From a virus: a stretch of DNA of 31,684 nt. The stretch lies in IMG/VR virus record IMGVR_UViG_3300042540_000254, positions 1 through 31,684 of that record; one strand, given 5' to 3'. Shown here piece by piece: positions 1 to 31,684 of this stretch (the first letter of the stretch is position 1; every line of letters begins with the position of its first letter). The translations under genes and the position numbers were made by a program. The notes under the pieces were generated by a model. The model was not told the origin of the DNA and ran no database searches. It saw only the letters and a program-made list of their open reading frames with translations.

Positions 1-1355
1 TGGCTGCTGCTTATGCGTTTTGGTTGGTGTTTTTTGCTCCTGACCGTTATATTATTATGTTGAGCCGAACCGAGCGTGAGGCGGCGAAACTGCTCGCTAA
101 AAGCAAGTATGGTTACCGTTTTCTGCCTGTGTGGATGAAGGAGCGTGGACCGTCACAGGTGACGGACCACCAGTTGAAAATGGTTTTTAATAACGAGTCA
201 TCGGTTGAGTCGTTGCCATCGGGCAGCGACCCTGCTCGTGGTGAATCGGTGTATTTGGTGATTGTGGACGAGTGGGCGTTTTTGCCGAACCCTGAAGAGG
301 CGTGGGCTTCTATTGAACCAATTACCGATGTCGGTGGTCGGGTTATCGGCTTGTCCACCGCTAATGGTTCAGGAAACTTTTACCATCAACTATGGGTTGG
401 CTCGCAGACTGGTTCCAACAAGTTCAAGGGTATTTTCTTCCCGTGGGATGCTGATGGCGAGCGTGACGAGGACTGGTATAGCGCCAAGGCGATGAATATG
501 CAGCCATGGCAGATGCATCAAGAGTATCCACGCTTCCCCGAGGAAGCGTTTATCAAGTCAGGCAACCCTGTTTTCAACATTGACCTGTTGGATGAGATGC
601 CAACGATTGAACCTGACCAAGGGTATTATCATTTGTTTTCGGATGGGAATGGTGAGTTCCGTGCCGCTGAGGATGGTGAATTATCGGTGTGGCAGTTCCC
701 TGACCCTGAGGGTGTTTATGTGATTGCGGCGGATGTCGCCGAAGGTTTGTCGCATGGCGACTACAGTTCTGCCCACATAATTGACGCTAGGAATGGTATT
801 ATTGTTGCTCATTGGCATGGACATATTGAGCCAGATACTTTCGGGGAACAGTTGGCTGAATTGGGTTGGTGGTATAATACTGCCCTGTTGGGGATTGAAA
901 ACAACAACCACGGTTTAACCACCTTGAAGGCTGCTCAGAAGCATGGCTACAGGAATTTGTATAAGCAGCGCCGTTTGGCGCATGTTCGCCCTGAGCAGAC
1001 TGATATTTTGGGGTGGCGGACGACCGCCACCACTAAGCCGTTGGCTATTGATGAACTGGCTGGCGCTCTCAGGGATGGGTCTATTGAGGTGTATTGTGCG
1101 AGAACGATTGCCGAGTTACGGACCTATGTCCGTAAGGAGAACGGAAAGATGGCTGGTAGCCCTCATGATGACCGTGTAATGTCGCTGGCTATTGCCAACC
1201 AGATGTTGAAGTATGTGTGGCTTCCTGAGTATCGTGCGGACTTGTCTGCGCCGAAAAATAGTTTATTGTGGTGGGAGCAGCACATGTTTGACCCGTATGG
1301 GTCAAATAAGGTGCCGATTGGTGCGCATAATGTTCGGAAACGGACCCCTTTCTAG
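1..1355 (+). CDS. terL: Terminase large subunit, 5'-truncated by window edge
   Basis: ATP-driven motor and nuclease that packages DNA into the procapsid. The reading frame is open from base 3, so the N-terminus, including the Walker A loop, lies outside the window. Numbering from codon 24, the Walker B strand VYLVIVDEW is at residues 76-84 and is followed by the coupling-type motif STANG at 111-115. The RNase H-like nuclease shows the expected acidic residues: D237 in AADVAEG, E292 in GIENNNHG and D382/D383 in PHDDR. This fits the C-terminal three quarters of a large terminase. A small zinc-ribbon gene follows 22 bases later and then the portal. Assignment is firm; the true start cannot be seen. 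Confidence 0.93.
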   Translation, partial: AAAYAFWLVFFAPDRYIIMLSRTEREAAKLLAKSKYGYRFLPVWMKERGPSQVTDHQLKMVFNNESSVESLPSGSDPARGESVYLVIVDEWAFLPNPEEAWASIEPITDVGGRVIGLSTANGSGNFYHQLWVGSQTGSNKFKGIFFPWDADGERDEDWYSAKAMNMQPWQMHQEYPRFPEEAFIKSGNPVFNIDLLDEMPTIEPDQGYYHLFSDGNGEFRAAEDGELSVWQFPDPEGVYVIAADVAEGLSHGDYSSAHIIDARNGIIVAHWHGHIEPDTFGEQLAELGWWYNTALLGIENNNHGLTTLKAAQKHGYRNLYKQRRLAHVRPEQTDILGWRTTATTKPLAIDELAGALRDGSIEVYCARTIAELRTYVRKENGKMAGSPHDDRVMSLAIANQMLKYVWLPEYRADLSAPKNSLLWWEQHMFDPYGSNKVPIGAHNVRKRTPF

Positions 1356-1377
1356 GGAACAATGGCTGTATTTGTGT

Positions 1378-1599
1378 ATGGAATTGATATGCGACACTTG
1401 TCAAACACAGTTTTTTGTGGAACAGATGCCTCATCGGGGGTCAATCTGTTTCAAATGCCATGTTAAAGGTATTCGTTTGGGTTTTACGCATGGTCAGGAG
1501 GACTTTCATGGTCCTACTATTCGTGAGCGTCAGCGTCAAACTGTTGCGCAGGCTAAGATTAACGGGTATAATGCTGAACCCGTCACAAACTGGATGTAA
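1378..1599 (+). CDS. Small zinc-ribbon protein
   Basis: A 73-residue protein between terminase and portal. Two CxxC knuckles, C5/C8 and C24/C27, form a zinc ribbon; the C-terminal half (FHGPTIRERQRQ) is basic and polar. I chose the ATG at 1378 because the longer open frame overlaps terL and its upstream part looks like read-through of another frame. Small zinc-ribbon proteins are common in phages and often bind nucleic acid or partner proteins, but the role here is unknown. Confidence 0.7.
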   Translation: MELICDTCQTQFFVEQMPHRGSICFKCHVKGIRLGFTHGQEDFHGPTIRERQRQTVAQAKINGYNAEPVTNWM

Positions 1600-1602
1600 T
1601 GC

Positions 1603-1809
1603 GTGTCCTCGGCGGTCTGGGTCCCGATTGCGGTCGCAATTATCACAGGACCAGTCGTTGTGGTATTACAAAAACTTCGCAAAGAGAATACCGACCAGCA
1701 CGCACAGGGACAGATTCTTTTACGAATGATAGGCAAGAAGGTTGATGCAATAGGCAGTAAACTTGACAACCATATCGGTTGGCATGATGGTCAGAAGGAC
1801 GCAGAATAA
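1603..1809 (+). CDS. One-helix membrane protein, DUF2746-like (holin candidate)
   Basis: A 68-residue protein from a GTG start three bases after the preceding stop. Residues 6-22 (WVPIAVAIITGPVVVVL) form one strong membrane helix, followed by a charged helix and the ending NHIGWHDGQ. This layout resembles the short DUF2746-type proteins of actinobacterial phages, some of which are annotated as holins (recalled, not searched). It sits in the structural operon rather than beside a lysin, so a holin role is only a suggestion. Its TAA overlaps the portal ATG by one base (TAATG), which implies translational coupling. Confidence 0.6.
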   Translation: MSSAVWVPIAVAIITGPVVVVLQKLRKENTDQHAQGQILLRMIGKKVDAIGSKLDNHIGWHDGQKDAE

Positions 1810-3512
1810 TGGCGAAAAAGTCGGCAGCAGACTATTTGAAGCAGTACAAGCAACGCTTAGATGCCTCTAAGCGTTGGCGTAAAGATGAAGGTTATGATGC
1901 TACTTGGAAGCGTATGCGTGACATGTACCGTGGCTACCAGTTTGACGACTATCGCAACGAGGACAGAATTCTGGTCAATGTTGCTTTTTCATCGGTGAAT
2001 GTTATTTCCCCTAGTGTGTCGGTGAACTTTCCGAAGATTACGGTTAATGCTGTTAATCCCGATAATGCTGCTAATGCGGTTATTGCTGAAGCGGTTGTGA
2101 ACTATTGGTGGCGTTACAAGGATATTCGTACCGAGTTCCGCCGTGCCGTTAAGGATTCTTTGATTATGGGGCATGGCTGGGTTAAGACTGGCTATCGTTT
2201 CATTGAGGAAGAAGTTGTTGGTGAAGAAGATGATGCCAACGACATCACTGAAGGTGGTGAGGTGACTTCTACGACTGTTGTGGTTGAGGATTCGCCGTTT
2301 GCTGAGCGTGTCAGCCCGATGGATGTGTTTGTGGACCCAGATGCTACCAGTATGCGTGACATTAAGTGGATTGCGCAGCGTATCCGCCGCCCAATCGCTG
2401 AGGTTCGTGCCGACAAGCGTTACTCTAAGGCTGCCCGTGAAAAGGTTTCTGTTATGGCGGTTAGCCGCTATGCGGATGACCCGTCACGCAAAAAGATTAA
2501 TGACAAGAATCAGGGCTATGCCGAAATTTGGGAATTTTATGATGTTGTAGCCAAGAAGATGTCGGTGTTCTGTGAGGGTTCTGACCTGTTTCTTGTGAAG
2601 CCGATGCCGATGCCTTATTCGTTTGGTCATCCGTTCACGATGCTCAGGAATTATGATGTCCCCGATGAGTTCTATCCGATTGGTGACCTTGAGGCTATTG
2701 AGGCACTCCAAAAGGAGTTGAACGAAACTAGAACCCAGATGATGAATCATCGTAAGAAGTTTAGCCGCAAGTACCTCTATAAGGAGTCGGCGTTTGACCA
2801 GTTGGGTCGCACCGCTCTTGAGTCCGATGAGGACAATGTGATGGTGCCTGTGATGTCGGACGACCCGATTGGGTCGGTAGTTGAGGCATTCCCAGCGGTT
2901 ATCAACCCACCCGAGTTTTATAATCAGTCCAACACGATTATCGGGGATATTGACCGAATCTCTGGTGTGTCTGAGTTCCAGCGTGGTGCTGTGTCTGAAA
3001 TTCGCCGCTCGGCAACCGAGGTTGGGCTTTTGCAGGATGCCGCTAATGCCAGAACTTCTGATAAGTTGGCGATGGTTGAACATGCTATCGCTGAGGTTGG
3101 TCGCCGCATGGTTGCTCTTGCCCGTCAGTTTATGACCCAAGAGCAGGCTGCCCGAATCATGGGTAAAGATGGTGAACCTGTGTGGATTCAGTTTGACCGT
3201 GACTATCTGGAAGGTGACTTTGACTTTGAGGTTGCGGCTGGCTCCACCCAACCTGTGAACGAGTCGTTCCGCCGTCAGATGGCACTCCAAATGGTTGACG
3301 CTATGGCACCGTTCGCTGGAGCAGGAATCGTTGACATGCCCCGACTCGCAGCGTATGTGTTGCAGTTCGGTTTCGGTGTGAAGAACCCTGACGAGTTTAT
3401 GGTTCAGCAGCAGCCGCAGATGCCTCAGGCACCAGCGGCAGGTCAACCCCCGATGGCTGCTCCCCCTTCTGTCCCTGCTGAAGTGCCGCAAAATATTCCT
3501 CCGTTTGCCTAA
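1809..3512 (+). CDS. Portal protein
   Basis: A 567-residue protein forming the ring at the head vertex through which DNA enters and to which the neck attaches. Its position between terminase and scaffold, its length and its content fit podovirus portals. The central RKYLYKESAF region, SGVSEFQRGA and the long helical stretch with EIRRSATEVGLLQ (about residues 395-415) are typical portal wing/stem elements. The C-terminus is low-complexity, rich in Gln, Pro and Ala (about residues 535-560). It starts at an ATG overlapping the preceding stop and ends just before a stem-loop. Confidence 0.9.
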   Translation: MAKKSAADYLKQYKQRLDASKRWRKDEGYDATWKRMRDMYRGYQFDDYRNEDRILVNVAFSSVNVISPSVSVNFPKITVNAVNPDNAANAVIAEAVVNYWWRYKDIRTEFRRAVKDSLIMGHGWVKTGYRFIEEEVVGEEDDANDITEGGEVTSTTVVVEDSPFAERVSPMDVFVDPDATSMRDIKWIAQRIRRPIAEVRADKRYSKAAREKVSVMAVSRYADDPSRKKINDKNQGYAEIWEFYDVVAKKMSVFCEGSDLFLVKPMPMPYSFGHPFTMLRNYDVPDEFYPIGDLEAIEALQKELNETRTQMMNHRKKFSRKYLYKESAFDQLGRTALESDEDNVMVPVMSDDPIGSVVEAFPAVINPPEFYNQSNTIIGDIDRISGVSEFQRGAVSEIRRSATEVGLLQDAANARTSDKLAMVEHAIAEVGRRMVALARQFMTQEQAARIMGKDGEPVWIQFDRDYLEGDFDFEVAAGSTQPVNESFRRQMALQMVDAMAPFAGAGIVDMPRLAAYVLQFGFGVKNPDEFMVQQQPQMPQAPAAGQPPMAAPPSVPAEVPQNIPPFA

Positions 3513-3522
3513 CTAGGGAACG

Positions 3523-3547
3523 GGGTTGCTCATATATAGAGCAACCC
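3523..3547 (+). terminator. Intergenic stem-loop after portal gene
   Basis: A perfect 9-bp stem GGGTTGCTC / GAGCAACCC around a 7-base loop ATATATA, between the portal stop and the scaffold ribosome-binding site. No clear T-run follows, so it may be a weak terminator, an attenuator or an mRNA-stability hairpin that sets the portal-to-scaffold ratio, rather than a full intrinsic terminator. Confidence 0.6.
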
Positions 3548-3574
3548 TCTAGGACTCTAGGAGAATACAACATA

Positions 3575-4360
3575 ATGACTGATGAAGTCGTAAGCACGCC
3601 TGCCGTGGAACCCTCTGGGTCACCCGTTACGGAGAGCGTTTCAGATGCCCCCGATACACCCGTTCTCAGCGTGGACGAGTACGCTAATTATAAGGTACCC
3701 GTCAAGTTGGATGGTGAGGAACTGCAAGTTCCGTTGAGTGAGGCTATTGCTGGTTATCAGCGTCAAGCGGATTATACCCGTAAGACCCAAGAACTTGCCC
3801 AGCAGCGTGAACAGTTTCAATTTGCTTCTGCTTTGCAGACTGCGTTGGAGCGTGACCCTGCCGCAACTCTTGATTTGTTGAGTAAGCATTATGGTATCAG
3901 CCGTGAGGCTGCTGCCGATATGGTTGCTCAGGCTGATGAGTTTGATTCTCTGGACCCTGTGGAACAGAAGTATCGTGAATTGGACCAGCGGATTGCTTCG
4001 TTTGAGGAATACCAGAATCAGCAGCAAGTTGAGCGAGAGATTCAAAGGTTGCAGGCTCGGTATCAGGATTTTGATGTAAGTGAAGTGGTCACTCACGCCT
4101 TGAAGGTGGGGTCCACCGACCTTGAAGGTACATACAAGCAGTTGGCGTTTGACAAAATGATGCGCAAAATGGAATTAGAATCGCAGGCTAAACAGCATGT
4201 GGAGCAGCAAGATAATGCTGTTCTGGAAGCAAAAAGGGCTGCGGCTGTGGTTTCTGGTGGGGCTTCGGCTACCGCCAATACTACGAATGATTCTTTTGAG
4301 CCTATCACTAGTGTCGCCGAGGCTTGGGCTGCTGCTAAGCGTCAAATGGGTGCAAGTTAG
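3575..4360 (+). CDS. Head scaffolding protein
   Basis: A 261-residue acidic protein that templates capsid assembly. The N-terminal 40 residues are rich in Pro, Ser, Thr and acidic residues and probably disordered. Then come the KVPVKLDGEE strand and GYQRQADYTRKTQELA, a motif I know from scaffold proteins of many environmental phages. Residues about 65-215 are almost wholly helical with strong coiled-coil character (QNQQQVEREIQRLQARYQ). The C-terminal helix, about 240-261, is the usual capsid-binding end. It lies directly before the capsid gene, as expected, with TAGGAG upstream of the ATG. Confidence 0.88.
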   Translation: MTDEVVSTPAVEPSGSPVTESVSDAPDTPVLSVDEYANYKVPVKLDGEELQVPLSEAIAGYQRQADYTRKTQELAQQREQFQFASALQTALERDPAATLDLLSKHYGISREAAADMVAQADEFDSLDPVEQKYRELDQRIASFEEYQNQQQVEREIQRLQARYQDFDVSEVVTHALKVGSTDLEGTYKQLAFDKMMRKMELESQAKQHVEQQDNAVLEAKRAAAVVSGGASATANTTNDSFEPITSVAEAWAAAKRQMGAS

Positions 4361-4397
4361 TCCCTCAAACCCCCTAGTATTACTTTAAGGAGTAATC

Positions 4398-5336
4398 ATG
4401 TCAAACCCAAACTTTGATGCGTTGCTTTCAACAACGCTCGCAAACTACCGTGACCAACTCACGGACAACATCTTCACGGCACGCCCGTTGACCTACTTCC
4501 TTTCGGATAAGGGTCGCATCCGCATGCTGAATGGTGGTACGAAGATTGTTGAACCGCTCATCTACGGTCAGAACAGCACCGTGGCATCGTACAGTGGCTA
4601 CGACACCATCTCGCTGACGGCTCAGTCGGGCATCACCGCAGCCGAGTACGACTGGAAGCAGTACGCTGCATCCATCGCCATCTCGGGAATTGAAGAGGCT
4701 AAGAACAATGGCGAGCAGGAAATCATCAACCTGCTTGAGGCTAAGATTATGCAGGCTGAAGAGTCCATGCGTGAAGGCTTCAACCAGATGTTCTTCGCAG
4801 ACGGAACGGGCAACAGCGGCAAGGACTGGAACGGTCTTGGCAACATCGTTGAGGCTTCGGGAACCGTTGGTGGAATCAACCGTGCAACCGCTGGCAACGA
4901 GTACTGGCGTTCGTACGAGGAGAACACCGCAGGTGCTTTGACCCTCGCCCAGATGGCAACGGCGTACAACAGCGTGTCGGTTGGTAACGACCACCCAGAC
5001 ATGGTGCTGACGACCCAGACCCTGTACGAGAAGTACGAGTCGCTGCTCCAGCCGCAACTCCGCTACACCGACACCAAGACGGCAGATGCTGGTTTCCAGA
5101 ACCTGCTGTTCAAGGCTGCTCCAGTGGTGTACGATGAGCATTGCACCGCTGGTGTCGTGTACTTCCTGAATAGCAAGTACCTGACCCTTGTGGGTCACAC
5201 GGGTAAGTGGTTCGCTCAGACGGAGTTCGTCCGCCCAGAGAACCTTGATGCCCGTTATGCACTCATCATGTGCTACGGTAACCTGACCTGCCGTAATGCG
5301 GCTAAGCAGGGTAAGTTGACCGCCAAGACCGCCTAA
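4398..5336 (+). CDS. Major capsid protein
   Basis: A 312-residue HK97-fold-type capsid protein. Support comes from position after scaffold, size, the start pattern (NFDALLSTTLANYRDQLTDNIF), the long helix LLEAKIMQAEESMREGFNQMFF at about 114-136 and the C-terminal beta-rich P-domain-like part (VVYDEHCTAGVVYFLNSKYL). It has a strong AAGGAG ribosome-binding site and is followed by the strongest terminator in the window. Codon choice differs from neighbours: C-ending codons (AAC, GAC, ATC, ACC, TAC) dominate, whereas adjacent genes prefer T-ending ones. This fits selection for very high expression. No capsid protease gene is seen nearby. Confidence 0.9.
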   Translation: MSNPNFDALLSTTLANYRDQLTDNIFTARPLTYFLSDKGRIRMLNGGTKIVEPLIYGQNSTVASYSGYDTISLTAQSGITAAEYDWKQYAASIAISGIEEAKNNGEQEIINLLEAKIMQAEESMREGFNQMFFADGTGNSGKDWNGLGNIVEASGTVGGINRATAGNEYWRSYEENTAGALTLAQMATAYNSVSVGNDHPDMVLTTQTLYEKYESLLQPQLRYTDTKTADAGFQNLLFKAAPVVYDEHCTAGVVYFLNSKYLTLVGHTGKWFAQTEFVRPENLDARYALIMCYGNLTCRNAAKQGKLTAKTA

Positions 5337-5359
5337 GTAGCGTCTGGGAACAACTGAAT

Positions 5360-5389
5360 AATGGTGGGGGGAGAAATCCCCCCACCATT
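5360..5389 (+). terminator. Strong intrinsic terminator after capsid gene
   Basis: A 13-bp perfect stem (AATGGTGGGGGGA with its complement TCCCCCCACCATT) closed by a GAAA tetraloop, followed by TTCTTATTT. The stem, the GNRA loop and the T-rich tail are those of an efficient Rho-independent terminator. It separates the heavily expressed scaffold/capsid segment from the downstream minor structural genes and would also protect the capsid mRNA 3' end. Confidence 0.88.
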
Positions 5390-5408
5390 TCTTATTTAAG
5401 GAGTAATA

Positions 5409-5888
5409 ATGCCTAAGAAGCAGGGTCTTGATGACTTGGGAAAGATTGCCAGAGAGGCGCTTGAAAGACTTTCCAAAGGCGGCAAAAAGGCTAAGGAAAC
5501 AACGAAGTTGTATGCCTCTGCCACAAAGAGCGGTCAAAAGATGTTGGCTGACCGTGAGGCTCGCCGTCAGTTTACCCGAAAGAATTTCCCCGACCGCATT
5601 GAGCGCACGAACTACCGTAATGCTGTTAGACGAGACATTCGTGAAGAAGGCGGAATTATGGGTTATAGTTCACCGCTTGGCAAACCGAAGAAAAGTGGAC
5701 CTTCTCCTGTAGCGAAGAAGGCTGCAAAAAAGGTTTCTGCAAAGAAGGCGCCATCAAAGAAGGCTGCCAGCAAGGCTAAGAACGACATTCCCGACCCAGA
5801 CTTTAGAGGTAAGGTTTACAATAAGAAGGGTGGCATCACGAAGTCCTATAAGGATTCGGTTATGCGCCGTAGTGCAGGGGATTATTAA
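5409..5888 (+). CDS. Lys-rich basic protein with histone-like AKKA tail
   Basis: A 159-residue very basic protein, first of three basic genes after the capsid terminator. Residues about 1-90 are helical and charged. Residues about 93-128 are an Ala/Lys/Pro tract (KKAAKKVSAKKAPSKKAA) like the tail of histone H1 and phage DNA-condensing proteins. The end is SMRR-like (DSVMRRSAGDY). The TAAGGAG ribosome-binding site is strong. A virion or DNA-binding role is plausible from composition and place, but I recognise no domain. Confidence 0.75.
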   Translation: MPKKQGLDDLGKIAREALERLSKGGKKAKETTKLYASATKSGQKMLADREARRQFTRKNFPDRIERTNYRNAVRRDIREEGGIMGYSSPLGKPKKSGPSPVAKKAAKKVSAKKAPSKKAASKAKNDIPDPDFRGKVYNKKGGITKSYKDSVMRRSAGDY

Positions 5889-5890
5889 TT

Positions 5891-6328
5891 ATGGCACAAG
5901 CACGCAAGCCTAAGGGTATTATTGACGATATCGGCAAGGCTATTGCTAAGGCTGTGAAGGCTGGTAAGACCGATGAGGTTGCTCGTCTGCGTAGTTTGCA
6001 AAATACTTATATGAATGATGCGGCTAGGATGAAGGCTGGGACGAACGAGTTGCGCCGTCAATGGTCTAATCGTGCTGGTCGTTCCATGCATGCAGAAAAG
6101 GCTGCTGAGACTGCCACCTCCAAGGCTAGAAGGATTCGTGAGGAGGGTCGTGTGCGTGGTATCCAGCAGAAGTCACGAGCGTTGGGTGTCAAGGAGCAGG
6201 CTAACCCTCGTGCCGCCGCCGAGAAGGCTTATAAGCAGGTTGAGAAGCGTAAGGCTGTCCGTGCTGCTGGTGGCGTGAATTCACCCAAAAGGGTTCAGGC
6301 TCGCCGTGCAAAGCGTGGTGCCAAGTAA
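5891..6328 (+). CDS. Basic helical protein, probable virion component
   Basis: A 145-residue protein, Lys/Arg/Ala-rich throughout with no acidic domain. The N-terminal GIIDDIGKAIAKAVKAG could form an amphipathic helix; the rest (KAAETATSKARRIREE) is charged helix, ending in RVQARRAKRGAK. It begins two bases after the preceding stop and its own TAA overlaps the next ATG. Sited between capsid and adaptor genes, it is likely a minor head or internal protein. Function unknown. Confidence 0.72.
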   Translation: MAQARKPKGIIDDIGKAIAKAVKAGKTDEVARLRSLQNTYMNDAARMKAGTNELRRQWSNRAGRSMHAEKAAETATSKARRIREEGRVRGIQQKSRALGVKEQANPRAAAEKAYKQVEKRKAVRAAGGVNSPKRVQARRAKRGAK

Positions 6329-6696
6329 TGGACATTAACGACCTTGCCAATCTGATTCAGGGTAAGCAGAAGAATACTTCTGCGAACCCGTACGCTCAGA
6401 TGCTGAATAAGGTTGCTGGTAAGACCGTTAAGGGTGCCTCCAAGGCTGGTAAAAAGTCTTTTGACATTATGTCGGTTCTTGCCGACATGATTCTTCCTGT
6501 TACTGAGGCAACCAATATTGCTGAGGGTCGTGGTAAGCCAGCGGATTATGGTTGGATTGCCGCCAATTTTACCCCTGTTGGTAAGGTTGGCAAGGGTATT
6601 AAGGCTGGTGCTAAGGCTACCAAGGCTGGGGCTAAGGCGGCTGCAGCCACTACGGATGACCTGCTGCGAGCGTTTGCCCGTTTAATTAAGCCATAA
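6328..6696 (+). CDS. Small basic protein with hydrophobic Gly/Ala segments
   Basis: A 122-residue protein. After a polar start come KTVKGASKAGKKS, a hydrophobic segment about 47-61 (FDIMSVLADMILPVT), then AANFTPVGKVGKGIKAGAKATKAG, a Gly/Ala/Lys repeat that could be membrane-active or amphipathic. Such GKGIKAGAK patterns occur in phage proteins annotated as internal or membrane-interacting, but no family is certain. It is coupled to the upstream gene by a TAATG overlap. A small GGGGAA/TTCCCC stem-loop (6700-6714) lies between it and the next gene. Confidence 0.7.
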   Translation: MDINDLANLIQGKQKNTSANPYAQMLNKVAGKTVKGASKAGKKSFDIMSVLADMILPVTEATNIAEGRGKPADYGWIAANFTPVGKVGKGIKAGAKATKAGAKAAAATTDDLLRAFARLIKP

Positions 6697-6722
6697 TTTG
6701 GGGAACATTTCCCCTATTTGTG

Positions 6723-6956
6723 ATGAACAACAATTCTGTCCCCGCCCATGCCTATTATGGCTCTCCTGTAAATAGTTATCGGGCAGCCGCTATTGCGGAT
6801 GCCCATATTGCTCCTCCCAGCGGACCGTATCTTGGTCGTGGGGATAAGTGTGAAGGCAATGATGATACCTGTGGTGCTAATAAGGTGCGTGGACAGAAGT
6901 TCTGTGCTGGGCATATGAAGCGTGCCAAGGCTGAGATTCCGAAGGATGCTGCTTAA
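6723..6956 (+). CDS. Small Cys/His protein (likely zinc-binding)
   Basis: A 77-residue protein from the ATG at 6723; a GTG directly before it would add one residue. Pro/Ala-rich N-terminal 35 residues are followed by a compact Cys/His set, CEGNDDTC ... FCAGHMKRAK, giving three Cys and one His for one zinc. The ending CxGH-basic is a pattern I have seen in short phage proteins of unknown role. Its stop overlaps the adaptor start (TAATG), placing it in the connector operon. Confidence 0.68.
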   Translation: MNNNSVPAHAYYGSPVNSYRAAAIADAHIAPPSGPYLGRGDKCEGNDDTCGANKVRGQKFCAGHMKRAKAEIPKDAA

Positions 6957-7666
6957 TGGCTTATGTAAAGATGACGGCTGCGGATTTGCGGCAAACGGTT
7001 CGTGACATCACCGATTTGGATGCTGACGACCTGCCAGATTCATTGCTGAACCTGTATATTCGTGACGGCTATTATCGTATTTTGGACCTTGAAAAGCGTT
7101 GGACTTTCTTGGAAAAGTCGTTTACTTTCAACACGATTACCAACCAGCGTGGTTATACTATTAGCAATTTTACTGGTGACCCCATCAGCGAGGTTGTGTC
7201 TATTGTGGACCCGACTGGATTGGGTTTGCGTTTGGACATGATTGGTTACGATGAGGCTGAGCGAACCTATATTGGGTCTAATGATATTGCTGGTGACCCA
7301 CTATTTTATGCTGTGTGGGAAGGCAAGATTCATCTGTATCCGAAGCCGAATAATGTGCGCACCTTGACGGTGCGTGGTTATCGTGAACCGATTGATTGGA
7401 TTACTTCTGAGGGCGATGTTGATGCATCGCCGAATCTGCATTTCCCGTTGGCGTATTATGCGTGCAGCCGTGTGTATCAGCGTCTTGAAGATTCGGTGAT
7501 GGCTGCCGAGTATAAGCGTGCATTTGATGAGGGTGTGCTGCTGGCTAAAGAAGCGATTCTGAAGCCATCCAGCCATGCGCATATGGTGTTGTCTGCTGGT
7601 CGCACTAAGGGTCGTCCGACCTATCAGGGGTGGTTGCAGAATCTTGGTAAGACGCTGGGGCAGTAA
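6956..7666 (+). CDS. Head-tail adaptor (neck) protein
   Basis: A 236-residue protein between the head genes and the tail nozzle. The N-terminus (TAADLRQTVRDITDLDADDLPDSLLNLY) is the helical start typical of gp4/gp11-type adaptors. A beta-rich middle (KIHLYPKPNNVRTLTVRGYREP) and a helical end (DSVMAAEYKRAFDEGVLLAKEA) follow. Podovirus adaptors bind the portal ring and receive the tail nozzle. The assignment rests on architecture and gene order, not on a catalytic motif. Confidence 0.75.
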   Translation: MAYVKMTAADLRQTVRDITDLDADDLPDSLLNLYIRDGYYRILDLEKRWTFLEKSFTFNTITNQRGYTISNFTGDPISEVVSIVDPTGLGLRLDMIGYDEAERTYIGSNDIAGDPLFYAVWEGKIHLYPKPNNVRTLTVRGYREPIDWITSEGDVDASPNLHFPLAYYACSRVYQRLEDSVMAAEYKRAFDEGVLLAKEAILKPSSHAHMVLSAGRTKGRPTYQGWLQNLGKTLGQ

Positions 7667-7669
7667 CCC

Positions 7670-9289
7670 GTGTCCTCTCTCAAAATTTTTGAGCAAAAGG
7701 ATTTTACTGGCGGATTAAACTTTCGTGCCGACCAGTTTCAGTTGGCTGATAATGAGTCTCCAAAGATGTTGAATGTTGAGATTGACCCTAGAGGTGGTGT
7801 GTTTAGCCGTGGTGGTTATACACGGATTAATTCAACGGATGTTTCTGGTACTTGGGACCCAGAAAAGTTGTATTCTTTTAGTGGTTCTACACCAACAATT
7901 ATTTTAACTACTTCTACTAGAATTTATAAGTCAACTGGAACGAATTTTACGACTTTGGATTCGGCAGCCAGTACACCTGTTACTGTTTCCAGTGACCACG
8001 GTGCATGTTTCGCCCAGTGGGGTAAAACAGCATATTTTGCTGTTGGTCAGGCTGGTGTTGGTGGTTGGGCGTGGCAAACAACCGATACTTATGCTACTGC
8101 TTTGACTGCTAGCGGCACCAGTCCGAATGCGTGGCAAGCAACTCCTGATGGTTCACGGAAGATGCCGTCATGTGAGCATTTGTGTGTCCATGCTAACAAG
8201 ATGTTTGCTGCTTATGTTCGTGAAGAGGTATCGGGAACACCTACTGTGTTCCCGAATCGTTTGCGTTGGTCTTTGGAAAACGCTCCAGAGAATTGGGCGC
8301 AAGATGATTATATTGATATTAATGGTGGCGGTGACGGTATCACTGGTATGGTTGTTGTCGCTGGACAGTTGGTTATTTTTAAACCACGAGCAGTTTATGT
8401 TTTGTTTGGTTATGATGACACCAACTTTCAAGTTGTTGAGTTAACTTCTAATGTTGGTTGCCCAGACCATCATATGATGGCTGTGTCTGAAACTGGTGTA
8501 TATTTTTATTATCCTTCTAAAGGTTTATATTTTTATAATGGTTCTGGTTTGGTTGATGTGTTTGAGAATCTTCGCCCAATGCTGGATTTGGGTTATGTGA
8601 ACACTGTCGCTAATGAACCTGTAACGGTTTCTTATATTGGTAGGCGTGTCTGGTTGTCGTTGCCGTATTCTGAAACTTCTGCGGTTACTGATTCCACTAT
8701 GAATTTTGTGTACGACCCGACCATTGGTCGTGGTGCGTGGATGCAGTTTCAATCCGCTGACGGTTACGGTTTGTTAGGTGGAACAGATTTTCGTGATTCT
8801 GCTGGTAACGAGTTGCGTTTGATGATGCATCCTATTGAACCGTGTGTTTTGACTGTTGATAATTTTGGTGTATCTAACGATAATATTTATGGGACAACTC
8901 AGCCGTTCACCTCGTACTATCGTACGAAGTGGTTTGATGGTGGGTCTTATATGCAGAAGAAAATGTTCCGCCGACCTGACATTGTTCTTAAAGAATCTAA
9001 TACCACCCAAAATATTGTGGTTGATGTGTACCATAACTTTGATGAGGCTGAAGGTAATGAAAAGCGAACATTTACTATTACTTTGAATCCACCTAGCGGT
9101 GGAATGGTGTGGGGTACTGGCACTTGGGGTCAGAACTGGTCGCAGGATGCCATTAGTTCTACTGTTGTGACGGGCAAGAACCTTGGTTTGGCGAGGACAG
9201 TTCAGTTGCAGTTTAATGGTCCAAACGGGTCGTCTTGGGGGTTGGACTCTATCGGATACAAGTTCCAGCCTCGGCGTATTAAGGGCTAG
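7670..9289 (+). CDS. Tail nozzle / tubular B-like protein
   Basis: A 539-residue, nearly all-beta protein starting at GTG 7670, three bases after the adaptor stop. The start FEQKDFTGGLNFRADQFQLADNESP is diagnostic of tail-tube proteins of the T7 gp12 / P22 gp10 type: an arm that inserts into the adaptor ring. Repeated blade-like segments follow (GVYFYYPSKGLYFYNGSGLVDV, MNFVYDPTIGRGAWMQ), consistent with a beta-propeller, then a C-terminal beta-sandwich. It forms the tube end of the short tail. Confidence 0.85.
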   Translation: MSSLKIFEQKDFTGGLNFRADQFQLADNESPKMLNVEIDPRGGVFSRGGYTRINSTDVSGTWDPEKLYSFSGSTPTIILTTSTRIYKSTGTNFTTLDSAASTPVTVSSDHGACFAQWGKTAYFAVGQAGVGGWAWQTTDTYATALTASGTSPNAWQATPDGSRKMPSCEHLCVHANKMFAAYVREEVSGTPTVFPNRLRWSLENAPENWAQDDYIDINGGGDGITGMVVVAGQLVIFKPRAVYVLFGYDDTNFQVVELTSNVGCPDHHMMAVSETGVYFYYPSKGLYFYNGSGLVDVFENLRPMLDLGYVNTVANEPVTVSYIGRRVWLSLPYSETSAVTDSTMNFVYDPTIGRGAWMQFQSADGYGLLGGTDFRDSAGNELRLMMHPIEPCVLTVDNFGVSNDNIYGTTQPFTSYYRTKWFDGGSYMQKKMFRRPDIVLKESNTTQNIVVDVYHNFDEAEGNEKRTFTITLNPPSGGMVWGTGTWGQNWSQDAISSTVVTGKNLGLARTVQLQFNGPNGSSWGLDSIGYKFQPRRIKG

Positions 9290-9291
9290 TT

Positions 9292-9459
9292 ATGGCTTGG
9301 ACCACACCGTTTCTGTCCGTGCTGTCTGGTACCGATAAGGATGCGCTTCAGCGCATTTTTGTGTCCCTTCAGGAGGAGTTGGCTAGGTTGGAAAGGGAGA
9401 TTACTGTTCTGAGGGGTCAGGTCGGGAAACCCAATAAATACGGGGAACAAAGCAGGTAA
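9292..9459 (+). CDS. Short coiled-coil protein
   Basis: A 55-residue gene between the nozzle and internal virion genes. It starts at ATG 9292, two bases after the nozzle stop, and ends at TAA 9459. Residues about 17-42 (ALQRIFVSLQEELARLEREI) form a clear heptad coiled coil and the tail is basic and polar. Tight spacing, codon use like its neighbours and a sensible amphipathic helix support it as real. Possibly a small tail or chaperone factor; function unknown. Confidence 0.65.
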   Translation: MAWTTPFLSVLSGTDKDALQRIFVSLQEELARLEREITVLRGQVGKPNKYGEQSR

Positions 9460-9464
9460 TAGTG

Positions 9465-9905
9465 ATGAGCATGACTGACGCATATTATGGTGATTATGGG
9501 CAGGCGGAGGCTTCTGCCGTACGCCAGCGTAAGTTGCGGTCTATTGCCGCTCAGCAGGCACAGTTTTTGGGGCAGCAGCGTGGGCAGCGAAAGATTGCTG
9601 ATATTCGCCGTCAATATACTGAGGGTTTTCGTCCGAAGATGCAGGAGTATGGTCGGCGTGGTTTGGCTGGTCCGACTGTATCTAGCGGTATTCAGCGTTC
9701 TGGTTTGGAGCGGTATGCTGAGCAGTTTCAGCGTACTTTGGGTGAAGAAACGACCGCTCTTCAGCAGGAGTTGAATATGATTGCTGAGCAGGAGGCTGCG
9801 GCTCAGGCTGACCTTGAGAAGTATATTGCTGATTTGCGTTTGCAGAAGCAGCGTGACATTGTTAATGCAGCAACTGCGTTGAAGCAGTTGCAGGGATATC
9901 AGTAG
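9465..9905 (+). CDS. Helical Gln-rich virion-type protein
   Basis: A 146-residue protein, almost wholly alpha-helical and rich in Gln, Ala and Arg (AAQQAQFLGQQRGQRK, then EETTALQQELNMIAEQEAAAQADLEKY). A Gly-rich hinge (GRRGLAGPTVSSGIQRSG) sits at about 64-81. The start could be GTG 9462, ATG 9465 or ATG 9471; I use 9465. Its place between the nozzle and two larger internal proteins matches the small ejection proteins of podoviruses (gp14/gp7-like), an inference from order and composition. Confidence 0.7.
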   Translation: MSMTDAYYGDYGQAEASAVRQRKLRSIAAQQAQFLGQQRGQRKIADIRRQYTEGFRPKMQEYGRRGLAGPTVSSGIQRSGLERYAEQFQRTLGEETTALQQELNMIAEQEAAAQADLEKYIADLRLQKQRDIVNAATALKQLQGYQ

Positions 9906-9914
9906 GAGCGAATT

Positions 9915-11039
9915 ATGCCGTTGGTTTGGGATGCTGTTGCTGGGCGTTATGTTCGTACGGATGATTCTGCTGCTGCTAAGGCTCGTGCTGCGGCTGCTGA
10001 GCGTGCTAAGGCTCAGGCTGATATGATTTTGGAGAAGCGCCGACAGGCTGATATTGCTAAGAATCGTGCTTCTATGGCTACGGAAACTAGGAAGATGGCT
10101 GAGGCTCGTGTTGCTACTCCTAGTATTGTTGCTGATTATAAAGTTGAGCAGCAGAAGAAGGCAGCCGAGAAGGCTGCTGCTGACCGTAAGGCTAATGAGG
10201 AGCGTATTTTTGGTCGTCAGGCTGGTCAGGCTGCGGCTAAGGGTTATGAGGCTGCTGCTCGTGAGCAGTATGCTTCAGCGATTAAGCGTCTTACCGATTT
10301 GTATTCACCCGAAAAGGGTTCGTTGGATGCTCAAGAGGCTGCTCGTTTGAAGTTGTTGTCTGATGCTATTAGTGGTGCGACTGGTGATATCACTAGGGCT
10401 GAGGAAGAGTTTTTGAAGTATCTTCCAACTAGTACGGCTTATGAGGGTGTGCCGTTGGTTAATTTGCCGATTGAGCAGAATCCGCTTATTGCTGCTTTGC
10501 AGTCTCAGGGTGCTGGTACTGGTTCTGTTGAGGCTCAGCGTGCTTTGGATGTTGCGTTGTCGCAACAGTTGCAGCAGTTGGGTCAGCGTTCCGCTGAGCA
10601 GACTGGTGCTGCGGAGCAAGCATATTTGGATGCGTTGCGCCGTAGTGGTGTGGGTGCTGGTGCTGCTGGTCGTCAGTATCTTGCGCAGCAGCAGCCAGCG
10701 CTTGAAGCGGCGTATCGTAGCGAGTTTGATAAGGCTAGGGCTGAGTTGGCTAGACAACAGGCTAAGGACCAAGCGGATGCTGAGGAGGCTTTGCGTAAGG
10801 CGCTTCTTGAGGCTGAGAAGGTTCGTATGGAAACTACTCAGGAGTTTGGTCCAGTGCCTACGAAAACATCTAATGTGGTTAATGCGCCGACTGCACCTGT
10901 TCGTGAAACTGTACCTGTTCAACCTAGGTCGGAGGTTGCAGTTCAGCCTGTAGCCAGAACCGCTACAGCAACACAAAAGAAAAAGGAACTAGCCCAGAAG
11001 GCTATCGCAGGATTGATTGCTACGATTGAAGGTCGCTAG
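9915..11039 (+). CDS. Ala-rich coiled-coil internal virion protein
   Basis: A 374-residue protein. It begins with MPLVWDAVAGRYV, then has long Ala/Lys/Arg/Glu helices (about 18-120), a polar middle, a second Gln/Ala helical block (about 200-310) and a Pro/Val linker before a final basic helix (KKKELAQKAIAGLIATIEGR). It resembles ejection-type internal proteins and is rich in Ala and Gln codons. Its stop overlaps the GTG start of the giant gene that follows, so the two are probably translated in a coupled way and act together in DNA delivery. Confidence 0.7.
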   Translation: MPLVWDAVAGRYVRTDDSAAAKARAAAAERAKAQADMILEKRRQADIAKNRASMATETRKMAEARVATPSIVADYKVEQQKKAAEKAAADRKANEERIFGRQAGQAAAKGYEAAAREQYASAIKRLTDLYSPEKGSLDAQEAARLKLLSDAISGATGDITRAEEEFLKYLPTSTAYEGVPLVNLPIEQNPLIAALQSQGAGTGSVEAQRALDVALSQQLQQLGQRSAEQTGAAEQAYLDALRRSGVGAGAAGRQYLAQQQPALEAAYRSEFDKARAELARQQAKDQADAEEALRKALLEAEKVRMETTQEFGPVPTKTSNVVNAPTAPVRETVPVQPRSEVAVQPVARTATATQKKKELAQKAIAGLIATIEGR

Positions 11040-14000
11040 TGGTTGTACGCAGGTCACCGTTTTCTAAGACCCCTCCCCCAACTCCAGAAGAACAACAGAA
11101 GAAGTTTTATTCTGGTATTTATAGCGGCGAGATAACTCGCCTGCCTGAGGGTCCTAAGGCTGGTAAGTCTCAAGAGTCTTTGGAGGACCTGTTTTCTAAG
11201 TTGGGTTCTAAGTATTCTGGTGCTAAGACGACTGCTGGTGTTGAGCGTGCGGAACTGTCCGATGCTGAACGGTCTGCTATGGCTCGTGTTGCTCTGTCGC
11301 CAAATATGTCTCCAGAGCAGCGTGAGGCTGCGTTTAAAAATATTGAGGCGATTGCTCAGCGTGGACAACCTGCCCGTAAAGGTGGTGGTGTTCTTGGCTT
11401 TTTAAAGAATGCTGCTGTTAAGGTTATTGGTGGTCCTGTTGTTGGTATGGGTGAGGCGTATAATACGGTTATTGCGCCGATTAGTCGTGCGATTCAGTCA
11501 ACTGCTGTTGAATTGTCTGATGCAGTTTATGACCCATTTAGTAAGGACCCGAATAAGCGGTTCTCGCCGAGGGATTGGTGGAGACAGTATAATGATGAAA
11601 ACTGGGGTGTGTTTAAGGGTACTTCTCAGTATAAGACTGGTGTGAAGTGGCTTGATACTGGTTTGCAGTTGGGTGTTGATATTGGTACGGACCCAACCAC
11701 TTATGTTGGTGTGGGTCCGACCGCTTATGTTGGCAAGGCTGGTCGTGCAGCGTTGACAGCGAAGTTAGGTACCAAGGAGATGTTGAACAAGTATCCGCAG
11801 TTGGCTGGCAAGTTGGATGACATTCTTCGCTATGGTGAGGTTGCTGTACCTCAAGAGGTCCGTGCGGCTGAAGGTATTGAAACTGGTTTGCGTTTTGCTG
11901 GTAGAGTTGTTCCAAATACTGAAGGTGTTGCTACTGCTTGGCGTGCTACTGGTGGTGAGGCTAGGGCAAGAATTGGTGATGCGGCGTTTAAGTATTTGCC
12001 TGATGTTGCGTTTGGTTTGACTCCGAAGTCGCAGCGGTTGATGGCTGCAAACTATTTGGGTCGTGGACTTGAAAAAAGTTCTGCCGAGGTTGTTCCTGTT
12101 ATCGCTAACTGGACTGCACAGAAGTTCGCTAAGGGTGCTGTTGCTACAGCGTATCACACTTCGGTTAACAAGGCTAAAGAGATTGTTGATGAGCAGAATG
12201 TGTTGCGTGAGGCTTTGGACCCTGATGCAGAAAACATTTATAGGTTGGTGGAGAATCCTGACGCATACTCTAAGGCTTCTGAGGTTGCTCGTGCTGTTGC
12301 CGATAATTATCGTGACTGGCAAAACTCTTTGCGTGACCAAGTGAATAGTACTTATCGCAAGATTGCTGCTGATTATGGTGTGGATGTCGCTGATGTTGGA
12401 TTTGTTGAGGATTATATTCATCACCGTATCACCAAGGAAGCAAAAGATTTTTGGGCTAGTGGAAGAATGGCGAGCCGTGGATGGTTTAAGGCTGCCGACA
12501 TGTCTGCTATTGATTTGACCGAGACTGGCGCACCGTTGATGTACCGTAAGTTGCGTGCTGGTGAAGAGTTTATGGGTGTCCCATTGAAGTATGGGACGAT
12601 TGATGAGATTAATTCTATTTCACGGGCTAACGCTGGTTTTGATTGGTTTGAAACCGATTTGGCAACCATCGCAGATGGTTACGCCTACAGTATGTCTAAG
12701 GCGCTTGGACGCAGCGCATATGTGCGCCGCATGTATGATTTCGGTTCCGATGCAATTAAGCCTGTTTTGCCGAAGATTATCCCAGACAAGGATTTGGTTA
12801 CCCGTATGGAGCGTGCGCATAATCTGATTGTGTCCACGCAGAAGCGTTTGCGTGACCGAGTATCGGTCAGCGTTAAGTCTATTCAGGATGATGCCGAGCG
12901 TGCGGTTCGGCTTGCCGAACGCACTCTTAAGGGTGGACGCAAGGCAGCCGCACAGGCTGATGCGGAGACACAGAAAACCATCGTTGCTATTGACAACATG
13001 GTTAATCAACTTGAAGAGGCTAGAAAGGTTGCTGAAACTAAGACGGTTGAGGCACGAGGCGATTTCGGTACGGTGCATCAGGCGATGATTGAACAGTTGA
13101 CTGCTCTTCGTGCAGCGCTGTCTGCTGGTGAGGCGGAGCGTTATGGTGTGACTCAGGAGTTGCGCCGTGTTTATGCGAAGATGTACCCGAATCATAATCC
13201 CAAGACTCTTGAGGGCAAGCCAGCGGAGTGGCTTGCCGAAAAGATTTTGACTGGTCGTGGTACCCCAGCGGCTCGTGAAGTGCGTGCCATTAATGACCGT
13301 ATTGCAACAGTTCGTAAGGAGTTGTCGGAGTTGGGTACCGCTCAAGAAAACACCGCTGTGCGTCAGGGACTGTTGGATGAGTTGGCTGATTTAGAAGAAT
13401 CATCGTTTGCGTTTGGTGTGCTGGCAGATGTGCGTGCAAGAGCAACTTATGCGCCTGATGGTTTGCTTTATGGTGGACTTGAAGATTTGGCACAGTTGCC
13501 GCCAGAGGTTGTGCCATTCAAGATTTTTAATACCGTTCCACTTGACGAGGCTACCCGTAACTCGCCGAACCTGATTGCGACCAGAGCAGTCCCCGAGGAC
13601 AACCTGCTTGATATGCGTCTGCCAGATGATTTCAACATGGTGTTCGGTGCCGACTTCATCGGTGAATCCATTGCCAAGTCTATGGAGATTGCTCAGATGC
13701 CCGAGTTGGGTGACGAGTTCATTAACGCCTACAGGGCATATTTGCGTGACCAACAGTTTGACCCACAGTTCTTGGATGTTTACCCTGAAATGGCTGAACT
13801 GATTCAAACATTGACTCGTTTGAAGCGAGCAAAGTTTGATGAGATTGTTGGCGAAGAATCCATCATCGGTGCATTCACCGACATTGAAGATGGACTTATG
13901 CGCATCTTGGCGACCCGAGGCTATGAGGGTTCCGATGAGATGGCTAAGCAGATGATGGATGACATTTATGGCAGTTTGATTTACTCCACGGAGCGTGACG

Positions 14001-16210
14001 GTTTGCTGTTGCCGATGAATCTTGTCCACGCTAGCGATGCTTACCCGTCACAGTATTCGGTTCTGACCAGCCCTGTGTGGACACCGCCAGCGTTGGCTGA
14101 CGGTGTGACTTCGCCGACACAACTTGTTACGGAAAACAAGTTTATCAACCGTATTCTGGATGGCTTTTATGAGCAGGATTCTTTGGATGTCGCCAACAGG
14201 ATGGCTGATGCTAGCGAGCAGTTGATTGAGGTTGAGGCTAAGGCTGTTGGCATTGACGATTTGAATGCTGAGTTGAAGTCGCTTGGTAAGCAGAAGGGTG
14301 GCTACAAGTCGGCGGCAGCGAAGCGGATTAAGGCGGCTGAAGAGGCTAAGGCGAAGTTGGCTGCAGGCGAGTCCATCACGATTAAGATTGGTGGCAAGAC
14401 TGTCCGCATGACTCGTGAGAAGGCTCAGGAGCAGTTGGTGAAGTTGGACCGCAAGATGCAGATTGCGGAGAACAAGTTCCAGCGTGAGGTTGACAAGATT
14501 TATCGTGACTTGAAGATTCCGCAAACTGAGAAGAAGTTGGCATCCGCTCAGGAGCGTCTGCCGATGCTTATGAATCAGGCTAAGGTTCTTAATCGTTGGA
14601 ATGATACGGTTGGTCGGGTTCTTCAGGATGAGGTTGATGTGTTGCGTACGGTTCTGGTTAATGCGCCAGCCCGTGATGCGGCTGGCGGTCAATCAGCGGC
14701 TTGGGTGCGTAAGGTTGACCGTTCGTTGAATGTGTTGGATTCTTTTCAAGACCCGTCAGCGAGGACGGCATACGAGCGTGTGACGAAGTTGTTGCATGCG
14801 GATGAGGCACGCCTTGCGGCTCTGGATGAAGAGGTCACCGAGTCGGCGATTAACCTGATGATGGCGAAGAAGGGTGAGTTCGGCAAACTGGTTAAGGCAG
14901 CCGAGGATGGTTGGGAAGAGATTGCTGGTTTGGGTGTGCAGGTGCCTGAAGAGTTGATTGCGACTTGGAAGCCGAATCTGGCGAAGTTGAAGTCTGAGGC
15001 GGAGGCTGGCAAGTTGCGTAAAGCCTACATGTGGTACAACCGTTTCTTTAAGACTTACGCCACTTTGACTGGTGGTTTCTTGGTGCGTAACGGTTTGTCG
15101 GCATCGTTTATGAATTATGTTGCTGGTGTGCCAACCGAGGAAATTATTAATGGTGCGAAGATTGGTTTCCGTATTCAGCGCAACCCGTTGGGTTGGCTGG
15201 ATGAGGTTCCTGCAGCGGAGCGTGCATTATACGAGGAGGCGTGGCGTGCGACCGAGGCTACGGGTCGTGGTTTGGCTGACGAGTTGGCTATGCCAATTAC
15301 CCGTGCTTCCAAGGCTGAGAAGATTATCAACAACAAGTTCACTAAGGGTTTTGCTCGTGCCAATGAGACTGTTGAGCGTATGGTGCGTATGCCGATGGCG
15401 TTGGACACTTTGCGTAAGGGTGGCTCGTATGATGAGGCGGTTGCCCGTATCAGCCGATACCACTTTGACTATAGTGACCTGAGTGCGTTTGACGAGAAGG
15501 CTAAGTTGGTTATTCCGTTCTGGATTTGGACTAGCCGTAATGTGCCGTTGCAAGCGGTAACCCAGTGGACCCGTCCGAGCGTGTACGCAACCTATGAGAA
15601 GATTCGTGAGTCGTCACCTGTGGATGACGACATTATGATGCCGAAGTGGATTGCGGATTATAATCCGATTGGTTTGACCGCTGGTTCTGTCCTTGCCCCA
15701 GATTTGCCGATGACTAGGTTGAATCAGCAGTTGGAGCAGTTCTATCGTCCGTCTAAGATTGCTGGTCAGTTGAACCCAGTTGCCAAACTTCCTTTGGAAG
15801 TTTTGGCTGGTCGCCAGTTGGGTATTGATGTTGGTCCGTTCAAGGAGACGAAGCAGCCTGCCCGTGGCAAGGATGCGTTGGTTGGTCAACTTCTGAGCGT
15901 GTTGACTGGTGAGAATCTTGCCAGCGTGGACGAAGCAGGGAATGTGACGGTGGATGAGAAGGTGCCGTACATTATCAATAGTCTTATCCCAACGCTGGGT
16001 ACTTTGGACCGTTTGACTGGTGGGTATACGGGTGGTAAGGAAACGCTGAGCGAGCGTCAAGTTTCCAACATTTTGAACACGGTGTTCGGTATCCCTATTA
16101 GGACTGTTGGTTCTCAGCAGGAGCGTGGTGAGGCGATTCGCCGTCAGTTTGAGATTAAGGATTTGATTTCAGAGATGGTGCGACAGGGGCTTATTCCTCG
16201 TCAGGATTAA
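11039..16210 (+). CDS. Giant internal virion / DNA-ejection protein (1723 aa)
   Basis: The largest gene, with a GTG start overlapping the preceding TAG. It has a Pro-rich start; a Gly/Ala region with GGPVVGMGEAYNTVIAP (about 130-150); VEDYIHHRIT near residue 457; long coiled coils around 600-720 and 1080-1200; RNGLSASFMNYVAG near 1350; and YHFDYSDLSAFDEKAKLVIPF with WIWTSRNVPLQ near 1480-1504. The last motif set recurs in very large internal proteins of environmental podoviruses (recalled). I see no convincing lysozyme, transglycosylase or polymerase active site. It probably ejects with the genome and spans the cell envelope. Its last 20 bases overlap the convergent gene on the - strand. Confidence 0.78.
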   Translation: MVVRRSPFSKTPPPTPEEQQKKFYSGIYSGEITRLPEGPKAGKSQESLEDLFSKLGSKYSGAKTTAGVERAELSDAERSAMARVALSPNMSPEQREAAFKNIEAIAQRGQPARKGGGVLGFLKNAAVKVIGGPVVGMGEAYNTVIAPISRAIQSTAVELSDAVYDPFSKDPNKRFSPRDWWRQYNDENWGVFKGTSQYKTGVKWLDTGLQLGVDIGTDPTTYVGVGPTAYVGKAGRAALTAKLGTKEMLNKYPQLAGKLDDILRYGEVAVPQEVRAAEGIETGLRFAGRVVPNTEGVATAWRATGGEARARIGDAAFKYLPDVAFGLTPKSQRLMAANYLGRGLEKSSAEVVPVIANWTAQKFAKGAVATAYHTSVNKAKEIVDEQNVLREALDPDAENIYRLVENPDAYSKASEVARAVADNYRDWQNSLRDQVNSTYRKIAADYGVDVADVGFVEDYIHHRITKEAKDFWASGRMASRGWFKAADMSAIDLTETGAPLMYRKLRAGEEFMGVPLKYGTIDEINSISRANAGFDWFETDLATIADGYAYSMSKALGRSAYVRRMYDFGSDAIKPVLPKIIPDKDLVTRMERAHNLIVSTQKRLRDRVSVSVKSIQDDAERAVRLAERTLKGGRKAAAQADAETQKTIVAIDNMVNQLEEARKVAETKTVEARGDFGTVHQAMIEQLTALRAALSAGEAERYGVTQELRRVYAKMYPNHNPKTLEGKPAEWLAEKILTGRGTPAAREVRAINDRIATVRKELSELGTAQENTAVRQGLLDELADLEESSFAFGVLADVRARATYAPDGLLYGGLEDLAQLPPEVVPFKIFNTVPLDEATRNSPNLIATRAVPEDNLLDMRLPDDFNMVFGADFIGESIAKSMEIAQMPELGDEFINAYRAYLRDQQFDPQFLDVYPEMAELIQTLTRLKRAKFDEIVGEESIIGAFTDIEDGLMRILATRGYEGSDEMAKQMMDDIYGSLIYSTERDGLLLPMNLVHASDAYPSQYSVLTSPVWTPPALADGVTSPTQLVTENKFINRILDGFYEQDSLDVANRMADASEQLIEVEAKAVGIDDLNAELKSLGKQKGGYKSAAAKRIKAAEEAKAKLAAGESITIKIGGKTVRMTREKAQEQLVKLDRKMQIAENKFQREVDKIYRDLKIPQTEKKLASAQERLPMLMNQAKVLNRWNDTVGRVLQDEVDVLRTVLVNAPARDAAGGQSAAWVRKVDRSLNVLDSFQDPSARTAYERVTKLLHADEARLAALDEEVTESAINLMMAKKGEFGKLVKAAEDGWEEIAGLGVQVPEELIATWKPNLAKLKSEAEAGKLRKAYMWYNRFFKTYATLTGGFLVRNGLSASFMNYVAGVPTEEIINGAKIGFRIQRNPLGWLDEVPAAERALYEEAWRATEATGRGLADELAMPITRASKAEKIINNKFTKGFARANETVERMVRMPMALDTLRKGGSYDEAVARISRYHFDYSDLSAFDEKAKLVIPFWIWTSRNVPLQAVTQWTRPSVYATYEKIRESSPVDDDIMMPKWIADYNPIGLTAGSVLAPDLPMTRLNQQLEQFYRPSKIAGQLNPVAKLPLEVLAGRQLGIDVGPFKETKQPARGKDALVGQLLSVLTGENLASVDEAGNVTVDEKVPYIINSLIPTLGTLDRLTGGYTGGKETLSERQVSNILNTVFGIPIRTVGSQQERGEAIRRQFEIKDLISEMVRQGLIPRQD

Positions 16211-16439
16211 ATACGGCATCTGATAGTTCTTGCATGATTTTGCCGTACTCTACTAAACACATTTGGATGCTGGTTGGGTCGCCGAACATTGCGTTATCCC
16301 AGATTGCTAGCAGTTCTTTGGCAGCAAGTTTGCTGATTATGAACTCCATAACATAGCCTTCTTCGTTGTCGGCTATCATTTGGGCGAAGATGCCTTCCAG
16401 TTCGGTCATGTCGTCAGGGTCAAAGTCCTGACTAGACAC
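16191..16439 (-). CDS. Small acidic protein of unknown function
   Basis: An 82-residue acidic protein, last gene of the long - strand operon. I chose GTG at 16439 because it overlaps the upstream stop (GTGTCTAG), the coupling pattern used repeatedly in this operon; ATG 16409 would give 72 residues. Content is helical (GYVMEFIISKLAAKELLAIWDNA). Its end overlaps the tail of the giant + strand gene by 20 bases, leaving no intergenic terminator between the convergent modules. Confidence 0.6.
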   Translation of the reverse strand: MSSQDFDPDDMTELEGIFAQMIADNEEGYVMEFIISKLAAKELLAIWDNAMFGDPTSIQMCLVEYGKIMQELSDAVFNPDEE

Positions 16440-16596
16440 GACCAGACTCTTTTGCTTCAGCCCAACGGATGGACACACGGATATCTTCAATCTTGTTTCT
16501 GTAGGTCATGGGTGCGCCCAGTTCCTTCAGTTTAATCTCCAGATTCGCCAGTTCGTTCTTCAGTCGTTCCATGTTCAGTCTCTGTGATTTGCTCAT
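16432..16596 (-). CDS. Small coiled-coil protein, MTYRNKIEDI type
   Basis: A 54-residue protein starting at ATG 16596 with GGAG seven bases upstream. Residues about 9-27 (MERLKNELANLEIKLKEL) form a leucine-rich coiled coil, followed by APMTYRNKIEDIRVSIRWAEAK, a segment I recognise from short proteins of environmental phages. It starts inside the preceding gene, sharing 65 bases in another frame, and its stop overlaps the next GTG. Function unknown. Confidence 0.65.
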   Translation of the reverse strand: MSKSQRLNMERLKNELANLEIKLKELGAPMTYRNKIEDIRVSIRWAEAKESGRV

Positions 16597-16765
16597 AAAT
16601 TTTCTCCGCTACTCGCTCAATAATAATGTCCGTGTTCTCGTCACCTGATATTTCTTTCAAGACGATGATGGTTGCCATAAGGGTTGCTAACAAGAATTCT
16701 TGGTTGACGAAAATTGATTCTCCACCCAAAATATACTTGGTGCCTTGCTGACCATATTCACTCAT
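16532..16765 (-). CDS. Small acidic protein of unknown function
   Basis: A 77-residue protein with a very good ribosome-binding site (AAAGGAG) before ATG 16765. A hydrophobic helix at about 19-37 (VNQEFLLATLMATIIVLKE) is followed by an acidic, Thr/Glu-rich tail. It overlaps the stop of the DUF1599-like gene by eight bases and contains the start of the next small gene. The helix may be buried rather than membrane-spanning. Confidence 0.6.
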   Translation of the reverse strand: MSEYGQQGTKYILGGESIFVNQEFLLATLMATIIVLKEISGDENTDIIIERVAEKIYEQITETEHGTTEERTGESGD

Positions 16766-17261
16766 TTGTTTCTCCTTTGAGATTCAGTTGGAAGGTCCCA
16801 TCATGGTACATGCCTGCGATTACAGCGTATCCCACTAGGTCAATGTATGAGTCCACTAAAGGCTCATTCTTTGCGTCACTGTCCCTGTTGCGCAGGTTCT
16901 TGATGCGTGCGATTTTGTCGCACGCTCTGATAGCGATGCCGATGATTCCAAAGTTGTTGATGTTGCCGTGACCGTAGTCGTGCTGTTTGCTGACCAGTAG
17001 GTCGGTCATTTCTTTGATGTTGAATGGAATTCCATCGGCTGTCATCTCACGCATGGCGTAGATTCCAGCCTGCTGAATGATTTGCACAGCAAGGTCGGTG
17101 TCATTCTTGTCCCAGTCACCGTTCTGCAGTCGTAGCACCCATGCGCTAAGATACTTTTCAACAGGGTCCAACACATTTTTTTCGGGGGTCGCCGAAATAG
17201 CGTGTTCCATCATCAAGCGGAGATGTGCGTTGGCGGCATCGTTCCAGTTAAGTGGTTTCAT
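16758..17261 (-). CDS. DUF1599 / MazG-like nucleotide-associated protein
   Basis: A 167-residue protein whose C-terminal half carries the hallmarks of the DUF1599 (Nmad1-type) all-alpha family: SKQHDYGHGN at 91-100, then DKIARIKNL (115-123), and EPLVDSYIDLVGYAVIAG (133-150). The conserved acidic and Lys residues (D95, D115, K116, E133, D137, D141) resemble metal and nucleotide ligands of MazG-fold NTP pyrophosphatases. Such phage proteins are tied to nucleotide-pool or modified-base metabolism; the substrate is unknown. The start overlaps the upstream stop as ATGA. Confidence 0.72.
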   Translation of the reverse strand: MKPLNWNDAANAHLRLMMEHAISATPEKNVLDPVEKYLSAWVLRLQNGDWDKNDTDLAVQIIQQAGIYAMREMTADGIPFNIKEMTDLLVSKQHDYGHGNINNFGIIGIAIRACDKIARIKNLRNRDSDAKNEPLVDSYIDLVGYAVIAGMYHDGTFQLNLKGETNE

Positions 17262-17596
17262 ATTCCGTATTTCTCCTGTAAGATTGACATTAGTTCATCG
17301 TTGTTAATGATTGCTTTGCGTAGATTTTTTATTGCTGATTCTGTTTTGCGCCATGCGTGCGACTTTGCACGAATGTTTAAAGTCGCAGCCAACTCCTGAT
17401 AGGTTTGACGCTCATAATAGATTCCTTCAAGCGCTTGACGGTCGCTATCTGACAGCGTGGACATGCACTGCTGGATGAGTTCAACCATTTCCCAATCGGT
17501 TTCGTCTTGTGTTTGGGCGAACGGCATCATCAACCATTCCATCAGAGGGTTGTCGGTTGCGCCGACTGTTTTACTCGCTGGGTCGTACTTCATCAT
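17258..17596 (-). CDS. Sigma-70 region 4-like regulator
   Basis: A 112-residue protein. Residues about 47-95 (LSDSDRQALEGIYYERQTYQELAATLNI, then KSHAWRKTESAIKNLRKAI) have the helix pattern of sigma factor region 4: an 'all-cleared' helix, then a helix-turn-helix with the Q-E-L-A core. There is no recognisable region 2, so it would be a region-4-only protein, possibly an anti-sigma/co-activator type that redirects host RNA polymerase. ATG 17593 is an alternative start. Its stop overlaps the next start as ATGA. Confidence 0.6.
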   Translation of the reverse strand: MMKYDPASKTVGATDNPLMEWLMMPFAQTQDETDWEMVELIQQCMSTLSDSDRQALEGIYYERQTYQELAATLNIRAKSHAWRKTESAIKNLRKAIINNDELMSILQEKYGI

Positions 17597-18050
17597 AGTC
17601 CTTGGCTATAAGTATTTGCATAACATCCTCAGGCTCCAACAAGTATCCTTTGGACGGGTTGCTGGAACGAGTGGCGAACTCATGATATTTCTTCGGGTTG
17701 AATCGTTCGGGGTGCACCTCAAAGTATCTGCGCATTCTGTCCACGCTGAGGATGACGAACGCACCATCTAGCGTATAAACATAAACCCACCACTTTGCTT
17801 TCGTGATAGCGAACCCTGATGGCTTCCACAACGGTTTACCGTTCTCATCCATCTTTCTGCGTGGATTGTGGGTCATTTCCACAACCATGCGCCCATTCCT
17901 GTAACGGTCTGTTTTGACTTCAAAGGCACCATCGGAGATGGTGTCCAGAAAGTCCTCAACAAGTTTCTCGCCCTTGTGTCCAAACTTCAGGTCTGTGTGA
18001 AAGTCATACTTGCGTGGAGCGATATCATAATCAGACTGATTCTTGCTCAC
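17571..18050 (-). CDS. PD-(D/E)XK-family nuclease-like protein
   Basis: A 159-residue protein from GTG 18050, which overlaps the RusA-like stop as GTGA; a longer start at 18095 would run into that gene. The active-site pattern is GEKLVEDFL (E28), an acidic position before the core, then FEVKTD at 43-48 (E44, K46) and VVEMTH with E58. This fits a PD-(D/E)XK nuclease core. The middle has aromatic strands (AKWWVYVYTLDGAFVIL). With a RusA-type resolvase just upstream, a role in branch cleavage or DNA processing is likely. Confidence 0.6.
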   Translation of the reverse strand: MSKNQSDYDIAPRKYDFHTDLKFGHKGEKLVEDFLDTISDGAFEVKTDRYRNGRMVVEMTHNPRRKMDENGKPLWKPSGFAITKAKWWVYVYTLDGAFVILSVDRMRRYFEVHPERFNPKKYHEFATRSSNPSKGYLLEPEDVMQILIAKDYDEVRPSE

Positions 18051-18409
18051 GATTTCACCGCCCCGATAACTGTCACCTGTTTGTCGTCTAACCATGCGAC
18101 ACCGTTCAGTCCGTCCATCAACAGTTTCACATAGTTATCCAAGTCTCCTCGCAACTTAGAGGCTTCGCCCTCAACTGGAGTAACTGTAACCACAGTTCCC
18201 TCGGGGGTGAATGAGCATTCAACCTGAACCAGCCCCTCGTAGCGTGGACCGTCCCAAGCCTGTGCGATAATCGCTTCCGCTTCCAGCGTTGTCTTGGGGG
18301 TAAACACACGACCGTATCGGGTCATGCGTGGTCTGCCCTTAGGTACAGGCTTGTGCGGAACCGTGATGGTGTGCGGCTTGTTTTTGTTTTTGCGTTTACG
18401 CTGTGCCAT
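18047..18409 (-). CDS. rusA: RusA-type Holliday-junction resolvase
   Basis: A 120-residue endonuclease that cuts four-way DNA junctions. The N-terminal KPVPKGRPRMT (20-30) and the motif RGDLDNYVKLLMDGLNG (87-103) followed by WLDDKQV (106-112) match RusA; D89, D91 and D108/D109 are the expected metal ligands. ATG 18409 is chosen because it gives the normal RusA length; it overlaps the end of the upstream gene by 14 bases. It would resolve recombination or replication intermediates before packaging. Confidence 0.88.
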   Translation of the reverse strand: MAQRKRKNKNKPHTITVPHKPVPKGRPRMTRYGRVFTPKTTLEAEAIIAQAWDGPRYEGLVQVECSFTPEGTVVTVTPVEGEASKLRGDLDNYVKLLMDGLNGVAWLDDKQVTVIGAVKS

Positions 18410-18548
18410 CGGGCTTTGGTCCTTTATAGGACTGCACGAGCCAGTAATAGAACTGGTCGTCATCCCCTGAGCGGTATGCGCTCAGCATACCGTCAATGCA
18501 TTCTTCTAGGAAGAAGCACTTCTGCTTGTATTTTTCTGTGTTATCCAC
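18396..18548 (-). CDS. Small protein of unknown function
   Basis: A 50-residue protein. I start it at GTG 18548, which overlaps the stop of the Ntn-hydrolase gene (GTGGATAA), rather than further upstream inside that gene. The residues (KYKQKCFFLEECIDGMLSAY, then DDDQFYYWLVQSYKG) suggest two short helices with two Cys. Its stop lies within the start of the RusA-like gene. No family recognised. Confidence 0.6.
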   Translation of the reverse strand: MDNTEKYKQKCFFLEECIDGMLSAYRSGDDDQFYYWLVQSYKGPKPDGTA

Positions 18549-19128
18549 GGTTTGCCTCCTGTGTGAATATGTGGAATGGTGCGCCTGTACCTGAATCAAA
18601 CTTTGCACTAATGGATAATGCTTTCAGGATGGTTTGCTTGGCGAGTTGAATTGTAAGACGCTTCTTGTCGGTCAATGCTTGCAGTGCGCCTAGCCCGTAG
18701 TCGGAACCTGACCCAACCGCATACAGGCGGTTGGTGTCCATGTCCGTGCCATAATCATCGTCAATCTGATAGATGACCCCGTTCACCACCACGAGCGAGT
18801 CAATGGGGGTGGTTGCAACTTCGGAGTCGTACTGCGGTAAGCCTGTGCCAGCAGATTCCAGAACCGTTTTGTAGGCAGGGACAAATTGGCTGACGATGAA
18901 CTTGGTGAGTTTCACGCCTTGTGCCTTCGGTGGTACGGGTGGTGGTGTGAACGAATGTTGGATGATGTTCGCACCACGGGTGTGTCCTGCGATACCGATT
19001 AAGTATTTCCCTAGGGTGATGACTTTGGGTTGGGACGATTTGCCGATGCGTCCACCTTCGGTGGACCATTGAGAGTCTGAGCCGATTACAGCCCAGCCGT
19101 CACCTTGTACAGCGAGAATGGTTGTCAT
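18541..19128 (-). CDS. HslV / proteasome-beta-like Ntn hydrolase
   Basis: A 195-residue protein beginning MTTILAVQGDGWAVIGSD, directly comparable to the HslV start MTTIVSV. Removing Met leaves Thr as the N-terminal nucleophile. In mature numbering Thr1, Asp17 (GSDSQ), Lys34 (QPKVI) and Ser139 in AVGSGSDYGLGA match the catalytic set of HslV and proteasome beta subunits. ATG 19128 overlaps the upstream stop as ATGA; longer starts would run through the previous gene. The expected product is a cylindrical peptidase or a related amidohydrolase. No HslU-type ATPase is seen; the AAA+ gene in this window is of another class. Confidence 0.8.
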   Translation of the reverse strand: MTTILAVQGDGWAVIGSDSQWSTEGGRIGKSSQPKVITLGKYLIGIAGHTRGANIIQHSFTPPPVPPKAQGVKLTKFIVSQFVPAYKTVLESAGTGLPQYDSEVATTPIDSLVVVNGVIYQIDDDYGTDMDTNRLYAVGSGSDYGLGALQALTDKKRLTIQLAKQTILKALSISAKFDSGTGAPFHIFTQEANRG

Positions 19129-19331
19129 GCGTTTTTCCACCTGTATGCGTTTATGGCGTTTACGGTTCCGTAGAAGGCGGCTCCGAGGATGAATCCGTGT
19201 TGGCGTGTCGCCAAAGCGAACGCCACCCACAAGCATTCGTTGGTGAATGCGATAAGCCAGCCCCACCAGCGGTGCGTGCCAATTACCAGCATTCCGCACA
19301 CGCCGATAACACTTAGGATGTATGGCATCAT
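19125..19331 (-). CDS. Small membrane protein, PnuC-like fragment type
   Basis: A 68-residue, mostly hydrophobic protein with two or three membrane segments: PYILSVIGVCGMLVIG, GWLIAFTNECLWVAFALAT and HGFILGAAFYGTVNAI. The order W-GW-N-CLW-A-R-GF resembles a half-size PnuC/SWEET-like unit often found as a ~75-residue phage protein. It might transport or bind a small metabolite, or act as a membrane factor. Both ends overlap neighbours as ATGA, so it belongs to the same translationally coupled operon. Confidence 0.6.
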   Translation of the reverse strand: MMPYILSVIGVCGMLVIGTHRWWGWLIAFTNECLWVAFALATRQHGFILGAAFYGTVNAINAYRWKNA

Positions 19332-19750
19332 GCGGTCACCATTTTCACCAGTCCGCAACGCCCAATAGGCACGGACATAAACGATTCATTGCTGGTGTAC
19401 TTGGTGTCTTTGCGCACATGGTCGCTGGACTTGAGTGCTTCACGGGTGACGATTAAGCCGTGAGACAGTTCGTGGTTTAGCATAACGAAAAAGGTTTGTC
19501 GTGCATCATCCAGAAACTTTTCTTTTCTGGATGAGAAATGCACAGTCTCATAGGGGAAGTATTCGCCTGACCAGTTGTGTTTGACTTCAACTTCAAACGC
19601 ATAATGGTTTTTGCGTTTGCTGGCGAGAATGTCTATGCCGTACTGGTCGGGGTTCACATGCGCATCAAAGTCAAAACCTTTGAGCCATTGAATGACGATG
19701 AGTTTTGCATCATCATCCGCATCATACAGTTCTTGGTCAAATGGTTTCAT
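19328..19750 (-). CDS. PD-(D/E)XK-like nuclease
   Basis: A 140-residue protein with YGIDILASKRKNHYAFEVEVKHNW at 37-60: D40 before a strand, then E53/E55 and K57 give the D-(x)n-ExK core of PD-(D/E)XK enzymes. Later HFSSRKEKFL and a NHELSHGLIV strand complete a small alpha/beta fold. It lacks any extra domain. Its start overlaps the primase stop as ATGA. A restriction-like or repair nuclease is likely; the target is unknown. Confidence 0.6.
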   Translation of the reverse strand: MKPFDQELYDADDDAKLIVIQWLKGFDFDAHVNPDQYGIDILASKRKNHYAFEVEVKHNWSGEYFPYETVHFSSRKEKFLDDARQTFFVMLNHELSHGLIVTREALKSSDHVRKDTKYTSNESFMSVPIGRCGLVKMVTA

Positions 19751-20646
19751 GAGTGTACCCTGACAACCAGTTTATCAATCTCCAGTTCACCGTTAGGGCG
19801 CAGATGATATTTGCCCCAACGCTGGTCAGCGGTGCGGATAACGGTACGGGTTTGTGATGGATTCAGTCCACTGCGTACACATTCGTGACCCAACTTTGCT
19901 AGCGTGGTGGAACGGTCACGACCCTGTAGCGGTCCATCACGCCAAATGACCTTGCCCAATGGTGATAGCACAGCCATAGCCTCATCAAGGGTTGCATCAT
20001 AATCATAATTGCCGATGGGCTGCTGCGGCGCTGCAGGTGGTGTGTACATGTCTGCGATGCGTTGTAGCAGGTCCGTAGCGGTGCGATGCGAATATGCGGT
20101 GACCAGAAAATCTTCTAGCGGCATAACGGTGTCCGTTATGTCCATTATTCGTTGACGGTCGGTGTTCTGGTTGTTGAACCAGCCAGCGTACGGCAAACGA
20201 ACATAGTTGCCGACCTGACCGATGTTCAGCGCAACTTGCTTGGGGTTGACCTCGGTCGTTGGAACCTCGGCAACATGGCATGCAACAATCAAAGCATGAC
20301 GCATAGTTTCAGCAAGGACAAGAGTCTCGGGAAACACCCACACATGGTAGCCCTTGGAGCGTGAACGCTCTACCCATGCAGTGATGCCAGCGTGAGCGAG
20401 TGCTGAACGCAGACTGGTGGCATGCTGTTGCGCATCGGCGGTGTCAAAGTCAACACAGCCCCACGCAACCATCCAATGCCCATGACGCAACACCATCGGA
20501 TACACACCGATGGGCTTGTCATAAAAGTGTGCTTCCAACACTTGCTCCGTTAACGGTTGCTTGACACAGCCGCCTTCGTTGCTTCCGTAGCAGTCGCCCC
20601 GACCGAAGAACAATCGGGCGAACGACTCAAGTTCTTGCTTGTCCAT
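19747..20646 (-). CDS. AEP-family primase (primase-polymerase type)
   Basis: A 299-residue replication protein. The catalytic signature of archaeo-eukaryotic primases is visible: VDFD at 65-68 (metal-binding acids), ERSRSKGYHVWVF at 93-105 (the SxH-type motif) and NYVRLPYAG at 147-155. The C-terminal part (about 215-299, SPLGKVIWRDG, STTLAKLGHECVRSGL) resembles the helical PriCT region. It is expected to make RNA or DNA primers at the fork, working with the adjacent helicase. The gene begins two bases after the helicase stop. No separate DNA polymerase is seen in the window. Confidence 0.78.
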   Translation of the reverse strand: MDKQELESFARLFFGRGDCYGSNEGGCVKQPLTEQVLEAHFYDKPIGVYPMVLRHGHWMVAWGCVDFDTADAQQHATSLRSALAHAGITAWVERSRSKGYHVWVFPETLVLAETMRHALIVACHVAEVPTTEVNPKQVALNIGQVGNYVRLPYAGWFNNQNTDRQRIMDITDTVMPLEDFLVTAYSHRTATDLLQRIADMYTPPAAPQQPIGNYDYDATLDEAMAVLSPLGKVIWRDGPLQGRDRSTTLAKLGHECVRSGLNPSQTRTVIRTADQRWGKYHLRPNGELEIDKLVVRVHS

Positions 20647-20648
20647 GC

Positions 20649-21725
20649 TTACCAGTCCTCCAAACTGTCTGCGATTACTAGTTGTTCACCGAACACCGTG
20701 GGTTCGGCTGGCTTCGTGTCTTTCCAAGGTAGGACACCGCTAGTTAGGCGATGCAACCGACCCGTGCCGTACTCAATCGTGAAGTCCATGTCGTCCAACA
20801 GTTGTGATGCTGGGCGCTTGCACTTCACCAGATTCAAAGTCAGCGTATCCATGTGGATGCGCAACTCGTACTGCAACTGGTCAATCTTTTCCATAATCCG
20901 TTCAGTGTTTGTGGCACGCTCCAGTTTCTCCTGCAGGTCACGAATATGACCTTCAATCTCAAAGCGTTTACGGCGCACACCAATAATGTGGGTAGCCTGC
21001 TGTTCACCACCGTACGCACCAGAGGAGATGGTCTGCTTCTTACCGTCAGCACCCGATGAACGAGACGACTGATGCAACACCAGCAACGGAACATTATGCC
21101 GTTTACCGAACGCCTTAATGGCGTTCGCCTTGGACGGAATGTCCTCACCAGCGCCCGTCAACAAGTCCAGATAGTCCACCACAATCAACTGTGGCGGTCC
21201 GATTACATCTGACACCTCTGCGAGCGCACGCTCCATATCTAGCAAGGACAGTGTTTGGTCAAATACAGCCAGATTAGGAAAATACTCAAGTGCGGTGTCA
21301 CGCAACAATCCAATAGCGTCACGCTCACCTGAGGCAACCTGTGTCTCCAGTTCGTTTGCGTCCACGCCATGTGTTACGCAAGCCAACTTGATTAAGGTCA
21401 GGGTTCGTGGTTCATCAGGACAGAAATAGACGACACGCTTGTCACGGTTCGCTACCAGAATCTGGAGCAACGCAAGCGTCTTACCTGAGTGACTGTACCC
21501 GTTAATCAGGCACATTTCTGATGGTGCGATGCCACGCATCTGCGCATCAATGTCTGCGAATCCCAAGTAGATGCGTTCGTGTGGGGTTTGCGCCCAATGA
21601 ACATAATCATCGGCGGCTCGTACAAGCGGCTGATAGTACGAAAACTTCGCATTAGACAAATCAGGCGGGGCGATTTTCTCGCCCCGCCCAACCTTTGCCC
21701 AACGCTCCGCATAATCGGGAGCCAT
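20649..21725 (-). CDS. Replicative DNA helicase, DnaB/RecA fold
   Basis: A 358-residue RecA-fold ATPase. It shows Walker A GYSHSGKT at 76-83, a catalytic acid in FCPDEPRT, Walker B QLIVVDYLDLL at 179-189, and the sensor strand LLVLHQSSRS at 214-223. A charged helical stretch at about 258-292 (RDLQEKLERATNTERIMEKI) follows. This is the C-terminal motor domain of a DnaB-type helicase with a shortened N-terminal region. It lies next to the primase, forming a replication pair. A RadA-like recombinase role is less likely given the context. Confidence 0.83.
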   Translation of the reverse strand: MAPDYAERWAKVGRGEKIAPPDLSNAKFSYYQPLVRAADDYVHWAQTPHERIYLGFADIDAQMRGIAPSEMCLINGYSHSGKTLALLQILVANRDKRVVYFCPDEPRTLTLIKLACVTHGVDANELETQVASGERDAIGLLRDTALEYFPNLAVFDQTLSLLDMERALAEVSDVIGPPQLIVVDYLDLLTGAGEDIPSKANAIKAFGKRHNVPLLVLHQSSRSSGADGKKQTISSGAYGGEQQATHIIGVRRKRFEIEGHIRDLQEKLERATNTERIMEKIDQLQYELRIHMDTLTLNLVKCKRPASQLLDDMDFTIEYGTGRLHRLTSGVLPWKDTKPAEPTVFGEQLVIADSLEDW

Positions 21726-21728
21726 CGG

Positions 21729-22175
21729 TTACTTACGCTTTCGTGGTTCCCAGAAAGCCTTGTCGCCATTAACAGCCTTGAACCACGGGCGCTTCGGGTT
21801 AGCCGCAAGTCCGTCACGGTTGTCCCAAACCTCGGTCACACCCACCTTGGCGCACTCTTCATTGAGCCATGCTGGGATTGGTCCGTGTTGCTTGCCCTTG
21901 ATGCGAACCTGAAAACCGCCTGCCTGTGGCATGCTGGTCACCTCGGTGGCACCGAACGCTTCTGCAAGCGACTGTGTTGCTTCCTGCTCGGTTGCGAAAC
22001 CGTTGGTGCTGGTGTCTTTGGACATGCCATGCGCACCCAACAGTGCATCCGTGGTGGCATCAAAAGCCAACACCCAATTAGCGATGTTGGTCATAATGTC
22101 ATCCGTCTTTGGTGTCAGGTCTGCAGCAATTTTGGCTGCAACCTGCGTGATGATAGATTGGTCCTTACTTACCAT
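21729..22175 (-). CDS. Conserved-looking early protein, possible ssDNA-binding
   Basis: A 148-residue protein just upstream of the helicase. The N-terminal half is helical; the second half has GGFQVRIKGKQHGPIPAWL and WDNRDGLAANPKRPWFKA, with many aromatic and basic residues. Its location in the replication cluster suggests an ssDNA-binding or helicase-partner function, but I recognise no OB-fold signature, so this is only inference. The ribosome-binding site GGGAGG sits between a weak CAAG/CTTG pair. Confidence 0.55.
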   Translation of the reverse strand: MVSKDQSIITQVAAKIAADLTPKTDDIMTNIANWVLAFDATTDALLGAHGMSKDTSTNGFATEQEATQSLAEAFGATEVTSMPQAGGFQVRIKGKQHGPIPAWLNEECAKVGVTEVWDNRDGLAANPKRPWFKAVNGDKAFWEPRKRK

Positions 22176-22288
22176 GTCAAGCCTCCCGACTTGGTTGTTG
22201 TTTTACTTACATCAATGAGCGATGCGAAACGACTGGAGGTTACCGAATCGCACCGCTCGTACATCTTGGAAATCATCTTAGCATCCAC
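22169..22288 (-). CDS. Possible 39-residue gene between exonuclease and next gene
   Basis: GTG 22288 opens a 39-codon frame that ends seven bases inside the next gene, using all of the otherwise empty junction. It contains MYERCDSVTSSRF and ends SGGLTW. No strong ribosome-binding site precedes the GTG, though it lies only three bases after the exonuclease stop and could be reached by re-initiation. It may equally be a leader that couples translation. Low confidence. Confidence 0.4.
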   Translation of the reverse strand: MDAKMISKMYERCDSVTSSRFASLIDVSKTTTKSGGLTW

Positions 22289-22291
22289 TAG

Positions 22292-23125
22292 TTATTCAAC
22301 CTGCAAAGCCATGTCATTGTCCCCGTCACGGAGAAACGCACCTTTGCAGATGCTCCAGTATGAACACCAGTTCTCTGAACACAAAGCACTGGAATCATTC
22401 ATAAACCAGTTGTTCTCGTAACCTGTGTTTAGTGCGGTTGTGACCGCACCACGAACGAACTGACGCAACCACAACGCATGTGAACTGGTCCTGATTAAGG
22501 ACACAATCTGCGACTTTGGTTTCTCTTGGCGGAGCATCACACCGTAACGGAAATCCACAGGATACTCGGGGGACCACTCGTTCCAGACGCATGCCTCAGC
22601 ATAGACAGATGCCTGAATGCTGGACTTCTGCTTCTCCTTGATATTATAGGCACGGCTGGCAGTTTTCCAGTCCCACACCACACCACTAGGGGAAACATAA
22701 TCCATAGTTCCCTCAACCCAAATACCGAACCCGTTCACCGCCATCGCTAACGGGGCAGTGAACTTCTGTTCAACTTTGCCACCCAACTCCACATGGGGCA
22801 GGATGCCGTCATAAAACGCCAGCGACATAGACTCCAAATAGTTTGGAATCTTGTCAGGGTCAATGTTCGTAACCTTGTGCGGCTCTGATGCCAGCGTTTC
22901 ATATTCGTTGTTCACGAACTCCAACATCGGAACGAACTCGGAAATCTTCCCAGTCAACACCTGCTCAATGCCTGAATGCAGGGATGTGCCGATAATGGTC
23001 GCATCCGTACCGATACGAAAATCGGGGCGAATCTGCCCATATCTCGCACGCTCAGGACAAATAGCCATGTCATTAAGCCATGACTGACGAACATAAATCT
23101 TTTGTTCAGGTCTATCTATTCTCAT
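22292..23125 (-). CDS. Cas4/RecB-type PD-(D/E)XK exonuclease with Fe-S cysteines
   Basis: A 277-residue nuclease. Motifs in order: SLH with H50; VEQKF (E120); GTMDYVSPSG with D142; WDWKTA with D152 and K154; and QASVY (Q171, Y175). C23 in AICPER plus C249, C254 and C260 (CSENWCSYWSIC) give the four-cysteine set of Cas4/AddB-type [4Fe-4S] nucleases, with Cx4Cx5C spacing near the C-terminus. It probably resects DNA ends in recombination-dependent replication. No cas1 or CRISPR repeat is present. Ribosome-binding site TTGGAGG precedes ATG 23125. Confidence 0.8.
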   Translation of the reverse strand: MRIDRPEQKIYVRQSWLNDMAICPERARYGQIRPDFRIGTDATIIGTSLHSGIEQVLTGKISEFVPMLEFVNNEYETLASEPHKVTNIDPDKIPNYLESMSLAFYDGILPHVELGGKVEQKFTAPLAMAVNGFGIWVEGTMDYVSPSGVVWDWKTASRAYNIKEKQKSSIQASVYAEACVWNEWSPEYPVDFRYGVMLRQEKPKSQIVSLIRTSSHALWLRQFVRGAVTTALNTGYENNWFMNDSSALCSENWCSYWSICKGAFLRDGDNDMALQVE

Positions 23126-23140
23126 TGTTTTCCTCCAATT

Positions 23141-23155
23141 ATCAGCACGGACATT
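23141..23155 (-). ncRNA. Hammerhead ribozyme remnant (15 nt)
   Basis: On the - strand AATGTCCGTGCTGAT is identical to the stem-I loop end, the 3' strand of stem I and the first CUGAU of the complete hammerhead at 24634-24698. It lies in the leader of the exonuclease gene, just before TTGGAGG, the same position as in the complete copies. GAAA, stem III and stem II are absent, so it cannot cleave. Best read as a decayed or recombined copy. Confidence 0.5.
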
Positions 23156-23173
23156 GATTGTATCAGTACATAG

Positions 23174-23767
23174 TTAAACACGCTGGAACCCCACATGTCC
23201 ATGCTGTCTCTTTCTAATAGGAGCCAGCAAGTTACGGAAGTTAATAATCACCTGACGGGGAATACCGTGCTTGCGACCCACCTCAGCGTAATTAGGTTTG
23301 TGTGCTAACATGTCAGCCTCCAATGAACGCAAACGGTCATAAGTCATCTTCTGCGGAAACTTGTTCGTAGTGAACGCAGTCATAAACAAGTTCGCATCAA
23401 TGCACAGTTTCTCCAACACATCCACGAACGAATCCACAGGAAAGGTCGTGACACAATACTTCACACCACGCCTAATCTGCGCCCACTGTGACAGCAGTGG
23501 ACCCTCCATCAACTCCATCGGACGAATGTCATCAAAGGAGACACCATAATTGTACTGGTTATCAACCCACTTGTCATGCACATCCGTGACCGTAGTCAAC
23601 CATGCAAGCAGGTCCTCGGGGTCTGTGAAGTCTGTCCCCAGAATGTCTGCGACACGGTTACCTTGCCACATTCCGTTGACCGCATCATCGTTGATTTCCA
23701 CACCGAGATGCTGAACATCGCACAAGCAATCTTGTGCGTGTCCCATCTTGCCGCAATCGCCTACCAT
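23174..23767 (-). CDS. Protein with Cys/His N-terminus and C-terminal HTH
   Basis: A 197-residue protein. The first 20 residues carry GDCGKMGHAQDCLC, a possible zinc site. Residues about 35-150 are helical with many acidic and aromatic residues. The end (KPNYAEVGRKHGIPRQVIINFRNLL, about 158-182) looks like a helix-turn-helix, and the last residues are basic. A DNA-binding regulator is plausible. ATG 23767 overlaps the preceding stop (TAATG). Confidence 0.6.
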   Translation of the reverse strand: MVGDCGKMGHAQDCLCDVQHLGVEINDDAVNGMWQGNRVADILGTDFTDPEDLLAWLTTVTDVHDKWVDNQYNYGVSFDDIRPMELMEGPLLSQWAQIRRGVKYCVTTFPVDSFVDVLEKLCIDANLFMTAFTTNKFPQKMTYDRLRSLEADMLAHKPNYAEVGRKHGIPRQVIINFRNLLAPIRKRQHGHVGFQRV

Positions 23768-23994
23768 TATTTACTCCTTCTGCTCATCGTAATCGGACCA
23801 TCGTTGTGACGGATGCATTCTACCGCAAACACTGGCAGATGCACCTGCACCTTGTTGTTACACTTCGGGCATTCATAAATACCCTTAGGTTGCATGGTCA
23901 CCTTGCGTGTGACCTTGGCGTGCTTCGGTTCGGTGGGTGCAATCGCACCCACCACAGCCTGCATGGCTTCCCGAATGGCGTTGATGTTCGCCAT
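23767..23994 (-). CDS. Small zinc-ribbon protein
   Basis: A 75-residue protein. An N-terminal helix (ANINAIREAMQAVVGAI) is followed by a basic linker and a zinc ribbon: YECPKC, then VECIRH, supplying three Cys and one His. ATG 23994 has GGTGG eight bases upstream; GTG 24000, overlapping the preceding TGA, would add two residues. Coupled to both neighbours. Possibly a nucleic-acid-binding accessory factor. Confidence 0.65.
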   Translation of the reverse strand: MANINAIREAMQAVVGAIAPTEPKHAKVTRKVTMQPKGIYECPKCNNKVQVHLPVFAVECIRHNDGPITMSRRSK

Positions 23995-23996
23995 AA

Positions 23997-24605
23997 TCAC
24001 TCACCACCTTTCAGGAAGTCCTCAACCTCGTTGACCAGCACATCGCCCTGCTTGCTAAGGGCGTACTCTTCAAGGCGCTTCATGAACTCATCCATCATCT
24101 CCTTAAGTGAGCGTGCCGCCTCATAATCTTCGGAGGAAACTGTGCGCTCCAACACCTCGGCGAACTCACGCAACTCATCCTCGGAAATGATTCCGAAATG
24201 CTTGCCAGCCTCAAGGACCGCACCGATAGCCACAGACTCATTGTAAGTCTCAGCGACTTGCTCCGTGAACTTGGTGGTCAACCACTTGTAAATGTGGTTC
24301 GGCACATCATAATTCTCGCCGTCATAGTCACCGCTAGGTGAAGTACCCGACACCAACACAACAGGACCACGCAACTCCCTCAGGAACAGCGCACTAGCAT
24401 ACCAGTTCACTGGCAGGTCCAACAGCAGACCCTCGTCATGCACATATCCGACAAGGACTGTTCCATCAGGCAGTTCCTGACGCACAGCGTCAATCGTGCC
24501 TCCAACATAAGTTTGGATAGATTCCAAACCACTAACGATTGCTGGCTCAATGTTCGCATTGATGCCAGCAGGGAGCAACGCTCCTGCAACGGGCATAGTA
24601 CCCAT
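23997..24605 (-). CDS. DUF3846-domain protein
   Basis: A 202-residue protein. Residues 28-86 match the DUF3846 pattern: ESIQTYVGGTIDAV, then VGYVHDEGLLLDLPVNWYAS, then LRGPVVLVSG. The C-terminal part is acidic and helical (DELREFAEVLERTVSSEDYE, about 140-160) with a coiled coil before the end. DUF3846 proteins occur widely in actinophages and their role is unknown. The gene is the direct downstream partner of hammerhead copy C. Its ribosome-binding site TTGGAGG lies in a CACCT/AGGTG hairpin (24610-24622). Confidence 0.75.
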   Translation of the reverse strand: MGTMPVAGALLPAGINANIEPAIVSGLESIQTYVGGTIDAVRQELPDGTVLVGYVHDEGLLLDLPVNWYASALFLRELRGPVVLVSGTSPSGDYDGENYDVPNHIYKWLTTKFTEQVAETYNESVAIGAVLEAGKHFGIISEDELREFAEVLERTVSSEDYEAARSLKEMMDEFMKRLEEYALSKQGDVLVNEVEDFLKGGE

Positions 24606-24609
24606 GACA

Positions 24610-24622
24610 CACCTCCAAGGTG
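24610..24622 (-). promoter_or_regulatory. Hairpin holding the ribosome-binding site of the DUF3846 gene
   Basis: The - strand leader reads CACCT-TGG-AGGTG, a 5-bp stem with a 3-base loop that ties up part of the UUGGAGG Shine-Dalgarno. It lies between hammerhead copy C and the ATG at 24605. Opening of the stem would be needed for full ribosome access. Confidence 0.5.
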
Positions 24623-24633
24623 CAAGTCAAACT

Positions 24634-24698
24634 GGACTCATCAGCACGGACATTTATCCGTGGACACGGAACGCATGACCTCGTTCCGTGTTTCGTCC
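24634..24698 (-). ncRNA. Type II hammerhead ribozyme, copy C
   Basis: On the - strand in order: GGAC; GAA; stem III of 10 bp (ACACGGAACG / CGUUCCGUGU, 8-base loop); C17; stem I of 6 bp (CACGGA / UCCGUG, loop UAAAUG); CUGAUGA; GUCC closing the open stem II with GGAC. All invariant core bases are present. Predicted cleavage is after C17, between 24663 and 24662. The 3' end lies 28 bases before the ATG of the DUF3846 gene. The product mRNA would start with a 5'-OH. Confidence 0.93.
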
Positions 24699-24774
24699 TA
24701 CCAGTTGTGAGAATTAGACTGACTCGGTTTCCGTACCTCCTTGGTCGTAAACACCTTATAGAACCACTAGTTAA

Positions 24775-25110
24775 TCATTCCCCGAAGAACCCTTCGGCAT
24801 GACCAATGAACCATTGAACAGCCTCAGCCCGTGTCAAGAAAACCTCACGGTCCACAGACTGACAATTCTCATAGTCCATCATCCAAAACTCAACGACCCA
24901 CCAACCATTGTTCCAGTCATACCACATGAAATACTTCGTATCCCACGGAGCATCAACACACAACTCGTCACATGAATCGTCCAACATGTCCGTCACCCAA
25001 CTAGGTGTACGCTTACGACCCGTTAGCCACGGAATCCAACGCAACCCCAGCATCGTGATGAAATAAATGGCACACATAATCAGCATGCCCAACCATTGTT
25101 CCCTTAACAT
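24775..25110 (-). CDS. Trp-rich single-pass membrane protein
   Basis: A 111-residue protein starting at ATG 25110, which overlaps the stop of the previous gene (TAATG). One membrane helix near the start (LGMLIMCAIYFITMLGL, about 7-23) and a basic turn (TGRKR) are followed by a soluble part rich in Trp and aromatic residues (KYFMWYDWNNGWWVVEFWM). This predicts an N-terminal anchor with the domain on the cytoplasmic side. No family recognised. The 75 bases after its stop, up to hammerhead C, hold only an 18-codon frame. Confidence 0.6.
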   Translation of the reverse strand: MLREQWLGMLIMCAIYFITMLGLRWIPWLTGRKRTPSWVTDMLDDSCDELCVDAPWDTKYFMWYDWNNGWWVVEFWMMDYENCQSVDREVFLTRAEAVQWFIGHAEGFFGE

Positions 25111-25256
25111 TATTCTTTCTCCCAACCCGACTTATAGTCGGCTTCTAGTTTGTCCAATATGTCTGCACGCCTACGAAGTTCTTCCGCAGTCGCAATCAAT
25201 CGCAACTCCGACTCAAGCATGTCCGCTTGTCGCCGTAGCATTTCGCTTTGCTTCAT
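25110..25256 (-). CDS. 48-residue coiled-coil protein
   Basis: ATG 25256 with GGAGGG upstream; the longer open frame above it is not credible. Nearly every residue belongs to a charged helix with regular Leu/Met spacing (MLRRQADMLESELRLI, then AEELRRRADILDKLEADY), so a dimeric coiled coil is likely. The stop overlaps the next ATG. Role unknown; perhaps a partner of the following membrane protein. Confidence 0.62.
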   Translation of the reverse strand: MKQSEMLRRQADMLESELRLIATAEELRRRADILDKLEADYKSGWEKE

Positions 25257-25259
25257 AAT

Positions 25260-25275
25260 CAACCCTCCAAGGTTG
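25260..25275 (-). promoter_or_regulatory. Hairpin presenting a ribosome-binding site
   Basis: The leader of the 48-residue gene reads CAACC-UUGGAG-GGUUG on the - strand: a 5-bp stem with most of the Shine-Dalgarno UUGGAGG in the loop, just upstream of ATG 25256. It belongs to a set of similar leaders in this module. Confidence 0.6.
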
Positions 25276-25312
25276 CTCGTTGTTTTTCGTTCACATTCTA
25301 CACATGGGGACA

Positions 25313-25342
25313 GGGGACGGAGGAATAAGTCCCCCCGTCCCC
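25313..25342 (-). other. G+C-rich stem-loop in intergenic region
   Basis: An 8-bp perfect stem GGGGACGG / CCGTCCCC, with possible inner pairs of GGGGA to TTCCT, in the gap between the 287-residue gene and the coiled-coil gene. No T-run follows in the - direction, so it is more likely a transcript-stability or partial-termination hairpin than a classic terminator. Confidence 0.5.
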
Positions 25343-25353
25343 ACATGCATCAC

Positions 25354-26217
25354 TCAAATAAGGTCAAGTCCCTTGACCGTGTTCAGCACCCAGTTCACTG
25401 GGTCAGCGAGAATGTCACTCTCGGTACCCCAACGACCGCCGTTCTGTAGTTTCTCCACGACCACATCACAGTCACCGCCCAACATGTCGGCACATACCAT
25501 GTCTGACACTGAACCATAACCACTGTTGATGTACTCGTTCGCCCATTGCATCTGCTCCACACCACCGAACCCGATGCGGCGCAACATAGACGGATGAGCG
25601 ATAGCGAACATAATGTCATCAATGTCCATCATGTCCTGCGAGTCATGCAACTTGACCAGCATGCTGTACTTGTCCTTATTGTTTTTCGGACGGGCATAGC
25701 ATTGTTCGGTCCATAATTCAATGCCGACCCCCAACTTGTGCAACACATCAATGAGCGCACAAACTGCAACGCCACGGGCTTGAATCTGCTCAGGTGTCAC
25801 ATACGCCGAAGCAATACCAGCCACAAGAACACGGACCACACGACCCATCCGTGCCTGCGGCTCGGTGACATAATCCATCATGCACTCAGGGTCACCACTC
25901 ACATAGCGCCCCATGTCCACACTGTCACCGCTGTAGTCGTAGCGGATGGAAAACTGCTCGTCCATCGCCAACGACAACTGGGACTCCAGTTGATTAAACA
26001 TCTCCTGAACCTTAGGACGAACATCGTGCCAACCATCGGTCGCCAACTTCACTGCCGATGGCAGTGACGGAGTACCCGACCACTCATTATCGGTCGTCTT
26101 AGCAGACGACTTCGGATTCGGATTCTCACTGGCGAATCGTGCCGCATCCGCCAAGGATGATGCACGATGAACGATGCTGGTAGCACCGTTCGGCAACTTG
26201 CGCTTAATTGTTTCCAT
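25354..26217 (-). CDS. Candidate VWA-like partner of the AAA+ ATPase
   Basis: A 287-residue protein directly downstream of the MoxR-type ATPase gene. After a polar N-terminus, residues about 118-165 (RVVRVLVAGIASAYVT, then VAVCALIDVLHKLGVGIELWTE) look like the first strand, metal-site loop and second strand of a von Willebrand A fold, but with a degenerate DxSxS site. KYSMLVKLHDSQDMMDIDDI follows, as a later strand and acidic loop. MoxR ATPases usually act with VWA proteins, so this pairing is a reasonable inference, not a proven family. The ribosome-binding site lies in a hairpin loop. Confidence 0.55.
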   Translation of the reverse strand: METIKRKLPNGATSIVHRASSLADAARFASENPNPKSSAKTTDNEWSGTPSLPSAVKLATDGWHDVRPKVQEMFNQLESQLSLAMDEQFSIRYDYSGDSVDMGRYVSGDPECMMDYVTEPQARMGRVVRVLVAGIASAYVTPEQIQARGVAVCALIDVLHKLGVGIELWTEQCYARPKNNKDKYSMLVKLHDSQDMMDIDDIMFAIAHPSMLRRIGFGGVEQMQWANEYINSGYGSVSDMVCADMLGGDCDVVVEKLQNGGRWGTESDILADPVNWVLNTVKGLDLI

Positions 26218-26218
26218 G

Positions 26219-26237
26219 ATTCAACCTCCAGTTGAAT
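26219..26237 (-). promoter_or_regulatory. Hairpin presenting a ribosome-binding site
   Basis: The - strand leader reads ATTCAAC-UGGAG-GTTGAAT: a perfect 7-bp stem with UGGAG as its 5-base loop, ending one base before ATG 26217. The loop sequence is identical to that at 28218-28234 although the stems differ, which points to selection for the structure. Confidence 0.68.
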
Positions 26238-26263
26238 AGTAGCGGATGATTAGATGCTAACCA

Positions 26264-26284
26264 GTGTCACTCAGAGAGTGACAC
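26264..26284 (-). other. Perfect hairpin spanning the AAA+ gene stop codon
   Basis: GTGTCACTC-TCT-GAGTGACAC on the - strand, a 9-bp perfect stem with a 3-base loop that includes the TGA stop of the ATPase gene. No T-run follows. It could block 3' exonucleases, pause polymerase, or limit re-initiation at the next gene. Confidence 0.62.
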
Positions 26285-27518
26285 CAGCCAGCACCTTGTC
26301 AGCAATCTCAGGCTTCGCACCCTTGAGGATAGTCATACCGACCACCTCGGTGGTGGTAAACCCAGCCTTGAGGAGCCTTGCACCGTCACGGGCGGACCGT
26401 GGGGACACGATGACCTGCAGACCGTGAGAGGTCACATTCTTCCGTGCCGAACGAACAATGTTCGTCCACTTGGCAAGAACAGATGCATCCAAGCCTTCGG
26501 CTTGCATCATCGCATCCTCCACATTCTCATCAATGAGAATGTCCATAAACACAAAACGGTCCTTCGTGGCACCGTCAATCGGATTACGACCCACATACTG
26601 GGCGGTCGCACCATTGCCATAGGTGTTTCCTGCGGCAATCGCCACGAACCCATCATGACGCTTGACCATCCCATCAGGGAAAGCCATATAGCCATTCGCC
26701 AGTGCCGCATTCAGCGTCCCAAGGATGTTCGGATTCGCATTGTCAATCTCATCCATGAGATAGACACCGCCGAACTCAAAACGCTTACGGAACTCCGTTC
26801 CGACATAAACACCGTTCGCCGTCATGAATCCGACAAGGTCGGATTTTGATGACTGGGCATTGAACGACTGAGCCGAGAACTCCAAGCCAAGGGCTTGGGC
26901 TGCCCGTTCAGCAATCGTAGTCTTACCTGTCCCTGCCGAACCAACCATGAACACATTCAGCCCACAATTCAAAGTCTGCAAGACTTTCGTAAACTGATGG
27001 TGTTGAACACCATCTAGTTTCTTCGGCTCACGATTCGGCAGATTCACCACAGTAACCTGTGGACGAATCTTGTTGATTGCATCACCAAGTTCCGTGAACT
27101 TGGCATCCACAACACCAACAAGTTCAACGAACTTGGGAGCCGTATAATCACGGACCAGTTCCTTCACCGCACCCTCGTCAATCCCTGTGGGGATTGACTT
27201 GACAACATCGGTAACGATGTTGCGGATAGCAGTCTCCAGCCCCGTCTCGGCAGGGACAGCCTTAGGCTGTGGTGTTGGTGTTGGCATGCTCTGACCTCCA
27301 GTCAGTTTAGCGTTAACAATAGCCTTGATTTCATCAAGGGACTTGTGCATCGGTGTACCGTTCCACACAACATTAAGGTAGGAACCTACCTTAATCAGTG
27401 TATTCTTGTCCATCGTTGCGATGGGCTTGTTGTACTCGGCACCGTTCGGATAACGAACGGTAGCCACCTTGGTATCTGGATTAACCCAGATAATCTGTGG
27501 TGCTGGTCTTGCTGGCAT
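26271..27518 (-). CDS. MoxR/CbbQ-type AAA+ ATPase (AAA_5)
   Basis: A 415-residue ATPase. Residues about 1-75 form a small beta-rich domain, then comes a Pro-rich linker (PTPTPQPKAVP) and a helical part. The AAA+ core has Walker A GSAGTGKT at 193-200, DLVGFMTANGVYVGTEF after it, Walker B VYLMDEIDN at 252-260, sensor 1 AAGNTYG with N298, and arginine-finger candidate R321 in KDRFVF. It remodels a protein target, probably with the following gene product. The mRNA leader contains hammerhead copy A, and its start codon lies in a hairpin. Confidence 0.85.
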   Translation of the reverse strand: MPARPAPQIIWVNPDTKVATVRYPNGAEYNKPIATMDKNTLIKVGSYLNVVWNGTPMHKSLDEIKAIVNAKLTGGQSMPTPTPQPKAVPAETGLETAIRNIVTDVVKSIPTGIDEGAVKELVRDYTAPKFVELVGVVDAKFTELGDAINKIRPQVTVVNLPNREPKKLDGVQHHQFTKVLQTLNCGLNVFMVGSAGTGKTTIAERAAQALGLEFSAQSFNAQSSKSDLVGFMTANGVYVGTEFRKRFEFGGVYLMDEIDNANPNILGTLNAALANGYMAFPDGMVKRHDGFVAIAAGNTYGNGATAQYVGRNPIDGATKDRFVFMDILIDENVEDAMMQAEGLDASVLAKWTNIVRSARKNVTSHGLQVIVSPRSARDGARLLKAGFTTTEVVGMTILKGAKPEIADKVLAGVTL

Positions 27519-27533
27519 GATTCCTCCTCATGC
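27515..27533 (-). promoter_or_regulatory. Start-codon hairpin with ribosome-binding site in the loop
   Basis: The - strand reads GCATGA-GGAGGAA-TCATGC, a perfect 6-bp stem with the Shine-Dalgarno in a 7-base loop. The start codon of the AAA+ gene (ATG 27518) is within the 3' arm, so folding would hide the start while showing the ribosome-binding site. It lies 12 bases after hammerhead copy A. Confidence 0.65.
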
Positions 27534-27545
27534 AGATTGACTGAT

Positions 27546-27603
27546 GGACTCATCAGTATGGGCATTTACCCATAGACACGGGGCAAAGCCCCGTGTTTCG
27601 TCC
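27546..27603 (-). ncRNA. Type II hammerhead ribozyme, copy A
   Basis: - strand order: GGAC; GAA; stem III of 9 bp (ACACGGGGC / GCCCCGUGU, loop UUU); C17; stem I of 6 bp (UAUGGG / CCCAUA, loop UAAAUG); CUGAUGA; GUCC. Every invariant core base is present. Predicted cleavage is between 27575 and 27574. The first G is the last base of the upstream gene's TAG stop, and the 3' end is 27 bases before the AAA+ start codon. Confidence 0.94.
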
Positions 27604-27800
27604 TAGATTCCGTTTTCGCAATCCGAATAAAACGCTTTAGCGTTGAATCCCCGTCCGTGACGATTCAACACATCCGCCAAACACATCTCCACTTGGTCCA
27701 AAATACCCACGATAGCATCGTAGTCGGGACGGTCCGAATTGCACCGCCGAACCCAATTCATTGCACTAGCAATCTCACGAAAATGCTTATGCTTCAGCAT
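27603..27800 (-). CDS. 65-residue protein between two hammerhead ribozymes
   Basis: ATG 27800 follows a TGGAGG ribosome-binding site. The protein is helical with mixed charge (REIASAMNWVRRCNSDRPDYDAIVGILDQVEMCLADVL) and ends GFNAKAFYSDCENGI; three Cys are scattered. No family recognised. It is flanked by hammerhead B upstream and A downstream, so ribozyme action would release its mRNA as a short single-gene RNA of about 278 bases. Confidence 0.65.
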   Translation of the reverse strand: MLKHKHFREIASAMNWVRRCNSDRPDYDAIVGILDQVEMCLADVLNRHGRGFNAKAFYSDCENGI

Positions 27801-27823
27801 AATTCCTCCATGTTGCGACTGAT

Positions 27824-27882
27824 GGACTCATCAGTGACGGCATCTACCGTCAGACACCGACAATACTGTCGGTGTTTCGTCC
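27824..27882 (-). ncRNA. Type II hammerhead ribozyme, copy B
   Basis: - strand order: GGAC; GAA; stem III of 9 bp (ACACCGACA / UGUCGGUGU, loop GUAU); C17; stem I of 6 bp (UGACGG / CCGUCA, loop UAGAUG); CUGAUGA; GUCC. The core is complete. Predicted cleavage is between 27853 and 27852. It begins seven bases after the upstream stop codon and ends 23 bases before ATG 27800. TTGACA followed after 17 bases by TATTGT overlaps its 5' half and may be an internal promoter. Confidence 0.94.
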
Positions 27883-27889
27883 TGTCAAG

Positions 27890-28213
27890 TCAGTGCGGAA
27901 ACTGACGACCCGAACCATGTTCGTACCGAGGCTGACCGCCGTTTCGGCGGTACTTCCAGCCGAACTCCTTAAGGAGTTTGTTCATCCCCTGCTGGTCCGA
28001 AGCCGAACCCCACCCCGTGGACAACGGAGCGAACATCCACGATGACCCTTGGTCATCGTTCTTGTAGAATTCGCCCATCAATGTTCCATAATGGAACACC
28101 TCACGATGGATGGAAAAATCATCCACAGTGTCAACGAATGTCCATGCACCAAGTTTCTTAGTGCGATTACGCTTGAACTCGGTCACCAAAGGTGACATGT
28201 CCTGCAGTTTCAT
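27890..28213 (-). CDS. First gene of the early operon, unknown function
   Basis: A 107-residue protein from ATG 28213; the longer frame upstream crosses a structured leader and is not credible. The content is KRNRTKKLGAWTFVDTV, then EVFHYGTLMGEFYKN and STGWGSASDQQGMNKLL with GGQPRYEHGSG near the end. The GWGSASDQQGMN pattern recalls short actinophage proteins of unknown role. As the first gene after the non-coding control region it is probably among the first expressed. Confidence 0.68.
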   Translation of the reverse strand: MKLQDMSPLVTEFKRNRTKKLGAWTFVDTVDDFSIHREVFHYGTLMGEFYKNDDQGSSWMFAPLSTGWGSASDQQGMNKLLKEFGWKYRRNGGQPRYEHGSGRQFPH

Positions 28214-28217
28214 TGTA

Positions 28218-28234
28218 ATTGACCTCCAGTCAAT
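28218..28234 (-). promoter_or_regulatory. Hairpin presenting a ribosome-binding site
   Basis: The leader reads ATTGAC-UGGAG-GTCAAT on the - strand, a perfect 6-bp stem with loop UGGAG, four bases before ATG 28213. Same loop as at 26219-26237, different stem. Confidence 0.67.
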
Positions 28235-28235
28235 C

Positions 28236-28270
28236 AGTATACTTGTAAAATTACACTCAGAATGAGTGTA
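28236..28270 (-). promoter_or_regulatory. Candidate early promoter with palindromic operator
   Basis: On the - strand TATACT (28241-28236) is a good -10 element. The -35 position 17 bases upstream (CATTCT) is weak, but it lies inside a perfect palindrome TACACTCA-TTC-TGAGTGTA (28252-28270). A repressor or activator bound there could control the early operon. The transcript would start near the ribosome-binding-site hairpin. Not proven. Confidence 0.4.
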
Positions 28271-28316
28271 GCGGATTACCGTGGAATCGGACCACGGCTC
28301 ACGACAACACGCTCTA

Positions 28317-28392
28317 GCAGAAAACCTGCGTCCACATGCGCCGTTTATGACACCAGTCATAAACCGTACCAATGCAGGTGTTTTCCGTCTGC
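28317..28392. other. Composite 76-base inverted-repeat element
   Basis: Nested pairings: GCAG with CTGC outside, AAAACCTGC with GCAGGTGTTTT (two bulged bases), and an apical perfect 9-bp hairpin GTTTATGAC-ACCA-GTCATAAAC (28343-28364). It is not a tRNA (no T-loop sequence) and does not match any ribozyme core I know. It may be a structured RNA in the early leader or a DNA site. The strand is undecided. Confidence 0.5.
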
Positions 28393-28597
28393 ATCAGCAA
28401 CACATAAACCCACACAAGCCACTAAAGCCATAATCCGCCAGTCAGAGCGGTGACAAGTCGTAAACCCGTAGGGAGACAATTCCACCACCGTCGTAGGTGT
28501 ATTGCCGACGCTTTACACGGGTCACCTTGCGATGCTTGCCGCTACCCTGCGCCTCGTCCACCTCCGCATCATCCCGATGCTGTGTGGCTCGCCGACC

Positions 28598-28774
28598 CGA
28601 TTCGCTTGCTCAGGTCGTCCCGTTCAGTTGCCAGCCCCACGATTCGCCGATGCGATTCGGGGACCGTTGCCGATTCCGATGCCAAACATCTAAAGCACAC
28701 CCAAAAACAAAATGCAAGTCAATCGCACAGTTAAAAATATTTATGTAATAAATATTTTTAAAAAAATTTGTCAA
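28598..28774. other. Candidate replication origin (iterons plus A+T palindrome)
   Basis: CGATTCG occurs three times (28598, 28640, 28653) and CGATTCC once (28671). CGATGC repeats are interleaved (28575, 28648, 28677), with one more upstream at 28530. About 55 bases further lies a perfect 14-bp A+T inverted repeat, TTAAAAATATTTAT-GTA-ATAAATATTTTTAA (28731-28761). Repeats next to an easily melted tract is the usual origin layout. A - strand TTGACA (28769-28774) with TTATTA/TATTAC 17-18 bases on suggests a promoter in the same place. Confidence 0.45.
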
Positions 28775-29100
28775 GGCGCATACAACGCCCACAATGCAGG
28801 CATGCGGTCCCACATGGCGCACATGCACCCTTGCCGTTAGCAGGTTCGTGGACTTGTGTCAAGTTGGGGCGATTATGGCATCCATATTCGGCACCAGTTT
28901 TCGTCTCGCACATGCCGCTACACACGATGGGGGTGGGGGCATAGGGGGGCGTACGCCCTATGTATGTGTATGATTCTTATTGCTCAGAGCCAGAGAGCAT
29001 TATTTTTTTATGGGTTATACGGGCGGCTTGTCCGTGCTGTTCGTCACAGGGGGTGGGGGTCTTTTTTATCGGAGTCCCTGATAATATATAGATTTTTATA

Positions 29101-29176
29101 TGGCTGGTTCCCTTGGGTTTGAACCAAGACCTGACGGATTAACAGTCCGTTGCACTGCCAATTATGCTAGGAACCA
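29101..29176 (-). tRNA. tRNA-Asn (anticodon GTT)
   Basis: A full cloverleaf of 76 bases on the - strand. Acceptor TGGTTCC pairs with GGAACCA; D-arm GCAT/GTGC has AATTGGCA in the loop; anticodon arm ACGGA-CTGTTAA-TCCGT has GTT as anticodon; T-arm CTTGG-TTCAAAC-CCAAG is standard. The discriminator G and CCA are encoded. It lies ten bases after the last gene of the basic-protein block and is probably cut from that transcript. No integrase or repeat suggests use as an attachment site. Confidence 0.95.
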
Positions 29177-29186
29177 ATTATGGTTG

Positions 29187-29477
29187 TTACCATTTTACTT
29201 TGTTTGCCCAATACGCTGCGCTCATTGGTCCACGGGCAATGTTTTTTGCGTGGCGTGTCTGAAATCGTTTACGCCTACTGGCATAGGCTTTGCTTTCACC
29301 CTTCTTTTTGGGTGAGCCTTTGACTCCTTGTTGTCCGAAGCGGATGGTTTTGATTTGTGAGCCGACTTTGGCGACTACGATGTGTGACTTTTTGGGGTGG
29401 TTGGGGGTTGCTTTCGGCTTGTTGTAGCCGCTAACTCCTGCTCGTGCTAGTCGTGGGTCACGCTTGCTGGCTGCCAT
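29187..29477 (-). CDS. Basic protein, DUF6321-like
   Basis: A 96-residue Lys/Arg-rich protein from ATG 29477. The segments GVSGYNKPKATPNHPKKSH, IKTIRFGQQGVKG and RHAKNIARGPMSAAYWANKVKW match a family I recall as DUF6321 from cyanophages and other environmental phages. Function unknown; charge and association with other basic proteins suggest nucleic-acid binding or a virion role. It overlaps the end of the upstream gene by 20 bases. Confidence 0.72.
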   Translation of the reverse strand: MAASKRDPRLARAGVSGYNKPKATPNHPKKSHIVVAKVGSQIKTIRFGQQGVKGSPKKKGESKAYASRRKRFQTRHAKNIARGPMSAAYWANKVKW

Positions 29478-29703
29478 TGTTTTTCCTTTTGTTTTTAACA
29501 CCTTTGGGGCGTAGTGGAATGTACCAATCGTATTTGGATTTCTTGTATGGTTTGTTTTCTGCTTTGAGTGGCGCTAGATTTTTGCGGTATACAGTTTTGT
29601 CGTTGCCTTCTGGCATCTGTAAGGCTTTTTTGATGGCTCTCTGTAGCGCATCATCATAGCGGTCTGCACCAGTGAAATCTTTGGGTTTCTTCCTAGATGC
29701 CAT
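29458..29703 (-). CDS. Small basic protein of unknown function
   Basis: An 81-residue protein starting at ATG 29703, which shares one base with the upstream stop. It is Lys-rich (SRKKPKDFTGADRYDDAL, KPYKKSKYDWYIPLRPKG, KNKRKNNGSQQA) with a predicted central helix. No known family. Its tail overlaps the next gene. Confidence 0.65.
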   Translation of the reverse strand: MASRKKPKDFTGADRYDDALQRAIKKALQMPEGNDKTVYRKNLAPLKAENKPYKKSKYDWYIPLRPKGVKNKRKNNGSQQA

Positions 29704-30101
29704 TATCGTGCTTTGCGTGCAGCCCGTCCTGCTGTCCGTGCTGCTTTAGTATTAGATACGAACTGTTTGCCTTGTTTTGACGCTTGTAGTTTCTTGCGAT
29801 TTGTTGCCTGCTTCTGTGACGGCGTAAGTCGGTCCCATGCTTTTTCAGGTAGGTATCTAGTTGTGCCACTCTTTCTAATAGCGGGTTTGCCATCTGATGT
29901 CGTCCACTTCTCCGAGGTCCATTTCTTTAGATTTTTTTGTGCTTTGGTGCGGCTACCAACATAGCCGCCTCCAGCCTTCTCGTAGCGTTGCGCTACGATT
30001 TGGGCTTTTCTGGCGGACCATTGTCCTGCTTTGCCGCCTGAGGTTCCTGCTTTAACAGCGGCGACAATACGCCGCCGCAAGTCTGGTTTCGTGTAACCCA
30101 T
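29703..30101 (-). CDS. Basic protein, DUF5872-like
   Basis: A 132-residue protein with pI clearly above neutral. TKPDLRRRIVAAVKAG opens it; RYLPEKAWDRLTPSQKQATNRKK and GKQFVSNTKAARTAG near the end match the pattern I know as DUF5872, found in giant viruses and phages. Role unknown. ATG 30101 and its neighbours are linked by one-base overlaps, so the block is one operon. Confidence 0.7.
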   Translation of the reverse strand: MGYTKPDLRRRIVAAVKAGTSGGKAGQWSARKAQIVAQRYEKAGGGYVGSRTKAQKNLKKWTSEKWTTSDGKPAIRKSGTTRYLPEKAWDRLTPSQKQATNRKKLQASKQGKQFVSNTKAARTAGRAARKAR

Positions 30102-30397
30102 TACTTGCTCTTGCGCTTCACCTTGCCGTATTCACGCATCTGTTCACGCTTGGATTCGCTGCGCTCGTGACGGGAACCTTCCATCAGTTTGCCGTTCGGC
30201 ATCCGATGATAACCCTTCGGTGCTTTCTTCGCCGCTTTCTTCACAGGCTTAGCCATCTTCGCTTCGCTAAGGGCAATAGCAATTGCCTGCTTACGGGAGG
30301 TAACTTTTGGTCCCTTCTTGGAACCAGAGTGCAGTTTTCCAGCCTTGTACTCTCGCATAACCTTAGCGACTTTCTTCGCTTGCTTCTTGGATGCCAT
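30101..30397 (-). CDS. Lys-rich protein, DUF6496-like
   Basis: A 98-residue very basic protein. KKVAKVMREYKAGKLHSGS and VTSRKQAIAIALSEA (about 8-46) match the DUF6496 pattern; an Ala/Lys tract (KPVKKAAKKAPKG) and MPNGKLMEGSRH follow. Such proteins may bind DNA, but this is untested. ATG overlaps the stop of the 37-residue membrane gene upstream. Confidence 0.72.
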   Translation of the reverse strand: MASKKQAKKVAKVMREYKAGKLHSGSKKGPKVTSRKQAIAIALSEAKMAKPVKKAAKKAPKGYHRMPNGKLMEGSRHERSESKREQMREYGKVKRKSK

Positions 30398-30510
30398 TAT
30401 CGGTCCGCTTTCTCTAGTTCCTTAAATACCAACCTCAGAAAAGCGGCAATACCTACCAGAGTACCAAACGCTGTCCCTAAGATTATTGCCATTGTTCTAA
30501 TGATGCTCAT
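30397..30510 (-). CDS. 37-residue single-pass membrane protein
   Basis: ATG 30510 to TAA 30397, overlapping the next ATG by one base. The product has one membrane helix (MAIILGTAFGTLVGIAAFL, about 7-25) with a short charged tail (LVFKELEKADR). It is the first gene of the basic-protein block. Its size and topology would fit a small holin or accessory membrane factor, but no lysin is seen near it. Confidence 0.6.
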   Translation of the reverse strand: MSIIRTMAIILGTAFGTLVGIAAFLRLVFKELEKADR

Positions 30511-30712
30511 ACTGTCCACGCTGTAATCGTATCTGGTTACTGTTAACCAGCCGCAGGCTGGTTTTATCCTTAAACCCTAGTAGATTGGACGCACCTACGC
30601 TCACGCTCGGTGCTAATCCAGTATCCCTTACCCCCCCCCGTAGGTCCCCCCACAAATGTTCCCTGCGTTCCTTTACAAGTTGCATACAAGTTAGAACAAA
30701 CCAACCATTAGC
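30511..30712. other. Divergent control region
   Basis: Separates the leftward basic-protein operon from the rightward terminase operon. It contains the terminator-like hairpin at 30545-30563, a second imperfect stem (GCACC/GGTGC with flanking TGGA/TCCA, about 30586-30620) and a run of nine C at 30631-30639. TTTACA near 30671 and TAGAAC near 30691 are weak + strand promoter candidates. No clear gene. Confidence 0.45.
30545..30563 (+). terminator. Terminator-like hairpin in divergent region
   Basis: AACCAGCC-GCA-GGCTGGTT, a perfect 8-bp stem with a 3-base loop followed by TTAT on the + strand. It would stop + strand read-through before the terminase operon. Only short T-tract, so efficiency is uncertain. 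Confidence 0.55.
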
Positions 30713-31135
30713 ATGGACAGCATCCTAGATGAACGACAAGAACGATTCCTAAGTTGGCTACTGACCCCAGCAGGACACCGAACCCCAACCTCCCAAGACA
30801 AACTAGCCACCGAACTCGGTGTAGACGAAACCACACTCAGACGATGGAAAAAGAAACCTGCGTTCAAACTGGAATGGGAAAAACGAGTCAACGAACTTCA
30901 ACAGTCCCCTGAACGAACCCAAAAACTATTAGATTCATTGTACGAGCGTGCAATGAACGGGGACAACAACTCCGCCAAACTGTATCTACAGGCAACGAAC
31001 CGTTTGGCACCCACCCAAGTTCATGTGGAACATTCCACGAAACCGTCCGATATTTCGGATGCTGAGTTGGATGCCCTTATTGCGGCAGCCGCTCAATCTG
31101 AGGCTGAAAGCCGCAGGGAACTAAAGCCTCTATAA
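30713..31135 (+). CDS. Terminase small subunit candidate (HTH protein)
   Basis: A 140-residue protein opening the rightward operon that should lead to terL across the window ends. SQDKLATELGVDETTLRRWKKKP at about 27-49 is a helix-turn-helix as found at the start of small terminase subunits that recognise the packaging site. A helical middle (SPERTQKLLDSLYERAMNGD) for ring formation and an acidic C-terminus follow. The first ~230 bases use A/C-ending codons, the rest G/T-ending ones. The stop overlaps the next ATG (TAATG). Confidence 0.65.
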   Translation: MDSILDERQERFLSWLLTPAGHRTPTSQDKLATELGVDETTLRRWKKKPAFKLEWEKRVNELQQSPERTQKLLDSLYERAMNGDNNSAKLYLQATNRLAPTQVHVEHSTKPSDISDAELDALIAAAAQSEAESRRELKPL

Positions 31136-31272
31136 TGAGCGGTACGATTGAGTGTCCGACTTGTGGATGCGAGTATCCTCCTGTGGCTTGCCGTTGGAGG
31201 TGTCCCGAGTGTGGATATAAAGATTCGTGCTGTGAAGGTGAACCTCGGAAGATGAAAGATTTGGAAGATTAA
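31135..31272 (+). CDS. 45-residue Cys-rich zinc-finger miniprotein
   Basis: A tiny gene coupled to both neighbours by TAATG overlaps. Eight Cys in 45 residues: C7/C10 (CPTC), C12, C19, C23/C26 (CPEC), C32 and C33. The two CxxC pairs fit one zinc ribbon. Ending is acidic and basic mixed (GEPRKMKDLED). Function unknown. Confidence 0.65.
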   Translation: MSGTIECPTCGCEYPPVACRWRCPECGYKDSCCEGEPRKMKDLED

Positions 31273-31610
31273 TGGCTGTTCCTGCAACCCAGAACCTGAC
31301 GATTACTCGTGGTGACACAGAGGTTGTTGTCGTTAATATCACCTCTGATGGTTCCACCCCTGTGGATATTACTGGTCGTACCTACAGGTCGCAGATTCGC
31401 CGCACTAAGGAATCTGGTACGGTTGCTGCACAGTTGAACTGTACGGTGGTGGATGCTGCGAATGGTAAGGTTCAAGCGGTTTTGTCGGCTGGTGATTCTG
31501 CTACGCTGCCTACGGGTACTTCGTTTTGGGATTTTGAGGAAACGAATGGTTCGGTGGTGACAACGATTTTGGCTGGCACTGTAACAGTTTTGGCGGATGT
31601 GACCCGTTAA
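31272..31610 (+). CDS. Small beta-rich structural protein (BppU/Ig-like)
   Basis: A 112-residue protein made almost only of beta strands: NLTITRGDTEVVVVNIT, DITGRTYRSQIRRTK, GKVQAVLSAGDSATLPTG, WDFEETNGSVVTTILAGTVTVLADVTR. This is the pattern of Ig-like N-terminal domains of baseplate or tail-fibre attachment proteins (BppU type). It lies upstream of further structural genes. Its start overlaps the previous stop. Confidence 0.6.
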   Translation: MAVPATQNLTITRGDTEVVVVNITSDGSTPVDITGRTYRSQIRRTKESGTVAAQLNCTVVDAANGKVQAVLSAGDSATLPTGTSFWDFEETNGSVVTTILAGTVTVLADVTR

Positions 31611-31684
31611 ATGGCAACAACCGACATCACCGTTACCCGTAGCAATGAAACAATTAGTGGGCTGATAACCAACACGGTTATCAC
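31611..31684 (+). CDS. Structural gene, truncated by window end
   Basis: ATG 31611 directly follows the previous TAA, and the frame remains open to the end. The visible residues (TTDITVTRSNETISGLITNT) look like the first beta strands of another tail or fibre protein and resemble the start of the preceding gene (TITRGDTE versus TVTRSNET), so the two may be related. Only 24 codons are seen. Confidence 0.5.
   Translation, partial: MATTDITVTRSNETISGLITNTVI

Follow-up and report, generated by a model that had tools for sequence, protein, structure and literature searches.

Compact type II hammerhead ribozymes predicted at gene junctions of a phage genome and in its viral relatives

The role of hammerhead ribozymes (HHRs) in bacteria and their phages has been described as an open question in a review of the field (PMC6155905). 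The window analyzed here, the whole 31.7-kb virus record IMGVR_UViG_3300042540_000254 (31,684 nucleotides), raises this question in a single locus, as three hammerhead-like elements are found at junctions between genes transcribed from the same strand. Structural genes, including a P22-like portal, are located on the + strand, and the - strand genes code for an AAA ATPase, a DUF7192 protein, a DUF3846 protein, a PD-(D/E)XK nuclease, a DnaB-like helicase and an archaeo-eukaryotic-type primase; the term "early operon" applied to these - strand genes was inferred from gene content. Whether the three elements are true hammerheads, and what they could do between genes, is considered below.

In all three copies the order on the - strand was GGAC, GAA, stem III hairpin, C17 followed by the cleavage site, stem I hairpin, CUGAUGA and GUCC (Table 1). 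The hammerhead core (CUGANGA, GAA, A15.1-U16.1 and H17) was present in every copy and was surrounded by three helices, stem II of 4 bp, stem I of 6 bp and stem III of 9-10 bp, with stem II open and loops closing stems I and III, as in the type II topology. The coordinates, pairings and cleavage sites that the initial annotation gave for three full type II cores on the - strand all held on re-reading, and its spacing of 23-28 nt to the start codon was measured as 28, 27 and 23 nt; its values for the loops and for stem III were also right, but they were listed in an order mismatched with that of its coordinates. Each copy sits between the stop of one gene and the SD/start of the next on the same strand. 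Copy 1 starts 76 nt past the stop of the 116-aa ORF and copy 3 starts 7 nt past the TGA of the 160-aa ORF, and copy 2 shares its first base with the end of the TAG that closes the upstream 65-aa ORF, this stop overlapping stem II. Judged by core, helices and topology, the three elements are genuine type II hammerheads of a compact phage subtype, with predicted cleavage. No HHR was found at either of the junctions flanking the 287-aa DUF7192 ORF, nor at the majority of the other gene junctions of the window.

Table 1. Hammerhead copies, predicted refolding hairpins and neighboring ORFs in the window. Elements on the - strand are read from the higher to the lower coordinate.
Feature	Position	Strand	Remarks
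202-aa ORF, DUF3846	23997..24605	-	PF12957, 1.5e-8; downstream of copy 1
HHR copy 1, type II	24634..24698	-	stem III 10 bp; stem I 6 bp, loop UAAAUG; predicted cut directly 3' of C17 (24663); ATG at 24605, 28 nt downstream; before DUF3846 gene
116-aa ORF	24775..25125	-	upstream of copy 1
287-aa ORF, DUF7192	25354..26217	-	PF23822, 3.6e-40
415-aa AAA ATPase	26271..27518	-	PF07728; downstream of copy 2
Copy 2 predicted refolding hairpin CUGAUG-AGUC-CAUCAG	27541..27556	-	core paired with 3' tail
HHR copy 2, type II	27546..27603	-	stem III 9 bp; stem I 6 bp, loop UAAAUG; predicted cut directly 3' of C17 (27575); ATG at 27518, 27 nt downstream; before AAA ATPase gene
65-aa ORF	27603..27800	-	between copies 3 and 2; no family match
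Copy 3 predicted refolding hairpin CUGAUG-AGUC-CAUCAG	27819..27834	-	core paired with 3' tail
HHR copy 3, type II	27824..27882	-	stem III 9 bp; stem I 6 bp, loop UAGAUG; predicted cut directly 3' of C17 (27853); ATG at 27800, 23 nt downstream; between 160-aa and 65-aa ORFs
160-aa ORF	27890..28372	-	upstream of copy 3; no family match

A gapped pattern and an independent structural descriptor were run over the whole window, and both revealed exactly these three HHRs and no others. When the structural descriptor was applied to the reversed sequence of the fetched loci, no type II element was found in 4.27 Mb, and types I, II and III together gave none in 6.37 Mb. A non-circular test has been carried out by picking sites by the core and a perfect 4-bp stem II alone and then checking them for stems I and III. 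Both stems, each of at least 5 bp, were formed in 730 of 814 such sites, and in 0.05% of the core and stem II sites after interior shuffling. Across 716 relatives, the pairs of stems I and III run through all standard pair types and the core positions are invariant. Ordinary intergenic hairpins (terminators or RNase III sites) that look like hammerheads by chance are, in consequence of the zero matches in the reversed controls, effectively refuted and were rejected; strong hairpins do occur between genes, but an invariant core with varying stems also argues against this explanation, to which we assign almost no probability. Intrinsic terminators, expected as a GC hairpin followed by a U-run, were rejected as well, as no terminator-like site coincides with an HHR and no U-run follows the HHRs.

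A search of the - strand with the Rfam covariance models had been proposed as a check of the elements. No window copy reached the gathering threshold and RF02276 (Hammerhead_II) gave no match, yet the core, stems and topology are those of a type II hammerhead; RAGATH-1 produced a partial, sub-threshold match to the window copies. Among 14 test loci holding compact type II HHRs, just two gathering-level hits were obtained. The features of the compact subtype probably explain both the silence of RF02276 in the window and the near-silence in the 14 loci, and the window copies are not filed under the RF02276 model, though their topology is type II. Annotation of phage RNAs relying on Rfam alone would overlook most of these ribozymes.

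Structural scanning has revealed at least 780 unique type II HHRs, nearly all of them in viral contigs and up to 11 in a single locus; the viral pattern scans covered common variants of stem II and the core, and their matches are lower bounds. In bacterial and archaeal genomes totalling 257 Gb, the same kind of pattern matched 53 stretches. An SD-preceded start was present within 80 nt downstream in 85% of 472 evaluable viral copies (22% at random positions, 7% on the opposite strand), at a median distance of 23 nt, and a stop codon within 80 nt upstream in 75% (46% at random positions), at a median of 3 nt. Both were present in 63% of the evaluable viral copies, compared to 9% at random. In 46% of the viral type II copies the stop codon and stem II were separated by 0-4 nt, and the elements are typically located 0-12 nt from a stop codon and about 23 nt ahead of the next start. 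The proposal that type II hammerheads occupy gene junctions is well supported by this placement, which is statistically strong across hundreds of relatives. The idea that type II is the sole topology found before start codons was rejected, as in other phages type III elements and many type I elements are placed there too. In loci chosen for type II elements, 748 type II copies were found vs 12 of type I/III (12/760), and in the other direction, in type I/III loci, type II accounted for 2/131. The compact type II HHRs are a widespread and mostly unannotated group, located at gene boundaries in many phages. Five unannotated type II copies, including one tandem pair, are present in Streptomyces phage Thestral, a cultured and annotated phage in which cleavage and its effects on message ends are measurable, and the best test system found.

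The subtype is defined by its stem I hairpin, which is 18 nt or shorter (nearly always 17-18 nt) in 697 of 744 distinct type II copies (about 94%). In these compact copies, complementarity of at least 4 pairs between loop I and the tail was at chance (77 observed vs 79.4 ± 9 expected), and the loop I-tail pseudoknot has been rejected as a conserved tertiary contact of the subtype. The 47 copies with a longer stem I showed a clear excess (25 vs 9.8 expected), as would be predicted from the pseudoknot of Perreault et al. Only weak loop I-tail options of 3-4 pairs can be drawn from the sequence of the window copies. Other positions are strongly constrained in the compact copies: an A directly precedes stem II in 696/716 and directly follows it in 565/716, and loop I opens with U in 587 of the 596 copies having a 17-nt stem I. 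All three window copies carry both flanking A's and the loop-initial U. Type I and III hammerheads use reverse Hoogsteen contacts (PMC6155905), and by analogy the loop U and a flanking A may form a non-Watson-Crick contact. The initial annotation was silent on the missing loop-tail pseudoknot, as it was on the core-refolding tail of copies 2 and 3 and on the chimeric origin of copy 1, which are described below.

Relatives L507, L508 and L509, with protein identity down to 52%, still have the HHR ahead of the DUF3846 gene, and that ahead of the AAA gene is kept in L508, L509, L510 and L042, with identity down to 55%; in these kept HHRs the stems have been rewritten with their pairing intact. 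In relatives at about 45% protein identity no HHR was found at the copy 1 and copy 2 junctions, often with HHRs at other junctions. Loss of the core beside conserved flanking genes, which had been named as evidence against the ribozymes, was thus not found down to about 52-55% protein identity, but it did occur at about 45%; likewise, the same junction placement expected in related phages was found for copies 1 and 2 at moderate distance and not at about 45% identity. From these comparisons, the junction HHRs look selected over moderate distances but dispensable, not essential.

Comparison with relatives also pointed to recombination at these elements. The upstream flank and stem III of copy 1 match the first of two HHRs in locus L016, and for stem I, the tail and the downstream flank the match is to the second one; the gene between the two L016 HHRs is absent from the window. 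Copy 1 is therefore a chimera joining parts of two HHRs between which a relative has an extra gene, indicating that the HHRs also work as recombination joints. Five further cases were found in other phages, giving six chimeras in total, about four of them independent. In addition, within the same contigs, homology stopped on one side in 77% of HHR pairs vs 58% of the pairs formed by ordinary junctions, an excess that is suggestive, the pairs not being independent. These observations could be taken to mean that the elements are mainly recombination joints, whose repeated copies allow cassettes to be swapped or lost, with cleavage secondary or absent. We regard this as improbable, since recombination requires sequence identity and not compensatory stem changes together with a near-invariant catalytic core, and the stems differ widely among copies.

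A second structure was found at the 3' side of the elements. The bases after stem II are AUCAG in copies 2 and 3, which allows a hairpin that consumes the catalytic core (Table 1). In copy 2 this core-tail hairpin forms both in the 3' product and in the MFE structure of the full RNA, and in the MFE of the full uncut RNA with its tail, calculated without tertiary contacts, it beats the ribozyme fold in copies 2 and 3. TCAG at tail positions 2-8 was present in 100/776 copies (about 13%), compared to a mean of 7.9 when the same four letters were permuted into the 23 other possible words. Core position 7, the sole free base of CUGANGA, predicts its partner in the tail: with U7 the tail base was A in 68 copies and G in 4, and with C7 it was G in 26 and A in 1 (p=1.4e-18), the covariation being kept when one copy per sequence cluster was used (p=5.8e-13). 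The tail-core pairing is directly supported by this covariation. The TCAG tail was absent after the type I/III elements in the loci scanned, and in the remaining type II HHRs (about 87%), outside the TCAG class, tail-core pairing was little beyond chance. Core position 7 was a purine in 60 HHRs; one of these had TCAG, without the expected partner, which left no usable cases for extending the prediction to T/C partners of A7/G7. A second candidate tail class, GAGUC with GACUY, to which copy 1 would belong, was rejected, as its enrichment with GUC stem II was no more than mild and it did not covary with the stem II variants.

Because tail-core pairing excludes the active core, the hairpin would act either after cleavage or against it. 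A product trap is favoured over a brake as its role, and the MFE structures of copies 2 and 3 could equally reflect a tail that holds cleavage back. A wider form of the latter idea is a conditional switch, in which folding is blocked by the tail hairpin and by ribosomes that terminate at the abutting stop codon or initiate a short way downstream, cleavage takes place only when translation or magnesium changes, and the element is a regulated brake and not a constitutive processor. The hairpin that wins the uncut-RNA MFE and covaries with the core is consistent with such a switch, and so are the closeness of the stop codon to stem II, with actual overlap in copy 2, and the start at a median of 23 nt. 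A distance of about 23 nt before the start corresponds approximately to the upstream edge of the initiating 30S subunit. However, 87% of the type II HHRs are without this tail, no ligand-like domain was found and the tight packing could be mere genome economy, all of which makes the switch unlikely.

The probable reading, in our opinion, is that compact HHRs cleave the leftward mRNA of the replication module at gene junctions, either co-transcriptionally or shortly afterwards, separating the stability and translation of the neighboring genes, with refolding of the tail in some copies and with the boundaries doubling as joints for the gain or loss of whole genes. The structure, placement, conservation, tail-core covariation and chimera on which this reading is built come from sequence. 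In the type II order, the cut falls between two entire hairpins, stem III upstream and stem I downstream, and from the topology only this order would leave both hairpins complete on the two new ends. The upstream message would end in the GC-rich stem III hairpin with a 2',3'-cyclic phosphate, and the downstream message would begin with the stem I hairpin and a 5'-OH, about 50-60 nt ahead of the start codon. Ends with 5'-OH are poor substrates for 5'-monophosphate-dependent decay. A self-cleaving mRNA system giving decay-resistant 5'-OH ends, as initially suggested, is plausible on the sequence. In copies 2 and 3 the tail would pair with the freed core (CUGAUG/CAUCAG), preventing religation. 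With the stop codon and the SD packed on either side of the element, folding may face competition from translation on both sides. Cleavage in the cell, its effect on decay and translation and the purpose of refolding are what we infer from this arrangement. More tentatively, the elements might be regarded as modular boundary devices that give hairpin-capped ends, with a tail that in a subset switches off the spent core, and that serve as crossover points for cassettes. Cleavage followed by ligation, to form circular or spliced phage RNAs, could be imagined from three copies in one transcript, since hammerheads can ligate, and this option was raised by Perreault et al. (PMC3088659). Nevertheless, such products were searched for in the same study and none were found, and the tail-core hairpin of copies 2 and 3 would oppose religation, so that this outcome is highly improbable.

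The multi-copy arrangement at junctions, which the initial annotation presented as new, and the processing idea attached to it were published in 2011, when Perreault et al. described natural type II HHRs and HHR clusters around prophage genes and proposed transcript processing (PMC3088659). In that work, cleavage of tandem HHR clusters was seen in vitro and, for one triple set, in E. coli (PMC3088659); enrichment of hammerheads near Mu-like phage genes has also been noted since 2011 (PMC10085705). In the open-licence literature, supplementary alignments excepted, neither a compact subtype without the pseudoknot as the dominant form in phages nor the covarying tail-core hairpin or HHR x HHR recombination was found described.

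The window copies share with the type II elements of RF02276 and Perreault et al. the core, the open stem II, the predicted cleavage site, the phage/prophage setting and the gene-flanking clusters. In contrast, the majority of the published elements, although not all, have a loop-tail pseudoknot of at least 4 pairs, which the window copies and about 94% of the set, with stem I of 17-18 nt, do not have. The RAGATH-1 hammerhead (RF03152) gave a partial score, below gathering, in copies 3 and 2, where the match covers the GGACGAAAC-stem III segment in a register that excludes the true CUGAUGA core. The type I/III hammerheads of other phages (loci L513-L632) are likewise often located shortly before an SD and start codon, but they almost never occur in type II loci and do not carry the TCAG tail. 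A parallel in placement is HHphage of haloviruses HF1/HF2, an HHR found 13 nt before an early helicase gene, where a transcript 5' end was mapped within 3 nt of the cleavage site (PMC3088659); it differs from the window copies in its core variant, in being a single copy and in belonging to an archaeal virus. The window is therefore a fresh instance of a known system, to which the compact subtype, the tail-core hairpin and HHR recombination are added, yielding a large and sharply placed set of the compact subtype, a second structure backed by covariation, a direct example of recombination at a gene boundary and a cultured phage in which the role of these ribozymes can be tested.

Type III hammerheads, in the comparison loci from other phages (L513-L632), are also located upstream of start codons, but the upstream stop was never found at ≤4 nt from them, in which types I and II differ. 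A sigma-70-like promoter match overlaps the type II ribozyme copy 3 of the window; matches of this kind are about as frequent in the region as expected by chance.

Features in the window and in the Streptomyces phage Thestral genome
Feature	Positions	Strand	Match or sequence
Strong hairpin	5326-5386	+	GGUGGGGGGAG AAAU CCCCCCACC
Putative proteasome/HslV-like protein gene	18541-19299	-	PF00227, 1.6e-7
AEP-TOTE primase gene	19747-20646	-	PF22548, 2.9e-17
Sigma-70-like promoter match	27888-27860	-	TTGACA-17-TATTGT, 10/12
tRNA-Asn (GTT) gene	29101-29176	-	
Thestral hammerhead tandem pair	NC_054670.1 51007-51133	-	

The gene of the archaeo-eukaryotic type primase is adjoined by a DnaB-like helicase gene. 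Another phage-encoded protein is similar in sequence to proteasome/HslV-type peptidases, with a family search match to PF00227 and the bacterial proteasome homologue BPH as top PDB match (1.4e-4). The hairpin, which lies 3' of gene 4398-5336 in the structural module, came to notice through an Rfam match below threshold.

Five type II hammerheads, none of them annotated, were found in the cultured Streptomyces phage Thestral, including a tandem pair (L750/L781) with a gap of 10 nt, both members of which precede one gene. Most copies of Thestral (L750) and of the Streptomyces phage phiRKBJ001 (L749) have longer stem I hairpins. Some Thestral copies have a loop that can base-pair to the tail, like the Watson-Crick pseudoknot between loop I and the 3' tail published for type II hammerheads (Perreault et al. 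2011, PMC3088659).
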